Assembly (NCBI RefSeq): GCF_000756655.1
Contig: NZ_ARXU01000010.1
Coordinates: 1-64,000 of the forward strand
Origin: Alcanivorax jadensis T9
Lineage (GTDB): Bacteria; Pseudomonadota; Gammaproteobacteria; Pseudomonadales; Alcanivoracaceae
Reading direction: 5' to 3'
DNA length: 64,000 nucleotides
Part shown: in pieces, positions 1 through 64,000 of the stretch
How positions within the stretch are numbered: position 1 is the stretch's first letter
Layout of the letters: every line of letters starts with the position of its first letter
Notes under the pieces: model-generated
Database searches by the model: none
What the model saw: the letters and a program-made list of their open reading frames with translations, nothing else
Told to the model about the DNA's origin: nothing
Position numbers and translations under genes: made by a program

Positions 1-38
1 GTCCGTTTTATCGGGTGAAGATCACCCCTTGACCGCTA

Positions 39-1130
39 TCAGTCCGCCTGCCCCTTCTGCTCTGCGGTGTCCGGATAGTCAGCCTGACTGGGCCAGGCAT
101 TGATCACCGCCTTGATCAACGTGGCCAGGGGGATGGCAAAGAACACACCCCATAGTCCCCACATCCCGCCGAAAAGCAGGATAGCGGTAATGATCGCCAC
201 GGGGTGAAGATTTACCGCTTCCGAGAACAGCAACGGCACCAGAATATTGCCATCGATAAACTGGATGACGCCGTAAATCACCATCACCAAGGCAAAATCC
301 CCGCTCCAGCCAAACTGCACATAGGCTGCTGCTGCCACCGGCAGTGTTACCACAGTGGCGCCAATATAGGGCACTACCACAGACAACCCTACCAGCACCG
401 CCAGCAACACGGTGTAATGCATGCCCAGCAGCAGGAAAGCGATAAAGGTGGCACTGCCTACCAGCAGGATCTCGATGGCCTTGCCGCGCACATAGTTGGC
501 AATCTGATCATCCATCTCATGCCAGACATGGTCCAGAATCCGGCGCCGGCGGGGTAGGAAACGCATCAGCCAGTTGATGATGGTTTGCCGATCCTTGAGG
601 AAAAAGAACACCAGCAAGGGCAGCAACACCAGGAAGACCATCACCTCCACCAGGTTGGGAATGGACGCCAGCGACAGGGTCAATACCCCCTGCCCTGCTT
701 CCGCCACCTGGCGCTGAATTACCGCCACAATGGAATTGACCTGCTCCATGGAGATCACTTCCGGATAATGTTCCGGCAACTGCCTGAGCCAGGTTTCCCC
801 ATTCTTGAGCAGATGCGGCAACTGGTCCTGCACCAACAGCAAGGTCTGTCGCCAGACCATGGGCAACAGCACCACCAGGGTAGCGATCAGCAGGCCCAGG
901 AACAGGGTAAAAACCAGATTCACCGCCAGCAAGCGACGCATGCCGTGACGCTCCAGCCCGGAAACCAGCCCCTGCATCAGGTAGGCGATCACGATCGAGG
1001 CTAGCACCGGCGCCAACATGCCACCGAAAAACAGAATCACCAGCCCGGCGGTCAGCAATACCACAAGAAGATATACTGCCTCCTCGTCGGAGAAGTACCG
1101 TTCGGACCAGTTTTTGAGAATACGTAACAT
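39..1130 (-). CDS. AI-2E family transporter (PerM/YdiK-like permease)
   Basis: A 363-residue polytopic inner-membrane protein of the AI-2E/PerM family, whose members export small solutes or act as Na+/H+ exchangers; the substrate here cannot be told from sequence. The N-terminus (residues about 15-75) has hydrophobic segments, a soluble middle part follows (about 90-155), and the C-terminal half is again hydrophobic with the conserved family stretch around GLSVVVPYIGA and IQFIDGNILVP. Length matches the family (about 350). Its ATG overlaps the TGA stop of the upstream tusA-like gene by one base (TGATG), so the two are translationally coupled. Only 38 bases remain before the window edge and no terminator is visible there. 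Confidence 0.88.
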   Translation of the reverse strand: MLRILKNWSERYFSDEEAVYLLVVLLTAGLVILFFGGMLAPVLASIVIAYLMQGLVSGLERHGMRRLLAVNLVFTLFLGLLIATLVVLLPMVWRQTLLLVQDQLPHLLKNGETWLRQLPEHYPEVISMEQVNSIVAVIQRQVAEAGQGVLTLSLASIPNLVEVMVFLVLLPLLVFFFLKDRQTIINWLMRFLPRRRRILDHVWHEMDDQIANYVRGKAIEILLVGSATFIAFLLLGMHYTVLLAVLVGLSVVVPYIGATVVTLPVAAAAYVQFGWSGDFALVMVIYGVIQFIDGNILVPLLFSEAVNLHPVAIITAILLFGGMWGLWGVFFAIPLATLIKAVINAWPSQADYPDTAEQKGQAD

Positions 1131-1378
1131 CAGCTCTCCTGTTCGCCACGGCGAATCACAAAGGCATAGTGGCCCTTATTTTCGCCCATGCGAACCAGCT
1201 CGTGGCAGGATTGTCTCAAATAGGCAGGAATGTCATCGGCGGAAGCCGCATCGGTGGCGATCACCTCCAGCAGCTGCCCCGGTTTGAGATGTCTCAGCGC
1301 CTGCCGGGTCTTCAACAGCGGCATGGGACATTGCAGGCTGGAGGCATCAATCTGCAGGTCGATAGGCTGGTCGCTCAT
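1130..1378 (-). CDS. TusA/SirA-like sulfurtransferase
   Basis: An 82-residue small sulfur carrier protein. The conserved Cys-Pro-x-Pro motif (LQCPMPLLKTRQAL, Cys17) at the start of helix 1 is the persulfide-carrying site of TusA-family proteins, which relay sulfur from cysteine desulfurases to tRNA thiolation or molybdenum cofactor enzymes. I chose the ATG at 1378 (MSDQPID) because it gives the usual family length; an upstream in-frame ATG at 1432 would add 18 residues of non-family sequence. It precedes and overlaps the AI-2E permease gene and is divergent from the M48 protease gene; the same trio (M48 protease, TusA-like, PerM-like) occurs in Pseudomonas. This member need not be the tRNA-thiolation TusA itself. 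Confidence 0.85.
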   Translation of the reverse strand: MSDQPIDLQIDASSLQCPMPLLKTRQALRHLKPGQLLEVIATDAASADDIPAYLRQSCHELVRMGENKGHYAFVIRRGEQES

Positions 1379-1487
1379 ACAGGCGGCTTCATTCGTTGCG
1401 GCTCTAGCTGCATTATAGTCACAACCCGGCAACGGAATAAGGGTGGGGTTGTGCCGACTTGCACGAATACTTACGGGAGCATCTTAC

Positions 1488-2918
1488 TTGAAGTTTTTGT
1501 TACGCACCGTCTTGTTGTTGACTTGCTGCACGCTGGCAGCGACCAGCGCCAATGACGATCTTCCGGTTCTGGGTGATCCCACCGCCGCACTGATGTCCGC
1601 CGACCAAGAGTACCGGCTGGGTCGCGGCTGGCTGCGCGGCCTGCGCGGGCAGACCTCGATCATGTCCGACCCCCTAGTGCAGGAGTATGTGGAAAGCCTT
1701 GTCTACCGGCTCGCGTCCTACAGCGACCTGAAAGAACCCAATCTCGACATCGTGGTCATCAACAGCCGCCAGATCAACGCCTTTGCGGTACCCGGCGGGG
1801 TCATCGGGCTCAACGCCGGGCTATTCCTCAATGCCCGCGACGAAGGAGAAGTTGGCGGCGTGGTGGCCCACGAAATTGCCCACGTCAGCCAGCGGCATTT
1901 TGCCCGCCGCTATCTGGACTCGAAAAAGATGAACACCGCCGTGCTGGCCGCCATGCTGGCCAGTCTGGCAGTCGCCATTGCCGGTGATGGTGAAGCCGGC
2001 ATGGCAGGTATCGCTGCCACCCAAGCCGGCGCTATCCAGGCGCAGTTGGCCTACTCCCGCCAGAACGAACGGGAAGCGGACCGGGTGGGCATGCAGACTC
2101 TGGTCGCCGCCGGCATGGACCCGGATGCCATGCCCCGCTTCTTCGAACGCATGCACAACAGCCAGCGTTTTTCCGGGGATCCGCCCGAGTTTCTGCTCAC
2201 CCACCCGGTCACCGAAAGCCGTATTGCCGACAGCCGATCCAGGGCGCGCTCCCTACCTACCCCAAGGCTCGCTCCATCCGTCCATTTCCTGCTGGTACAG
2301 GCACGACTACAGGCGGCCTTCATTCAAGGCGAAGACCATGCCATCGACCATTTCCGCCAATACAGCAACGAACGCAATGCTCTGGGCCTGCAGGCCGCCC
2401 GCTATGGACTGGCGCTGAGTTATCTGCGTGCTGACCACTATGACCAGGCCAGGGAAATCATGCAGGCACTCGCCGAAGAACACCCGGACCAGCTGTGGTT
2501 CCGGCTGGGTCTGGTAGAAGTAGCGATGGACGAAGGCAACTATGACGTGGCCATCAGCCAGGCGGAGCGGGTACTGGATCTGTCACCAAACAATTACCCG
2601 GCATCCATTTTACTGAGCAAGGCACTACTGCGCAGTGAGCAACCGGCCAGGGCATTGCCGCTACTCAAGCCGCTATTGGGAGACCGCCCCAACAACCCGT
2701 ATATCTGGGATCTGGCCGCCGATGCCTATGGCAACAGCGGTGACAAGATTCGAGCCCTTCACGCACGGGCTGAAAGCCAGTTCCTGCGTGGCAGGGACCA
2801 ACAGGCGATGCAACAGATGGAATACGCCTTGCGGGATGCGGAAAATGACTTTGCGCTGTACAGCAAACTCAATGGCCGGCTGCAAACCATGAAGAGATTA
2901 TCGGAAGAGAGGTTCTGA
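1488..2918 (+). CDS. bepA: Periplasmic M48 metalloprotease with TPRs (BepA/YfgC-like)
   Basis: A 476-residue secreted zinc protease. I place the start at TTG 1488 because GGGAG lies 8 bases upstream and the resulting N-terminus (MKFLLRTVLLLTCCTLAATSA) is a clean Sec signal peptide; the open frame extends 15 codons further upstream without a ribosome site. The HEIAH zinc motif is at residues about 128-132 and the third ligand Glu at about 196 in NEREADR. The C-terminal half is built of TPR-like helices (from about residue 290). E. coli BepA is the same architecture and handles LptD and BAM-stalled outer-membrane proteins; the same role is inferred here. A terminator-like hairpin follows. Confidence 0.87.
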   Translation: MKFLLRTVLLLTCCTLAATSANDDLPVLGDPTAALMSADQEYRLGRGWLRGLRGQTSIMSDPLVQEYVESLVYRLASYSDLKEPNLDIVVINSRQINAFAVPGGVIGLNAGLFLNARDEGEVGGVVAHEIAHVSQRHFARRYLDSKKMNTAVLAAMLASLAVAIAGDGEAGMAGIAATQAGAIQAQLAYSRQNEREADRVGMQTLVAAGMDPDAMPRFFERMHNSQRFSGDPPEFLLTHPVTESRIADSRSRARSLPTPRLAPSVHFLLVQARLQAAFIQGEDHAIDHFRQYSNERNALGLQAARYGLALSYLRADHYDQAREIMQALAEEHPDQLWFRLGLVEVAMDEGNYDVAISQAERVLDLSPNNYPASILLSKALLRSEQPARALPLLKPLLGDRPNNPYIWDLAADAYGNSGDKIRALHARAESQFLRGRDQQAMQQMEYALRDAENDFALYSKLNGRLQTMKRLSEERF

Positions 2919-2942
2919 GACTTTGGGGCATTAGGCCGACCC

Positions 2943-3024
2943 GTTGGAGCCTTGCTTGCAAGGCGAAGGGTTTTATCAGCCCCGGTGCCCTCTGGAATCT
3001 TCGCTTTGCAAGCAAAGCTCCAAC
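2943..3024. repeat. 26-bp imperfect inverted repeat between bepA and nadA
   Basis: Arms at 2943-2968 and 2999-3024 are complementary with two mismatches; they begin GTTGGAGC and contain TTGCTTGCAA. The element sits between two convergent genes and resembles the other TTGGAGC/GTAGGAGC palindromes of the window. No gene is seen in it. Confidence 0.75.
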
Positions 3025-3049
3025 GAGACAAGCACAGGGCAGGTCCTAT

Positions 3050-3080
3050 GAAAAAGGCGGCACCGTGTGCCGCCTTTTTC
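3050..3080. terminator. Bidirectional terminator between bepA and nadA
   Basis: A perfect GC-rich stem (AAAAAGGCGGCAC / GTGCCGCCTTTTT) with a short loop and T-tracts on both strands, placed between the convergent ends of bepA and nadA. It should serve both. Confidence 0.85.
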
Positions 3081-3093
3081 AATTGTCGTGTCC

Positions 3094-4143
3094 TTACGAC
3101 TTCAGCGACTTGCCGAAATCCAGCATGCGGTTGAGTGGCACCATGGCCTTTTCCGCCAAGGCAGGATCCACGAAAATTTCCTGGCCCATGCCATTGTCGT
3201 CTTCCAGCACCGCCAACATGTTCTGCAGGCCGTTCATGGCCATCCACGGGCAATGGGCACAGCTGCGGCAAGTGGCACCAGAGCCGGCAGTGGGCGCTTC
3301 CAGGAAGGTTTTGCCAGGAGCAAGCTGCTGCATCTTGTAGAAGATGCCTTTATCCGTGGCGACAATGAAGGTGTCGTTATCCATCTCGCAGGCAGCCTTG
3401 ATCAGCTGCGAGGTAGAGCCCACCACATCCGCCATTTCCACCACCGGGGCCGGTGACTCCGGGTGTACCAGAATGGCAGCTTCCGGGTAGGCCGCTTTCA
3501 GATCCTGTAGCCCCTTGGCCTTGAATTCCTCGTGCACGATGCAGGCGCCATCCCAGCACAGTACATCGGCACCGGACTTGTCGCGCACATAGCTGCCCAG
3601 GTGCTTATCCGGGGCCCAGAGGATTTTTTCGCCGTTGCGGTCCAGATGCTCAATCAGCTCTACCGCAATGGAGGATGTGACTACCCAATCGGCCCGGGCT
3701 TTCACGGCCGCCGAGGTATTGGCGTACACCACCACGGTGCGATCCGGATGCTGATCACAGAAATCGGCAAATTCGTCCTCGGGACAACCGATATCCAGCG
3801 AGCAGGTGGCTTCCAGGGTCGGCATGAAAACGCGTTTTTCCGGGCTGAGAATCTTGGCGGTCTCGCCCATGAACTTGACCCCGGCCACGATCAGGGTGGA
3901 CGCCGGATGCTCCTTGCCGAAGCGGGCCATTTCCAGGGAGTCGGACACACAGCCACCGGTCTCTTCCGCCAGGGACTGGATTTCAGGATCCGTATAGTAG
4001 TGGGCCACCAGTACCGCATCGCGCTGGTGTAGCAATTCCTTAATGCGCTGGCGGTAGGATGCACGCTGTTCCTCGCTGAGCGAGTCCTCGTGTACCACCT
4101 TGGCCAGGTGGGCCTGTACCAGTGCTTGTGCCTCTGCAGTCAT
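3094..4143 (-). CDS. nadA: Quinolinate synthase A
   Basis: Condenses iminoaspartate with dihydroxyacetone phosphate to quinolinate in de novo NAD synthesis; a cytoplasmic 4Fe-4S enzyme. The 349-residue product carries the three cluster cysteines at about 114 ([10 protein letters not shown]), 201 (GACIVHEE) and 298 ([10 protein letters not shown]), almost the same positions as the E. coli enzyme (113, 200, 297). I chose ATG 4143 with GGCGGTGA upstream; a GTG nine bases earlier is possible but lacks room for a ribosome site. The gene stands alone, with its own terminator; nadB is not in the window. Confidence 0.95.
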
Positions 4144-4263
4144 TGGCTTCACCGCCTGGGGTTTCCCCCTGATATCAATAGCTTAGGTAATAACCAGAAA
4201 ATCAGGGCGGGCATAATACCACAACGTGGCGCCGGGGCGGCGCCGCGTAGATACCCTTAAGCG

Positions 4264-4286
4264 TTAAAATGCGCCCGGACGGGCGG
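4264..4286 (-). terminator. Terminator after the cfa-like gene
   Basis: Just past the stop codon of the methyltransferase gene a CGCCC/GGGCG stem with a four-base loop is followed, on the minus strand, by CATTTTA. The U-tract is short, so termination may be partial. Confidence 0.5.
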
Positions 4287-4290
4287 CTTT

Positions 4291-5550
4291 TCAAGATGCC
4301 GGACGATAGTCCGGGCCGGCAGCCACCAGATGCACAGTACTGATGGCTCGCTCCAGGAACGCGCCCTCGCAGTAACACAGGTAGTAATCCCACATACGGA
4401 TAAAGCGCTCGTCAAAACCCAACTCACGGACTTTCGGCAAGTTCGCCAGAAAACGCTGACGCCAGTGATTCAGGGTCAGGGCGTAGTCATGGCCGATATC
4501 ATGAAGCTCCGTGGCGACCATGCGGGTATGCTCAGTCAGATGCTGGCACATCACCGACACGCTGGGCAGGAAACCGCCAGGGAAGATATAGCGTTTGATG
4601 AAATCGACCTGATTGCGGGCATGCTCGTAGCGCTGATCCGGCACCGTGATGGCCTGCAATACCAGTTTGCCATCCGGTTTTAGCCTTTCTCCGAGCACCT
4701 GAAAATAGCTCGGCAGAAACTCCGCCCCCACCGCTTCGATCATTTCCACGGAGACCACCCGATCATACTGACCGGTGAGCTCCCGATAATCCTCTTCCAG
4801 CACCGTCACTCTGCCCTCAAGCCCCTCAGCCTGAACCCTTTCACGGGCATGGCGAGCCTGCTCCCGGGAGATGGTGGTGGTGGTGACCTGAACACCATGA
4901 TGCTTGGCCGCATGAATGGCGAGACCGCCCCAGCCAGTGCCGATTTCCAGCAAGGTCATACCTGGTGCCAGTGACAGGTACTGGCAGATTTTTTCCAGCT
5001 TGTAGTCGGAAGCTTCTTCCAGCGGGGCATCCGGACGGGGAAACACCGCGCTGGAGTACATCATGCTGCGATCGAGAAACAGGCTGAAGAAATCGTTGCC
5101 CAAGTCATAGTGCGCAGAGATATTGCGGCGTGAGCCCTGCAAGGAATTACGGTTATAGCGGTGCAGCATTTTCAGGGCCGGCCTGGACAACAATGCCATG
5201 CCACCTTCCAGGGCTTTCATGGCATCTACGTTGGCAGCAAAGTAACGAATGACTGCCACCAGGTCCGGGCTATCCCAGCCTTTTTCCATGTAAGCTTCTG
5301 CCGCGCCCAGGGCACCGCCACTCATCATCATGGTATAGGTGCGCCAATCACGCAGGCGGATAATGGCCGCTTCGCCGTGGGAATGGCTGCCGAGCATGAC
5401 CTGATTGCCATCGGGTTCGTGAATACGAAGAGCGCCATGCGGCAGAGCGTTGAGCCGAGCCAGCACCAATTTGCGAGCCACGGACTGTGCCCAGCTGATT
5501 GTCACACTGTGTTGTAATGAGTTTGTTGTGGCTTTTTCGCCAGACAGCAT
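4291..5550 (-). CDS. Cyclopropane-fatty-acid-synthase-like SAM methyltransferase
   Basis: A 419-residue member of the CFA synthase family, which methylates unsaturated acyl chains of phospholipids. The SAM loop LLEIGTGWGG (about residue 198) and the substrate-side motif HYDLGNDFF are present. Several residues of E. coli Cfa are changed: SCAYW is SSAVF (active-site Cys lost), MFEHVG is MIEAVG, and LLHTIG is LVLQAIT (His lost). This suggests a related but different reaction, such as mid-chain methylation as proposed for UfaM/CfaA-type enzymes. The start at ATG 5550 has GGAG nine bases upstream, inside the end of the DUF1365 gene whose stop lies 4 bases before it. Last gene of the photolyase operon. 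Confidence 0.88.
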   Translation of the reverse strand: MLSGEKATTNSLQHSVTISWAQSVARKLVLARLNALPHGALRIHEPDGNQVMLGSHSHGEAAIIRLRDWRTYTMMMSGGALGAAEAYMEKGWDSPDLVAVIRYFAANVDAMKALEGGMALLSRPALKMLHRYNRNSLQGSRRNISAHYDLGNDFFSLFLDRSMMYSSAVFPRPDAPLEEASDYKLEKICQYLSLAPGMTLLEIGTGWGGLAIHAAKHHGVQVTTTTISREQARHARERVQAEGLEGRVTVLEEDYRELTGQYDRVVSVEMIEAVGAEFLPSYFQVLGERLKPDGKLVLQAITVPDQRYEHARNQVDFIKRYIFPGGFLPSVSVMCQHLTEHTRMVATELHDIGHDYALTLNHWRQRFLANLPKVRELGFDERFIRMWDYYLCYCEGAFLERAISTVHLVAAGPDYRPAS

Positions 5551-5554
5551 GCGG

Positions 5555-6322
5555 TCAATCTCCGTACCGATTGTTACTGTTATTGCCGGGGTGAGAATGA
5601 AATCTCGCCCCCTTGCGCCAGAGCCGGAATGCCTGCCAGTAAATGGCACGCATTGTCGCCACGCCCTGGGCACCGAAGCGGAAGATCACCGACCCCATGT
5701 TGCCTTTACCAGGGTCCTTAAGGTCCAGCTGCAGCCCAGCCACAAACACGACCTGATCTTCCTTTCTGTCTTCCAACATTAGGCGCAAACCGGGTAAGGC
5801 CACGTGAAGATCCCAGTGGTAATCCAGTGCCATAGGCAGAAAGGGCGACACATGAAAGGCCTTGGGGTGGCTCACCACCCAACCACCCTGTTCGTTTTTT
5901 TGCAGGTTCAGCGGATAGAAATGCCGCTCCCGCCAGGGGGTGTTCTGCACTTCCGCCAGCATACTGTCCGGCTGTTCGCTGTCCCCGGAGAAATGCAGGT
6001 AAAGCACCAGAGGATTGAACAGCGTGCCCAGGGTGCGCCACTGGCCCAACATCACTACCCTGCCCGCCTGCCAATCCAGGCCCAGCTCGACGGCTTTTTC
6101 ACGCACCTTGTCATTCAGGCTATCCGGGCGCGCATCCACAAAGTCGCTATCGCGAAACACCACCGGCCGCCAGCGCCGGCCCCAGGCCGGATGCCGGGCC
6201 AGCATGGCGTCTACTTCCGCCAGATCACACCAGACCATCCACAGGGGGTAATGAAACCCATGACGGAACGGCACCAGGCGCTGGTGCCATACCTTGCCCC
6301 TTGCTATCGCCTGGGTAATCAC
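5555..6322 (-). CDS. DUF1365 family protein
   Basis: A 255-residue DUF1365 protein; the N-terminus (GKVWHQRLVPFRHGFHYPLWM) is the family signature. Biochemical function is not established, but the family is almost always found between an FAD amine-oxidase-like gene and a CFA-like methyltransferase, as here, and in Rhodobacter this trio belongs to the singlet-oxygen response. A role in modifying unsaturated or methylated acyl chains is inferred. Its ATG overlaps the stop of the FAD enzyme gene (ATGA), so it is translationally coupled. No signal peptide or membrane segment is evident. Confidence 0.9.
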   Translation of the reverse strand: MITQAIARGKVWHQRLVPFRHGFHYPLWMVWCDLAEVDAMLARHPAWGRRWRPVVFRDSDFVDARPDSLNDKVREKAVELGLDWQAGRVVMLGQWRTLGTLFNPLVLYLHFSGDSEQPDSMLAEVQNTPWRERHFYPLNLQKNEQGGWVVSHPKAFHVSPFLPMALDYHWDLHVALPGLRLMLEDRKEDQVVFVAGLQLDLKDPGKGNMGSVIFRFGAQGVATMRAIYWQAFRLWRKGARFHSHPGNNSNNRYGD

Positions 6323-7572
6323 GGGGCAGACTCCGGGGACAATGCCCGCACCACGTTCAAGGCCGACACCACGCCGTCTTCATGGAAACCATTACGGCAC
6401 CAGGCGCCGGCATACCAGGTGCGCCTTTCGCCATTGCCCGCCAGTAGCGTTTCGCAGGCTACCACTGTATCCGGTGTAAACAGGGGATGGGCAAAATGAT
6501 AGCGGGCAATGATTTTTTCCGGATCAATTTTGTCCGTCGCATTCAGCGTCACGCAGAAAGTTTCCGGTGCCTGGATGCCCTGCAGAATATTCATGTCATA
6601 GGTAACCTGTACACGCTCTTGATCGTCATCGAAAAGCAGGGCATTCCAGCTTGACCAGACCCGCTGACGCCGTGGCAGCAAGCGAATATCCGTGTGCAAC
6701 ACCACCTCATTATCCTGATAACCGAGCCGTGACAAGCACTCTTTCTCGCGGCTATCCGGGTCGTCGAGCAGCGCCATGGTCTGATCGCTGTGGCAGGCAA
6801 GAATCAGCTGATCAAACTCTCGCTGTTCACCATTCACCGTGAGAGTGACACCCTGCTCATGGCGGCGTACCGCACTCACCGCTGAACGGGTGTGAAAACG
6901 GGCTGAACATTGCTCCACCAAGGGTTTCACATACTGATTGGAGCCCCCCGGCACCACATACCACTGGGGCCGGTTGGTGAGAGAAAGCAGGCCGTGATTC
7001 TGGAAAAAGCGGATAAAAAACTTTGCCGGGAACACTTCCATCTGCTCCAGGGAGCAGGACCAGATGGCACCCCCCATGGCGAGAATATAATCCCGACAGA
7101 AACGCTCCCCGTAACCATGCCGGCGCAGGTATTCACCCAGCGGCATTTCCCCCGCCTCAGTGTCCAGCAACCCGGGCGCATTGCGATTAAAACGCAGGAT
7201 GTCGCCGATAAAGCGCCAGTGGGATGGGCTCAGCAGATTGCGCTTCTGGGCAAAAATCCCGCCGAGGCCATCGCCGGAATATTCCAGTCCGTTGCGCTTA
7301 TCACTGACGGCAAACCCCATCGCCGTGGGCTGGCCCTGCAAACCCAGCTCATCCAGCAGGCGCAGATAGTTGGGGTAGGTGCGGTCATTGAACACAATGA
7401 AGCCCACATCAATGGCGTAGTCACCGTGCTCCCGGCTCACCGGCACGGTACAGGTGTGGCCACCGAGGTAGTCGTTGGCCTCGAAGACGTCCACCTGATG
7501 ATCTCTGGACAGATACCAGGCGGCGGTGAGGCCGCTGATACCGGCACCGACGATGGCAATACGCTGACTCAT
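6319..7572 (-). CDS. FAD-dependent amine oxidase-like oxidoreductase
   Basis: A 417-residue flavoprotein. The Rossmann motif GAGISG is at residues 9-14, followed by the GGHT motif of the amine oxidase/phytoene desaturase-like superfamily (about residue 38). Members linked to DUF1365 and CFA-like genes are candidates for fatty acyl chain oxidation or desaturation; the exact reaction here is inference. The start ATG overlaps the photolyase stop (ATGA) and its own end overlaps the DUF1365 start, so all three are made from one coupled message. No membrane segment apart from the N-terminal dinucleotide fold is seen. Confidence 0.88.
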   Translation of the reverse strand: MSQRIAIVGAGISGLTAAWYLSRDHQVDVFEANDYLGGHTCTVPVSREHGDYAIDVGFIVFNDRTYPNYLRLLDELGLQGQPTAMGFAVSDKRNGLEYSGDGLGGIFAQKRNLLSPSHWRFIGDILRFNRNAPGLLDTEAGEMPLGEYLRRHGYGERFCRDYILAMGGAIWSCSLEQMEVFPAKFFIRFFQNHGLLSLTNRPQWYVVPGGSNQYVKPLVEQCSARFHTRSAVSAVRRHEQGVTLTVNGEQREFDQLILACHSDQTMALLDDPDSREKECLSRLGYQDNEVVLHTDIRLLPRRQRVWSSWNALLFDDDQERVQVTYDMNILQGIQAPETFCVTLNATDKIDPEKIIARYHFAHPLFTPDTVVACETLLAGNGERRTWYAGAWCRNGFHEDGVVSALNVVRALSPESAP

Positions 7573-9029
7573 GCCTGTTCCTTTCTGCTAGTGGGACTGT
7601 GATTACTGTCGTCGTACTGGGCCTTGGCGGCCTTGAAAGCCTCGGTAACCCGCTCGCGCACACCGGCATGGGGCACCACCGGCGGCGGATAGTCAGGCGC
7701 CAGTAAAGGCTGTTTCCAGGGTTCGTGGACGGTCTTGTTATCCAGCTCGCGCAATGCCGGCACCCAGCGGGCAATAAACTCGCCCTGCGCATCGAAACGC
7801 TGGCTCTGGCGGACGGGGTTAAAGACGCGAAAATATGGCACCGCATCAGTACCGGAGGACGCACTCCACTGCCAGCCACCATTGTTGGCGGCAAAGTCTC
7901 CGTCAATCAGATGCTGCATGAAAAAACGCTCCCCCAGCCGCCAGTCCAGCCACAGATGTTTGCTGAGGAACATGGCCGTCACCATGCGCAGGCGATTATG
8001 CATCCAGCCAGTGGCCACCAATTGCCGCATGGCCGCGTCCACCAGCGGGTAGCCGGTGCGACCCTCGCACCAGGCCTGGAACAGGTCAGGGTCTTGGGAC
8101 CACTGCAGCAACTCGGTTTCCGGCCGAAACGCACCACCGCGACTGACCCGGGGGAAACGGGCCATGATCTGGCGATAAAAGTCCCGCCAGGCCAGCTCGC
8201 CGATCCAGCAAGCGGCCCCGTCCCGGGCGCCCGCATCGGCCATGGCCAGGGTGGCCGCCCGGTAGCAACTGGCCGGCGACAGCGTGCCCGCAGACAGCGC
8301 TGCTGACAGGGCACTGGTGGCCGGTTGCGAAGGGAAATCGCGATGCTTGCGATAACCGGCCAGATGATGCTCGGCAAAATCATCCAGTTGTTTCAGTGCC
8401 GCAGCCTCGCCCGGTTGCCAGTGACGGGTCAGGGAGTCAGGCACTGTCATCTTCTTGAGAGCACTTTCCACACCCCCTTTGCCCACAAAGCGGCCGTTAC
8501 CGGCGCCAGCTGCAGGCAATGCGGCCACAGGCTCGAAGTGGCTGTCGAGCCACACATCCCAGCGTTTTTTAAAGGCGCTGAAAACCGTGTATGGCGTCCC
8601 CTTACCGGTGTTCAGGGTCCGCGGGGGCACCAGCACGCTGTCATCAAAGCCGGTTATCTGTACCCCCAGCGGCTCTAGCGCCTGGGCCACCGCTCGGTCC
8701 CGGTTCAGTTCGTTAAGCGGGTACTCGCGGCTGCAGAAGAGACGTTCAATGCCGTGCTCCCCCACAAAGTCCGCCAGGAGCCCGGGCACGGCGGCAAAGT
8801 CGCCGGCGTCCAGCACATGCAGATCCACACCCCGCTCTGCCAGGGCATCGCCCAATTCGAGCAGGCTTTGCAGCACATACCAGCGACGCAGGGGCGCCAC
8901 ATCGTGATTGTCCCATTGCTGCTCACAGAGAAAATAGACGGCAATAACCGGTTCATCCCGCTCCAGCGCCTGCTGCAAGGCACGGTGTGAGTGGATACGT
9001 AGATCGTTGCGATACCAGAGCAGATTCAT
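7569..9029 (-). CDS. phrB: Class I deoxyribodipyrimidine photolyase
   Basis: Repairs cyclobutane pyrimidine dimers with blue light using FADH-. The 486-residue product starts with the photolyase alpha/beta domain (LLWYRNDLRIHSHRAL) and ends with the FAD-binding helical domain containing WRDFYRQIM, GWMHNRLRM and the conserved block NNGGWQWSASSGTDA. The central stretch TGKGTPYTVFSAFKKRW is typical of class I CPD enzymes with a folate antenna. Its ATG overlaps the stop of the MerR gene. In E. coli phr is paired with ybgA (DUF1722); here the DUF523/DUF1722 gene sits two genes upstream, supporting a shared operon. Confidence 0.95.
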   Translation of the reverse strand: MNLLWYRNDLRIHSHRALQQALERDEPVIAVYFLCEQQWDNHDVAPLRRWYVLQSLLELGDALAERGVDLHVLDAGDFAAVPGLLADFVGEHGIERLFCSREYPLNELNRDRAVAQALEPLGVQITGFDDSVLVPPRTLNTGKGTPYTVFSAFKKRWDVWLDSHFEPVAALPAAGAGNGRFVGKGGVESALKKMTVPDSLTRHWQPGEAAALKQLDDFAEHHLAGYRKHRDFPSQPATSALSAALSAGTLSPASCYRAATLAMADAGARDGAACWIGELAWRDFYRQIMARFPRVSRGGAFRPETELLQWSQDPDLFQAWCEGRTGYPLVDAAMRQLVATGWMHNRLRMVTAMFLSKHLWLDWRLGERFFMQHLIDGDFAANNGGWQWSASSGTDAVPYFRVFNPVRQSQRFDAQGEFIARWVPALRELDNKTVHEPWKQPLLAPDYPPPVVPHAGVRERVTEAFKAAKAQYDDSNHSPTSRKEQA

Positions 9030-9871
9030 AAAACGTCTCTATCCCCTTCCAGGGCCAACAATTGTTCCGCCACCGCCTGACGATCCCCGGTGAGCCGGGT
9101 CACAGAGGCCGGCGGCGCTTCCAGCAATCTGCCCCAGCAGGCCACGGGCCAGGGCTGGTTCTGTTGCGGCCAGAGCCGCTGGCGCTGGCCGGCAGTAGGC
9201 CAGCGATCAATCACCCAGAGCACTCCGCAGGGCTGACGGTCGGCCAGAAGCGCACTCAAGGCATCCACGTCCACATCCCGCTGCAAGCACCACAACGGTC
9301 GCTGCAGCACCATGGCCAGCTCCAGAGCCGGCAATACATCCCCCACTGGCACCAGTAGCCAGCCAAATTCCCGGCGCTTGGGTGACAGAGACAGGGAACG
9401 GGCGGCCCACTTCTGGGTCAGAACCGCTTCCAGCAAAGCCAGATGAGCAGACAGGGAGGGACTGCCGGCGAGCTGCTCGCGCAGGGGGTCGCTGAGTTCG
9501 CGAATGACCTGAGCATGGCTGTAATCGGCCAGGAGGCTGTTGAGCAGTTGCTCCAGACGCCGCCCATTCATGGTCTCCAGCGCCAGTAACGCATCCTGGC
9601 TTGCCTGGGCCCAGGGCACACCGTTATCCGCTGACAGCAGCGGCTCCTGCTCCCCTGACAGCAAGGACGCCACCTGGCTGATGGGCACGCCCTTTTCCAC
9701 CCAATGAACAATGCGCCGGATCTGGTCCACTTCGGCGGATCGGTAACGGCGATGACCCTTGGCGGTGCGCTCCGGCTTCAGCAGGCCATAGCGACGTTCC
9801 CAGGCACGCAGGGTGACCGGGTTGACGCCACACTGCTCACTGGCCTGCTGGATGGTCAGCACGTCGCTCAT
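9026..9871 (-). CDS. MerR-family regulator, LitR/CarH-like without a B12 motif
   Basis: A 281-residue regulator. Residues 5-75 form a MerR winged helix (TIQQASEQCGVNPVTLRAWE then RRYGLLKPERT and GHRRY). The C-terminal part aligns in layout with the helical and Rossmann domains of light-sensing LitR/CarH, but where they have the cobalamin motif (E/D-x-H-x-x-G) this protein reads GDVLPAL, so the histidine ligand is gone. Cobalamin-free relatives in Pseudomonas (PplR) work with a LOV protein; none is in this window. It sits inside the operon it probably controls, between the DUF523 and photolyase genes with ATGA overlaps at both ends, and the TGTACA boxes upstream are its likely operators. Confidence 0.82.
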   Translation of the reverse strand: MSDVLTIQQASEQCGVNPVTLRAWERRYGLLKPERTAKGHRRYRSAEVDQIRRIVHWVEKGVPISQVASLLSGEQEPLLSADNGVPWAQASQDALLALETMNGRRLEQLLNSLLADYSHAQVIRELSDPLREQLAGSPSLSAHLALLEAVLTQKWAARSLSLSPKRREFGWLLVPVGDVLPALELAMVLQRPLWCLQRDVDVDALSALLADRQPCGVLWVIDRWPTAGQRQRLWPQQNQPWPVACWGRLLEAPPASVTRLTGDRQAVAEQLLALEGDRDVL

Positions 9872-10821
9872 ACCCGGTTTCTCAGCCCCAGGTCATCCGG
9901 ATAAGGCGACAGATAACCCTGCTTTTCCAGATACGGCTGCGGCACCTTGCGCATGCCGCCACGCAGCAAGGTCATGGGCACAATCAGCGGCACTTCCTCG
10001 CGCAGGTAGGCCTCAATCTGTTCGTTGATCAACGCCCTGTCAGTATCGCTGAGACCCTCACGCAAAAAACCCGCCAGGTGTTGCAAGGTATTCACATGTG
10101 CACCTCGCGATACCCGCTTCTTCATGGCGACCATCAGGGCGTGGATGTATTCCTCGGCGATATCCTCCAGCGGACGACTTTTCAGGTCGCTGAGCAGAGG
10201 CCCAAGCTGGCGGTACGTTTTCTGGCAGTGGGCTAACAGCTGGAATTTGTGCCGACTGTGGAAGTCGATCAAACGCTGGGCGGTGAGCCCCTGCTCGCGG
10301 AGCTGGCACCAGTCGTCGTAGAGGAACACCCGCTCGATAAAGTTTTCCCGCAGGGTGTCGTCGTTGAGCCTGCCCTCTTCTTCCAGGGGCATGAGCGGAT
10401 AGTGGGTCTGCAGGGCTGCGGCAAACAGGCCACTGGCATCACGGTGCTGCACATTGCCATCGTCGTTATAGACGCGAATGCGCTCCATGCCGCAACTGGG
10501 GGATTTGGCCATCAGGATATAGCCCCGCAACGGCGCCAGAGAGGGCATGGTGCGGGTGATGAAATCCTGCATCAGGTCGGTATAGTCGCGACGCCCATCG
10601 GTGGTGATCATCCGCAGCTCTCCGCCTTGCTCGGCAAGATGCATGGCCTTGCGCGGCGCACTGAGGCCCGCCCCCATTTCCGGGCACAGGGAACGAAACT
10701 GGAAATAGCGGGACAAAACGCCAGTGCAATAGCGGGAATGCTTGTGCCCCTTGTCGTGACGCACTTCCAAGCCCAGCAAACAGGCGCTGATACCGACCGG
10801 GATTGTTGCGGAGCTGTTCAT
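9868..10821 (-). CDS. DUF523/DUF1722 fusion protein (YbgA-related)
   Basis: A 317-residue protein joining an N-terminal DUF523 (ISACLLGLEVRHDKGHK, residues about 8-155) and a C-terminal DUF1722 (about 185-300). E. coli YbgA has the DUF1722 part and lies beside phr, as this gene lies upstream of phrB. Conserved cysteines (ACLLG, RYC, SPSCGM) suggest a metal or Fe-S site, but function is unknown. I use ATG 10821; an earlier in-frame ATG at 10833 is too close to any ribosome site. First gene of the six-gene minus-strand operon; the TGTACA promoter lies immediately upstream. Confidence 0.85.
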   Translation of the reverse strand: MNSSATIPVGISACLLGLEVRHDKGHKHSRYCTGVLSRYFQFRSLCPEMGAGLSAPRKAMHLAEQGGELRMITTDGRRDYTDLMQDFITRTMPSLAPLRGYILMAKSPSCGMERIRVYNDDGNVQHRDASGLFAAALQTHYPLMPLEEEGRLNDDTLRENFIERVFLYDDWCQLREQGLTAQRLIDFHSRHKFQLLAHCQKTYRQLGPLLSDLKSRPLEDIAEEYIHALMVAMKKRVSRGAHVNTLQHLAGFLREGLSDTDRALINEQIEAYLREEVPLIVPMTLLRGGMRKVPQPYLEKQGYLSPYPDDLGLRNRV

Positions 10822-10836
10822 GTGCCACCCCATACC

Positions 10837-10883
10837 TGTACAAGAAATGATGTTTGTACAAGTTTAGGCCGATGTACAGTCAA
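10837..10883 (-). promoter_or_regulatory. MerR-type promoter with three TGTACA operators
   Basis: The palindrome TGTACA occurs at 10837-10842, 10855-10860 and 10873-10878, exactly 18 bp apart, so all three lie nearly two helical turns from each other on one DNA face. On the minus strand TTGACT (10878-10883) and TACAAA (10853-10858) make a -35/-10 pair with a 19-bp spacer, the long spacer typical of MerR promoters. One box overlaps the -35 and one the -10. Repression by the MerR protein encoded downstream, relieved by light or oxidative stress, is inferred. Confidence 0.7.
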
Positions 10884-10980
10884 CAACCCGTGAAACTCCC
10901 ATTGTCGCCATTTTCCTGCATCGGATCCTGAAGGTGCAATCTCGGGCAGCTATCCTTATACTTCTCAAAAAACTGACCAT

Positions 10981-11385
10981 ATGGACAGTGCAATGCGTAT
11001 TCTTGTGTGCGGCGGGCGGGATTTTTCCGATCAGGCATTACTGGCCCGCAGCCTGGCCCGGCTGCTACGTGACAACACCTTCAGTCTGCTGATCCACGGC
11101 AACGCCTCTGGCGCGGATCGACTGGCCAGCCAGTGGGCCCATGACAGCGGTGTAGACCAGGTCAGCTACCCGGCCAACTGGGTAGCCCATGGTCGCGCCG
11201 CCGGCCCCATGCGTAACCGGCGCATGCTCCACCATGGCCGCCCCCAGGCGATAGTGGCTTTTCCCGGCGGCCGTGGCACCGCCAATATGATTCAACTGGC
11301 CGAAGACGCCGGCCTGCCGGTCTGGCAGCCGGCCCTGGACGGCGAGGATGGCCTGCCCACGCCCCAGTGGCTGGTGGCACGCTGA
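10981..11385 (+). CDS. DUF2493 / SLOG-family protein
   Basis: A 134-residue single-domain protein with the start MRILVCGGRDF and the core IHGNASGADRLASQWA typical of DUF2493 (YspA-like SLOG fold, related to the lysine-decarboxylase-like and DprA nucleotide-binding folds). The conserved GxxxGAD and PGGRGT motifs probably bind a nucleotide or sugar-nucleotide ligand. Function unknown. It is divergent from the TGTACA-controlled operon, sharing its 160-bp control region, so it may belong to the same response. Start could be ATG 10981 or the in-frame ATG 10993; neither has a strong ribosome site. Confidence 0.72.
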   Translation: MDSAMRILVCGGRDFSDQALLARSLARLLRDNTFSLLIHGNASGADRLASQWAHDSGVDQVSYPANWVAHGRAAGPMRNRRMLHHGRPQAIVAFPGGRGTANMIQLAEDAGLPVWQPALDGEDGLPTPQWLVAR

Positions 11386-11395
11386 AGAAAACCGG

Positions 11396-11470
11396 TTTCA
11401 CCACAGAGGGCACGGAGTTCACTGAGGAAAGTGCATGACCTCTGTGTTCTCTGTGGCCTCTGTGGTGAAA
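11396..11470. repeat. CACAGAGG palindromic repeat, copy A
   Basis: Inverted repeat with 14-bp perfect outer arms TTTCACCACAGAGG (11396-11409) and its complement at 11457-11470, with a partly paired interior. One of five related copies in the window (others at about 34135, 48977, 55701 and a half copy at 59551). It lies just past the stop of the DUF2493 gene. No gene in it. Confidence 0.85.
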
Positions 11471-11541
11471 ATCGGGTTTTGCCGAGACCAAGATGTGTCG
11501 ACGGGAGAACAAAAGAAGGGAGTCGGGACAGGGCTGAAACG

Positions 11542-11572
11542 AAAAAGGGCCCGCCATAGGCGAGCCCTTTTA
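11542..11572. terminator. Terminator after tRNA-Lys
   Basis: AAAAGGGCCCGCC paired with GGCGAGCCCTTTT around a four-base loop. On the minus strand it directly follows the tRNA-Lys 3' end and has a T-rich tail, so it should end the tRNA transcript; on the plus strand it can end the DUF2493 transcript. Confidence 0.8.
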
Positions 11573-11576
11573 AATT

Positions 11577-11652
11577 TGGTGGGTCGTGCTGGATTCGAAC
11601 CAGCGACCAATTGGTTAAAAGCCAACTGCTCTACCAACTGAGCTAACGACCC
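11577..11652 (-). tRNA. tRNA-Lys (anticodon TTT)
   Basis: The minus strand reads GGGTCGTTAGCTCAGTTGGT at the 5' end, has anticodon TTT in the loop CTTTTAA, the T-arm GGTTCGAATCC, and an acceptor stem closing with ACGACCC followed by discriminator A and an encoded CCA. The 7-bp acceptor stem pairs perfectly. It follows queC by about 70 bases and may be read with it or from its own promoter. Confidence 0.97.
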
Positions 11653-11724
11653 GCTCCCGAAGGAGGCGCAAATAATACGGATTTATTTCCGGGAGACAAG
11701 GGGAAAACCGATTTTTTTTCCCCT

Positions 11725-12393
11725 TTACTGATAGTTTGTTGGATCTTTGACCAATGCCTCATCAAAGCCTTGCTTGCGAAGGCGGCAACTGTCGCATTTG
11801 CCACAGGCATTGCCATTCTCGTCAGCCTGGTAGCAGGACACCGTGAGCCCATAATCCAGCCCCAGGGCCGTGCCCTGCTGGATTATCTGTGCCTTGCTCA
11901 AATGCATCAGCGGGGTCTCCACGCTGATCGGAGACCCTTCCACGCCAGCCTTGGTGGCCAGGCTGGCCATGGCCTGGAAGGCTTCAATGAAGGCTGGGCG
12001 GCAGTCCGGATACCCGGAATAGTCCACCGCATTAACGCCGATGTAGATCGCTTCGGCTTCCACTACTTCCGCCAGCCCCAGAGCCAGGGAAAGAAAGACG
12101 GTGTTACGGGCCGGCACGTAAGTCACCGGAATCCCGTCACCGCCCTCTTCCGGCACGTCAATGGAGTGGTCTGTGAGCGCTGAGCCACCGATATTGCCCA
12201 TGCCCAGCTCGATCACCCGATGGCTGAGCGCCCCCAGGGCAGCGGAGACCCGCTCGGCGGCATCCAGCTCGGACCGAGTCCGCTGACCGTAGTCAAAGGC
12301 AATGGTGTGGCACTCGTAGCCCTGATCCCGGGCGATAGCCAGGCAGGTGGCCGAGTCCAGGCCGCCGGACAGCAATACCACGGCTTTTTTCAT
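11725..12393 (-). CDS. queC: 7-cyano-7-deazaguanine synthase QueC
   Basis: Converts 7-carboxy-7-deazaguanine to preQ0 with ATP and ammonia in queuosine synthesis. The 222-residue protein has the PP-loop [10 protein letters not shown] at residues 9-18 and a C-terminal zinc site with four cysteines ([17 protein letters not shown]). Length is typical. It lies 25 bases after queE, in the same transcript, at the end of the Tol-Pal gene string, an order common in Pseudomonas and relatives. Confidence 0.96.
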
Positions 12394-12418
12394 TGATGGC
12401 TCTCCTTCAACCGGTCAA

Positions 12419-13060
12419 CTAGCGCCCGCGGGCGTCATTCCAGAGTAGTTTGTGCAGCTGTAGCTGGAACCGAACCGGCAGGCGGTCTGCCACGATCCAG
12501 TCAGCCAGCTCACCCGGTGGCAGCTCCCCCTGCACCGGGGAAAACAACACATCGCTGACCCGCTGGTGCAATTGGTGCTGATCCAGCATAAAACGGGCCC
12601 AGTCGTAATCCTTGCGGTCCGCCAGCACAAATTTGACCTGGTGATGAGGCTGAAGCAGAGGAATATTCTCCAGCCGGTTGTTGTGCTGTTCCCCGGAGCC
12701 CGGGGCTTTCAGGTCCATGACCACGGAGACTCTCGGATCGACACCCGCTATATCCATGGCGCCACCGGTTTCCAGGCTCACATCAAGGCCTCGATCACAC
12801 AGGGCAGTCAGCAGCGGCAAGCAATTGGGCTGAGCCAGCGGTTCGCCACCCGTAACCGTCACGTAGTGAGCCCCGTAGCTGGCTACCTTTTCCAGAACCG
12901 CCTCAAGAGACCATTTCTCCCCACCGGAAAAGGCGTACTCGGTATCACACCACACGCAACGCTGCGGGCAGCCAGTCAGGCGAACGAATACCGTGGGTCG
13001 ACCCACAGTTCGTGCTTCGCCCTGGAGAGAATAAAAAATTTCGGTCAGACGGAGGTCCAC
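12419..13060 (-). CDS. queE: 7-carboxy-7-deazaguanine synthase QueE
   Basis: Radical SAM enzyme that contracts carboxy-tetrahydropterin to 7-carboxy-7-deazaguanine. I place the start at GTG 13060 because AGGAG lies five bases upstream and the protein then begins DLRLTEIFYSLQGE, the normal QueE N-terminus (213 residues). The open frame extends 25 codons further into a hairpin with no family similarity. The cluster motif is CPQRCVWCD (three cysteines), followed by VTGGEPLAQ. Cotranscribed with queC; a TAGAAT -10-like box on the minus strand 20-40 bases upstream may give the pair its own promoter. Confidence 0.94.
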   Translation of the reverse strand: MDLRLTEIFYSLQGEARTVGRPTVFVRLTGCPQRCVWCDTEYAFSGGEKWSLEAVLEKVASYGAHYVTVTGGEPLAQPNCLPLLTALCDRGLDVSLETGGAMDIAGVDPRVSVVMDLKAPGSGEQHNNRLENIPLLQPHHQVKFVLADRKDYDWARFMLDQHQLHQRVSDVLFSPVQGELPPGELADWIVADRLPVRFQLQLHKLLWNDARGR

Positions 13061-13107
13061 AGCATCTCCTGAGTACCCGGGAGGGGGAAATGCGGCGGAT
13101 TCTATCA

Positions 13108-13138
13108 CTTTTGCCGGCGTCTGTGCCGCCGGCAAAAG
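13108..13138. repeat. Perfect hairpin between cpoB and queE
   Basis: CTTTTGCCGGC and its exact complement flank a nine-base loop. Both arms end in A-runs on the 3' side rather than T-runs, so it does not look like an ordinary intrinsic terminator; it could stabilise the upstream tol-pal message or attenuate read-through into queE. Confidence 0.6.
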
Positions 13139-13153
13139 ACGGATAGAGAGGTA

Positions 13154-13918
13154 TTACTTATCCAGCTGTTCCAACAGTGTCTTCGCCTGGCTGGCTTCAG
13201 AGCTGTCCGGATACTGCTTGATCAGCTTGTGCAGGTTGACCTTGGCCTGGGACACCTGCTCATCACGGGCCTGCATCACCGCCAGGGTGTAGAGGCTGGT
13301 GGGTGCCTTGCTGTGCTCCGGATAGTCATCCACTACTGATTGGAACTGGGCTTGTGCCTTGTCCGGCTTAGGGGTTTTCAGGTTGCTGTAGACCTTGCCC
13401 AGCCAGAAGTGGGCATGGGCACGGAACTGCCCATTGGGGAAATCATTCAGGTAACCCTCGAAGGCTTCTGCCGCCGCATCAAAGTCTCGCTTGATCAGCT
13501 TGTCCTTGGCGGCACTATAGGCGTCACGGTCTGCTTCGGGGTCATTGGGCGCCGCACTGTCGGCGCTATCATCCGGCTGCTCGGTCTTGCCTTGCTCAGC
13601 CAGCGTATTGATTCGGGTATCCAGGTCCAGGTAACGCTCACGTTCGGCGTCCTTCATGACCTGTAGTTCATGGCGTAACTCTTCAAGCTGACCCTGTAAA
13701 TCCTGGATCTGCTCTTCAAACTGTTGTTGCTGCTGCATCAGTAGCAACAAACCATCCTGGCTCATCGGGGCTGCTGCACTGCTGCTACCACCGGATCGGG
13801 CCTGGGACAGACTTCTTTCTTCAACGGCCAGCGGCCCGGTGTTCTGTGCTTGCGCACAGAACACCAGGGAGCCGAGCACTACGCCTGCAAGCAGGCGCGT
13901 TCGCTTCACTACTTTCAT
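13154..13918 (-). CDS. cpoB: Cell division coordinator CpoB (YbgF)
   Basis: A 254-residue periplasmic protein that links Tol-Pal function to PBP1B during septal peptidoglycan synthesis. It has a signal peptide (ends ...FCAQA), a glutamine- and glutamate-rich coiled coil at about residues 55-110, an acidic linker, and C-terminal TPR repeats (about 130-250) with the YbgF pattern AYSAAKDKLIKRDFDAAAEAF. It follows pal by three bases and closes the tol-pal block; queE comes next. Confidence 0.93.
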   Translation of the reverse strand: MKVVKRTRLLAGVVLGSLVFCAQAQNTGPLAVEERSLSQARSGGSSSAAAPMSQDGLLLLMQQQQQFEEQIQDLQGQLEELRHELQVMKDAERERYLDLDTRINTLAEQGKTEQPDDSADSAAPNDPEADRDAYSAAKDKLIKRDFDAAAEAFEGYLNDFPNGQFRAHAHFWLGKVYSNLKTPKPDKAQAQFQSVVDDYPEHSKAPTSLYTLAVMQARDEQVSQAKVNLHKLIKQYPDSSEASQAKTLLEQLDK

Positions 13919-13921
13919 GCC

Positions 13922-14494
13922 TTACGGACGGCCAGCAGTGTAGTTGATTTCTACGCGACGGTTCTTGGCCCAGTCCATTTCGCTGTGACCGAATGCCGCC
14001 GGCTTCTCTTCACCGTAGGAAACGATTTCCAGCTGGGAAGAAGACACACCCTGAACTCGCAGGAACTTCTCTACCGCCTTGGAACGACGCTCGGACAGAG
14101 CCACGTTGTACTCACGGGTACCGCGCTCGTCAGCGTGACCTTCCAGACGCAGTTTGGCGTTGGAGTTGTTCTTCAGGTAAGTAGCGTGGGCACGCAGAGT
14201 TTCGAAAGCAGCCGCCGGAACGGTGTTGCTGTCGAATGCAAAGTAGATCACCCGGCTGTCGGTGGTGCCATCGTAGTTGGACGGATGGTTGTAGAAGTTG
14301 TCAGCTGTCAGCGGGATGCTGCTGGTGTCCGGCTTGGACGGAGTAGACGGCTCAACCGGAGTTACCGGAGAGGTATCAGTCTGCTGGGACATATCGTCAG
14401 TGGCAGAGCTGTCGTCTTCAGTCGGGGTGCTGGAACAGGCTGCCAGGGCAGCTGCCAGCATCAGGGCAAACAGCGGGTTAAGAAATGAACGCAT
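13922..14494 (-). CDS. pal: Peptidoglycan-associated lipoprotein Pal
   Basis: Outer-membrane lipoprotein of 190 residues that binds peptidoglycan and TolB. The lipobox LAAC is at residues 17-20, after which a Ser/Thr/Asp/Pro-rich linker leads to an OmpA-like domain (about 80-185) with VIYFAFDSNTV and GHADERGTREYNVALSERR, the meso-diaminopimelate-binding signature. Lies between tolB and cpoB in the conserved order. Confidence 0.96.
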   Translation of the reverse strand: MRSFLNPLFALMLAAALAACSSTPTEDDSSATDDMSQQTDTSPVTPVEPSTPSKPDTSSIPLTADNFYNHPSNYDGTTDSRVIYFAFDSNTVPAAAFETLRAHATYLKNNSNAKLRLEGHADERGTREYNVALSERRSKAVEKFLRVQGVSSSQLEIVSYGEEKPAAFGHSEMDWAKNRRVEINYTAGRP

Positions 14495-14539
14495 GCGTAA
14501 AGCTCCTATAATTTCCTAGTATTGGACTCCGAGAATGAC

Positions 14540-15817
14540 TCAGAGGAACGGCGACCAGGCCGGTTCTCTGACTTCCCCTTCCTTCGACGGCAGCTTCACT
14601 TTGACTCTGCCATCGATGGATACGGCTTCCAGAACCCCCGTTCCCCGATCTTGCGTCCCGTAAATTACCATACTTCCATTGGGCGCAACACTGGGTGATT
14701 CATCCATGTCTGTACGGGTCACAATATTGAATGTGCCCCGCTGGAGGTCCTGCACCCCGACGTTAAAATTTCCGTTTCGTCGGTGTACATAAACAAGATA
14801 ACGGCCGTCGGGTGTGACATCCGGGCGCGCATTATACGCACCCTGGAACGACACTCGCCGAACCGACTTATCATTTATGTTCAGTTTGTAAATCTGTGGC
14901 CCGCCGGAACGGCTGGAGGTGAACACCAGGTGCTCCCCATCCGGCAGCCAGCGTGGCTCCGTATCGATACCATAATGCTGGGTCAGCCGTGTTAACTGTT
15001 TGGTGGCCATATCCAGCATGTAAATCTCCGGGTTACCGTCCCGTGACAGGGTCAGGGCCAGCTTCTGGCCGTCCGGTGACCAGTCCGGGGCACCATTGAT
15101 ACCTCTGAAACTGGACACCTTTTCACGGTTGGTGGTCGCCAGATCATGGGTATAGATCCCCGGCAGACCGTCATCCTCGAAAGAGACATAAGCAACTTTC
15201 CTGCCATCCGGCGACCAGGTCGGGCTCATGATGGGCTCTTTACTGCGCAGGATAGTCGTTACACGGTGCCCGTCAGCGTCCGCATATTGCAACTGATAAG
15301 GGTTTTTGTCATTACGATTATGCGTGACATAGAGAATCTTGGTGGAAAACGCACCAGGGATACCGGTGAGCTGTTCATAGATCCGGTCACTGATGGCATG
15401 GGCCACATCCCGCAGCTGCGACACCGGGGGCCGATAGGTTTCCGACATCAGCTTCACCTGCCGGTTTACGTCGAAGAGGGCATAGCTGACTTCATAGCCA
15501 CCGGTTTCCTGGGCTTTCATGCTGCCAGTGATGATGTATTCCACCCCCAGCACGCGGAAATCCCGGTAGATGACTTCGCTTTCATTGCGCGGCCGGCTGA
15601 GCATATCTTCTGCCGGTAACGGCTTGAACTGGCCACTGCGATGCAGATCCGCCTGCACAATCTGTGACACGTCCTCGGGCGCATTCTGTGCCCCCTCGAA
15701 GGGCACAATGGCAATCGGCACCGCATCCACCCGACCTTCGGTGACCCGAATGAGAAGCTCAGCTCTGGCGGTGGAGAAACTCAGCAAAATTACCACTAAC
15801 AACGCAATACGACTCAC
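14540..15817 (-). CDS. tolB: Tol-Pal system protein TolB
   Basis: Periplasmic beta-propeller protein, 425 residues, that cycles between Pal and TolA. Signal peptide at residues 1-19 (ends FSTARA), then an N-terminal alpha/beta domain, then six propeller blades visible as repeated SPDG/TPDG/WSPDGxK motifs (about 185-420). The start overlaps the tolA stop by four bases (ATGA), which couples its translation to tolA. Confidence 0.96.
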
Positions 15818-16602
15818 TGCGACACTCCTGTTGGCTCAAATTCCATTAAGAATGAGCGAAATTCTTTATCAAACAACGCCCCAGCCGGCACCGGCAGAGG
15901 ACTAGCCAGCTCCACCGCCTTGATGACCGAATCATCAAATTGTGGATAACCACTGGAGCTGACCACCGACACATTGAGTACCTCGCCACCGGGGATCGTC
16001 CGAATCCGCACAGTTGTCTTGAGATCATTGCGCCCCCGGTATGTGCCGGGAATTCGCCAGCGCTGCTTCACTGCCGCACGGATGGCATCACTGTGACTAG
16101 CCACTTCCACATCCGACTGATCCGCGTTGCTGGCCGCTTCCTGCGACTCCTGCGGTGACGGCCTCGTCGGCTTTGCCATCTCCAGCTCTTCCTCGGCCAG
16201 CATTTCCTCCAGACTCGGCTCCTCAATATCGGGGATAGTCGGCTTGGGATCGGATTTGGGTTCCGGTTTCGGTTTTGGCTTAGGCGCCGGCTTGTTGGTC
16301 GGCTCCGGTTTCGGCTTGGGTTTGGGCTCAGGCTTTTTAGGGTCGGGCTTGGGCTCCGGTTTGGGTTTCGGCTTTGGCTTGGGTTTTGGTTCCGGTTTCG
16401 GCGCTGGTTTTTGCTCCGGTTTCGGTTTGCTCACCGGCGCCGTCTTCTGTTTCGAAGTCTCCACCATGGTAGCTTTCACATGAGGAGGAATCACCGGTGC
16501 CTTGTGCAGCGACGGGTCCGTGCTCCAGCTGAACACCAATAGCCCAAACACCAGCAGGTGAATGAGCAGGGTAAAAAGCAGCGCGGCGCCACGATCACTC
16601 AT
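15814..16602 (-). CDS. tolA: Tol-Pal system protein TolA
   Basis: A 262-residue inner-membrane protein that spans the periplasm. One N-terminal membrane helix (residues about 7-27), then a Lys/Pro/Glu-rich domain (about 55-120) made of KPKPEPKP-type repeats rather than the Ala-rich helix of E. coli TolA, then a TonB/TolA C-terminal domain (about 170-260) with [14 protein letters not shown] and [11 protein letters not shown]. Domain II is shorter than in E. coli. The start lies eight bases before the tolR stop, so the genes overlap. Confidence 0.92.
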
Positions 16603-17032
16603 TGCTGCCCTGCGGTTCAGTCACCAGACCCAGCTGAGTAATGCCGGCTTCCTGCAAGGCCCCCATCAACTGGACCACCTTGGCGTAGGCCACCTGGCTA
16701 TCCCCTTCCACCAGAAACAGAGTGGACGGTTTCTGCTTGTGGATGCGCAGCGCATGACCTTGCACGGTTTCCAGGCTGGCAGACTTGCGGCTGTCGCTAC
16801 CCACATCAATGTAATAGCTGCCGTCGGCGGTCACCGAAATGATCACCGGCTCATCCTTGTTGGTATCAATGGGCTCGCTGTTGCTGTCAGGCAGATCCAC
16901 ATTGATGCCCTGGGTCATCATCGGCGCCGTGGCCATGAAAATCACCAGCAACACCAGCATCACATCGATGTAGGGCACCACGTTCATCTCGGCAACGAGC
17001 TTGCGCGGCACCCTGATCTTCACGCCGCTCAT
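16595..17032 (-). CDS. tolR: Tol-Pal system protein TolR
   Basis: ExbD/TolR protein of 145 residues: short cytoplasmic start, one membrane helix (about 18-38) carrying the proton-path aspartate in NVVPYIDVMLVLLVIF, and a periplasmic domain. With TolQ it forms the proton-driven motor that energises TolA. It follows tolQ by three bases and overlaps tolA. Confidence 0.95.
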   Translation of the reverse strand: MSGVKIRVPRKLVAEMNVVPYIDVMLVLLVIFMATAPMMTQGINVDLPDSNSEPIDTNKDEPVIISVTADGSYYIDVGSDSRKSASLETVQGHALRIHKQKPSTLFLVEGDSQVAYAKVVQLMGALQEAGITQLGLVTEPQGSNE

Positions 17033-17035
17033 GGC

Positions 17036-17722
17036 TTATCCCTCGCGTCCGTGAACCTGACGATGCAGCACCGAGGAGAACTCTTCGGCGAACATTTCGT
17101 TTTCGGTGAGCAGGGCATCGCTCTGGGCAGAGAAACGGTTGTAGGCCATCACAGCCGGAATCGCCGCAAACAAGCCGATGGCCGTGGCAATCAAGGCCTC
17201 CGCAATGCCCGGCGCCACCACGCTGAGAGTCGCCTGCTTGACGTTGGCCAGGGCCATGAAGGAATTCATGATGCCCCACACCGTGCCGAACAGCCCCACA
17301 TAAGGACTGGTGGAACCCACCGTCGCCAGAAAAGGAAGATGCTTGGTCAAGCGGGTCTGCTCACGCTGCAGAGCCACCCGCATGGCACGCTGACTGCCAT
17401 CCATCACGGCTTCGGCGCCACGGGTGCTCTTGGACAGCCGCACAAACTCCTGGAAGCCGGCGCGAAAGATAGACTCCGGGCCCGCATCCACGTCCGGATC
17501 CTTTCGACTCTGGTTGTAGAGTGAAGCCAAATCGTCGCTGGACCAGAATTTCTCTTCGAAAGCACGTCCTGCCTTATGAGCCCGCCCCATTACCCGGAAA
17601 CGGCTGACAATCATGTACCAGGACGTCAACGACGCCAGTATCAACAGCACCATGACCAGCTGCACCACAATGGTGGCATTACTGATCAGACTGACGACAG
17701 ACATACTCGATGCCTCAACCAT
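17036..17722 (-). CDS. tolQ: Tol-Pal system protein TolQ
   Basis: MotA/TolQ/ExbB proton channel subunit, 228 residues with three membrane helices (about 12-35, 130-150, 165-190) and the family block VGLFGTVWGIMNSF. I use ATG 17722 (MVEASS), which gives the normal length and lies within the final codons of ybgC; the frame stays open upstream only as the shadow of ybgC. The four tol genes plus pal and cpoB form one operon led by ybgC. Confidence 0.95.
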   Translation of the reverse strand: MVEASSMSVVSLISNATIVVQLVMVLLILASLTSWYMIVSRFRVMGRAHKAGRAFEEKFWSSDDLASLYNQSRKDPDVDAGPESIFRAGFQEFVRLSKSTRGAEAVMDGSQRAMRVALQREQTRLTKHLPFLATVGSTSPYVGLFGTVWGIMNSFMALANVKQATLSVVAPGIAEALIATAIGLFAAIPAVMAYNRFSAQSDALLTENEMFAEEFSSVLHRQVHGREG

Positions 17723-18158
17723 TGAGCCCTTCTCCTTCGCTGGCGGCTTTGAACTTGTTGTACAGACCCGCCGGTATCCCGGTGGGCCTGAGAGTATCAG
17801 CACTGACGCAGGCCACCTTGATCTCAGCCTGACACAGCAGCGTATCGCCTCGGCATACCTGCTGATCGAAAAACAACGTTGCCTTGCCCAGCTGCTTGAG
17901 CCGGGCGGTCACTGCCAGTGCATCATCGATGCGGGCCGGCTGACGGTATTCCACATTGGCCGAATGGACCACGAACTGGAAATTTTCATCGGCCAGCACA
18001 TAGTGCTGATAGCCCAGAGTGCGCAAAAACTCAGTGCGCGCCCTTTCCATGAATTTCAGGTAATTCACGTAATAAACGATGCCACCGGCATCAGTGTCTT
18101 CGATGTAGACGCGTACCGGCAGGGTAAATTCCCCATTTCGCGGCTTTTTTTCAATCAT
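17715..18158 (-). CDS. ybgC: Tol-Pal-associated acyl-CoA thioesterase YbgC
   Basis: Hotdog-fold thioesterase of 147 residues with the 4-hydroxybenzoyl-CoA thioesterase signature [24 protein letters not shown], including the catalytic Asp. Cytoplasmic; linked to phospholipid or acyl-ACP metabolism at the Tol complex. I use ATG 18158 ([11 protein letters not shown]), which overlaps the last codons of ruvB by eight bases; a longer open frame to 18233 lies wholly within ruvB. First gene of the tol-pal operon and likely coupled to ruvB. Confidence 0.93.
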
Positions 18159-19179
18159 TAAACAAATCACCGTCTTTTCGAGGACGCTGTAAGCCGAAAT
18201 GACGCCAGGCATGGTTGGTGGTGGCGCGTCCACGAGGGGTACGTTGAATAAAGCCCTGCTGGATCAAATAGGGCTCCACCACCTCTTCCAGGGTGCCGGC
18301 ATCTTCATTAAGAGCGGCCGCCAGAGACTCCAGGCCCACCGGACCACCATCAAATTTGTGCATGATCATGTCGAGCAGACGCCGGTCGGTGCCGTCCAGG
18401 CCACAACTATCCACCTCCAGCATATCCAGCGCCCGCTGGGCCATGGCTTCGGTGATACGTCCGTCGCCTTTTACTTCCGCGTAATCACGCACCCGTCGCA
18501 ACAGCCGGTTGGCGATACGGGGAGTGCCCCGGGCGCGGCGCGCCACTTCCAGAGCGCCGGCATCATCAATGGGAATGGAGAGAATGTCGCAGGCACGAAT
18601 CACAATCCCGGAGAGATCCTCCACCGAATAGAATTCCAGCCGCTGAACAATGCCGAAGCGATCGCGCAAGGGCGCGGTAAGCAGGCCGGCCCGGGTGGTG
18701 GCACCCACCAGAGTGAAGGGCGGCAAATCCAGTTTGATGGAACGGGCCGCCGGCCCCTCGCCGATCATGATATCGAGCTGGTAGTCCTCCATGGCCGGAT
18801 AGAGGATTTCCTCCACCACCGGTGACAGGCGGTGGATTTCATCCACGAACAGCACATCACCTTCTTCCAGGTTGGTGAGGATGGCGGCCAGATCACCGGC
18901 TTTTTCCAGCACAGGGCCGGAAGTAGACTTGAGTTCGCAGCCCATTTCACGGGCGATGATGTGCGCCAGGGTAGTCTTGCCCAGGCCGGGGGGGCCAAAA
19001 ATCAGGGTATGGTCCAGGGCTTCATTACGGCCACGGGCGGCATCAATGAAGATTTCCATGCGCTCGCGGACTTTTGGCTGGCCTTTGTAGTCAGCCAGGC
19101 TGGCCGGGCGGATAGCCCGGTCCTGCTGTTCTTCACCGGTGCCGACAGCGGCAGCTGAAATCAGACGGTCGTTTTCCAT
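18151..19179 (-). CDS. ruvB: Holliday junction branch migration helicase RuvB
   Basis: AAA+ motor of 342 residues. Walker [10 protein letters not shown] (about 64-72), Walker B LFVDEIHR, sensor GATTRAG, arginine-finger region PLRDRFG, and the C-terminal winged helix with PRGRATT. Acts with RuvA to move Holliday junctions in recombinational repair. It follows ruvA after an unusually long 237-bp gap that contains an inverted repeat. Confidence 0.97.
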
Positions 19180-19268
19180 GCGTGCAGTAGAGAGACCCAG
19201 CGTTATGAGAATGATTTTGAGCTAGCGTAGACGGATTGTTCCCGGCAGTCACCCGGTGGATGCGAACA

Positions 19269-19410
19269 GTTGAAAGTTCAAAGTTCAAACGCGCTCGAAG
19301 CTGATGCCTCACGAATCAGGCCCCTTCGCGTTTAACCCGGTTTGGTGCGCGGGCACGACATAGCAGCATCTCAAGTGTCGTCCCGCGCCTTTAAACTTTG
19401 AACTTTCAAC
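19269..19410. repeat. Inverted repeat in the ruvA-ruvB gap
   Basis: GTTGAAAGTTCAAAGTT (19269-19285) is the exact complement of 19394-19410, with about 108 bases between. The arms themselves are built of a GAAAGTTCAAAGTTC-type tandem. ruvA and ruvB are usually adjacent, so this looks like an insertion of a small non-coding repeat element. No reading frame of note inside. Confidence 0.75.
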
Positions 19411-19416
19411 TTGCCT

Positions 19417-20016
19417 TCACCGCGCCAGGCTTTTCAGCGCCTGCCGGATCAGTTGCTCACTGCTGGCGCCCTCTTCCGCCACCTTGCCAACAGCAGCTGC
19501 GGCATCCTTGTTGCGATAACCCAGCGCCTCCAGGGCGGCAATGGCGTCGGAACGGGCATCGTCTGGCTGTGCCAGCGACACCTGGCCCGGCAGGGAGGTG
19601 GGACCACCATCAATCTTGTCGAGGCGGTCACGCATTTCGATAACCAGTCGTTCAGCGGTTTTCTTGCCGATACCCGGCACCTTCACCAGTGAGGTGGTGT
19701 CCTGATCGTGGATGCACTGTGCCAGGCGATCCGCCTCGATGCCGGAGAGAATCGCCAGGGCCATTTTCGGCCCCACGCCGTTGACCTTGATCAGCGCCCG
19801 AAACAGTTCCCGCTCATAGCGATCAGCAAAGCCATAGAGTAACTGTGCATCTTCGCGCACCACGAAATGGGTATGCAGGGTCAAAGACTCACCGGTGTCC
19901 GGCAGACCGTAGAAGACGGTCATGGGGGCTTCCACTTCGTAGCCCACCCCGTTCACATCCAGCAGCAGCACTGGCGGGCGTTTCTCGAGCAGGGTTCCGC
20001 GCAATTGTCCTATCAT
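19417..20016 (-). CDS. ruvA: Holliday junction DNA-binding protein RuvA
   Basis: A 199-residue tetrameric junction-binding protein: OB fold (MIGQLRGTLLEKRPPVLLLD), two helix-hairpin-helix motifs (LIKVNGVGPKMALAIL and LVKVPGIGKKTAERLV, about residues 71-125), a linker, and the RuvB-binding domain III (DAIAALEALGY). It follows ruvC by 22 bases. Confidence 0.97.
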   Translation of the reverse strand: MIGQLRGTLLEKRPPVLLLDVNGVGYEVEAPMTVFYGLPDTGESLTLHTHFVVREDAQLLYGFADRYERELFRALIKVNGVGPKMALAILSGIEADRLAQCIHDQDTTSLVKVPGIGKKTAERLVIEMRDRLDKIDGGPTSLPGQVSLAQPDDARSDAIAALEALGYRNKDAAAAVGKVAEEGASSEQLIRQALKSLAR

Positions 20017-20038
20017 GGCTGAATCATCACCGTACTTT

Positions 20039-20557
20039 TCACCGTATTCGTCCGTTTCTTACCGCGGTAGCGCCGCCCATACGCGCCAGTGACACGCGCA
20101 TGTGGGCATGACAAAGGGCAATGGCCAGCGCGTCGGCAGCATCTTCCTGGGGGCGTTTTTCCAGGCCGAGCAGGTATTTGACCATTTCCGCCACCTGCCC
20201 TTTTTCCGCGCCACCGCGCCCTACCACCGCCTGCTTCACCTGACGGGCAGAATATTCAAACACTGGTAGTGAGGCCTGCATCACTGCCGCAATGGCAGCT
20301 CCCCGGGCCTGCCCCAGCTTCAGGGCAGAATCCGCGTTGCGGGCCATGAACACCTTTTCAATACTCACTTCCGCCGGGCCGTATTCCATCACCACCTGAT
20401 GGATGCCGGTGAAGATCTCGCCCAGGCGAGGAGGAATCTCCTTGTGGGTCGTGGCGATGGTCCCGAAGGCCACCGCCCGACTGCGGTTACCCACCTGCTC
20501 CACCAGACCGTAACCGGTGCGCCGGGAGCCCGGGTCGATCCCCAGTAGTAATGCCAT
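20039..20557 (-). CDS. ruvC: Holliday junction resolvase RuvC
   Basis: Endonuclease of 172 residues that cuts Holliday junctions symmetrically. The first catalytic Asp is in [14 protein letters not shown], Glu in VSIEKVF, and the last acidic residues in [17 protein letters not shown] use ATG 20557 (MALLLGID), the family start; the frame runs 18 codons further without similarity. First gene of the ruvCAB block, after the yebC terminator. Confidence 0.96.
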
Positions 20558-20626
20558 AAGCCGCTGACCCGATAATAAAAGCTGGCCCAGTTTTACCTGA
20601 CAGCTGTCCATATGTCCAGTTGAAGC

Positions 20627-20668
20627 AGCTTCTCGCTTCTCGCTTCTAGCTTCTAGCTTCTAGCTTCT
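20627..20668. repeat. Six tandem copies of a heptanucleotide
   Basis: Six units of (a/c)GCTTCT in a row with only one position varying, in the noncoding gap upstream of ruvC. Similar TAGC-rich tracts occur at 20750-20776, 26897-26920 and 48091-48112. No gene is seen. Confidence 0.8.
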
Positions 20669-20712
20669 AGCAGAATTGTGGCCCGGACCGAAAGATGCAC
20701 AAGCCAGATAAC

Positions 20713-20740
20713 AAAAAACCCCGACGCTGCGGGGTTTTTT
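20713..20740. terminator. Terminator after yebC
   Basis: ACCCCG/CGGGGT stem framed by six A and six T residues. On the minus strand it follows the yebC stop by about 35 bases and has a run of T, so it should separate yebC from ruvC transcription. Confidence 0.9.
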
Positions 20741-20774
20741 GTTTTTCTGTTAGCTAGCAGCTCGTAGCTAGTAG

Positions 20775-21518
20775 CTACTCCTCTTCTTCTGCCGGCCAGC
20801 TGGCGTTGGTGTAGACATTCTGCACGTCGTCCAGGTCTTCCAGCATGTCGATCATCTTCTGAACGGTTTCGGCGGTGTCCGCATCCATCTCCGCTTCCGT
20901 GGAGGGGTGCATGGTCACTTCCGCATCGGCGAACTCCAGCCCGGCTTCGCGCAGGGCATCAATCACGTCACCGAACTGCCTGTCCGGGGTGGTGATCACC
21001 AGGAAGCTGCCGTCGTCGTTTTCTTCCACGTCCTCGGCACCGGCTTCCAGGGCCACTTCCATCAGCTTGTCTTCGTCCACGCCGCCGGGCTCAAAAAAGA
21101 TCTCGCCGCGCTTGGTGAACAGGAAAGCCACAGAACCACTGGTGCCCAGATTACCGGCAAACTTGGAGAACGCATGGCGCACCTCGGCCACAGTACGGTT
21201 CACGTTGTCGGTCATGGTTTCCACCAGTACCGCCACGCCACCCTTGCCATAGCCTTCGTAGGTGATCTCTTCCATGTTGGCATCATCATCACCACCGGCA
21301 CCGCGCTTGATCGCCCGGTCGATGGTGTCACGGGTCATGTTCTGACCCAGCGCCTTGTCCACCGCTGCACGCAGGCGTGGGTTATCGGCCGGCTCGCCGC
21401 CGCCCATTCTGGCCGCCACGGTGATTTCGCGAATCAGCTTGGTAAAGATCTTGCCGCGCTTAGCATCCTGGGCCGCCTTGCGGTGCTTGATGTTGGCCCA
21501 TTTACTGTGTCCTGCCAT
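20775..21518 (-). CDS. yebC: YebC/PmpR-family protein
   Basis: A 247-residue member of the YebC family ([22 protein letters not shown] start, [14 protein letters not shown] core). Annotated as a transcriptional regulator; recent work on the family also assigns a role in relieving ribosome stalling at proline runs. It lies between aspS and ruvC, its standard place in gammaproteobacteria. Acidic C-terminal tail (AEEEE). Confidence 0.95.
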
Positions 21519-21583
21519 GGTGTCTCCCGTAATTGCTACGAACAGACCGGCGCGAGCAGATCGCGCCGCCGGTTGCTATCGAA

Positions 21584-23347
21584 TCAGTTATCGTCTTTGC
21601 GAACCTGCACACCCACTTCACGCAGCTGCTTGTTGTCCACCGAGGACGGCGCATTGGTCATGGTGCAGGCTGCGGTCTGGGTTTTCGGGAAGGCAATCAC
21701 ATCGCGGATAGACTCGCTGCCGGTCATCAGCATGACCATGCGATCCAGGCCGAAGGCCAGGCCACCATGTGGCGGCGCGCCGTATTTCAGGCCGTCGAGC
21801 AGGAAGCCGAATTTTTCGTCCGCCTCTTCATCGGAAATGCCCAGCGCTTCGAACACGGTACGCTGCATGGCCGGGTTGTGGATACGGATGGAACCGCCAC
21901 CCAGCTCGGTGCCGTTCAGCACCATGTCATAGGCACGGGACAGCGCCCCTTCCGGGTTGCTTTTCAGCTCTTCCGGGCTGCAGCTGGGCATGGTGAAGGG
22001 GTGATGCAGCGCGTAGTACTGGCCGTCATCCTCTTCAAACATGGGGAAGTCCACCACCCACAACGGCGCCCAGTCACCCTGTACCAGGTTCAGGTCGTGG
22101 CCGACCTTGACGCGCAGCGCCCCCAGGGCTTCGTTGACAATCTTGGCCTTGTCGGCGCCAAAGAAGATCAAGTCGCCGGTCTCGGCACCGGTGCGCTCGA
22201 GAATGCCCTGGATTGCCTCTTCGGTCAGGAATTTGAGGATCGGCGACTGCAGGCCTTCCGCCCCCGCAGCCAGGTCGTTGACCTTGATATAGGCCAGCCC
22301 CTTGGCGCCGTAGATGCTGACGAACTTGGTATAGCCGTCGATATCCTTGCGCGACAGGCTGCACCCGCCAGGGACTCTCATGGCCGCCACACGCCCTTTC
22401 GGATCGTTGGCCGGGCCGGAGAACACCTTGAAATCCACACCGGCCAGCAGGTCGGCGATGTCGATCAGTTCCAGCGGGATACGCAGATCCGGCTTGTCGG
22501 AACCAAAACGCTGCATGGCTTCCGAGAACGGCATGCGCGGGAAGTCCGGCAGCTCCACATTGAGCAGCTCCTTGAACACCGAGCGCACCATTCGTTCGGT
22601 GATGCCCATGATGTCTTCTTCCTCCACAAAGGAGGCTTCCAGATCGATCTGGGTGAATTCCGGCTGACGATCAGCCCGCAGGTCCTCATCGCGGAAGCAC
22701 TTGGCGATCTGGTAGTAACGGTCGAAGCCCGCCACCATCAGCAGCTGTTTGAACAACTGCGGGGACTGCGGCAACGCGAAGAAGCTGCCGGGATGGGTGC
22801 GGCTCGGCACCAGGTAATCACGGGCGCCTTCGGGGGTAGCACGAGTGAGGATCGGGGTTTCCACATCCATGAAACCTTCGCCTTCCAGGAAGGCGCGAAC
22901 CACATGGGTCAGACGCGAACGGAACTGGAAGTTGCGCAGCACTTCCGGGCGACGCAGGTCCATGTAGCGGTACTTGAGGCGCACCTCTTCACCGGCAGCG
23001 GAGTGGGCATCGAGCTCGAACGGCGGCGTTTCTGCCTCGTTGAGGATGGTCAGTTCCTTGCCCAGCACTTCGATATCGCCAGTGGACATCTTGCTGTTAC
23101 GCACCGCTTCATCGCGCATGCGCACCCGGCCGGTCAGGCGCACCACGTACTCGCTGCGAACCTTGTCGGCCAGCGCGAAGGCTTCCACGGTATCCGGATC
23201 GAACACCACCTGCACCAGACCATTACGGTCTCGCAAGTCGAGGAAAATCACCCCGCCGTGGTCACGGCGGCGACTGACCCAACCGCAAAGCTCAACTGTT
23301 TCTCCGTCGTGGGAGGCTCGCAAATCACCGCAATAATGGCTTCGCAT
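21584..23347 (-). CDS. aspS: Aspartyl-tRNA synthetase
   Basis: Class II synthetase of 587 residues with the OB-fold anticodon domain at the start (MRSHYCGDL...[15 protein letters not shown]), the GAD insertion domain, and class II motifs 2 ([19 protein letters not shown]) and 3 ([16 protein letters not shown]). The start at ATG 23347 matches the E. coli enzyme; an ATG nine bases upstream is possible. Longer N-terminal frames are noncoding. The gap to yebC holds a GC-rich hairpin (about 21548-21573) without a T-run. Confidence 0.96.
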
Positions 23348-23715
23348 GCTTAACATCCGCTTGTATTTCTGAGGGCGCCGCCCGGGGCCGACCGCATCTG
23401 TCGGCAGCTCCTGCCCCGGACCGCTGAAAAAGGCGCCACAGTATAGCGATTCCACCGCCCGCGAGCCATGCCGGGGGGCGATTCCCTGCCAAACAGGCCA
23501 CATCCGCCTCTTTTTTGTTGAAACTCCGTAAAAAATAGTGGTTTGACGGCTTGTGCAGTGAAAATTCATGGCATATAACAGATGCGAACCAAATCAGTGG
23601 CCCCCTGAGTTTGCGCAGTCCAGGGGCGTACCTGATCAGGGAAGCAAGACCGGTTCCCCGCCTTTCGGCGGAGACACACATTCTCAGGAAGACACCAAAA
23701 AGGGGTAAGTAATCC
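23348..23715. other. Divergent control region between aspS and the HU-like gene
   Basis: About 370 bases without a gene. A candidate plus-strand promoter for the HU-like gene is seen near 23551-23579; the rest, including a pyrimidine-rich stretch ahead of the start codon, has nothing I can name. The aspS promoter must lie in the proximal part but no clear boxes stand out. Confidence 0.5.
23551..23579 (+). promoter_or_regulatory. Candidate promoter of the HU-like gene
   Basis: TTGTGC (23551-23556) and TATAAC (23574-23579) are 17 bases apart. The -10 matches the consensus at five of six positions, the -35 only at three. It would give a leader of about 130 bases. Confidence 0.4.
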
Positions 23716-24090
23716 ATGGCTGCAAAGAAAAAGACAGCTGCCAAAGCCACCAGCGCTACTGCGGCTCGCAAGGTTAAAACCATCACCGAACCGATGAACA
23801 AAACCCAGATCGTCAACCAGATCAGCGATACCACCGGCCTGACCAAGAAAGACGTCAACGCCGTATTCGATGAGCTGGCAGACATCATGGAAGGTCATCT
23901 GAAGAAACGCGGTGCTGGTCAGTTCACCCTGCCGGGCCTGATGAAAATCGTGACCCAGAAGAAACCCGCCACCAAGGCACGCAAGGGCATCAATCCATTC
24001 ACCGGCGAAGAGACCACTTTCGCCGCCAAGCCGGCCCGCACCATGGTAAAAGTGCGTCCGCTGAAGAAGCTCAAGGACATGGCATCCTGA
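23716..24090 (+). CDS. HU-family DNA-binding protein
   Basis: A 124-residue histone-like protein. Residues 1-25 are a Lys/Ala-rich extension (MAAKKKTAAKATSATAARK), followed by an HU/IHF fold (about 28-120) with TKKDVNAVFDELADIM and the variant arm RKGINPFTGEETTFAAKPA. This is the longer HU class found in Pseudomonas and relatives, distinct from HupA/HupB (90 residues). It should bind DNA without strong sequence preference. A GC-rich hairpin follows the stop codon. Confidence 0.9.
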   Translation: MAAKKKTAAKATSATAARKVKTITEPMNKTQIVNQISDTTGLTKKDVNAVFDELADIMEGHLKKRGAGQFTLPGLMKIVTQKKPATKARKGINPFTGEETTFAAKPARTMVKVRPLKKLKDMAS

Positions 24091-24101
24091 TGCCGCTTGC
24101 C

Positions 24102-24125
24102 ACCGCCGGGCTCCTGCCCGGCGGT
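24102..24125 (+). terminator. Hairpin after the HU-like gene
   Basis: ACCGCCGGG/CCCGGCGGT stem with a six-base loop, 11 bases past the stop codon. The following sequence is pyrimidine-rich but lacks a T-run, so termination efficiency is uncertain. Confidence 0.55.
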
Positions 24126-24288
24126 TGACCTTCTCTCTCCTCCTCTGGCCCCTGGCCACCCCAGCCTCTATAATCCGCGCCCATTGATATCTCGCTGACT
24201 GACCCTGGTTGTTTTCTGGCCAACCGCAGCCACCCTAGGCGCCAGCATCAGCCCCGTTCTTCTGTACCGGAATTCAAGGAGCGCGCCC

Positions 24289-24594
24289 ATGGCAGAGCGT
24301 AAAGACAAGAAGAAGGTAATCGGCGAGCCGATGACCGACGAACAGATCAAGGTTTTCCTGGATTTCTCCAGCGAGGAGGGTGTGGACGCCGACTTTCACG
24401 TCCTTGAGAAGGCCTACCGGGCCTTGCGGGCCGAAGATTTCGGGCGTTTCATCGGGTTCTTCCAGACACAGGGCCGGGATATCAATGCCCGCGATCCCCA
24501 GGGCCGTACCCTGCTGACCCATATCGACGATCACCCGAAGTGCAGTGACTATGCTCAGTTGCTGCGTGATGCCGGCGGCACAGGTCCGGATTAA
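24289..24594 (+). CDS. PA4642-family protein
   Basis: A 101-residue soluble protein of the PA4642 family (start MAERKDKKKVIGEPMTDEQI, core LEKAYRALRAEDFGRFIGFF). It resembles a short ankyrin/helical repeat module (NARDPQGRTLLTHI). Function unknown. A strong AAGGAG ribosome site lies eight to nine bases before the ATG. Stands alone between the HU-like gene and the secreted helical protein; a GCCGCC/GGCGGC hairpin (about 24610-24636) follows. Confidence 0.82.
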   Translation: MAERKDKKKVIGEPMTDEQIKVFLDFSSEEGVDADFHVLEKAYRALRAEDFGRFIGFFQTQGRDINARDPQGRTLLTHIDDHPKCSDYAQLLRDAGGTGPD

Positions 24595-24901
24595 GAGCCT
24601 CTACCCCGCCGCCTGACCTTCTGTCGGGCGGCAACCAGCCAGATACATTTTCCAGGAAAAATACATACCCTCAGGAACTTGTTCACCGCCCAAGCCCATG
24701 GCATTGTTAAGCCATTACAAGGGCTATCGGGGCCCGGCGACCATGTCGCCTCTAATAACAGGGTATTGAGAGAGCCGGAGACGGCTTTCCTGTTTGGTTT
24801 TGTGGCAACTGCCTCCACTGGCATATCGCGACAAAGACGATCACAGGTTGTATTCCAGACCCTGATAAAACACACAACAACAACAAGAGCTGTAAACCAT
24901 C
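24595..24901. other. Noncoding gap before the secreted helical-repeat gene
   Basis: About 300 bases. It begins with a GCCGCC/GGCGGC hairpin that may end the PA4642-family transcript; the rest has no credible frame and presumably holds the promoter of the next gene, but no convincing -35/-10 pair was found. Confidence 0.5.
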
Positions 24902-26125
24902 ATGACAGCATATCCTCAACGATTCTGGCATTCCCTGTGTCTGGTCGCGCTTTGCGCAATGAGCTTGCAACTTCATGCGGCACGCGATGACGACTATGAC
25001 GATGAAATGGATGAAGTCACCGCGGAAGAACTGCAAATGCAGGAGATTCCGGTGGACGAACGCATCTTCCAGGAAAAATGGAACGAGGTTCCCTACAAGA
25101 AGAGCTACTTCACCTACACTGACGCGCAGATCCGCGAGAAATGGGACTACCTGATGCGTGGACTCAAGGTGCCCTACCCCTCCGCAGACTACATGCGTGC
25201 CCAGTTCAAGAAATACCCGTTCATGTCTGAAGACATCCAGAACTGGGATGGCAAGGACTATGAAGAACTTGAGCGCCGCTACCTGGCCGTATACAGGATG
25301 TTCTTTTCCGGTGATTTCCAGCAAGCTCGCGAAGAAGGGCTGAAACTGGGAGCAATCGGCAAGATTCCTTCCCTGTTCTCCCAGCTGATGTATGCGATCT
25401 ATCTGGCGGACCGTCAAAGCACCAAATACATGATGTTGCAGGACGTGGCTAACCAGGCGGAGGAATACTTCGATGAGATGAAAGCAGCCGAGGGTGATGC
25501 AGAAGTGGCCCCGATAGTGGCTACTGTAAAACTGGGTTACGCCTACGCCATCGCCCGTATCGCCGAAGAATCCCCGGTGCCAGTCGTAGTGGCTCGCCGC
25601 TATATCGGCAAGATCAAGAACAGCGCCGAAGAAGTGGTTGAAGTGATGCCGGAACAGCCTCTGGCACACGCCTTCCGCGCTGGCGTCGATGCCGGCATCA
25701 TGCGTCGAGTCGGGAAATTCACCGGCCGCATGACCTACGGTGCCCGCACCACCACGGTGGAAGACTCCTTCGCCGAAGCACTGGAAATGGCCGGCGACAT
25801 TCCGATTGTTAACTATGAGTACGCCAATGCGTTGATCTACATGAACCGCAAGCGCGACCTCAACGAGGCAATCAGCTACCTGGAAAAGGCCATGAAGATC
25901 CGTCCCGAGTTCTCCATGGATGCCCTGGACGTGATGTATTCCTACAAACGCCTGCAGGAAGTACGACTTTATGCCCTCAACTTCCGCAGCTTCCGCAAGT
26001 TTGAAAAGCTGCGCCGCAAGTTCAGCAAGCAGACTGACCGCAACCTGACCAGCATCATCAGCGACCCGCTGAGCATGGACATGCTGAATAACCCGGAAAA
26101 ATATGTCCTCCCTGAGCGCGGCTGA
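24902..26125 (+). CDS. Secreted helical-repeat protein of unknown function
   Basis: A 407-residue protein I do not recognise. Residues 1-26 are a signal peptide (ends LQLHA), followed by an acidic segment (DDDYDDEMDEVTAEE). The rest is alpha-helical with TPR-like pieces, clearest near the C-terminus (NYEYANALIYMNRKRDLNEA then ISYLEKAMKIRPEFS). No catalytic motif, lipobox or membrane helix is seen, so a periplasmic scaffold or adaptor is the best guess. The stop codon overlaps the ATG of the methyltransferase gene (TGATG), so the two are coupled. Confidence 0.8.
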   Translation: MTAYPQRFWHSLCLVALCAMSLQLHAARDDDYDDEMDEVTAEELQMQEIPVDERIFQEKWNEVPYKKSYFTYTDAQIREKWDYLMRGLKVPYPSADYMRAQFKKYPFMSEDIQNWDGKDYEELERRYLAVYRMFFSGDFQQAREEGLKLGAIGKIPSLFSQLMYAIYLADRQSTKYMMLQDVANQAEEYFDEMKAAEGDAEVAPIVATVKLGYAYAIARIAEESPVPVVVARRYIGKIKNSAEEVVEVMPEQPLAHAFRAGVDAGIMRRVGKFTGRMTYGARTTTVEDSFAEALEMAGDIPIVNYEYANALIYMNRKRDLNEAISYLEKAMKIRPEFSMDALDVMYSYKRLQEVRLYALNFRSFRKFEKLRRKFSKQTDRNLTSIISDPLSMDMLNNPEKYVLPERG

Positions 26126-26742
26126 TGTCACTCTATGAGGATAAGCTGTTCCCGGTATTACTGGATTGGGCAACCCGTCCGGTTTACCGGGACCGCGCCC
26201 GGATAGTCGGCCAGGCGCAGGGACGCATTCTGGAGCTGGGTGTGGGTACCGGCAGCAACTTTGCCTTTTATGGCGATTCCGCCACCGAAATCCACGGTAT
26301 CGAACCGGTCGAAGCAATGCTGGATATTGCTCGGGAAGCCGCCGACCAGTGCCCTCACCCGGACCGTTTTGTCCTGCGCACCGGCGATGCCCAGCAACTG
26401 CCCTACCCCGACCACCATTTTGATACGGTGGTAGCCTGCTTGGTGTTCTGCACCATTCCTGATCCCCGACAAGCCGCAGCAGAAGCCTTTAGGGTACTTA
26501 AACCCGGAGGCACCCTGTTGGCGCTTGAGCATGTCCTCAGCGACCGACGCTGGGTACAGCGCGTGCAAAAGGGCATGAACCCGGTCTGGAAACACCTGGC
26601 CTGTGGCTGCCAACTCACCCGCGACACCGCCAGCATCTTCCGCGAGGCAGGCTTTCGCTTAAACAAGGCCTCACACCGCCGCCACTCCAAGCTGCCAGCC
26701 TTTGCCGGAGAATTGCTGGATGGGGCCTTATTACGACCTTAA
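26125..26742 (+). CDS. Class I SAM-dependent methyltransferase (UbiE/Coq5-like)
   Basis: A 205-residue cytoplasmic methyltransferase. Motif I ILELGVGTGSNFAFY (about residues 34-48), acidic motif II (IHGIEP), motif IV VVACLVFCTI and post-motif LKPGGTLLALEH match methyltransferase domain 11 proteins. Substrate unknown. Its start is fused to the stop of the secreted helical protein gene (TGATG), which implies a functional link even though the partner is exported. Confidence 0.85.
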   Translation: MSLYEDKLFPVLLDWATRPVYRDRARIVGQAQGRILELGVGTGSNFAFYGDSATEIHGIEPVEAMLDIAREAADQCPHPDRFVLRTGDAQQLPYPDHHFDTVVACLVFCTIPDPRQAAAEAFRVLKPGGTLLALEHVLSDRRWVQRVQKGMNPVWKHLACGCQLTRDTASIFREAGFRLNKASHRRHSKLPAFAGELLDGALLRP

Positions 26743-26896
26743 AAAAATCAACGGCAAGCCTCAAGCTACAAAACGAATCAGGGCAGTGAAAACTGAAGTG
26801 TGTCTGCGCCGCGCCGGACGGCACTCTTGCATATGTTGCTTTTGCGATGGGTGGAGCGCGAAGGCAAACGTTTACCTATGTGCTCTCTGCCATCTC

Positions 26897-26920
26897 GCGT
26901 TGTAGCTTGTAGCTTGTAGC
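26897..26920. repeat. Short TTGTAGC tandem
   Basis: Repeats of the heptamer TTGTAGC in the noncoding gap before the histidine kinase gene, the same style as the heptamer tract upstream of ruvC. The surrounding 230 bases contain nothing else recognisable. Confidence 0.6.
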
Positions 26921-26979
26921 TACCCAACTGGGACAAACTGCCACACCCACCCGCGCCGCTTTCCCTTTACAATACCCCC

Positions 26980-28176
26980 ATGGATACCCGCCCCCCCTTA
27001 CTGAACTGGCGCCTGCGGCTAATCTGGCTACGCAGCCTGCTGGTGCTAATCATTACCCTTGCCCTAATGGTGCTGCAAAGCCAGGGGCATAGCGGCTATC
27101 GTCTCAATGAACTGGGCTGGCTGGCGGCGCTCTTATTGCCCAGCCTTCTCACGCTGTTGTCTCACCGCGTGAACCATCAGCGCCACGCACCACTACTGAC
27201 GCTGGAACTGGCCCTGGACACGATCCTGTTCACCGGCCTGATCCAAGGCTTCGGCGGTGCCGGCAACCCGTTGTCGTTCTATCTGCTGGTGCCTGCCCTG
27301 CTGGCTTCACTGACCCTGCCACTGAAAAACGGCATGCTGGTGGCGGCACTGGCGCTGGGCGGCTACATGATCTCCATGAGCTGGTATCAGATGCCGGCCA
27401 TGGATAGTCCTCTCCATGCTCTCAGCCACCAGCTCAGCGGCTTGCATGGCATCGGCATGGCTGCCGTTTTCATTGCCCTTCTGGTCATGCTGACCCTGCT
27501 GGGCCAGGTGATTCAGCGCCTGATGCGCCAACAGCAGCGCCAGCAGGAACAGGCCATTGATCTGGCCGGTCGCCGTGAGCACATGTATCAGATTGCCGCC
27601 ACCCTGGCCGACCAGGCCCACGAACTGAATACGCCACTGGGCACCCTGGTGATGCTGGCCGACAACCTGCTGCATGCACCACAGCTGCCAGACGCCCTCC
27701 GCGATGACGTCTCCCAGATGGAACAACTGGCCCGTAATGTGGCCCAGCGACTGAAACAGGGCAATGAAGCTCAGCTGCCGGAATACCTGCCCATCAGTGA
27801 GTTGCTGGAAAAGCTACAACAGCACCTTCGTCATCTGGCGCCCACCCTGTCGTTCAGCCAGCAATTGGATAGCGACCCCTGCGTCGCCGATACGGAGGGC
27901 TGGTTTCGGGTGCTGTGTAATCTCGGTTACAACGCCATGGACGCTGGCGCCACCCGGCTGGCCATCACCCTGCAGGCTCAGGGGCAGCATTACCGGCTAC
28001 AGGTCAGCGATGACGGTCCCGGCCATGCCGCATCGGAACGGGAAGGCATGGGGATCGGCCTGACCCTGGTCAGCACCACGCTGCAACAGTTGGGCGCCAG
28101 CCTGGAGATGGAATTCGGCCCGCGCTGGACCCAGGCACGCATGGACTGGCCAAAGCTAACGGAGCCAACGGCATGA
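26980..28176 (+). CDS. RegB/PrrB-like sensor histidine kinase
   Basis: A 398-residue membrane sensor kinase. Residues 1-180 hold about six membrane helices with the RegB quinone-site motif GGAGNP (92-97; GGxxNPF in RegB). The phospho-accepting His214 is in AHELNTPLG, followed by an N box (NLGYNAMD), G1 (DDGPGHA) and G2 (GMGIGLTL). The redox cysteine of RegB (in RCRxIL after the H box) is replaced: the equivalent stretch reads LARNVAQRL. It should sense respiratory quinone state rather than cysteine oxidation. Coupled to the regulator by an ATGA overlap. Confidence 0.88.
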   Translation: MDTRPPLLNWRLRLIWLRSLLVLIITLALMVLQSQGHSGYRLNELGWLAALLLPSLLTLLSHRVNHQRHAPLLTLELALDTILFTGLIQGFGGAGNPLSFYLLVPALLASLTLPLKNGMLVAALALGGYMISMSWYQMPAMDSPLHALSHQLSGLHGIGMAAVFIALLVMLTLLGQVIQRLMRQQQRQQEQAIDLAGRREHMYQIAATLADQAHELNTPLGTLVMLADNLLHAPQLPDALRDDVSQMEQLARNVAQRLKQGNEAQLPEYLPISELLEKLQQHLRHLAPTLSFSQQLDSDPCVADTEGWFRVLCNLGYNAMDAGATRLAITLQAQGQHYRLQVSDDGPGHAASEREGMGIGLTLVSTTLQQLGASLEMEFGPRWTQARMDWPKLTEPTA

Positions 28177-28742
28177 GCGAGCGCCAACTGCTGCTGGTGG
28201 AGGACGACGAACCTTTGGCCAAACAGACCGCCCGCGCCCTGGAACTCCGGGGCAACCGGGTAACCGTGGCCCATAATGCCGAACAGGCGCTGGCGCAGCT
28301 GGCCGGCCTGCAACATCTTGATGGCGCCATCCTTGACCAGAACCTGGGCAACGACAACGGCCTGGACCTGATCGAACCTGTCCTTGAACATTTCCCGGCT
28401 TGCCGGGTCATACTGCTCACCGGCTATGGCAGTATTACTGCAGCAGTGGCAGCCACACACCGTGGTGCCCGCAACTATCTCACCAAACCCGCCAGCCCCG
28501 CTGACATCTTGCTGGCGCTGGATGCAGATCCGACCAATCCGACCCTGCCTCTACCCGCCACGCCGCCTTCCTTGCAACGGCTGGAGTGGGAGCATATCCA
28601 GCGCACCCTGGATGCCCATGATGGCAACATCTCCCGTGCCGCCGACGCGCTGGGCATTCACCGCCGCACCTTGCAACGACGGCTGAAAAAACGTCCCAGC
28701 GCCAGTGACTACCAACGCGACAAGCACTTTCGCGAAGACTGA
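28173..28742 (+). CDS. RegA/PrrA-like response regulator
   Basis: A 189-residue regulator: receiver domain (residues 1-120) with Asp11/Asp12, phospho-acceptor Asp55 (GAILDQNLG), Thr83 and Lys105 (LTKPA), a proline-rich linker, and a Fis-type helix-turn-helix (about 140-185: HDGNISRAADALGIHRRTLQ). The HTH is nearly the RegA/PrrA/ActR sequence. That family controls respiration, redox and carbon genes. Partner of the upstream kinase. Confidence 0.9.
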   Translation: MSERQLLLVEDDEPLAKQTARALELRGNRVTVAHNAEQALAQLAGLQHLDGAILDQNLGNDNGLDLIEPVLEHFPACRVILLTGYGSITAAVAATHRGARNYLTKPASPADILLALDADPTNPTLPLPATPPSLQRLEWEHIQRTLDAHDGNISRAADALGIHRRTLQRRLKKRPSASDYQRDKHFRED

Positions 28743-28840
28743 CTGTCGCAACTTGCCTTACACTGTTGTACAAGTGACAACTTACCTTCCCCACTACGGC
28801 AGCAACGAATTGACCCGCTGCCGGGAAACAGCGCACAGGG

Positions 28841-30589
28841 ATGCAGGACTTGAGGGCACCGCAGCAGACAACCTGGTTAGCCACCCTACTGCTGATGCTG
28901 CTCGCCATGCCGGCTTTTGCTGATGACGCCCCGCAACTGCGTATCACCGGCAATGCCAGCGATGCGGTCAGCGATAATATCCGCGCCCTGGTGGACCTTT
29001 CTCGATACCCCTGCGAGCCGCCCACAGCCCAATATGGCCTGATCCGCCGACAGATTCTCGCCAACAGCCAGCAAGCGTTGCAGGCCATGGGCTACTACGA
29101 AAGCACCCTGTCCCTGAGTACCGACCGGGAAGACGGCTGTGTAAGGGTAACGCTGGATGTGGATACCGGGCCTGCGGTGATCCTGCAGCGGGCGGACATT
29201 CGCATCGGCGGCGATGCCGCCAACGACCCCGTCTTCAACCAGCTGGTCGCCAATGCACAACTGGCCATCGGCCAGCGCCTGCAACACGACCAGTACACGG
29301 CCCTGAAAAAAAATCTGCAGCAGCATCTGATCAGCCGTGGCTATGTACAGGGGAGGTTGACCCGACACCGGCTCAGCGTAGACACCCGCAAACGCCTGGC
29401 CACCATGACATTGCATGTGGACAGCGGCCCCCGCTACGACTTCGGCGCTATCACCATTACCGGCAGCGAATTGAAAGACAAGCTGGTCAATGCCTATCTC
29501 GGCTTTACTCAAGGTGAGCCCTTCAACAGCAAGCAGCTGCTGGAAACCCAGCAGGCCTTTCTTGGCGCCGGCTATTTCAGCGCCGTGCGGGTACAGAAAG
29601 GCACACCGGATGACAGCACCCGCACCATTCCCGTCAGCATCACTCTCACAGACAACAATCGCTGGTCACTGCTCGCCGGTGTCGGCGCCAGTACCGATAC
29701 CGGGCCACGGGTACGCCTGGGGGTGGAAAATCGCCGGGTTAACCGGGCCGGTCATCGCTTCCGGGCGGAAACAGAGGTATCCCAGGTGCAGCAAGGTGCC
29801 GGTGCCAGCTACCAGATCCCACTGAAAGATCCCCAGCGCGAGAGGCTGGATTTTCACACCAGTTATGTAAATGAGGTGACCGACAGCAAGGACAACGAAC
29901 GCTGGACCACCGGTGCCGATTATATTGTCGAGCTGCAAAATCGATGGGTCACCACCACCTCCCTGACCTACTTGCGCGAAACCTATGAGATCGCCGAGGA
30001 AGTGGATCAGGCGGAGCTGATCATCCCCGGTTTCCAGCTCAGCCGCGTCAAGGCCAACGACCCCATCTACCCGTCGTTCGGCTGGCGCTTGAGCAGCAAG
30101 ATCCGTTTCGCCAACCGCAACTTGTCTTCCACTGCATCCTTTGTGCAGCTCACCGGCAACGGCAAGATTCTTTTCCCGTTACTCGGCGGACGAGTGCTGG
30201 TGCGCGGCGATCTGGGCTATACAGAAGTGACCGATGTGCGCGAACTGCCCGCCTCTATCCGCTTCTTTGCCGGCGGTGACTCCAGCGTGCGCGGTTTCGC
30301 CTATGAATCCCTGGGCCCACGGGCAGACAATGGAGAAGTGATTGGTGGCCGGCATCTGGCCACTGGTAGCCTGGAATACGACCACCCGATCACCGAGAAA
30401 TGGCACCTGGCGGTATTCACCGATGGAGGCAATGCGTTCAATGACTTCGATGATTTCGAAATCCGCCGCAGCGCCGGTTTCGGCATCCGCTGGCGCTCCC
30501 CGCTGGGGCCAATCCGGCTGGATCTGGCACGGGCCGTGGATGAGCAACGAGAATGGCGTTTGCACCTGAGCATGGGGCCGGACCTGTGA
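28841..30589 (+). CDS. tamA: Autotransporter assembly factor TamA
   Basis: Outer-membrane BamA-superfamily protein of 582 residues. Signal peptide (ends MPAFA), three POTRA domains (about 30-270) and a 16-strand barrel (about 275-582) with the conserved FFAGGDSSVRGFAYESLGP and closing FGIRWRSPLGPIRLDLA. It helps insert outer-membrane proteins and, with TamB, moves phospholipids across the periplasm. Its TGA overlaps the GTG start of tamB. Confidence 0.95.
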   Translation: MQDLRAPQQTTWLATLLLMLLAMPAFADDAPQLRITGNASDAVSDNIRALVDLSRYPCEPPTAQYGLIRRQILANSQQALQAMGYYESTLSLSTDREDGCVRVTLDVDTGPAVILQRADIRIGGDAANDPVFNQLVANAQLAIGQRLQHDQYTALKKNLQQHLISRGYVQGRLTRHRLSVDTRKRLATMTLHVDSGPRYDFGAITITGSELKDKLVNAYLGFTQGEPFNSKQLLETQQAFLGAGYFSAVRVQKGTPDDSTRTIPVSITLTDNNRWSLLAGVGASTDTGPRVRLGVENRRVNRAGHRFRAETEVSQVQQGAGASYQIPLKDPQRERLDFHTSYVNEVTDSKDNERWTTGADYIVELQNRWVTTTSLTYLRETYEIAEEVDQAELIIPGFQLSRVKANDPIYPSFGWRLSSKIRFANRNLSSTASFVQLTGNGKILFPLLGGRVLVRGDLGYTEVTDVRELPASIRFFAGGDSSVRGFAYESLGPRADNGEVIGGRHLATGSLEYDHPITEKWHLAVFTDGGNAFNDFDDFEIRRSAGFGIRWRSPLGPIRLDLARAVDEQREWRLHLSMGPDL

Positions 30590-33500
30590 TCAAGCGAGCC
30601 CTCAAGCGTTTCAGCATCGGCCTGCTCGGGTTGCTATTCAGCGTGATACTGATTGTGGCTGTCGCCTCCTGGCTGCTGCTCGGCACCGCCACCGGCAACC
30701 GCTGGCTGTTTGATCAGGTCAGTGGGCTGATCCCCGGTGAACTGCAGTTGGATGACTGGCAGGGGAGTCTGCTGGACCGGGTTACCGTCACCGGGGTGCG
30801 CTATCAGTTGGACGATCTGTCCGTCAGTGTGGATCGTCTGGAAGCAGAGCTGGTGCCCGCTTCCCTCGCCCGCGGCTGGCTGGAGTTCACCTCCCTGTCG
30901 TTGGGTAACCTGAAACTGTCTCTGCCGCCCAGCCAGGAGTCCGATGATTTACCGGCGAGCAGTCTGCCAGACAGCCTGGCACTCCCCCTGGGGGTACGCA
31001 TCGACACCCTGAGCTTGGCTTCCCTGCATCTCAACGACACCCTGCTGGTCAGCGAACTGGAAGCCCGGCAACTGGCAGCCTGGCGCCGTTTCCAACTGGC
31101 CAGCCTGACCACCCGTACGGTGGCTGATATCAGTGTGGACGCCACCGCCCAGGGCAGCCTGGCCGCCCCCATGGAGATTCAGGGGCAGGCCCGCTGGCAC
31201 ATGCAGTTACCGCAGAGCGATACCGTCAACGCCGATCAGCTGGCTGGCCAGCTTGATATCAGCGGCTCCCTCGCAGCCCTGCAACTGCGCCACCAACTGC
31301 AGAGCCCCCTGGAAATTCACAGCCAGGGTCAATGGCGACTAGGCGACCCCGAACAACCACTGGCCCTGGAACACCTGTGGCCGGCCCAGCCATTACCGCT
31401 GGCGTTGCCACAGCCGCTATCGCTGGGCCACGGCAAGCTGACAACACGAGGCCCACTGGCAACGCTGAAAATAGCCGGGCAAAGCAGCCTGACCAGCGGC
31501 GACAGAACCGTAAACCTGTCCCTGGATAGCCAGTTGATCGACGGCGGCTTGGCACTGCAGCAACTGCAACTTGATGATGGCGAGCAGCAGCTGGAGGGTC
31601 ATGGTGAGCTACTGTTCAGCCCCCTGACATGGGATCTGACCGTAGCGGGCAAACTGGACACCGGCTTGCTACATCCGTTGTTCCCGGGCCTGCTCGGCGT
31701 GCAAGGCAACAGCCGCGGCAGCTACCAGGGTGAACAATGGTCCCTGTCCCCCAGCCAGTTGCGGCTGGAAGGCCGGGTTCGCCAACAGCCCCTGACCGCC
31801 ACCACAACGGTGGAAAGCCACCAGCAACGCCTGCAACTAGACAGTAACATCCGCTGGGGTGACAACCGGCTCAGCGCACGCGGGGCTATCCTGCCCGACT
31901 GGTCGCTGGATGCCAGCGTGGATCTGAAACAGCTGGACCAGCTTTATCCGGATCTGCAGGGCCAGATCAGCGGCCAGCTGCAAGTACGCGGTTCCCTGGC
32001 CACGCCCACTCTGAGCGGCAACCTGAACGGGCAGCAGCTCGGCTGGCAGGACTGGTCGCTTACCTCCCTGCAAACCCGTTTCCAAGCACTCGGTCTGGGC
32101 GAGCAGACCATGTCCTTTGAACTCAACAGCGAGGCATTACAGCAAGGCAACGCCGAACAGCTCGCCGCCGCACGCATCAGCGCCAAGGGCACCCTTAACA
32201 GCCATACGGCCACGGCAAGTTTCCGGCGCGACGAACTCAGCATGGAGACAAGCCTGCAAGGCTCGTTTAAAGCGCTCAACAGCTCGCCCCAGTGGCAGGG
32301 CAGCCTGTCCGATACCGGCCTGATTCATCAGCAACTGGGCCGTTGGCAACAGGCCGAGGACACGGCGGTGCAGCTCTCCGCCACGGCCCAGTCCATTAGC
32401 CCTTTCTGTCTTGAACAGACACCAAGTCGGATTTGTCTGGCGGGTAACCGCGACAGCAACGATCAGGTCGACGCCAGCGCCTCACTCAACGCCCTGCCGC
32501 TGGCGTTGGCAGGCGCCCTGTTGGGGCCAGAGCTTGCAGTGCAGGGCCGACTGGACGGCGAGGCCACTCTGCAAGGCTCGCTGGACAACCCCGATGGCCA
32601 ATACCGATTGCAAACCCGGGAAGCACAGATCGCCGTGCGCACCCCCGATGCCCCCCAAGAGCTTGTGATTGAGCAGCTATCCGTAGAGGGGACACTACAA
32701 AACCGGCGTCTGACCAGCACGCTGACACTGATGTCCGACCTGGCCACCGTCGACGCTACCCTGGAGCATGGCATGGACGCTGACACTTCACTGGCGGGTG
32801 AGGTGGCATTGCGGATATCCAGTCTCGCTCCATTAGCGCTGTTCACTACCGATCTGCGCGAGATCAGCGGCGAGATTCGTGGCGACTTTGCGCTGGACGG
32901 CACCCTTCGCCAACCTCTGATGAACGGCAGCATCCGGCTGGATAACGGTCGCGCCCTGATCCCCATTCTGGGGGTAGCCGTTACCGATCTGCAGATGAGC
33001 GTACAGGGTTCGCCCCGCGGACAGCTGGATGTCAACGGATCAGCCACCCTGGGCGAGGGCACCGTCGCCCTGACCGGCATACTGGACCCCAGTGATTGGC
33101 CGGCCAGAATAAATCTGTCTTTGCAGGGTGAACGGTTACTGGTGGCAGACCGGCCCGATGCCCGCGTTCTGCTGAACCCCGCCCTTAGCCTCAAGGGGGA
33201 CCTGAGTGACCTGCAACTGGGCGGCAGACTGTCCATCCCGGAAGCGGAAATCCGCCCGACGCAACTTCCCGAGGGCGCCGTCACTGTCAGCCAGGATCAG
33301 GTACTGGTGCACCAGGAGGGCGAACAAAGCAGTGGGCTACCACTGGATATCGATGTCGCCGTCAACCTGGGAGACAAGGTGCATTTCCAGGGCTTTGGCC
33401 TGGACGCCATGCTCGGCGGCACCTTGCAGGTAGAACAACAACCGCAACGCCCCCCGCAACTCAACGGCGAACTGGTCATCCGAGAAGGCCGCTATCGAGC

Positions 33501-34053
33501 CTACGGCCAGAACCTGGCAATCCGTGATGGCCAGCTGATTTTCCAGGGACCGCCGGACAATCCCGGGCTGGATATCCGTGCCATCCGCAAGATTCCCAGT
33601 GAAAACATTGTGGTCGGGGTGCAGCTTAGCGGCACCCTGCAGGAACCGGAAGCCAGCCTGTTCTCCGAGCCCAGCATGGAGCAGAGCCAGGCCATGTCCT
33701 ATCTGCTAACCGGTCGGCCACTGGAACGGGGATCGAAAGGCGACAACAACCGGATTGCTCAGGCGCTGGCCTTATACGGACTGGAAAAAGGCAGCGGCGT
33801 CACCGAAAAACTCGGCGACAAACTGGGTGTGGATGAAATCACCGTGGGCAGCGACTGGGAAACCGACGATGCCGCCCTGATGCTGGGCAAACAGCTTTCC
33901 GACCGGCTGTACCTGACCTACGCAGTAGGCCTGTTCGATGCGGTCTCCACCGTCATGCTCCGCTATACGCTGACCCGGCAACTCCACCTGGAAGCCCGCT
34001 CCAGCACCCGCGCCAACAGCCTGGATCTGATCTGGGAGAGGGAGTTGCAGTGA
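30586..34053 (+). CDS. tamB: Translocation and assembly module protein TamB
   Basis: An 1155-residue AsmA-superfamily bridge protein: N-terminal membrane anchor (about 8-32), a very long run of beta-strands forming a taco-shaped lipid groove, and the C-terminal DUF490 domain (from about residue 800) with LDIRAIRKIPSENIVVGVQL and the terminal SLDLIWERELQ. I start it at GTG 30586, which overlaps the tamA stop (GTGA); an ATG 33 bases upstream lies within tamA. Transports phospholipid to the outer membrane together with TamA. Confidence 0.94.
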   Translation: MIKRALKRFSIGLLGLLFSVILIVAVASWLLLGTATGNRWLFDQVSGLIPGELQLDDWQGSLLDRVTVTGVRYQLDDLSVSVDRLEAELVPASLARGWLEFTSLSLGNLKLSLPPSQESDDLPASSLPDSLALPLGVRIDTLSLASLHLNDTLLVSELEARQLAAWRRFQLASLTTRTVADISVDATAQGSLAAPMEIQGQARWHMQLPQSDTVNADQLAGQLDISGSLAALQLRHQLQSPLEIHSQGQWRLGDPEQPLALEHLWPAQPLPLALPQPLSLGHGKLTTRGPLATLKIAGQSSLTSGDRTVNLSLDSQLIDGGLALQQLQLDDGEQQLEGHGELLFSPLTWDLTVAGKLDTGLLHPLFPGLLGVQGNSRGSYQGEQWSLSPSQLRLEGRVRQQPLTATTTVESHQQRLQLDSNIRWGDNRLSARGAILPDWSLDASVDLKQLDQLYPDLQGQISGQLQVRGSLATPTLSGNLNGQQLGWQDWSLTSLQTRFQALGLGEQTMSFELNSEALQQGNAEQLAAARISAKGTLNSHTATASFRRDELSMETSLQGSFKALNSSPQWQGSLSDTGLIHQQLGRWQQAEDTAVQLSATAQSISPFCLEQTPSRICLAGNRDSNDQVDASASLNALPLALAGALLGPELAVQGRLDGEATLQGSLDNPDGQYRLQTREAQIAVRTPDAPQELVIEQLSVEGTLQNRRLTSTLTLMSDLATVDATLEHGMDADTSLAGEVALRISSLAPLALFTTDLREISGEIRGDFALDGTLRQPLMNGSIRLDNGRALIPILGVAVTDLQMSVQGSPRGQLDVNGSATLGEGTVALTGILDPSDWPARINLSLQGERLLVADRPDARVLLNPALSLKGDLSDLQLGGRLSIPEAEIRPTQLPEGAVTVSQDQVLVHQEGEQSSGLPLDIDVAVNLGDKVHFQGFGLDAMLGGTLQVEQQPQRPPQLNGELVIREGRYRAYGQNLAIRDGQLIFQGPPDNPGLDIRAIRKIPSENIVVGVQLSGTLQEPEASLFSEPSMEQSQAMSYLLTGRPLERGSKGDNNRIAQALALYGLEKGSGVTEKLGDKLGVDEITVGSDWETDDAALMLGKQLSDRLYLTYAVGLFDAVSTVMLRYTLTRQLHLEARSSTRANSLDLIWERELQ

Positions 34054-34063
34054 TGAGGGGCCC

Positions 34064-34252
34064 GTTATTGCAAGAGCGTCGCTGGCGGCGCGAACTGGAA
34101 CGAAGTGCATAAACCCAAACCAGGATCAAAAGCGTTTCACCACAGAGGGCACAGAGAAAAAACAGTCTTTTCCTCAGCGATCTCTGTGCCCTCTGTGGTA
34201 AATCCGTCTTTTCAGGTTTTGGGTTATCGCGCCGCCAGCGACGCTCCTACGC
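34064..34252. repeat. Composite palindrome B: CACAGAGG hairpin inside an outer inverted repeat
   Basis: The inner palindrome (arms 34135-34157 and 34181-34202, TTTCACCACAGAGGGCACAG and its complement) is flanked by outer arms reading GAGCGTCGCTGGCGGCGCG (from 34072 back to about 34066) and CGCGCCGCCAGCGACGCTC (about 34230-34248). The left spacer contains CGAAGTGCATAAACCCA, also found in composite copy D near 55666. Lies between convergent tamB and the thioesterase gene. Confidence 0.85.
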
Positions 34253-34254
34253 GG

Positions 34255-34680
34255 CTACGAAGAAATCGGCAGCGCATAGGTTCCGGTCACATGGGCCACC
34301 ATCTCGTCACTACCCTCGCTGAACAGCTGCACTTCCAGCACCGCTGAGCGTCGGCCCAGTCGCAAAATGATCGCCTCGGCTATCAGATCCTTCTGGGCTG
34401 GGCGCGACAGGAAATTGATATTGAGATTCTGCGTCACCGCCATTTCCACACGACCCAGCTCGCCGAGAATCGCCGCATACATGGCTGCATCTGCCAACCC
34501 CATCATGGTGGGCCCGGACAAGGTGCCCCCCGGACGAAGGGTGGACGGCCGGAACGGACTACGCACCCGGGCACGCCGCTCACCCACCGCTTCGACCCGC
34601 AACCCTTCCTCGGATGCCGCCGGCAGCCCCTGATAGATCACGTCCTGTACTTCTTGTGCATTCAACATATGGCTCGCCAT
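34255..34680 (-). CDS. PaaI-like hotdog thioesterase
   Basis: A 141-residue hotdog-fold protein of the PaaI/YdiI class with the motif TLSGPTMMGLADAAMYAAIL in the long central helix (residues about 52-71). These proteins hydrolyse acyl- or aryl-CoA thioesters; substrate not known. ATG at 34680 or 34668 are both possible. Alone on the minus strand, divergent from proS; the 130-base gap should hold both promoters. Confidence 0.82.
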   Translation of the reverse strand: MASHMLNAQEVQDVIYQGLPAASEEGLRVEAVGERRARVRSPFRPSTLRPGGTLSGPTMMGLADAAMYAAILGELGRVEMAVTQNLNINFLSRPAQKDLIAEAIILRLGRRSAVLEVQLFSEGSDEMVAHVTGTYALPISS

Positions 34681-34812
34681 CTGATTCTGGATAGCACGCA
34701 GGATACGAAAGCCGACGCAACAATCCCAGCTGCAATCATGATGGCTGGTGACGAAGCGCCTTTGCCCCTAAAATGACCGGCTTCAGCAATAACCGGTCAA
34801 AGACTGTCTCCT

Positions 34813-36525
34813 ATGCGCACTTCCCAGTACCTGCTTGCCACCGTGAAAGAAACCCCAGCGGATGCCGTTGTCATCAGCCATCAGCTCATGCTGCGGGCCG
34901 GCATGGTCCGCAAGCTGGCCTCCGGCCTGTATAACTGGCTGCCCACCGGCCTGCGCGTGCTGCGCAAGGTGGAGAACATTGTCCGTGAGGAGATGGACCG
35001 GGCCGGCGCCCAGGAAGTGTTGATGCCGGTGGTACAGCCCATGGAGCTGTGGGAAGAGTCCGGCCGGGCCCCAGCTTATGGCCCGGAGCTGCTGCGCATC
35101 ACTGATCGCCACAACAATGCTTTCTGCCTGGGCCCCACCCATGAGGAAGTGATTACCGATCTGGTTCGTAACGAGCTGCATAGCTACAAGCAGTTGCCGG
35201 CCAACTTCTACCAGATCCAGACCAAGTTCCGTGACGAGATCCGCCCGCGCTTCGGCATCATGCGCTCGCGGGAATTCATCATGAAGGATGCCTACTCCTT
35301 CCACACCGACATGGCATCACTGGCTGCCACCTACCAGATCATGCACCAGGCCTACTGCGCCATCTTTGATCGCCTGGGTCTGGACTACCGCCCGGTGGAA
35401 GCGGATACCGGCGCCATCGGCGGCGCCGCCAGCCATGAATTCCATGTGCTGGCCGATTCCGGTGAAGACGACATCGCCTTCTCGGACAGCTCCGATTACG
35501 CCGCCAACGTGGAGCTGGCCGAAGCCCTGGCCCCCACTATCGAGCGCCCGGCACCGGTTGCGGCCATGGAAAAGGTGGATACCCCCAACGCCAAAACCAT
35601 CGAAGAGCTGGTCGCGCAGTTCGATCTGGCCATCGAGAAAACGGTCAAGACCCTGGTGGTGAAAGGCGCTGAGGAGGGTCAGCTGATCGCCCTGCTGGTA
35701 CGCGGTGATCACGAGCTGAACGATATCAAGGCAGAAAAACTGGAATCCGTGGCCACGCCCATGGAGTTCGCCAGCGAAGAGGAAATCCGCCAGGCCATCG
35801 GCGCGGGGCCTGGCTCGCTGGGCCCGGTGGGTCTGCCGATCCCCGTTGTCATCGACCGCAGTGTGGCAGTGATGAGTGACTTTGGCGCCGGCGCCAACGA
35901 AGACGGCAAGCACTACTTCAACATCAATTGGGAGCGCGACATGGCGCTGCCAGAGGTGGCTGATCTGCGCAATGTGGTGGAAGGTGACCCCAGCCCAGAC
36001 GGCAAGGGCACCCTGACCATCAAGCGCGGCATCGAAGTGGGCCACATCTTCCAGCTGGGCACAAAGTACTCTGAAGCACTGGGTGCCAAAGTCCTGGATG
36101 AGAACGGCAAATCCGTGGTCATGCCCATGGGCTGCTACGGTATCGGCGTCACCCGGGTAGTGGCCGCCGCCATCGAACAGAACTATGACGACCGCGGCAT
36201 TATCTGGCCGGAATCCATCGCTCCCTTCCAGGTGGCCCTGGTCCCGGTGAACATCAAGAAAAGCCCCCGCGAACGGGAGCTGGCCGAAAAACTGTACGCA
36301 GAACTGACCGAAGCCGGCATTGAAGTACTGTTCGACGACCGGGAAAAGGAACGCCTGGGCGTGAAGCTGGCCGACAGCGAACTGCTCGGCATCCCCCACC
36401 GCATCGTCATCGCCGAACGCGGCATGGACAATGGGGTGCTTGAATATAAAGGGCGTGGGGATGCGGAGAATACCGAGGTGGCCATGGATGACGTTGTGGC
36501 CTTCCTGACGGAAAAACTTTCCTAA
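34813..36525 (+). CDS. proS: Prolyl-tRNA synthetase
   Basis: Class II synthetase of 570 residues, bacterial type with an inserted YbaK-like editing domain (about 225-405). Motif 1 begins [21 protein letters not shown], motif 2 is [20 protein letters not shown], motif 3 [17 protein letters not shown]; the anticodon domain closes the protein. Length equals the E. coli enzyme (572). Ends just before a palindromic repeat. Confidence 0.97.
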
Positions 36526-36531
36526 ACCTAC

Positions 36532-36689
36532 CTGTAGGAGCGCCGCTTGAGGCGCGAACCTCGCGAAGCGAGGAAACCGCTCGCAGAGCCTGCCCCGAGC
36601 TCGATCCGGGGCGATCAGTCATTGCTGCATTCTCGACAGGTCTTACCAATCGGAAAGGCCTGTTCGCGCCTCAAGCGGCGCTCCTACAG
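36532..36689. repeat. GTAGGAGCG paired palindrome after proS
   Basis: Perfect 27-bp arms at 36532-36558 and 36663-36689, beginning CTGTAGGAGCGCCGCTTGAG, with about 100 bases between that include a further CTCGCGAAGCGAGG hairpin. Same family as copies at 41512-41672 and 53585-53655. Lies between convergent proS and the DUF4062 gene. Confidence 0.88.
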
Positions 36690-36706
36690 AGGCTTCGTAG
36701 ACAGAA

Positions 36707-37741
36707 TCAAAGTTTCACGCTCCGCTTCACCGCCATCACCTGACTCATGGTGTTGTCCCCATGGGCGGTCAACTGCCACAACGGCAGGCCGCGGTTATCC
36801 TTCTCCGGGGACCTTGTGATCAGCCCCAGGGCACGCAGGTGAATCTTGATCTGATTGAAGGAATGAGCCGCCAGCACCACGTTGCGTACCGCGTGGGCGC
36901 GGGGGAAATCCTGTTGTACATCCCCCAGGGCTTTGCGGCCGATGAAATCTTCCAGGGTCTTTTGCATCACCGGCTCCGACGCCGGATTCAGCATCAATGG
37001 GGCCATGCAGGAAAAGGCCTGATCCCAGCTGATCCGGGTGGTGACCATGGCCAGTTTACAGTCGCCGCCTTCGTAGACGTTACAGGAGTAATCCAGCGCC
37101 ACCAGATCGCCACCCCGGGACAGGGTTTTCAACGGCGGTCGAGCCTGGCTCATGCTCTCTTCCCGCTCTTTCTCCAGCAGCTCGATGCGGGCCTTGAGCG
37201 CTTCCACTTCGGCCCCTCCACCGCTAAGACCGGCCTGGTCCGCCCGCACCCAGCCCGCGGCACGATGCTCACGCATCAGGTTGGGAATCACCTTGTTTGC
37301 CAGTTCCGCCAGGCCGTTTTCCGTGGTCCAGCGGAAACACGCCACCTTTTCTTCCAGCAGGCGGACAAAATCATCGCGGCGTACCTGACCATCACGGGTC
37401 GGCTCCTGCTGATCGGAAGGCAACATGGCCGGATTATCATGAATAAAGGCAACAATGGGTTTGCGCTTGGTGGCAGCAAAAATGTATTCGCGGTGCAGCT
37501 CGCTGAGCCCCATGGGAGACAGGGTGCCGTAGCGCCCCCCCACGATCAGGACAAAATAATCGCTGGTTTCGATCAGCTTCTGGATCACCGGCAGCAGGGT
37601 ATTGCCATCTGCAGCGGAACTGTCCAGGCCGGTGGGTATCATGCCGTGCTCAATCATCGGCAACATCAATGCCTGGCGCGCGCCCTGCATATCGGGAAAG
37701 GTGGCACTGATAAAGACCTGGTAGCGTTTCGTCGCTGTCAC
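36707..37741 (-). CDS. DUF4062-domain protein
   Basis: A 344-residue protein with an N-terminal DUF4062 (about residues 5-110: YQVFISATFPDMQGARQAL, then SDYFVLIVGGRYGTLS and HREYIFA), a fold related to TIR and nucleoside deoxyribosyltransferases and common at the start of STAND/NLR-like defence proteins. After it come a coiled coil (EVEALKARIELLEKEREES, about 180-200) and a C-terminal region ending in a winged-helix-like segment (IHLRALGLI...WQLTAHG). No STAND NTPase is present, so this is a short form. The only start is GTG 37741. Divergent from an orphan parA. Defence or stress role is inference. Confidence 0.75.
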   Translation of the reverse strand: MTATKRYQVFISATFPDMQGARQALMLPMIEHGMIPTGLDSSAADGNTLLPVIQKLIETSDYFVLIVGGRYGTLSPMGLSELHREYIFAATKRKPIVAFIHDNPAMLPSDQQEPTRDGQVRRDDFVRLLEEKVACFRWTTENGLAELANKVIPNLMREHRAAGWVRADQAGLSGGGAEVEALKARIELLEKEREESMSQARPPLKTLSRGGDLVALDYSCNVYEGGDCKLAMVTTRISWDQAFSCMAPLMLNPASEPVMQKTLEDFIGRKALGDVQQDFPRAHAVRNVVLAAHSFNQIKIHLRALGLITRSPEKDNRGLPLWQLTAHGDNTMSQVMAVKRSVKL

Positions 37742-38137
37742 CCTGGATACCTGTAGCGTCAGCCTGAGTCCGTAACTTCAGCGTGGATGCATGGCGCAAG
37801 AATTTGTTGTCACAGGAGATTTTCTGAAGAAGCGTCGCATCGGGAATGCGGTCGACTGAAGAAAATTTTCTGTGGCGGCAAAGGCTTGCGTCAGGCGCCG
37901 CGATAAATTTACGGACTCAGGATCAAGTTTTGGCCCTCGCGGGCACGTTTTTGGCTGGCTATTAAACAGTCTGTTGGCCCTCATCACAACCCGGGGGCCG
38001 CTGAAGGCAGTCCGGCCGTGGGACATCGATCCTGTTCATGCTAGCCTGAGTTCAGCCTTTGTGCCGGTTACCCGGCGGCGCCAGAGCCAATAACCAATAT
38101 CGTAGCGCTTTTTGCAAGCTTACAGGAATGGGACGTC
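37742..38137. other. Divergent gap between the DUF4062 and parA genes
   Basis: Nearly 400 bases without a credible gene. It carries AT-rich patches (GAAGAAAATTTTCTG near 37860, GATAAATTTAC near 37903) and an AGGAATGGGAC ribosome-site region before parA. I found no parS-like repeated palindrome and no clear promoter pair. Confidence 0.5.
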
Positions 38138-38884
38138 ATGCAAACCATAGCCTTTTACAACCTGAAAGGTGGCGTGGGTAAAACCGCCTCGGCCGTGAAT
38201 GTGGCCTGGCATGCCGCACGCTGGAAGCACCGTACCCTGCTCTGGGATCTGGATCCCCAGGGAGCCGCCAGTTTCTATCTGGGGGTGGATGACGGCGACG
38301 GCTACAAGGCCGGCAACCTGATCAAGGGCAAACAGCCCATCGGTCGACTCAAGCGGGAAACCCGCTGGGCCAATCTGGATGCCATCCCTGCCGACATCTC
38401 CATGCGAAATGCGGACATCAAACTGCTGGAAAACGGCGGCGCCAAGAACCGCCTGAAACAGCTTATTGCCCCGCTGGGGGAAAGCTACGAGCTGGTGATT
38501 CTGGATTGCCCGCCCACCCTGAGCCCGGTAGCGGAAAGCATCTTTGCGGCGGTGGACTACCTGTTTGTGCCGGTGATCCCTACTCACCTGTCATTACGTG
38601 CCTACGAGCAAGTGCTGGAGTGGCTGGAGAGCAAGAATTACAAGAACCTGACCGTGGTGCCCTTTTTCAACATGGTGGACCGCCACCGGGACCTGCATGT
38701 GGAAATGCTGGTCAAACGCCCCAAGAGCATGAAAGGCGGCCTGAAGACCTGGATTCCCTACTCCACCCATGTGGAGCAGATGGGCGATCACCGCGCCCCG
38801 GTCGGCGAATTCGCCCCCTACACCCCCTCCGCCCAGGCCTTCCGGGCCATGTGGTTCGAGATCGCAGGTAAACTCAAACTGTAA
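38138..38884 (+). CDS. Orphan ParA-family ATPase
   Basis: A 248-residue MinD/ParA-type ATPase with the deviant Walker A KGGVGKTA (residues 10-17), Walker A' WDLDPQGAAS and Walker B LVILDCPPTL. ParA ATPases position DNA or protein cargos by binding nonspecific DNA. No parB, N-terminal HTH or partner of the usual kind is next to it, so it is an orphan that may position a protein complex. It is divergent from the DUF4062 gene and followed by a terminator. Confidence 0.85.
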   Translation: MQTIAFYNLKGGVGKTASAVNVAWHAARWKHRTLLWDLDPQGAASFYLGVDDGDGYKAGNLIKGKQPIGRLKRETRWANLDAIPADISMRNADIKLLENGGAKNRLKQLIAPLGESYELVILDCPPTLSPVAESIFAAVDYLFVPVIPTHLSLRAYEQVLEWLESKNYKNLTVVPFFNMVDRHRDLHVEMLVKRPKSMKGGLKTWIPYSTHVEQMGDHRAPVGEFAPYTPSAQAFRAMWFEIAGKLKL

Positions 38885-39035
38885 TTGAGAATGGATAATT
38901 GATAACTGTTGCGAGACAGCGAGTCATGCCCTGAAACGCAAGAGGCCGCGTCCTTCGTATGGACGCGGCCTATTTGCTTTGAGAATCGTCAACGGCCCAT
39001 TCGCGCCGTTATCAATTATCCATTCTCAACTATCA
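38884..39035. repeat. Inverted repeat enclosing the parA terminator
   Basis: Arms near 38887-38906 and 39008-39027 (GAGAATGGATAATTGATAAC and complement, 20 bp) enclose the terminator at 38943-38980. The element fills the gap between convergent parA and the acyl-CoA dehydrogenase gene and is AT-rich unlike its surroundings. Confidence 0.75.
38943..38980. terminator. Terminator after parA
   Basis: AGGCCGCGTCC pairs with GGACGCGGCCT around a seven-base loop, followed by ATTTGCTTT. It can serve parA and, in reverse, the convergent dehydrogenase gene. Confidence 0.8.
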
Positions 39036-40727
39036 ATTGCCTTCCCACGGGTTCGCCCGCCGTAAAATCGTATCCAGATCCAGTCCCCGCGGCAGGGTCC
39101 CGTAGTTACGGTCACCGTGCTCACCCAGGCGGGAGGCAATAAAGGCCTCGGCGACCGACCCGTTACCGGCGGCAACCAGCTGGCTGGCCTGCAGGGTCAG
39201 GGACAACCGGTCGACGATGTCCCGGGCCCGGTATTCGGCTTCATCCATATCAGCAAATTCCCGCTTGAGCGAAGTCACCGCCTTGTCCAGGCGGGGATCA
39301 CTGCCGGCGGTTTTCGCCAGCTCGGCGAACCACACCTCCAGCACCGCCGGGGTCTTGGCCAGGGCCCGCAGCATGTCCAGGGCCTGCACATTACCGGAGC
39401 CTTCCCAGATGGCATTGATGGGCGCCTCGCGGTACAGGCGGGCCATGATGAAATCTTCGGTGACGCCATTGCCACCCAGGCATTCCATGGCCTCGTAGGC
39501 ATGGAAGGGGGTGCGCTTGCAAATCCAGTACTTGCCCGCCGGCAAGCCCAGTCGCAGCAGCAGTTTCTCGTGCTCGTTGGTCGGATCCAGGGTCGTGTTA
39601 TCCAGCGCCTCGCCCATACGCATGGTAATGGCCAGGGAGCCCTCCACCTCCAATTGCAGGTCCGCCAGCACGTTACGCATCAACGGCTGATCGATCAGGG
39701 TCTTGCCGAAAGCGGCACGGCCCATGGCATGGTTCACCGCCTGCGCCACCGCCTGGCGCTGGCCGGAGGTGGAGCCCACCATGCAGTCGAAGCGGGTCAT
39801 GGCCACCATCTCGATAATGGCCGGCACCCCGCGGCCCTCGTCACCGACCATCCAGCCCAGAGCGCCGCGCAGTTCAATCTCGGAGGAGGCATTGGAGACG
39901 TTGCCCATCTTGTTTTTCAGGCGCTGGACCTGGATCGGGTTCTTGCTGCCGTCCGGGCGCCAGCGCGGCACCAGGAAACAGCTCAGACCATTGTCTGTCT
40001 GGGCCAGCACCAGAAAGGCATCGCACATGGGCGCAGAGGTGAACCACTTGTGGCCCACCAGTTCATAGGCTTCACCGGAGCCTTCGGCAGCAATCGGATA
40101 CGCGCGGGTGGTGTTGGCGCGCACATCGGAGCCACCCTGCTTTTCGGTCATGCCCATACCGATGGTCAGTGCCTGCTTTTCCGTGTGGGGCACATTACGT
40201 GGATCGTAGGCATTGTTGAGGATCTTCGGCAGCCACTCATTTGCCAGCGAGGGAGTCAGCTTGATGGAAGGCACCGAGGCAAAGGTCATGGTCAGCGGGC
40301 AGCCATGCCCGGCTTCCACCTGGCCCTGCAGATAGCTCTGCGCCGCCCGGGCCACATGGGCGCCCGGCTTGGGGTTCGCCCAGGGGGCCGAGTGAATGCC
40401 GGACTCCAGCCCCAGCATCATCAGACGGTGGTAGGCCTCGTGGTATTTCACGTAGTCCACCCGATAACCCTGGCGGTCGTGGGAGAAAAACTGCGGCTTG
40501 TGCTCATTGGCCAGAAAGCCCCACTCAATGACCTCGGCACTGCCGGTTTTGGCGCCATGGGCGGACAGCGCGTCCTCCGCCCAGCCGGCCCCATGGCGGC
40601 ACACTGCCTCGCGCAGGGCGGTGTCATTGTCATAGGCGTTGTAATCCTCCAACGTCCGGGCCTGGTTGAAGACCTCATGGGTCTGGGCCAGCGGGTCCGC
40701 TTTCAGGGTGTCGTGCTTGGCATTCAT
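39033..40727 (-). CDS. AidB-like acyl-CoA dehydrogenase
   Basis: A 564-residue flavoprotein of the acyl-CoA dehydrogenase family, AidB branch: N-terminal extension (LAQTHEVFNQARTLEDYNAY), then FAD-binding MGMTEKQGGSDVRANTT, HKWFTSAPMCDAFLV, and the C-terminal helical domain with ECLGGNGVTEDFIMARLYRE. AidB of E. coli is tied to alkylation stress; other members act in fatty-acid oxidation. Start ATG 40727 has GGGAG upstream. The preceding tetR-type gene ends 19 bases before it, so the pair is likely one unit under local control. Confidence 0.9.
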   Translation of the reverse strand: MNAKHDTLKADPLAQTHEVFNQARTLEDYNAYDNDTALREAVCRHGAGWAEDALSAHGAKTGSAEVIEWGFLANEHKPQFFSHDRQGYRVDYVKYHEAYHRLMMLGLESGIHSAPWANPKPGAHVARAAQSYLQGQVEAGHGCPLTMTFASVPSIKLTPSLANEWLPKILNNAYDPRNVPHTEKQALTIGMGMTEKQGGSDVRANTTRAYPIAAEGSGEAYELVGHKWFTSAPMCDAFLVLAQTDNGLSCFLVPRWRPDGSKNPIQVQRLKNKMGNVSNASSEIELRGALGWMVGDEGRGVPAIIEMVAMTRFDCMVGSTSGQRQAVAQAVNHAMGRAAFGKTLIDQPLMRNVLADLQLEVEGSLAITMRMGEALDNTTLDPTNEHEKLLLRLGLPAGKYWICKRTPFHAYEAMECLGGNGVTEDFIMARLYREAPINAIWEGSGNVQALDMLRALAKTPAVLEVWFAELAKTAGSDPRLDKAVTSLKREFADMDEAEYRARDIVDRLSLTLQASQLVAAGNGSVAEAFIASRLGEHGDRNYGTLPRGLDLDTILRRANPWEGN

Positions 40728-40746
40728 GTGAGCTCTCCCGAAAAAA

Positions 40747-41382
40747 TTACGCAGTCTGTGGCTGCTCAATAACGTCGGCCTGCGCCGGTGAAGCACCCAC
40801 GGCACGCAGACAGAATTGGGTCAGGGATTCCGCCAGATTGGCTTTTGGCAGAGGGTCGGATAATGGACCCACCAGGGCTTCGGCAATGGCACCCACCAGG
40901 GCCGCCGCGCTGATCGCAGTATCCTGAATCGGTAACTCCCCTTGGCTAACACCGTCACTCAGCAACTGCTGATAAAGTGCCGCGTAGCGCTGGCGATAGG
41001 TGAGACGCTCGGCATCCACGGCCGGATCCACCGGCTCGGCGATTAGCGACCAGGCCAGCCGGGGGGCCGCCTGGGCCCGCTGCACGAACACCTGCAACAC
41101 ATGGCTGAGCCGTTCGGGAAAACTGCCGGCGTGCTCCATGGCCTGTGCCACTGCCGCGACCTCCCGCTCGGTGGCCACGCGAAAGACTTCCGCCGCCAGC
41201 ACCGCCTTGTTGTCGAAATAGCGGTACAGGGTGCCCACCCCCACCCCGGCTGCCACAGCCAGGGTCTGCATGGTGAGATTGGCAAAGCCCCCCTCACGCA
41301 CCAGTTGCTCAGCGCTGTGCAGCAGATGGTCACGCTGGGCCGCCTTGCGGGCCTTGACGTTGTCGGTTTCCCGGTAAGCCAT
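40747..41382 (-). CDS. TetR-family transcriptional regulator
   Basis: A 211-residue regulator with an N-terminal TetR helix-turn-helix (LAVAAGVGVGTLYRYFDNKAVLAAEVF, residues about 36-62) and an unclassified ligand domain. It is upstream of and in line with the acyl-CoA dehydrogenase gene, which it probably controls along with itself; an acyl-CoA inducer is a guess. An AT-rich stretch before the start (TCACTTTTTAATAAGAAGTG on one strand) forms a palindrome and is a plausible operator. Confidence 0.88.
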   Translation of the reverse strand: MAYRETDNVKARKAAQRDHLLHSAEQLVREGGFANLTMQTLAVAAGVGVGTLYRYFDNKAVLAAEVFRVATEREVAAVAQAMEHAGSFPERLSHVLQVFVQRAQAAPRLAWSLIAEPVDPAVDAERLTYRQRYAALYQQLLSDGVSQGELPIQDTAISAAALVGAIAEALVGPLSDPLPKANLAESLTQFCLRAVGASPAQADVIEQPQTA

Positions 41383-41394
41383 AGTCGGAATCCA

Positions 41395-41420
41395 TATTCA
41401 CTTCTTATTAAAAAGTGAAC
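41395..41420. promoter_or_regulatory. Candidate TetR operator palindrome
   Basis: TTCACTTCTTATTAAAAAGTGAA at 41398-41420 is an imperfect palindrome (TTCACTT / AAGTGAA) right upstream of the tetR-type start codon. Position and symmetry fit autoregulation by the TetR protein. Confidence 0.55.
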
Positions 41421-41511
41421 CATGATTCCGATCTTCAGGCAAGAGCCGCCGGTCGTGCGGTTAGGCGTTCGCCATAGCGTAAAAACCCTCCCTCACCGTC
41501 TACGAAGCCGT

Positions 41512-41672
41512 TGTAGGAGCGGCGCTTGAGCCGCGAATCCGAGCCTTGGCGAGGAAATAGCGTGTCAGCTTTCACCAGAACGCAAAAAGAAAGCCTGTTG
41601 CAATACGATACCTGCCCCCTTTGAACGATCCCGCGCTTAGGCGCGGTTCGCGGCTCAAGCGCCGCTCCTACA
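41512..41672. repeat. GTAGGAGCG paired palindrome overlapping the end of chrA
   Basis: Perfect 26-bp arms at 41512-41537 and 41647-41672 (TGTAGGAGCGGCGCTTGAGC and complement). The right arm runs into chrA and its TGTAG supplies the TAG stop codon of that gene, so the chrA C-terminus was probably set by the insertion of this element. The space between arms has no gene. Confidence 0.88.
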
Positions 41673-42834
41673 GAAACCCCGTCACCACCCCCAACGCCGC
41701 CATGCCCAACACCATTCCCCACAGCGGCACCGCCTTGCTGCGCAGCACCGCAAACCCCGCCACCACGATCAACAAATCCCACAGATCATGCACGGCAGAG
41801 ACAAACACCGGCTGATACAGCGCCGCCAGCAACAGCCCCACCACCGCCGCATTGATCCCCGCTACCGCGCCGGCCAGGGCCGGTCGGGAAGAGAGCCATT
41901 GCCAGCCCTCCATCAGGCCCAACACCAGCAGGAAACCGGGCAGGAAAATCGCCAGGGTGGCAAGCAGCGCGCCCCACCAGGGACTGGCCGGCAGCAGCAC
42001 CGCCCCCAGGTAGGAGGCCAGCGAGAACATGGGGCCGGGCACCGCCTGGGCAGCGGCATAGCCGGTAAGGAACTGATCCGGCGACATCTGCGGCCCTACC
42101 AGTTCCTGTAGCAGGGGTAACACCACATGGCCGCCACCAAATACCAGGGAGCCAGCGGCGAAGAAATCGTTCCACAGACCCAACACCCGTCCGGACGGCA
42201 ACAGGGCAACAATGGCGAGCAGCGCAAACGCCATCAGCGGCCAGCGGCGCCACACCAGTTTACCCGTGAACGGTGTCGCCTGATCCGGACGCAACCACCG
42301 CCAGCCAATGGCGGCGGCCACCAACAAGGCCAGCATCTGCCCGGCCAGCGCCGGCCACAGCACCAGCTGCATGGCCACCAGCGCGGCGATGGTGCGGGTC
42401 AGCCCCCCGGCACAGAAACGCTGCCCCATATTCCACACCGCATCGGCCACCACGATAACCGCCAGCCACTTCAGCCCGGTGATCGCCCCACCCTGCAGCC
42501 AGTCCGGCAGAGAGGTGGCGTAGATGCCCAACAGGGCCATCAACAAAAAAGACGGCAGGGTAAAGGCAACGAACGCCGCGAAAGCCCCAGTTACGCCGCC
42601 GCGCACCCGGCCGATGGCAAAGCCCAACTGACTGGACGCCGGCCCGGGCAGAAACTGGGTCAGTGCCAGCAGGCGAGCAAACTCCGCCTCATCCAGCCAC
42701 TGCAATTCCTCCACGAAGCGACGATGAAAGTAGCCCACATGGGCGGCAGGCCCGCCAAAGCTGATCAGCCCCAGCACCAGAAACTGACGAAAGATATCGG
42801 TTATCACGTACGAGAATTCCCATTGAAATTTCAC
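41668..42834 (-). CDS. chrA: Chromate transporter ChrA
   Basis: CHR-family transporter of 388 residues made of two homologous halves ([18 protein letters not shown] near residue 27 and [15 protein letters not shown] near 233), about ten membrane helices in all. Long-chain ChrA proteins export chromate. The start is a GTG, at 42834 or 42807; neither has a strong ribosome site. The stop codon lies in a palindromic repeat, and the last residues (VVTGFL) may be altered by it. Divergent from recQ. Confidence 0.9.
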
Positions 42835-42900
42835 CAGAACCTAGCACAGTTTGCCGGCAGGCGGATGTCAGTGCCCGGCGCCGCCAGGTATACTCGCCCG

Positions 42901-45036
42901 ATGCAATCCGATGCCCACTCCGTTCTCCAGCACGTCTTTGGCTATCACCAGTTCCGCGGTGAGCAGCAGACCATTATCGATAGCCTAATCCAGGGCGACG
43001 ATGCTCTGGTGTTGATGCCCACTGGCGGCGGCAAATCCCTGTGCTACCAGATTCCGGCACTGGTGCGCCCCGGCATCGGGGTGGTGATCAGCCCGTTGAT
43101 CGCGCTGATGCAGGACCAAGTGGATGCGCTCAAGGCACTGGGCGTCAAAGCCGGCTTTCTCAATTCCACCCTGAACATGGAGCAGCAGCGGGCCCTGGAA
43201 GACGCCCTGCTCAAGGGCGAGCTGGACATGCTGTACATCGCCCCGGAACGGCTGATACAGCCGCGTACCCTGTCGCTGCTGCACCAGGCACAGATTGCCC
43301 TGTTTGCCATCGACGAAGCTCACTGCGTCTCCCAATGGGGCCATGACTTCCGCAACGATTACCTGCAACTGTCCCTGCTGCACCGGGAATTCCCCAATGT
43401 GCCGCGCATTGCCCTGACCGCCACGGCGGATCAACGCACCCGCACGGAAATCGCCGAGCGGCTGGACCTGACCCGGGCTCGCCATTTTGTCTCCAGCTTC
43501 GACCGCCCCAATATCCAGTACCGTATCGAACGCAAGGACGGTGCCCGCAACCAATTACTGCGCCTGATTCGTGCCGAGCACGACGGCGACGCCGGCATCG
43601 TTTACTGCCTGTCGCGCAACAAGGTGGAGCGGGTTGCAGAATGGCTGTGCCAGCAGGGCGTCAAAGCCCTGCCCTACCACGCCGGCCTGCCCGCACAAAC
43701 CCGGGAAACCCATCAGCAGCGTTTCCTGCGTGAAGATGGCCTGGTGATGGTGGCCACCATTGCCTTCGGCATGGGCATCGACAAACCGGATGTGCGCTTC
43801 GTGGCTCACCTGGACCTACCGAAAAGCATCGAGTCCTACTATCAGGAAACCGGCCGCGCCGGGCGCGATGGCGAGCCCGCTACTGCCTGGATGGCCTATG
43901 GTCTGGAAGACGCCATCAAACTCAAGCAGATGCTGGCCCAAAGCAGCGGCAACGAGCAGCACAAGCGCAACGAAAACCAGCGACTGGAATCCATGCTCGG
44001 GCTGTGCGAAATCACCCAGTGCCGTCGTCAGGCGCTGTTGCACTATTTCGCTGAAACGCTGGAAAAGCCCTGCGGCAACTGCGACACCTGCCTGAACCCG
44101 CCACAGACCTTCGATGCCACCGAAGCGGCGCAGAAAGCCCTGAGTTGTGTCTACCGCACCGGCCAGCGCTTCGGCGCCAATCACCTGATCGATGTGCTCA
44201 CCGGCAACCGTTCCGACAAAGTGGCCAGTGCCGGTCACGACCATGTGTCCACCTGGAACATCGGCAATGAATTCAGCGCCAACCAGTGGAAAAGCATCTA
44301 CCGGCAACTGGTGGCCCGCGGCTTGCTGACCGTGGACATGAACGGCTTCGGCGCCTTGCAGCTCACCGACCTGTGCCGTCCCTACCTGCGCGGCGAGCAG
44401 CCCCTGCACCTGCGCAAGGAACTGGCCAAGGCCAAAAAAGCCACCACACGACGCACCCACTCCAGCATCGCCGACGCCGACCGGGAGCTATGGGAAACCC
44501 TGCGCGCCTGCCGTAAACGGTTGGCGGACGAAGAAGGCGTGCCCCCCTACGTGGTCTTCCACGACGCCACCCTGATGGACATGCTCGCCATCCGCCCGCG
44601 CAATCGCATGGAAATGGCCGCCGTCAGCGGTGTCGGCGACCGCAAGCTGGAACGCTACGGGGATGAGTTTCTGGCCATTCTCAACGGTAACGATGATGCC
44701 ACCGGTGTCGCCGAGCCCGCCGGCCCTGATGGCAACGAGATCCTTGCCCTGGCCCTGGCCAACATGAGCCCGGCCGCCATTGCCCGCCAGCAGAACCTGA
44801 ATGAACAAACCGTGTACCGGGAACTAGCGAAACTGGTCACCGCGAATCAACTCAGCCTGGAACAGGCTCTGGGCATCAGCGAAACGGAAATCGGCATTAT
44901 CCAGGACGCCCTGCTCAGCCAGTCCAATCTGGCCGAAGACACCTTCAGCTACCGGCAATTGAAAGAGCAACTGGCCGACGACTGGCCCACCGGGGTGCTG
45001 CATTGCGTGCGGCAGGCCATTCTCGCCACTGTATAA
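42901..45036 (+). CDS. recQ: ATP-dependent DNA helicase RecQ
   Basis: A 711-residue 3'-5' helicase. Walker [10 protein letters not shown] (Lys45), DEAH box at 138-141 followed by the RecQ loop [10 protein letters not shown], helicase C domain with [10 protein letters not shown], a zinc site ([10 protein letters not shown] and CGNCDTC), RQC winged helix, an HRDC domain (about 520-600) and an extra C-terminal helix-turn-helix ([20 protein letters not shown]). It is about 100 residues longer than E. coli RecQ because of that last module. Start ATG 42901; the long frame upstream is antisense to chrA. Confidence 0.96.
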
Positions 45037-45062
45037 GCCTTCATGTACCCATAAGCCGGAGG

Positions 45063-45494
45063 TCAGTCATCCACCGGCAACCGCTTTAAAGAACGGGAAA
45101 ACTGCAGGATCAGGAAATTGATCAACGACAGCACCAGGGCAATCTCATACCGGCTGTAAGCCACCGAGATGCCGATGGCGCCGGTATTCCACAGACTAGC
45201 CGCCGTGGCAGTACCACTCACATTGGCACCATCCTTTAAAATCGCACCGCCACCGATAAAGCCCATACCGGTGATGATGCCGTACATGACCCGGGCTTCC
45301 GCATCCGAGCCCGTGTATACCTGCATACCCACCAGCATATAGCCACAGGCCGCCACAGAGACCAGCGGAAAAGTGCGCAGACCCGCACCACGGGCTCGCT
45401 GCTCCCGGTTCCAGGCCACCGGCAGTGCCAACAAAAAGGCGATGCCCAGTTGGTACAGGTGGGTAACGACTTGATTCCAGTCCAGCTCTTGCAT
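45063..45494 (-). CDS. MgtC/SapB-family membrane protein
   Basis: A 143-residue inner-membrane protein with four to five helices and the family motifs LALPVAWNREQRARGAGLRTF and GMGFIGGGAILKDG. It corresponds to the membrane half of MgtC and lacks the C-terminal soluble domain. MgtC-type proteins affect Mg2+ adaptation and F-ATPase. I start at ATG 45494 with AGGAGG upstream; a TTG one codon earlier is possible. Convergent with recQ. Confidence 0.88.
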   Translation of the reverse strand: MQELDWNQVVTHLYQLGIAFLLALPVAWNREQRARGAGLRTFPLVSVAACGYMLVGMQVYTGSDAEARVMYGIITGMGFIGGGAILKDGANVSGTATAASLWNTGAIGISVAYSRYEIALVLSLINFLILQFSRSLKRLPVDD

Positions 45495-45663
45495 CAAGCC
45501 TCCTCCCTCTCAGTCAGTATTGCCATTGTGACCCTGGCTACGCCAATCATTGCAATCCTTTTTGTCACACCCTGTAAGCAAAAGCTTACAGCGCAACAAC
45601 AGAGCATTCCGGCCCGGCAAGCTAATCTTGACCTTGTTTAAAAAACAAGCAACGGGGTGATTC

Positions 45664-45798
45664 ATGGAATACGAAGAGCAGCTGGATCTGGAATGGGTAC
45701 CCGAGGCCGTAGAGGGTATTTTCGAAGATGCCCATGCGGATCATCCCGGCCAGTGGGAATCTTTTGACGCCGACATGGCCAGCGCCCACGCCGCCTGA
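45664..45798 (+). CDS. Small acidic protein, hypothetical
   Basis: A 44-codon frame starting MEYEEQLDLEWVPEAVEGIF and ending SAHAA, with GGGGTGA placed four bases before the ATG. The product is strongly acidic (about 13 Asp/Glu, hardly any Lys/Arg) and has no signal peptide. It sits in an otherwise empty 370-base gap between the MgtC-like and GDPD genes, 70 bases ahead of the latter. Not recognised; could be a real small protein or chance. Confidence 0.4.
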   Translation: MEYEEQLDLEWVPEAVEGIFEDAHADHPGQWESFDADMASAHAA

Positions 45799-45868
45799 GC
45801 GTCACCTCCGACCACGTTCCCGACTTATGGCGCTTTAACCTGGCCAGTTTCCGGGAGACAATACCCCC

Positions 45869-46591
45869 ATGGACGTAATCTGGATCAGCCATCGCGGCCT
45901 GCACCAGCGCCATGTGGAAAACAGCCTGCACGCGTTCGAGGCCGCCGCCGAAGCCGGCTTTCACACCCTGGAAACCGACCTGCGCACTACTCGTGACGGG
46001 CTTATCGTCCTGCATCACGATCCCGCTTTGATTCGCACCGCCAGCAGTGATGCCATCATCGAAGAGATGGATTCGGATCGTTGTATGAGCCACCGCCTCA
46101 ACGACGGCCAGCCACTACTGACCTTCGATGACTTTGCCCGCACTTTTACCGAGCAACGCTGGGTGCTTGATATCAAACCCGAGAGCGCTGAACGCACTCT
46201 GGGCGCCCTGCGCAACTGGGCGGATCAACAACAAAAAGGCGATTGGCTCTGCCGCCAGGCACGCTTTCTGCTCTGGCATCCCGATCACACACGACGGTTA
46301 CGCGAGCTCTTCCCCGCGGCCATTACCATGGCCCCCCAGAACGAATGCCGGCGGGCCGGCCTGTCCCTGTTGATGGGCCTCAGGCCGCTGGCAGCCATCC
46401 GCAACGGGCGCACCTATTCCCTGCCGCCGGTCTTCCATGGTCTCCCCCTGTTCCGTCGCTCCCTGGTGGATGCCTACCACCACCTTGGCGGCCGGGTGCT
46501 GGCATTCCTGCCAGAGGGACAAGAGCAGCAGCGCCAGGCGCTCCGCTCCGGGGTTGATGAGGTGCTCAGCAACACACCGCCACTCGGCTGA
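45869..46591 (+). CDS. Glycerophosphodiester phosphodiesterase family protein
   Basis: A 240-residue TIM-barrel hydrolase. The family start is ISHRGLHQRHVENSLHAF with His8-Arg9, then LETDLRTTRDGLIVLHHDP, giving the metal-binding Glu/Asp and second His; LDIKPE later supplies the third acidic site. No signal peptide, so cytoplasmic. Cleaves deacylated phospholipids to glycerol-3-phosphate. C-terminal VDEVLSNTP is the usual last strand. Confidence 0.88.
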   Translation: MDVIWISHRGLHQRHVENSLHAFEAAAEAGFHTLETDLRTTRDGLIVLHHDPALIRTASSDAIIEEMDSDRCMSHRLNDGQPLLTFDDFARTFTEQRWVLDIKPESAERTLGALRNWADQQQKGDWLCRQARFLLWHPDHTRRLRELFPAAITMAPQNECRRAGLSLLMGLRPLAAIRNGRTYSLPPVFHGLPLFRRSLVDAYHHLGGRVLAFLPEGQEQQRQALRSGVDEVLSNTPPLG

Positions 46592-46702
46592 TCACCTTTA
46601 TTTCGCCACTCAGCAACGCTATCGGCAACCAGACCGCCGGGCTCGTGTTCCTGCCCCGGATCGGGTAGGCTTGCCGCCCCTTCTTAAGTTAGACCCAATT
46701 TC

Positions 46703-48058
46703 ATGCCTTTTACTTCCCTTGGACTGGGGGATGACCTGTTGGCCGCTGTTGCCGATCAGGGTTATCACACCCCGTCACCGATCCAGGCCCAGGCCATCCC
46801 CGCCGTACTCAGCGGCCGTGATGTGATGGCCGCTGCCCAGACCGGCACCGGCAAAACTGCCGGGTTTACCCTGCCCCTGCTGGAGCGCCTGCGCGCCGGC
46901 AAGGCCGCCAGCAATAACCAGGTACGTGCCCTGGTACTGACCCCCACCCGGGAGCTGGCCGCCCAGGTCGCCGAAAGTGTGGCCACCTACGGCAAGAATC
47001 TGCCGCTCACCTCCACCGTGGTATTCGGTGGTGTGAAGGTGAACCCACAGATGCAGCGCCTGCGCGGCGGCGCCGATATCCTGGTAGCCACCCCCGGGCG
47101 CTTGCTGGATCTCTATCAGCAGAACGCGGTGAAATTCGATCACCTGGAAATACTGGTGCTGGATGAAGCGGACCGCATGCTCGACATGGGCTTCATCCAT
47201 GACATCCGCAAGATCCTCTCCAAGCTGCCACCGAAACGGCAGAACCTGATGTTTTCGGCCACCTTCTCCCCGGAGATCCGCGCCCTGGCCAAGGGCCTGG
47301 TGAACGATCCCGTGGAAATCGATGTGAGCCCGCGCAATACCACCACCGAGCTGGTCACCCAATGGATCGCGCCGGTGGACAAACAGCGTAAGGCTGCCCT
47401 GCTCACCCACCTGATCCAGGACAACAACTGGTTCCAGGTGCTGGTCTTCAGCCGTACCAAGCACGGCGCCAACAAGCTGGCCAAGCAGCTGGAAAGCAAC
47501 GGCATCGAAGCCGCCGCGATCCACGGTAACAAGAGCCAGAATGCCCGCACCCGCGCACTGGCAGACTTCAAGAACGGCAAGATACGCGCGCTGGTCGCCA
47601 CCGACATCGCCGCCCGCGGCCTGGACATCGAACAACTGCCCCAGGTCGTCAACGTGGATCTGCCCAATGTGCCCGAAGATTACGTACACCGTATCGGTCG
47701 CACCGGGCGTGCCGGCGCCACCGGCCAGGCCATTTCCCTGGTCAGTGCCGATGAAGCCCAGCAGCTGAAAGATATTGAGCGGCTTACCCAGCAGCAGCTG
47801 GAGCGCAAGATTGTCGCCGGCTTTGAGCCTGGCGAATCACTTCCAGCAGCCGGTGCTCTGCAGCCGCCGAAGCGAAAACGTCCGAAGAAACCCAAACCGG
47901 GTGGAGGAAACGCTGGCGGCGGAAATGCCCAGGCCCGCAACAACAACGGCGGCCAGCAACGTCAGGCAAGACCGGGGAACGACAGCAATCGTCCAGGTAA
48001 CAGCCAACGGCGACGCCGCCCCTCAGGCAATCGCCGACCACAGACCCAGCAGTCCTGA
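46703..48058 (+). CDS. rhlE: DEAD-box RNA helicase RhlE-like
   Basis: A 451-residue RNA helicase: Q motif ([15 protein letters not shown]), motif I AQTGTGKT (about 44-51), Ia [37 protein letters not shown]. The C-terminal tail (about 385-451) is rich in Arg, Gly, Asn and Gln, typical of RhlE proteins that bind ribosomal or mRNA structures. Ends at a bidirectional terminator. Confidence 0.92.
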
Positions 48059-48060
48059 AC

Positions 48061-48090
48061 AAGAAAAGGCGCCAATAGGCGCCTTTTCTT
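48061..48090. terminator. Bidirectional terminator after rhlE
   Basis: AAGAAAAGGCGCC and GGCGCCTTTTCTT form a 13-bp perfect stem with a four-base loop, three bases past the rhlE stop codon. It can also end the convergent unknown gene. Confidence 0.9.
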
Positions 48091-48123
48091 TAGCTTCTAG
48101 CTAAAAGCTCGCAGCTGATTGAT

Positions 48124-48798
48124 TTATCGCTGCCGCAGCAGGCCCTGATAGTGGGCCATATACCCTTTCAGCTCGTCATTGCTCAGATCCTTGAGCACCT
48201 TGTTGTTCACCGCATGCACGGCCTTGCGGCTACCATCAATCCCCACATTCAGGGCTTTCTGGGTCACAAAGCCGATTTTGACTTCCTTGGTGTTGGCGAC
48301 AAAGACTTCATCGATAATTTTGTCCGACATGGCGCTCATCACCCGGGTAACCAGGGCCACGTCTTCGGTGCCCTTGCCTGCCGCACACAGCTCGGTGGCC
48401 TTGCGGAAATCAGCGGCAAAGCTGTCTTCCACCGGGAAAGCGATACTGGCGTGATTATCGTTGTCGTCGCCAGCCTGCCAGTACATGGCCTTCACGTTCT
48501 TCACCACCGGGGCGAATTCCGCGTTAGACACCTTCTTGAAAATTTGGCGGGTGAGCATGCTGGATGCCTTGCCGGCGGTGGACACGGCAAAGTCGATCAC
48601 CTTCTTCTGGCCCCCGGACAGCTCGGTCATGTTGGCCGGCTCCACCAGGAACAGGCTGAGAATCCGGTCGGTAAGATGATCCACCATGTGAATGAACTTC
48701 TCGGCACTGTCTTTACGATCGTGCTCGACGGCATGAAGGAAATCTTCGGTGCTGTTTACCAGCGCCGGGTTAGCGGGAATCGCCACCACGTTCTGCAT
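48124..48798 (-). CDS. Conserved-looking protein of unknown function
   Basis: A 224-residue soluble, mostly helical protein I do not recognise. ATG 48798 has AAGGA seven bases upstream; the frame runs 33 codons further without a ribosome site. No signal peptide, membrane segment or catalytic motif is seen. Sequence includes FIHMVDHLTDRILSLFLVEP and a Lys/Val-rich C-terminal half (VNNKVLKDLSNDELKGY). Codon use looks like its neighbours. It stands alone between rhlE and a CACAGAGG repeat. Confidence 0.7.
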   Translation of the reverse strand: MQNVVAIPANPALVNSTEDFLHAVEHDRKDSAEKFIHMVDHLTDRILSLFLVEPANMTELSGGQKKVIDFAVSTAGKASSMLTRQIFKKVSNAEFAPVVKNVKAMYWQAGDDNDNHASIAFPVEDSFAADFRKATELCAAGKGTEDVALVTRVMSAMSDKIIDEVFVANTKEVKIGFVTQKALNVGIDGSRKAVHAVNNKVLKDLSNDELKGYMAHYQGLLRQR

Positions 48799-48976
48799 TG
48801 TTATATCCTTGCCTTGCAAACAGTTGCTGTCACTGAAAAAACTCATGATAGCTGGGCGTTGGCCCGAGGGGAAACGCCGATCGGGCCGGAATAACAAAGC
48901 CTATACGATGGCGATCATGAACCCGGCAATGAAAGAGGCCGCAGTAGCGCCGCGTACCAAGCCTGAATCAAAAGCA

Positions 48977-49053
48977 TTTTCACCACAGAGGGCACAGAGC
49001 ACACAGAGAAAAACCGGTTTTCCCTCAGTGATCTCTGTGCCCTCGGTGGTAAA
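48977..49053. repeat. CACAGAGG palindromic repeat, copy C
   Basis: Left arm TTTTCACCACAGAGGGCACA (48977 onward) and right arm ending CTCTGTGCCCTCGGTGGTAA (to 49053), one mismatch. The sequence just upstream (GAATCAAAAGCATTTT) matches the left flank of copy B (GGATCAAAAGCGTTTC), showing shared ancestry beyond the palindrome. Confidence 0.85.
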
Positions 49054-49079
49054 TCAGTCTTTGGTATTTAATTGCCGGG

Positions 49080-49607
49080 TTAACTGGCGTCCTGGCTGGC
49101 ACCGGGGTGGCGAACCGTTTCCGCAGAACGGCCTGCTGCGCGGATATCCACCTGGGGCGAGGTAACCATGGTGCCGTCCATGGCACAGTCCGGGCCCAGC
49201 GTGACCGCGTCAAACGTGGCCGAGCCATCCGTGTTTCCCCACACCAGTGATACTGGCTCCGGACCACAGACCCCCCCCAACAGTGGCACCCTGACCTTGA
49301 CCTGCATATCGTCCACCGTGAGGCGCCCCGGATGATCCACCTGCCCCTGCCAGGGCAGCGCCAGCGCCTTGATACTTTTGCACAACGGATTCATGCCACC
49401 GAAGATGACCTCGGTAACCCGAATGGCGCCCTGCTCACTGACCTGGCCGTTGAAAGTGGTATGGCAACTGACCGGGATAGCGCCTTTCTTCATGGCCAGT
49501 TTACCGCTGGCAGAAAACGCCCCCGCCGGAGCCACCGTCACGTCTGCACTGGCCACCCCGGCACACGCCCAGGCCATAACCGCCCCGGCAATGATGTTCC
49601 TTATCAT
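49080..49607 (-). CDS. PraB-like secreted protein (alkane-oxidation activator family)
   Basis: A 175-residue exported protein with a 21-residue signal peptide (ends GVASA). The pattern after it, APAGAFSASGKLAMKKG, SCHTTFNGQV, NPLCK, VCGPEPVSLVW and GPDCA, with four well-spaced cysteines, is that of the PraA/PraB family of Pseudomonas, secreted proteins that promote growth on alkanes or act in biofilm matrix. The assignment rests on this pattern from memory. The last 20 residues (RSAETVRHPGASQDAS) look unlike the family and may be an extension next to repeat copy C. Confidence 0.6.
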   Translation of the reverse strand: MIRNIIAGAVMAWACAGVASADVTVAPAGAFSASGKLAMKKGAIPVSCHTTFNGQVSEQGAIRVTEVIFGGMNPLCKSIKALALPWQGQVDHPGRLTVDDMQVKVRVPLLGGVCGPEPVSLVWGNTDGSATFDAVTLGPDCAMDGTMVTSPQVDIRAAGRSAETVRHPGASQDAS

Positions 49608-49743
49608 TATTGTTATTCCCTAGCGATGTGTTCACCGGCATGGTGGCATGATGGAGAGAGACGCCCCAAGCCAGCCGGACGCAAAACCACGACCGCTCGG
49701 CAGTTTTTCTTAAGGAGCCTCTGAATAACTCCTTAACGCCAGG

Positions 49744-50649
49744 CTACAACAGCTGGTAACCGATACTCCCCAGCACCGCCAGCACCACGGCCCACTTGGC
49801 TGTCACGTAGAAGGTCTTGTTCTTCCGCTTTACCGATTTCAGGAAGCCCTTGTAGGCAATCACCCCTTTGCCCAACTTGTTACCCACACCGGTGTGGCTG
49901 CTATCCAGATTATCGATGAAAAACAAGCGGTTGAAGAACCAGCCGAAGTACCAGTACACCTTCTGCACCCACTTCCATTTCATCGGTCGGTCCACGTCAG
50001 TCATCAGGATAATCCGCGGCGTCTCGGTGCGGTTCCAGGCGGAGTGGATGTAGGTTTCATCAAAAATGATGCTGTCGCCATCACGCCAGATGTAGTCATC
50101 CTCATTGACCGTCAGGCCACAGCCTTCATCATTGGGCGTGCTCAGCCCCATGGAATAACGCAGGGTGTAGGCGAACGGATCATGGTGACGATTGAGCTTC
50201 TTGCCCGGCATCAGTACCGCAAACAGGGCAATGTTCATAGACGGCAGCTGATCCAGCAGGGCCATGGTTTTCGGCGCCAGATCGTAGGCAGAGGGCAACT
50301 TGTTGTCGTACACCTTCAGGTAAAAACTGGTCCAACGACCATCCTTGTAGAAACTACTGGCTGGCAAATCATCCTTGGCGGCGATCTTGCCTCCTTCATA
50401 AAGCGCCAGCGCCTCGTCGCGAATGGTTTCCCAGTTGTCCTCGATCAGCTGCAGCTCGGGAAAATGGTTCACACCGATGCGCGGCGTGGTAGGCACCTTC
50501 GACAACAGGTAGGCCGGGATATTGAACGGCACCATGAAAGTGGAAAAATCCGACAGCTGCCGCTTGAGCCCGAGCGGCTTGCGATTGCGCACCCGGATAA
50601 ACACAATGCAGCCCACATAGAGCAGCACACAGACCACAATAACGGCCAT
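49744..50649 (-). CDS. lpxO: LpxO-like lipid A hydroxylase
   Basis: A 301-residue Fe(II)/2-oxoglutarate dioxygenase of the aspartyl/asparaginyl beta-hydroxylase fold. N-terminal membrane helix (residues about 2-20), catalytic core with HHDPFAYTLRYSMGLSTPND (iron-binding HxD), YIWRDGDSIIFDETYIHSAWN (distal His) and RIILMTDVDRP (2-oxoglutarate Arg), and a C-terminal hydrophobic segment. This is the LpxO layout: 2-hydroxylation of a lipid A secondary acyl chain at the inner membrane. Substrate by family inference. Confidence 0.88.
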   Translation of the reverse strand: MAVIVVCVLLYVGCIVFIRVRNRKPLGLKRQLSDFSTFMVPFNIPAYLLSKVPTTPRIGVNHFPELQLIEDNWETIRDEALALYEGGKIAAKDDLPASSFYKDGRWTSFYLKVYDNKLPSAYDLAPKTMALLDQLPSMNIALFAVLMPGKKLNRHHDPFAYTLRYSMGLSTPNDEGCGLTVNEDDYIWRDGDSIIFDETYIHSAWNRTETPRIILMTDVDRPMKWKWVQKVYWYFGWFFNRLFFIDNLDSSHTGVGNKLGKGVIAYKGFLKSVKRKNKTFYVTAKWAVVLAVLGSIGYQLL

Positions 50650-50972
50650 AACCTGTACCTTTATTCTGCCAACGGGGCTTTAACTGCCCGAAACGGGCCA
50701 CCCGGAAAATGAATGGGCGGGATTTTACCTCAATTCAGCCGGTAAAACCGGAGGCACATCGGTAATTTGCTGCCGCTGCTCGACACCACCAGCCCGTTTT
50801 GAGGGGGTCAGGGAGTTATGAATCAGGCAACACTTCCTCGAACCGGGACAACCCCACCTGCAGACGCACCTTGACCAGAGACATCGAGGACAGGCACAGG
50901 CCCGAGACGAAAAAAGCCTCTAAAAAGAGGCTTTTCCCGATGCAAATTGAGCGCAGAAACGCTCAGGAAAGA
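50650..50972. other. Noncoding gap between lpxO and sat
   Basis: About 320 bases. Contains the sat terminator at 50911-50935 and should contain the lpxO promoter; no frame of credible size and no repeat of the window's families was found. Confidence 0.5.
50911..50935 (-). terminator. Terminator after sat
   Basis: AAGCCTC/GAGGCTT stem with an A/T-rich loop; on the minus strand it follows sat by about 37 bases and ends in six T. A good intrinsic terminator. Confidence 0.85.
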
Positions 50973-52178
50973 TTACTTGCCAGCGTCCAGCGTCTGGTAA
51001 TAATCCATCAGAATCTGTGCTACTTCCGGGCGGGAGAACTCCTGCGGGGGGGCAATGCCCTGACCCAGCATCTCACGCACCTTGGTGCCTGACAGCAGAA
51101 CAAAGTCGTCCTTGGTGTGATCAGGCACGTCGCGCATCATCACCACGCGTCCGAGTTTCTTCGAATAGGCGGTGTGATCGGCCTCGAAGATTTTAATTTC
51201 CAGAGCACCCGCTGGCACTTTCTCCTGGAAGATGGTTTGTGCGTCGAAGGCGCCGTAATAATCACCGACACCGGCATGGTCACGGCCAACAATCAAATGG
51301 CTGCAACCGCAGTTCTGGCGAAATACCGCATGCAGAACGGCTTCACGGGGACCGGCGTACAACATGTCAAAACCGTAACCGGTAATCATCACGGTGTTGG
51401 GCGGGAAATACACTTCCACCATTTTGCGAATGGAGGCATCACGCACGTCGGCCGGAATATCACCCGCTTTCAATTTGCCCAGCAGCATATGAATCAGGAT
51501 ACCGTCAGCGTTCAGCGCTTCCTGGGCCATACGGCACAGTTCTTCGTGGGCGCGGTGCATCGGGTTACGGGTCTGGAAAGCGACCACATTATTCCAGCCA
51601 CGCTCCACGAACTCGTTGCGGATGGACACCGCGGTGCGGAAGGTATCGGGGAAGTCGTCAGCAAAGTAGGAGTAGTTCAACACCTGGATATCGCCGGAAA
51701 CGATAAAGTTGCCTGCGGCCAGGAAATTGGCCACACCCGGGTGCTGCTTGTCGTTGGTGGCAAAAACCTGCTCGGCCACGGCTTCCAGTTCGGCGTCAGA
51801 CGCTTCTTCGATGGCGGCTACATCCATCACCGCAATCACCGGCTGGCCGTCCACATTGGGATCGCGCAGGGCGATGCGCTTGGCGCCTTCAATGGCGCTG
51901 ACATCCTGCAACATATTGACGATCGGCACGGGCCAGAACAGGCCATCGGCGGTGGTCAGGTTTTCCGCCACTGACAGCATGTCGGCCTTGTTCATATAGC
52001 CAGACAACGGGGTGAAATAACCGGCCCCCATCATCACCGCATTGGCGGCAGCTGCCGAGCTGATCACTACTGAAGGCAGTGATTCCGCTTCATGCTGCAA
52101 GGCAACGCGCGCAGCTTCATCGGCGACGTACAAGGGATTCAATGCGTCCGCACCATGCGGCTTGACCAAAGCGACCAT
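50973..52178 (-). CDS. sat: Sulfate adenylyltransferase, homo-oligomeric type
   Basis: ATP sulfurylase of 401 residues that makes adenosine 5'-phosphosulfate from sulfate and ATP. N-terminal PUA-like domain, then the catalytic domain with QTRNPMHRAHEEL (about residues 203-215) and GRDHAGVGDYYG. It is the single-chain type rather than CysDN. Ribosome site GGAG lies seven bases before the ATG. No other sulfate-assimilation gene is adjacent. A TATACT -10 box (52226-52231) lies upstream. Confidence 0.95.
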   Translation of the reverse strand: MVALVKPHGADALNPLYVADEAARVALQHEAESLPSVVISSAAAANAVMMGAGYFTPLSGYMNKADMLSVAENLTTADGLFWPVPIVNMLQDVSAIEGAKRIALRDPNVDGQPVIAVMDVAAIEEASDAELEAVAEQVFATNDKQHPGVANFLAAGNFIVSGDIQVLNYSYFADDFPDTFRTAVSIRNEFVERGWNNVVAFQTRNPMHRAHEELCRMAQEALNADGILIHMLLGKLKAGDIPADVRDASIRKMVEVYFPPNTVMITGYGFDMLYAGPREAVLHAVFRQNCGCSHLIVGRDHAGVGDYYGAFDAQTIFQEKVPAGALEIKIFEADHTAYSKKLGRVVMMRDVPDHTKDDFVLLSGTKVREMLGQGIAPPQEFSRPEVAQILMDYYQTLDAGK

Positions 52179-52492
52179 CTATTTACTCCAAATGCTCAAT
52201 CAACGGGGTATCCATATCGCGGCGCAGTATAGCAAAGGATAGGCAACAGGTCGGCCCGGAGAGAGTGACAACAGCGGGAAAAGCGGAAAAGCAAGAACAA
52301 AACCAATAAAATCAAATGGTTAAAATAACACTAGCGAGATTCAGCGGCCCACTTTTTTCACTCATTTATCGGCATAGCAAGCATGGCCACTGTCAACTCA
52401 ACCTTTTGTATTACCCTCTTTCCGCCAAATCACAACTCCTAGCCAACAGCCTATGAGCAGAATGGCCCCGGATTCAGCCAAACAATACCGGG
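52179..52492. other. AT-rich gap upstream of sat
   Basis: About 310 bases, clearly more AT-rich than the genes around it. It contains a TATACT -10-like box for sat (minus strand, 52226-52231) without a clear -35. The part nearer the M14 hydrolase gene has no terminator or frame that I can support. Confidence 0.5.
52226..52231 (-). promoter_or_regulatory. -10-like box upstream of sat
   Basis: TATACT on the minus strand, about 48 bases before the sat start. No matching -35 is seen at 16-18 bases, so an activator-dependent promoter is possible. Confidence 0.4.
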
Positions 52493-53551
52493 TTATACAA
52501 TCGGCGGCTCACCGGAAAGGGTCGGCCCCTCTTCGATATCGTTGGTGAACACTTCCAGCGACTGCGCCACTTCACTGACTTCCTCGAAGCGGGCAATGTG
52601 GTAGAGGGCTTCGCCTTCGTTCACCAGCGGCATGTTGTTGCGCCCCACCAGGATGCCGGCGGCCGGAGAGTGGATGTTGACGTCATCGCCACCGAAGGGG
52701 CTGGAGATACGGCCGATCAGGTCGTCTTTCTTGATCCAGGCCCCCAGTGCCACCAGTGGCAGAAAAACGCCATCGCGCTCGGCACGCACCCAGCTCGAAG
52801 AGCGGGCGATATAGGGTTCGCTGGGCACCTTGGCGCGACGAGCGCCAGTCATGCCCAGGTGCTGAAGAATGTTGAGAACGCCTTTAACCCCAGCGCGGAT
52901 GCAGGACTCGTCGAAACGCAGGGCCTCGCCCGCCTCATAGGTAATCACCGGGATGCCCTGGGCTTCAGCCACTTCCCGCAGCGTACCCTCGCCCAGTACC
53001 GAGTTGATCACCACCGGTACGCCAAAGGCGTTGGCCATGGCGGCAGTGCCCTCGTTGGACAGGTCAGCGCGGATCTGCGGCAGGTTGGCACGGTGCACGG
53101 CACCGGTATGCAGGTCCACGGCATGGGTAGCCCGATCCAGCACCTGGCTTTTGAACTGCCAGGCCATACGCGCGCCCAGGCTGCCGGTTTCGGAGCCAGG
53201 GAAGCAGCGATTCAGGTCACGGCGGTCCGGCAGGTAGCGGGTCTTGTGAATGAACCCGAATACGTTGACCACCGGCACCGCCAGCAGCGTACCGCTGAGG
53301 CTTTTCAGGGCGGAATGGCGCAACAGGCGGCGGATGATTTCCACCCCGTTGAGTTCGTCACCGTGGATTGCCGCACTGACCATCAGCACCGGCCCGGGCT
53401 TGCGCCCGTGGATCACATGAATGGGGACATTCAGGGGCGTCTGGGTATAGAGCTGCGCCAACGGCAGCTCCACCTTGGCCCGGGTCCCAGGCTTGACGCT
53501 GACGCCATCCAGTTCAAACGGCAATACTTTCGGTTCTTTGGTATTTTTCAT
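52493..53551 (-). CDS. M14/AstE-like zinc hydrolase (succinylglutamate desuccinylase family)
   Basis: A 352-residue zinc hydrolase of the AstE/AspA branch of M14 peptidases. Zinc ligands are His63 and Glu66 in HGDELNG and His148 in DLHTG; the catalytic Glu is near 208 in YEAGEALRF. A C-terminal beta-barrel (about 255-325) with VNIHSPAAGILVG follows. No arginine-catabolism genes are nearby; instead it is downstream of gloA, rimB and rimK, so it likely removes or trims amino acid tags made by RimK. GGGTGA ribosome site precedes the ATG. Confidence 0.85.
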   Translation of the reverse strand: MKNTKEPKVLPFELDGVSVKPGTRAKVELPLAQLYTQTPLNVPIHVIHGRKPGPVLMVSAAIHGDELNGVEIIRRLLRHSALKSLSGTLLAVPVVNVFGFIHKTRYLPDRRDLNRCFPGSETGSLGARMAWQFKSQVLDRATHAVDLHTGAVHRANLPQIRADLSNEGTAAMANAFGVPVVINSVLGEGTLREVAEAQGIPVITYEAGEALRFDESCIRAGVKGVLNILQHLGMTGARRAKVPSEPYIARSSSWVRAERDGVFLPLVALGAWIKKDDLIGRISSPFGGDDVNIHSPAAGILVGRNNMPLVNEGEALYHIARFEEVSEVAQSLEVFTNDIEEGPTLSGEPPIV

Positions 53552-53584
53552 TTTTCACCCGAAACAGCCACTACATTACATCCA

Positions 53585-53655
53585 CTGTAGGAGCCTCGCT
53601 TGAGAGGCGAACTCTACGATGCAAAACCTTCGCGCCTCAAGCGGCGCTCCTACGG
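53585..53655. repeat. GTAGGAGCC/GGCGCTCCTAC palindrome between rimK and the M14 gene
   Basis: Arms at 53585-53611 and 53629-53655 (CTGTAGGAGCCTCGCTTGAG against CTCAAGCGGCGCTCCTACGG) with a few mismatches and only 17 bases between. Unlike other copies it lies between two genes of the same strand and may weaken transcription or message linkage between rimK and the hydrolase gene. Confidence 0.85.
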
Positions 53656-53664
53656 GAGCGAGGA

Positions 53665-54573
53665 TCAGCCCTTGGAGCCTTTTGTCTGAGTCCGGTAGGG
53701 ACGCGCATCCTTTTCGATGAAATTGATGACCATGCTCGCCACGTCCTTGTTGGTGGAGGTTTCGATACCCTCCAGCCCCGGGGAGGAATTCACCTCCATG
53801 ACTAGCGGACCATGGTTGGAACGCAGGATGTCTACACCCGCCACATTCAGCCCCATGATTCGGGCGGCACGTACAGCGGTGGCGCGCTCTTCCGGGGTAA
53901 TACGGATCAGGCTGGCGCTGCCGCCGCGGTGCAGGTTGGAACGAAACTCGCCGGGCAGAGCCTGGCGCTTCATGGCGGCGATCACCTTGCCACCCACCAC
54001 GAAACAGCGAATATCAGCACCGCCAGCTTCCTTGATGTATTCCTGCACCATCACCGATACGTTCAGGCCCATAAAGGCCTCGATCACCGATTCCGCCGCC
54101 TTGCGGGTTTCCGCCAGCACCACGCCGATGCCCTGGGTACCTTCCAGCATCTTGATCACCAGGGGGGCACCGCGAACCATGTTGATCAGGTCGGGAATAT
54201 CATCCGGGGAGTGGGCAAAACCGGTAATCGGCAAGCCAACCCCCTTGCGCGACAACAGCTGCGACGAACGCAACTTGTCTCGCGAGCGGGAGATGGCGAC
54301 CGATTCATTGACGGGAAACACACCCATCATCTCGAACTGGCGCAGGACTGCCGTACCGTAATGAGTGATGGAGGCACCAATCCGCGGAATCACCGCATCA
54401 AAGCCTTCCAGCACTTCACCCTTGAAGTGAATTTCCGGCTTGTGAGACACCATGCTCATATAGCAACGCAAGGTATCAATCACATGCATTTCGTGGCCGG
54501 CCGCCTCGCCCGCCTCCACCAGTCGGCGGGTGGAGTACAGTCGCTTGTTTCTCGAAAGAATGGCAATTTTCAT
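53665..54573 (-). CDS. rimK: RimK-type ATP-grasp glutamate ligase
   Basis: A 302-residue ATP-grasp enzyme that adds glutamates to the C-terminus of ribosomal protein S6 and can make poly-glutamate. N-terminal pre-ATP-grasp domain ([20 protein letters not shown]), ATP-grasp core from about residue 95 with [17 protein letters not shown], metal-binding [14 protein letters not shown] near 265. The ATG overlaps the stop of the rimB-like gene by four bases. The protein has E. coli RimK length (300). Confidence 0.93.
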
Positions 54574-55007
54574 GGTTGGTCTTTATTTCCACCTAGAAGA
54601 AAAGATGCCGTGGGATCGACAGCAATCTCGCCCATGGCGGTTCGTCCCAACAGCATACGGAATTTCATGTTTTCACGATCAGTCAGGGTGATTTCGATGG
54701 GCCAACGGCGCCCCCCTAACTCGATATGGGTGAGGATCACCGGGCGCTCTTCCTTGTGGCCACCGGAATCAGTGACGACCCGGCGGTCCAGCACCACGGC
54801 CTCGCAATGGCTGACCTGGTCCTGGCCCTGGATCGGGTGGATGGAAAAACGGACCCATTCCTGGTTATCGCGCTGAAAACTTTCTACCTGGAAGGCATGC
54901 AACGCAGAAGTACGGGCCCCGGTATCCACCTTGGCCTTGATCGCTTCAATGTCCAGTTCGGGTAACGCTACCCATTCCCGCCAACCGACGGTGACCTTAT
55001 TTACCAA
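54570..55007 (-). CDS. rimB: RimB-like retropepsin-fold protease (DUF785)
   Basis: A 145-residue single-domain protein of the ATP-dependent zinc protease/DUF785 family, a retropepsin-like fold with the motif [14 protein letters not shown] (Asp28-Thr-Gly-Ala). Named RimB in Pseudomonas, where RimA, RimB and RimK together set S6 glutamation. The start appears to be TTG 55007, with AGGGG eight bases upstream; no ATG or GTG option exists nearby. It follows gloA by 11 bases and overlaps rimK. Confidence 0.85.
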
Positions 55008-55018
55008 TCGAGAACCCC

Positions 55019-55402
55019 TCAGTCCCTTTCCAGCAATTCGATCTTGTAGCCATCCGGATCTTCTGCAAATGCCAGGATGGTACTGCCGTGTTTCATGGGG
55101 CCAGGTTCGCGGCTAATGCGCCCGCCCCGGTCGCGAATACGCTCACAAGCAGCGTACACGTCGTCCACCGCCAGGGCCACATGGCCGTAGCCATCCCCCA
55201 GGTCATAGCGGGTCTGATCCCAGTTCCAGGTCAGCTCCAGTACCGCTCCTTCCGATTCCGGCTGGTAGCCGACAAAAGCATTGGTAAAGCGGCCTTCCGG
55301 GTAATCCTTGCGGCGCAGCTCCTTCATGCCGAGCACTTCGGTATAAAAGGCCACGGATCGATCCAGATTACCCACGCGCAGCATGGTATGCAGGATTCGC
55401 AT
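55019..55402 (-). CDS. gloA: Lactoylglutathione lyase (glyoxalase I)
   Basis: A 127-residue vicinal-oxygen-chelate enzyme: metal-binding His5 ([18 protein letters not shown]), Glu about 56 (VLELTWNW), His about 75 ([11 protein letters not shown]) and Glu near 122 (GYKIELLE). It detoxifies methylglyoxal with glutathione. First gene of a minus-strand string gloA-rimB-rimK-M14 hydrolase with gaps of 11 bases and an overlap; the link to RimK is positional only. Confidence 0.94.
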
Positions 55403-55596
55403 GCGTCATTCGCTCCTGATATCAGCAATTTCAGCGGGCACGGGAGCCCTGACTTGTTACAGGGCGAATAGTGGTGGCAGAGGACAGGATTGACAATGAA
55501 AAAGTGGGGTTTGCGACGGTGAAGGCTGTAAAACATTCCGGTAATCGCCGCTCATTACGGACATTCAGGGGCATCCCCCTTTCCATAACCCGCCGC

Positions 55597-55825
55597 AGGA
55601 GCGTCGCTGGCGGCGCGAACCGGAACGAAGTGCAGGTAACGCCCGCGAGGGCGGCCCAAGGGTGCACGAAGTGCATAAACCCAAGCTCAGAAAATATGTA
55701 TCACCACAGAGGACACAGAGATCACTGAGGGAAAACAGGTTTTCTCTGTGTGCTCTGTGCCCTCTGTGGTGAAAATGCTTTTGCCCGAGGCTTGGTATCG
55801 CGCCCCCAGCGACGCTCCTACGGGC
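55597..55825. repeat. Composite palindrome D: CACAGAGG hairpin inside an outer inverted repeat
   Basis: Outer arms AGGAGCGTCGCTGGCGGCGC (about 55599) and GCGCCCCCAGCGACGCTCCT (about 55800-55819) enclose an inner palindrome with arms TCACCACAGAGGACACAGAG (55701-55720) and CTCTGTGCCCTCTGTGGTGA (55753-55772). The left spacer holds CGAAGTGCATAAACCCA, as in composite B. This explains most of the 440-base gap between gloA and the propeller lipoprotein gene; the rest holds the gloA promoter region. Confidence 0.87.
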
Positions 55826-55845
55826 AGCGCCTTTTGCATCGTGAC

Positions 55846-57249
55846 TCAGGGCAGGAACAGGCTGCCCTGTGCCTCTACCCACGCCTCCGGCACACTGCCC
55901 TCGCGGATGCGCTGGGGGTGATCGCCCACGTCCACACGGGCCACTTCCTGGCCGGTCTGGTAGTTGAACACGGACATCTGATCGGTACCGCTCCAGGACA
56001 CATAACAATGGTTGCCGTCGGCACTGGTGGTCACCCAGTAGGGCTTTTCGCCGATACCGGTTTTCAGCTGGTGGGAGAAATCCTCGCGATCCACCAGCGC
56101 CACGTAGTCGCTCATGGTGCCAGCCACACACAAGGTGGAATCGTCCGCACTCATGGCAATACCGTGATGAGCGGAATCATTGACGTAGAATTCCCGTGGC
56201 AACCCGTTGGTCAAATCCGGCAACTCGGCCAGGCGCAGCACTTTTTCTTCCTGCATGTCGTACTCGATAAACCCGTGCAGGAACGACAGCTGAAAGTAGA
56301 AATAGCGCTCGTCGGCAGTGTGCGCCATGGGCCGCACCGCCGTACTGAGGTTGTCGTAACCAGCCTCTGCCAGATCCGCTTCCAGATCCAGCTGCTTGAT
56401 GATTTCCAGGCTGTTGGCGTCCACCACCTGGAACACCCGCTCGCCCTTGGTGGCATCCAGCAGGTTCTGCCCCAGCAGGCCATCGGTGAGATCACCGATC
56501 AGTTGATTATCCAGCGGCGTGTAAACAGTGCCGATACTGGCGTGGTAGATACGCTCACCGTCCTCGGAATAGATATTCTCGTGGGGAGAATCCCCGGAAG
56601 GGAAGCGGCCGAGTTCCTCTCCGGTTTCCACATCCAGAATGTGTACCACATTGCCGGTGGAAGCGGACACCGCTACCTGGGTGCCATCCGGAGACAGGGC
56701 CATATGGTCAGAGCGATAGCCATCCACCAGGAATTGCCAGGCGATCTCACCGCTGACCACGTCGATGGCCACCACATCCGCATAGCTGGGCCGGGAAACG
56801 ATCAGCAGACGACCGTCCGGCGAACTGTACATATCGTCCACATACTGGTGATTGCCTTCGCCGATCAGTACGCGAATGCCCTGGAAAAACAACAGATCCA
56901 GCGGATTGAGGGCAATTTCCTTCTCTCGTGCCGCCTGATCCGGGATACCGCTGATACGGCCAAGGCGCTGATAGGTCTGGGCATCGATGACATCGATCAC
57001 GCCTTCCCAGTTGTTGCCCACAAAGATTACCCGCCGCGGGCCATCTTCAGTCTCTTCCGGCACCTCCTCGGCCACCTCATCCGGGGTGTCCTCCTGTGGT
57101 GGCGCCTCACGCTGGGCCTCATCGACATCGGTAGCAGCAGGCGTTGCGGAATCACTGCCGCCCCCGCCACAGCCACCCAGTAGCGACGCGGCCAGCAGAG
57201 TCAGTATCCCCAAGCGAACAATGGAAAAGCGGTTTTGCCCGATAGTCAT
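55846..57249 (-). CDS. YncE-like beta-propeller lipoprotein
   Basis: A 467-residue lipoprotein: signal peptide with lipobox LLGGC (Cys about 27), a Gly/Ser and acidic linker (residues 28-70), then a seven-bladed propeller of YncE/YVTN type with repeats such as LSPDGTQVAVSASTGNVVHI and VDVETGEELGRF. Function unknown; such proteins can bind heme, metals or serve as surface scaffolds. ATG 57249 has GAGG upstream; a 15-codon longer frame is unlikely. Single-gene unit. Confidence 0.82.
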   Translation of the reverse strand: MTIGQNRFSIVRLGILTLLAASLLGGCGGGGSDSATPAATDVDEAQREAPPQEDTPDEVAEEVPEETEDGPRRVIFVGNNWEGVIDVIDAQTYQRLGRISGIPDQAAREKEIALNPLDLLFFQGIRVLIGEGNHQYVDDMYSSPDGRLLIVSRPSYADVVAIDVVSGEIAWQFLVDGYRSDHMALSPDGTQVAVSASTGNVVHILDVETGEELGRFPSGDSPHENIYSEDGERIYHASIGTVYTPLDNQLIGDLTDGLLGQNLLDATKGERVFQVVDANSLEIIKQLDLEADLAEAGYDNLSTAVRPMAHTADERYFYFQLSFLHGFIEYDMQEEKVLRLAELPDLTNGLPREFYVNDSAHHGIAMSADDSTLCVAGTMSDYVALVDREDFSHQLKTGIGEKPYWVTTSADGNHCYVSWSGTDQMSVFNYQTGQEVARVDVGDHPQRIREGSVPEAWVEAQGSLFLP

Positions 57250-57375
57250 GGCAAGGTCCTCGATCAGCCTGTTGTTGTGAGTATGTTGCTGCACTCAGGC
57301 TAATTGAGACTACCGTGCAAATTAAATGCATTTTCCTTGTCGTTATGTAACCGCAAAGACCGAACACCGGGCACA

Positions 57376-57412
57376 AAAAAAACCGCCGCAGCCTCTCGGC
57401 TACGGCGGTTTT
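57376..57412 (-). terminator. Terminator after argG
   Basis: AACCGCCG and CGGCGGTT form an outer stem with an inner AGCC/GGCT stem; on the minus strand eight T follow. Strong intrinsic terminator 37 bases past argG. Confidence 0.9.
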
Positions 57413-57448
57413 CCGTATTGCATGCAGCGTGAAGCGTGCCGCGTTTCT

Positions 57449-58672
<1,224 letters not shown>

Positions 58673-58873
58673 TGAAAGACTCCGCATGTGAGAGGCCCCG
58701 GATCAGGCGCCCCCCGGTGAATCGAGGCCGCGTATTGTACCCGCCCTGCCCGGCTGGCGTCATCTCTGATCCGCTTTCGCGCCTGTTGCCCCTGCTGGCT
58801 TTCCGGTAGCATAGCCCCCTCTCGCGGCTGCCCAGGGCAGTCAGACGGGATTTGTGTGTCTGATGGAGTGATC

Positions 58874-59542
58874 ATGAATGATCAGCACCCCAGCCTGGCG
58901 CTGCGGTTTCGGGGCTTTTTGCCAGTAGTGATAGATGTGGAAACCGGGGGCTTTAATGCCCAGACCGACGCGCTGCTGGAAATCGCCGCCGTCCTGATTG
59001 ATATGGACGCCCAGGGCTACCTGCGTCCATCCACCCGCATCCAGTTTCATGTGGACCCCTTCCCGGGAGCCAACATCGAGCAAGCTGCGCTGGATTTTAC
59101 CGGCATTGATCCGGACAACCCGCTACGGGGGGCTGTGCCCGAGGAAACCGCCCTGAAAGGCGTGTTCGAGCCGGTCCGCAAGGCCATCAAGCACCATGGC
59201 TGCACCCGCGCCGTGCTGGTGGGGCATAACAGCTTCTTCGATCAGGGCTTCCTGAATTCGGCGTCGGAACGAGCCGACATCAAGCGCAACCCTTTCCACC
59301 CGTTCTCCAGCTTTGACACCGCTGCCCTGGCCGGGCTGGTGTATGGCCAGACCGTACTGGCCAAGGCCTGCGAAGCCGCCGGCATCCGCTTCAACCAGCG
59401 CGAGGCTCACTCGGCGCTCTACGATGCCACCCGTACCGCCGAGCTGTTCTGCTCCATGGTAAACCGCTTCAAGGACCTGGGCGGCTGGCCACCCCCTCCA
59501 CCAAAGGATATGCCGCCGACGCTGGCGAAGCAGCTGGATTGA
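58874..59542 (+). CDS. rnt: Ribonuclease T
   Basis: DEDD-type 3'-5' exonuclease of 222 residues that trims tRNA and other RNA 3' ends. Catalytic residues: Asp21 and Glu23 in IDVETGG, Asp in [10 protein letters not shown], and His/Asp in [13 protein letters not shown] 58874 has GGAG five bases upstream; an in-frame GTG 18 bases earlier is less likely. Ends before a run of repeats; convergent with the peroxiredoxin gene. Confidence 0.95.
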
Positions 59543-59550
59543 ACTGGTTT

Positions 59551-59600
59551 TTTTACCACAGAGGACTCTCAGGACACCGAGAAAAGACTGGGTCTCACCT
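59551..59600. repeat. Half copy E of the CACAGAGG repeat
   Basis: TTTACCACAGAGGACTCTCA and a further ACACCGAGAAAA match the left arm of the CACAGAGG family, but the right arm is degenerate (only ACCTCTG remains). A decayed or partial copy just after rnt. Confidence 0.7.
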
Positions 59601-59628
59601 CTGAATCCCGGAACGCCACCTTTGATTG

Positions 59629-59711
59629 CGTAGGGTGCACTGAGCCTCAGGCGAACTGCACCGATCCGGCGTTTGATGGTGCAGTTCGCCTGAGGCTCAG
59701 TGCACCCTACG
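59629..59711. repeat. Perfect 34-bp inverted repeat
   Basis: Arms at 59629-59662 and 59678-59711 are exactly complementary over 34 bp around a 15-base loop; they begin CGTAGGGTGCACTGAGCC. No T-run follows, so it is not an ordinary terminator. Sits between convergent rnt and peroxiredoxin genes, ahead of a separate terminator. Confidence 0.92.
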
Positions 59712-59737
59712 TTTGAAAACCGCAAAAGTTTGCGGCC

Positions 59738-59770
59738 AAAAAAAGGGCGACCCTAGGGCCGCCCTTTTTT
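59738..59770. terminator. Terminator after the peroxiredoxin gene
   Basis: AAAAAAAGGGCGACC pairs with GGCCGCCCTTTTTT (one mismatch). On the minus strand it follows the peroxiredoxin stop by 14 bases and ends in T; it may also stop rnt read-through. Confidence 0.88.
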
Positions 59771-59784
59771 GTGCTGCTTTCTTT

Positions 59785-60387
59785 TTACAGCTTGTCTGCG
59801 TTACCAGACAGGTACTCGGCCACGCCGTCCGGGGTGTCCTTCATGCCGGAATCACCTTTCTGCCAACCCGCCGGGCACACTTCACCGTGCTCTTCGTGGA
59901 ACTGCAGGGCGTCGACCAGACGAATCAGCTCGTCCATGTTACGGCCCAGGGGCAGATCGTTAACGATCTGGCTGCGCACCACGCCGTTCTGGTCGATAAG
60001 GAACACACCGCGGAATGCCATGCCGCCTTCGGACTCAACGTCGTAGGACTGGGCAATGCCATGGTTCATGTCGGCGGCCAGGGTGTATTTCACCGGGCCG
60101 ATACCGCCTTCGTTGACCGGAGTGTTACGCCATGCGTTGTGGGTAAAGTGGCTATCGATGGACACACCGATCACTTCCACGTTGCGCTCTTTGAACGCGT
60201 CCATGCGGTGATCCAGAGCGATCAGCTCGGAGGGGCAGACAAAGGTGAAGTCCAGCGGGTAGAAGAACACCAGACCATACTTGCCCTTGATGGCTTCGGA
60301 CAGGGTGAATTCATCAACGATGCTGCCATCGCCCAGTACTGCGGGAACCGTAAAATCAGGTGCAGGTTTACCTACCAGAACGCCCAT
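59785..60387 (-). CDS. Typical 2-Cys peroxiredoxin (AhpC/Prx1 type)
   Basis: A 200-residue thiol peroxidase with peroxidatic Cys51 (FTFVCPSEL) and resolving Cys171 (GEVCPAGW), reducing hydrogen and organic peroxides. The eukaryote-like C-terminus (after residue 175) places it in the Prx1 subgroup rather than E. coli AhpC. No ahpF is adjacent, so it probably uses thioredoxin. GGAGA ribosome site precedes the ATG. Single gene with its own terminator. Confidence 0.94.
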   Translation of the reverse strand: MGVLVGKPAPDFTVPAVLGDGSIVDEFTLSEAIKGKYGLVFFYPLDFTFVCPSELIALDHRMDAFKERNVEVIGVSIDSHFTHNAWRNTPVNEGGIGPVKYTLAADMNHGIAQSYDVESEGGMAFRGVFLIDQNGVVRSQIVNDLPLGRNMDELIRLVDALQFHEEHGEVCPAGWQKGDSGMKDTPDGVAEYLSGNADKL

Positions 60388-60573
60388 TGTTTCTCTCCAT
60401 TATGACTAAATTGACTATCCGGCAATTGAGGATGCCGGAACCAACATTGAATCTGAGCAGCGATAATACAACGGCTGCCGCCACGCTGCATGGCACTATC
60501 ATGGGGATTATGGCCCTGCTTTCAATGGTCCGGTGGCTTTTGAGGCCGGAATCGACCATACCTGCTCAAATAA

Positions 60574-61296
60574 TCACCGGCTGCGCGACCATATGATCAC
60601 CCCGGTCAGCGCCAGTATCACCAGTAACAAGGCTGCCAGGTCCATCACCAGTTGTCCTGCCCAGCCGAATACACGCCCGGCATGCAGATCCTGTAGCAGC
60701 CGTTGCCAGTTCAGCGATGCCGGCACACTGGCGGCCTGCAAACGGGGTTGCAGCACCGCCGGCAACGGCTCGATCACAGCAGGCTGCCAGTCAGACACTG
60801 CCAGCACCACGCTGTTCAGATTTTCCAGACCGAACCGCAGCAGCCGACTTTCTGTCTCCAGGACCAACGCTTCCCCGGCCACTCCGAGGCGGGTAAACGC
60901 GGGGACACCCTGGCCTGGCCGCAGCCGTTCCACCTGTTCGCTGCCCTGCAACAACAGTAGATCGCCACCACAACCGGCCACGGTCAGACCCTGCGCCGCT
61001 ACCGCCCCCTGAAACGGAGCCAAACAAGACGCCACGGCACTGCCATCCATAAACAGTCGCTCACCCGTCTGGGCATACCAGTGCCCGTCCACCTGACTGC
61101 CATGAATCTGCTCCGATAGCGGCACGCCATAGCTACGCGCCAACCAGGACGGCAAGGGGTCATCGGCCCAGTCCAGGGACTCAATATGATTCAGCAACAC
61201 CCCGGTGACCGACAGCACCAGCACCGGCAGAGCGACCAGCAGGCCCAACCAGCGATGCCAGCGACGCCAATGGCCTGTGGGTTTGCGTTGTTTCAC
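60574..61296 (-). CDS. PepSY-associated membrane protein
   Basis: A 240-residue inner-membrane protein with an N-terminal helix (RRWHRWLGLLVALPVLVLSV, residues about 11-36), a periplasmic domain (about 40-205) and a C-terminal helix (about 212-235). The start HRWLGLL and the DLHAGRVFGWAGQLVMDL block match PepSY-TM proteins, which often accompany TonB receptors as inner-membrane ferric reductases. It is shorter than full PepSY-TM proteins. The start is GTG 61296 with GAGGA upstream. Located two genes from the TonB receptor. Confidence 0.78.
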   Translation of the reverse strand: MKQRKPTGHWRRWHRWLGLLVALPVLVLSVTGVLLNHIESLDWADDPLPSWLARSYGVPLSEQIHGSQVDGHWYAQTGERLFMDGSAVASCLAPFQGAVAAQGLTVAGCGGDLLLLQGSEQVERLRPGQGVPAFTRLGVAGEALVLETESRLLRFGLENLNSVVLAVSDWQPAVIEPLPAVLQPRLQAASVPASLNWQRLLQDLHAGRVFGWAGQLVMDLAALLLVILALTGVIIWSRSR

Positions 61297-61414
61297 CGGG
61301 CTTCCTCAATACTGTGAACAATCCGCTTCGATTGTAGGCGCTATGACACCGGAGCCAACACCGGGACAACCAGACCGATGAACAAAACCGTCAAGAGCAC
61401 ACAAACGGCGGACA

Positions 61415-61446
61415 CAAAAAAACCCGGCGCGAGGCCGGGTCTTTTG
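61415..61446 (-). terminator. Terminator after grxD
   Basis: ACCCGGC/GCCGGGT stem with a GCGAG loop; on the minus strand seven T follow. Located about 20 bases after the grxD stop codon. Confidence 0.88.
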
Positions 61447-61466
61447 TACGCGGGAGGACGACGCTA

Positions 61467-61805
61467 TCAGGCGTTATCGCCGGCGTCGGCATCCACTGCG
61501 GCATCTTCAACCAGCTCCTTGAGCTGCCCGGAACGGTACATGTCCATAATGATGTCGCAGCCGCCGACCAGCTCACCGCCCACCCACAGCTGCGGATAGG
61601 TCGGCCAGTTGGCGTATTCCTTCAGGCTCTGACGGATTTCCGGCGCCTCCAGAATGTTCACGTAGGCAAACGGCTTGCCAACAGCGGTCATGGCTTCCAC
61701 CACCTGGGCGGAGAAACCGCACTGGGGGAACTGCGGGGTGCCCTTCATGTAGAGGATCACCGGGTTCTTTTCGATCTGGTCTTTGATGACCTGGATAACA
61801 TCCAT
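61467..61805 (-). CDS. grxD: Monothiol glutaredoxin Grx4
   Basis: A 112-residue monothiol glutaredoxin with the CGFS active site (Cys29) preceded by MKGTPQFPQ. It carries [2Fe-2S] clusters with glutathione or BolA and delivers them to client proteins. The start at ATG 61805 (MDVIQVIKDQ) gives family length; the open frame extends 15 codons further. Acidic C-terminal tail. Own terminator; lies between the PepSY protein and the TonB receptor. Confidence 0.95.
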   Translation of the reverse strand: MDVIQVIKDQIEKNPVILYMKGTPQFPQCGFSAQVVEAMTAVGKPFAYVNILEAPEIRQSLKEYANWPTYPQLWVGGELVGGCDIIMDMYRSGQLKELVEDAAVDADAGDNA

Positions 61806-61923
61806 ACTGACTACCTGGCGGTTTGGGGTGTATTGGCTGTGGTTGGCCACTATTCTACCACTGATGGCCCTGCCCCTCCCAGATGGGGCCGGAACAATGC
61901 GGCTTCAAGGGTCTTCCATAACA

Positions 61924-61949
61924 GAAAAGGGGGCCGAAGCCCCCTTTTC
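61924..61949. terminator. Terminator after the TonB receptor gene
   Basis: GAAAAGGGGGC and GCCCCCTTTTC form an 11-bp perfect stem around a CGAA loop, 25 bases past the receptor stop codon. Confidence 0.9.
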
Positions 61950-61973
61950 CTCTTGCTGCGACAGGCAAATGCC

Positions 61974-64000
61974 TCAGAAGCGCACTTTCATACCCAGATA
62001 GCCGGTACGCGGCTTGTTCGGGCGGGCGCCGGCGGGATCGCGGGAGACGATTTCCTGATCGTCAAACACGTTATCCACCTTGGCATACACTTCCATATCG
62101 CTGTTCACGTGGTAGGTGGCCACTACATCCGCGACCACATAATCGCTGGTGCGCTTGAATGTCGTTACCTGACCAGGACGATCACAGCTATTGTCGATAC
62201 ACATACCCTCGGTGTGGCTGACGGACATCAGCGCAGACCAGGCTGCCGGTTTTTCCAGGCCGAAGGTCAAGCTGGCCAGATGCTCAGGCAGGTAAGGCAG
62301 TACATCGCCATCCAGTACGGACAGATCATCCGCATCCTTGGTGATTTCGCCATCGGTGTAGGTATAGGTCAGTCGTACCGGTGCCTGCAAACCGCTGTCA
62401 CCTTTCCAGACCACGCTGTTCAGGCCCACTTCCAGACCTCGCACTTCGGATTCACCAAAGCTCTGGGTGCCGGAATCGTTACCATTCGGGCATGGGTTAG
62501 CGATAGAGCAGTTCTGAATGGTGTTTTCATAATCACTGTAGAACGCGATCACATCCGCACTGAAATTCTCGTTCCAGTAGCGGAAACCGGTTTCATAGTT
62601 GACGCTCTTTTCCGCATCGGTGCCTTTCTGGGAAGAAGCACCTGCCGGCGCAAAGCCCTGATGGACACCGGCCAGTACCGACCAGTTGTCATTGAGCAAC
62701 CAGGTAGCACCCAGACCCGCCATCAGTTCTTCGTTACGGTTTTCAGTGCGGGCACTGACAGTGTTACGAGCCGGATCACCCCAGCGCTTGCTCTTGCTCT
62801 CCACATTCTCGTAACGCAGAGAGCCGGTGACGATAAAATCACCTACATAAGCATGGTCGATGATCCAGGCAGACATAGCATCGGCATTTTCCAGACGGTT
62901 ATCACCGCCGGTGGGCAAGGTGGACGTCTGGTACACCAGGCTGCCATTGGTCTGATCAAAGGTATCAGTGGGCTGGTAGCGGTCCACTTCATCCTGGTGG
63001 TAACGGGCCCCGATAATCAGATCATTGTCCACAGAGCCGGTCTGGAAGCGATGGCTCAGTTCGGTCTGCACGCCCTCAGAAACGTACTCACGATTGTTGT
63101 TCTTGAACACCAGATCTGTGGCATCAGCAGTACCGCGCAGCACCGCCTGCTTGGCGCCACCATTCGCGTTGGCATCCGCCACAAAACCGCCAATGCCCTG
63201 GCCACCGATGCTGGCCAGCTTGTACCAGTTACGGTTGAACTCGTTGCGGTACACCACAGAGTTCAACTGGGTGCTCTCGTCAAACACCAGGGTATGACGC
63301 AGGGATACCGCATCCCGATCATTGTCCATCTGGTCAATGTCACTCATGCCGTAACGACGGTTGGCATCCCGTTCGAAATCCCGGTCGGTCAGGCCCAGAT
63401 AGGTTTCGTCGGACACTTCCGTGGAGTGCTCCAGTTTCAATTCGAGCGACTGCTGGATATCAGCGGTTTCCGGCGCCTGCCAACGCAGCTTGGCGACATA
63501 ATCACGCTTATCGAAACCTGCGTCGCGGTTGGAACGGTCGATGTCCTTGAAGCCCTGAGTGCGTTGCTGGTGCGCTTCCAGCATGAAGCCGAACTGGCCT
63601 TCGGTAGCGCCGTAGTAGGCGTGAGCCCGCTGGGCGCCATCTTCACCACCTTCCACATTCACCATGCCCGAAGCACGGGCAGGAATCGGGGTGGACAGGA
63701 AGTTGATCGCACCACCCACGGTAAAGGGACCATAACGCAGGGTATCGGGGCCTTTCAGCACTTCAACACCGTAGAAACGGCCGGCGCTGGGGAAGTAATA
63801 GGCAGCCGGGGCAGCATAAGGCGCCGGGGCAATCAGCACCCCGTCTTCCATCAGGGAAACCTTGCTGGAACGATCACGACCGGAACCACGGATACCGATG
63901 TTCGGGCGCAGGCCATAACCTTCCTCTTCCTGGAAATAAACGCCGGGCACGTCGCGTAGCATGCGGTGCACATCGGTGTTTTCTTTTTCTTCCAGGTCTT
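61974..64000 (-). CDS. TonB-dependent receptor, FecA-like (5' end outside window)
   Basis: The last 675 codons of an outer-membrane receptor; the frame stays open through the right edge, reading DLEEKENTDVHRMLRDVPGV there, so the signal peptide, TonB box and the first part of the plug are missing. Visible: plug motifs RPNIGIRGSGRDRSSKVSLM and GVEVLKGPDTLRYGPFTVGG, then a 22-strand barrel ending in YLGMKVRF with terminal Phe. The plug and YAAPAAYYFP resemble ferric-citrate receptor FecA. Cargo is a siderophore or ferric citrate by inference. Four cysteines near CSIANPCP suggest a disulfide-closed loop. Confidence 0.9.
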   Translation of the reverse strand, partial: DLEEKENTDVHRMLRDVPGVYFQEEEGYGLRPNIGIRGSGRDRSSKVSLMEDGVLIAPAPYAAPAAYYFPSAGRFYGVEVLKGPDTLRYGPFTVGGAINFLSTPIPARASGMVNVEGGEDGAQRAHAYYGATEGQFGFMLEAHQQRTQGFKDIDRSNRDAGFDKRDYVAKLRWQAPETADIQQSLELKLEHSTEVSDETYLGLTDRDFERDANRRYGMSDIDQMDNDRDAVSLRHTLVFDESTQLNSVVYRNEFNRNWYKLASIGGQGIGGFVADANANGGAKQAVLRGTADATDLVFKNNNREYVSEGVQTELSHRFQTGSVDNDLIIGARYHQDEVDRYQPTDTFDQTNGSLVYQTSTLPTGGDNRLENADAMSAWIIDHAYVGDFIVTGSLRYENVESKSKRWGDPARNTVSARTENRNEELMAGLGATWLLNDNWSVLAGVHQGFAPAGASSQKGTDAEKSVNYETGFRYWNENFSADVIAFYSDYENTIQNCSIANPCPNGNDSGTQSFGESEVRGLEVGLNSVVWKGDSGLQAPVRLTYTYTDGEITKDADDLSVLDGDVLPYLPEHLASLTFGLEKPAAWSALMSVSHTEGMCIDNSCDRPGQVTTFKRTSDYVVADVVATYHVNSDMEVYAKVDNVFDDQEIVSRDPAGARPNKPRTGYLGMKVRF

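Follow-up and report, generated by a model that had tools for sequence, protein, structure and literature searches.

TGTACA boxes as a probable self-control switch of a light-response and DNA-repair operon that encodes a class II LitR-like protein

Introduction

The closest described systems are the class II LitR proteins of Pseudomonas. PmlR2, the class II LitR of P. mendocina, gives a DNase I footprint that spans two TGTACA-N12-TGTACA sites, and its binding, as assayed by SPR, is lost when both hexamers of Site 2 are changed (PMC9758184). It represses its promoter in vitro, and an illuminated short-LOV protein relieves the repression; in gel shifts the illuminated LOV protein supershifted the PmlR2-DNA complex and did not release it, and the authors preferred the SPR result (PMC9758184). 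PmlR2 eluted at ~226 kDa, which the authors read as a hexamer, and the same paper quotes the consensus T(G/A)TACA-N12-TGTA(C/T)A for PplR1 of P. putida (PMC9758184). An operon containing PhrB, LitR and RudS under such control is also in print (PMC11417400). That paper describes class II LitR as B12-dependent, contrary to PMC9758184, and we have followed the latter.

Thermus CarH binds three repeats, a CarH tetramer using three of its DNA-binding domains to do so. Myxococcus CarA, which is B12-independent, binds as two cooperating dimers (PMC9304148).

Here we analyse an array of TGTACA boxes in a 64-kb stretch of DNA, the whole of which we call the window. Most likely they serve a bacterial operon for light response and DNA repair as its self-control switch, a kind of switch known from Pseudomonas; one additional box is confined to this bacterium and its near relatives.

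Results

The initial annotation of this DNA had reported three TGTACA palindromes at exact 18-bp steps, and we confirmed them at 10837, 10855 and 10873 (Table 1). Read on the minus strand, TTGACTGTACATCGGCCTAAACTTGTACAAACATCATTTCTTGTACAGGTATGGGGTGGCACATG precedes the RudS-type gene. TGTACA occurs 13 times in the 64-kb window compared with 7.0 +/- 2.5 times in shuffled sequences, a count of 13 being reached in 1 of 100 shuffles; with TGTACA as frequent as it is in the window, the expectation for 64 kb is about 5e-7 exact triples. When TGTACA-N12-TGTACA was sought with up to two mismatches, the window gave two matches, both in the array and both perfect. Two matches per window at this loose threshold are ordinary (27 of 100 shuffles); the perfection is the unusual part. 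Throughout the window's own genome (3,627,623 bases in 29 contigs) the exact pair occurred in the array only and the reversed control pattern did not occur, so the random scatter that the initial annotation had named as a refutation was not seen. Among sampled genomes, 2 of 390 from the order and 2 of 369 from the class had an exact triple, in both samples the window's own genome and one genome with an 18-bp tandem repeat; these samples left out G011 and G016, two clade relatives that also carry the exact triple. The published class II LitR consensus was matched by the array twice, in two overlapping perfect matches.

Table 1. Coordinates of the array, the promoter-like elements and the genes of the operon
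Feature	Coordinates	Strand	Remarks
Downstream TGTACA half-site	10837..10842	-	With 10855-10860 makes up the family-conserved presumed operator pair; pair score 41.9 bits
Middle TGTACA half-site	10855..10860	-	Common to both 18-bp pairs; at the expected -10 place, 17 bp from TTGACT
Third TGTACA, upstream	10873..10878	-	Overlaps the -35-like box by one base; half-site score 0.6 bits
-35-like TTGACT	10878..10883	-	TTGAC equidistant from the middle hexamer in 17/17 same-genus loci
Candidate -10 TACAAA (19-bp spacer), from the initial annotation	10853..10858	-	4/6 consensus bases, last position not T (by eye)
TTCAC	10890..10894	-	Exactly 11 bp upstream of TTGAC; place kept in 28/30 family promoters
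First operon gene, RudS-type; encodes a 2-thiouracil desulfurase domain and DUF1722	9868..10821	-	Alternative ATG at 10833
MerR-family class II LitR / MlrA-like regulator, 281 aa, presumed array binder	9026..9871	-	
Deoxyribodipyrimidine photolyase	7569..9029	-	
FAD-dependent amine-oxidase-type oxidoreductase	6319..7572	-	
DUF1365 protein	5555..6322	-	
CMAS-type fatty acid methyltransferase (cyclopropane/furan fatty acid synthase-like)	4291..5673	-	Mechanical ORF start, putative

A wider regulon in the window's own genome was considered and rejected: the degenerate consensus with up to two mismatches occurred at 146 places versus 138 for the reversed control, indicating that weak sites in this genome are background. 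One further exact match to the consensus, TATACA-N12-TGTATA (C17:25655, L036), lies between divergent ORFs that by eye resemble a TetR-type regulator and an efflux adaptor, and more likely belongs to the adjoining TetR-type regulator than to LitR. The one-mismatch loci L037-L042 revealed no common theme by eye.

Judged from gene order and domains, the array overlies the predicted promoter of an operon that includes both litR and a photolyase gene. On the minus strand the order is RudS-type, MerR, photolyase, FAD oxidoreductase, DUF1365 and CMAS-type methyltransferase; the MerR protein is the product of the second gene, and the sites do, as had been proposed, head its own operon. This protein has an N-terminal HTH (MerR_1, E 3.3e-17) and an MlrA_helical match (E 2.3e-05) that at 24.8 bits lies under the curated cut-off of 27.7; its best NCBIfam match is MlrA, at 95.7 bits far under the cut-off of 417. 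The CarH model matched residues 3-76 only, with 54 bits against a cut-off of 400, and matches to CarH structures were confined to the HTH. B12-binding_2 matched 13 of 36 homologues, the window protein not among them, and no other Pfam B12-binding domain was present among the 11 families that matched the 36 members at E 0.01. The C-terminal cobalamin-binding domain of class I LitR and CarH was not found, the CarH match being HTH-only. Of the earlier description as a LitR/CarH-like MerR protein, the MerR part is borne out by the MerR models, class II LitR is the likely assignment, and the likeness to CarH extends no further than the DNA-binding domain; the accompanying claim that the regulator lacks a cobalamin site agrees with the domain matches and with B12-free LitR as a published class. 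Identity to the 14 homologues of the other genus included in alignment A2 is only 25-31%, and the named records nearest to the MerR gene are Alcanivorax (three loci, 96, 87 and 84% identity). The word Alcanivorax is absent from the literature matches on LitR that were listed, a small part of all matches. Divergent from the operon, a YspA/SLOG-family gene (10981-11385, plus strand) borders the common intergenic region, and clade conservation is good around its start.

Conservation of the pair was examined in 46 genomes of the family. A MerR homologue (E <= 1e-20) was found in 37, and in 36 of these an exact pair lay within 1.2 kb (99-1130 bp) of the homologue match; the 37th (G001, L022) has the one-base variant TGTACA-N12-TGTATA. 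Three of the nine genomes without the homologue (G042, G044 and G045) also contain an exact pair. Flanking DNA was compared for 30 of the 38 matched loci (L006-L035, window included), and the pair conserved in these 30 family loci corresponds to 10837 plus 10855. Distances of up to 80 bp between exact TGTACA hexamers were 18 bp (32 times) and 36 bp (3 times), with no others, and CarH-type 11-bp repeats (nnnnTnnACAn) were accordingly rejected as the main organization. All 17 same-genus loci have TTGAC at one set distance upstream of the middle hexamer, and 11 of the 13 other-genus loci have TTCAT instead, one base closer. A 34-base matrix trained on 23 distinct canonical pairs, taken from 25 loci outside the window's clade, gave the downstream pair 41.9 bits, the training pairs themselves scoring 23.2-44.8, and the best position in the window outside the array scored 2.6 bits. 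The family half-site consensus is AAACTTGTACAA.

Some family genomes hold exact pairs at other genes. Five of the same genus (G004, G006, G010, G012 and G014; L124-L128) have a second exact pair immediately upstream of a gene for an OmpR-type response regulator, and this gene in turn follows, in line, one for an AraC/DJ-1-type regulator (by Pfam, L128 only); this pair is likely a second LitR target, with no exact counterpart in the window's genome. One of the two pairs of G045, a genome without this LitR, is directly before a Phd/YefM antitoxin gene (L131, G045:C19:4241). G024, G025 and G027 have a further exact pair, which in L129, the case looked at, lies where a long ORF starts; another is at G009:C33:136545.

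For comparison we drew on 40 genomes from a second genus of the order, taken from its layout to be Pseudomonas, and used the 30 loci that matched best. At least one pair with no more than one mismatch was present in 28 of these 30 Pseudomonas-like loci, the exceptions being L092 and L094, and two such pairs were present in 20. The two pairs were 49-51 bp apart in 18 loci and 46 bp apart in two, which resembles the arrangement of Site 1 and Site 2 in the literature. With looser boxes the distance of 18 bp remained dominant (48 cases, against two of 19 and one of 20).

The initial annotation had treated the array as a unit of three sites. The three exact sites stand, but the unit conserved in the family is the pair, and only five of the loci have the third hexamer. 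Three of the 30 promoters (window, L007 and L010) carry it exactly; it reads TGTACT in L008 and L009 and is unrecognisable at the corresponding place in the other 25; the five loci make up one clade of the protein tree (support 100/99). The upstream pair scored 16.6 bits in the window, 12.5-23.9 in the clade and at most 0.8 at the same place in the 25 other loci, and nearly all of the 16.6 bits came from the shared middle box. Scored alone, the window's third half-site had 0.6 bits and those of the clade ranged from -6.8 to 4.6, compared with 8.3-25.8 for the training halves and -40.8 to -20.7 at the third-box place in the other 25 loci. Because its flanks misfit, the third box lies under every trained half-site, though it is far more TGTACA-like than the same place in its relatives; by exposing these weak flanks, the split of the pair score into half-sites weakens the case for the third hexamer, favours a chance origin and counts against a cooperative, a MerR-activated or a two-register operator. 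Across the five clade sequences 69 of 126 upstream columns are invariant and conservation of the third box is not clearly above that of neighbouring DNA, so its conservation is no proof of selection. When two mismatches in total were allowed over the three boxes, three more in-phase triples appeared among 60 loci scanned, with the looser third box downstream at the start codon in L028 and L033 and upstream in L088, showing that looser triples do occur.

From its sequence we regard the third hexamer as a clade-specific box, weak by its flanks, that may be without function. It may extend occupancy to the -35 or be there by chance, and chance was rated slightly more likely. A somewhat favoured account is that TGTACA directly after TTGAC arose in the clade ancestor without function and that the conserved pair alone is the operator. 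The hexamer is imperfect in two of the five clade members, none of the five has flanks that fit a half-site, and it was not seen in the other 25 of 30 family promoters, all of which suits such an origin; its exact 18-bp phase does not, nor does the retention of TGTAC in all five members despite upstream DNA identities of 62-88%. Much less probable is the cooperative operator of the initial annotation, in which a LitR oligomer would occupy all three hexamers at once, like the CarH tetramer, for steeper repression. The same phase, the three exact and two one-mismatch copies in the clade, and half-site scores far above those of the other 25 loci would be expected of such an operator, and both the ~226-kDa elution of PmlR2 and the two cooperating dimers of CarA leave room for a multi-site complex, as the three repeats under Thermus CarH also suggest. 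Opposed to it are the low score of the window's third half-site relative to every training half, an upstream-pair score that is mostly middle box, the similar conservation of neighbouring DNA, and the CarH repeat step of 11 bp, not 18. It is quite improbable that in the clade a site for one repressor dimer became an operator with two registers, with three half-sites and a common middle box. If it did, a LitR dimer could lie over the -10 and start, for repression, or in the -35/-10 spacer, the position of a MerR activator, or an oligomer could lie on all three, and the result would be a sharper or two-way switch in an organism in which no LOV or BLUF partner is recognised. A role for the third hexamer is speculative; the hexamer offers a small natural experiment on how an operator of the MerR family might come to have one more site.

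The initial annotation had also placed a MerR-type promoter here, from a TTGACT and a TACAAA 19 bp apart. The boxes and their distance are as described, but the MerR-type promoter is only one reading; the same TTGACT also has the middle TGTACA at a distance of 17 bp. A sigma-70 scan with 16-18-bp spacers found no promoter at the array, and the -10 is poor; the core promoter is weak, and the 19-bp MerR-type spacer is putative. The pair found throughout the family sits downstream of the TTGACT-N19-TACAAA spacer, not inside it. We consider it quite improbable that a dimer on the upstream pair (10855-10878) would untwist this spacer and activate transcription. The 19-bp spacing and the result of the sigma-70 scan are what such a promoter would give, but only the five-member clade has a pair in the spacer, so the wider family cannot be activated in this way; in addition, the -35-like box of most other-genus loci is the displaced TTCAT, and the mapped class II LitR promoter is TTGACT-N16-TATGAT and is repressed in vitro (PMC9758184).

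Further upstream, TTCAC and TTGAC form a pair 11 bp apart, the window copies of which are without full TnnACA. In loci whose spacing to TGTACA differs by one base, TTCAC (10890-10894) and TTGAC/TTCAT (10879-10883) have shifted together. The two may be the direct repeat of another regulator or degenerate CarH-like boxes. As a genome-wide regulator site TTCAC-N6-TTGAC was rejected, since CTTCAC-N6-TTGAC was not above the reversed control in 46 genomes; this search gave 0 in the window because the window reads TTTCAC.

Possible light sensors were sought in the same genomes. The window's own genome gave no match to the BLUF domain and none to two LOV-motif patterns (a strict motif), and its PAS_9 matches were only in frames of at least 405 aa; the light step is thus left without a known sensor, though with a strict LOV motif and a single PAS model a divergent sensor could be missed. 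BLUF was found in 9 of 46 family genomes, five of them with a LitR homologue, so 32 of the 37 LitR-carrying genomes had no BLUF match. A looser LOV pattern matched in 8 of 46 genomes (nine places) versus 6 of 46 for the reversed control; the nine matches lay in frames of 25-190 aa that by eye are unlike LOV domains, and with a similar control they were treated as chance. With the motif pattern used, none of the 37 LitR-carrying genomes gave a convincing LOV match. As the LitR homologue is widespread (37 of 46) whereas BLUF is rare and LOV not convincingly present, most of these LitR proteins are without a recognised light-sensing partner.

Discussion

We consider it highly probable that the array is an operator through which the RudS-litR-photolyase-lipid operon is repressed by its own class II LitR/MlrA-like protein (9026-9871). 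What the sequences show is the sites themselves, their conservation beside litR, the lack of a second exact pair elsewhere in the genome, and a third box restricted to the clade. By analogy with the published relatives, a LitR dimer would bind TGTACA-N12-TGTACA at 10837-10860 and cover the presumed -10 and transcript start, blocking RNA polymerase; since the operon encodes this repressor, it would be autorepressed. A signal, on the same analogy blue light acting via a partner protein, would free LitR from the operator. The third hexamer (10873, beside the -35) would provide a second, much weaker 18-bp register, used or not. Resemblance of the operon to a published light-inducible operon supports the proposal; counting against it are the poor -10, the 25-31% identity to the 14 homologues of the other genus, the MlrA_helical match under cut-off, the failure to find a BLUF domain or LOV motif in the window's own genome, and the supershift of PmlR2-DNA by illuminated LOV protein in the published gel shift. 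The feature picked out by the initial annotation is real, statistically strong and tied to the right protein, and the interpretation given to it is partly supported.

It is very improbable that a different TGTACA reader, for example a YefM-type antitoxin, occupies the boxes: YefM and Axe operators have TGTACA cores (PMC7730913) and the pair of L131 precedes a Phd/YefM gene in one family genome, but the published YefM cores are 12 bp centre to centre (PMC7730913), against 18 bp here, a spacing on which we rejected such binding, and 36 of 37 genomes have the pair near litR.

With repression by LitR as the preferred reading, the class II LitR operator is extended from Pseudomonas to the window's family, whose nearest named relatives are Alcanivorax. 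The extended half-site consensus, together with the near-perfect link to litR, makes the targets of such proteins readable from sequence. That the 37 LitR-carrying family genomes are mostly without recognised BLUF or LOV raises the question of how LitR is gated; the operon's own photolyase is conceivable as another sensor candidate. Earlier work had described this type of operator, its spacing and a B12-free regulator, and what is new is the clade-specific third TGTACA, the function of which is doubtful.

MlrA is an activator. The E. coli MlrA site at csgD, AAAATTGTACA(12N)TGTACAATTTT, has the same TGTACA-N12-TGTACA, with A-rich outer flanks; it is quoted well upstream of the gene, in contrast to the window site over the predicted promoter (PMC9662190), and a variant of it is quoted in PMC3509220. 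E. coli BluR at ycgZ is, like the regulator proposed here, a MerR-family light-response repressor, with GTACA half-sites over the -35 and spacer; it is antagonised by the BLUF protein BluF (PMC3509220), whereas no BLUF domain was found in the window's own genome. CarH and CarA resemble the proposed system in having several DNA-binding domains and repeated TnnACA boxes over the -35, but their operators are 11-bp direct repeats, compared with the 18-bp step of the window, and CarH needs adenosylcobalamin (PMC9304148).

The nearest likeness is to PmlR2 at P6650, which has the same hexamer and 18-bp step and a half-site beside a TTGACT -35 (PMC9758184). The operon there is of the same kind, with photolyase, FAD oxidoreductase and fatty acid synthase (PMC9758184), and with RudS according to PMC11417400. 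P. mendocina has a short LOV partner, whereas none was found in the window's genome with the two LOV-motif patterns. The Pseudomonas-like promoters have two separate pairs, 46-51 bp apart in 20 of 30 loci, and the window instead has one conserved pair and a third, in-phase hexamer. TGTACA follows directly after TTGACT in many Pseudomonas-like loci and directly after TTGAC in the window; both thus have a half-site beside the -35, but the one in the window keeps phase with the main pair.
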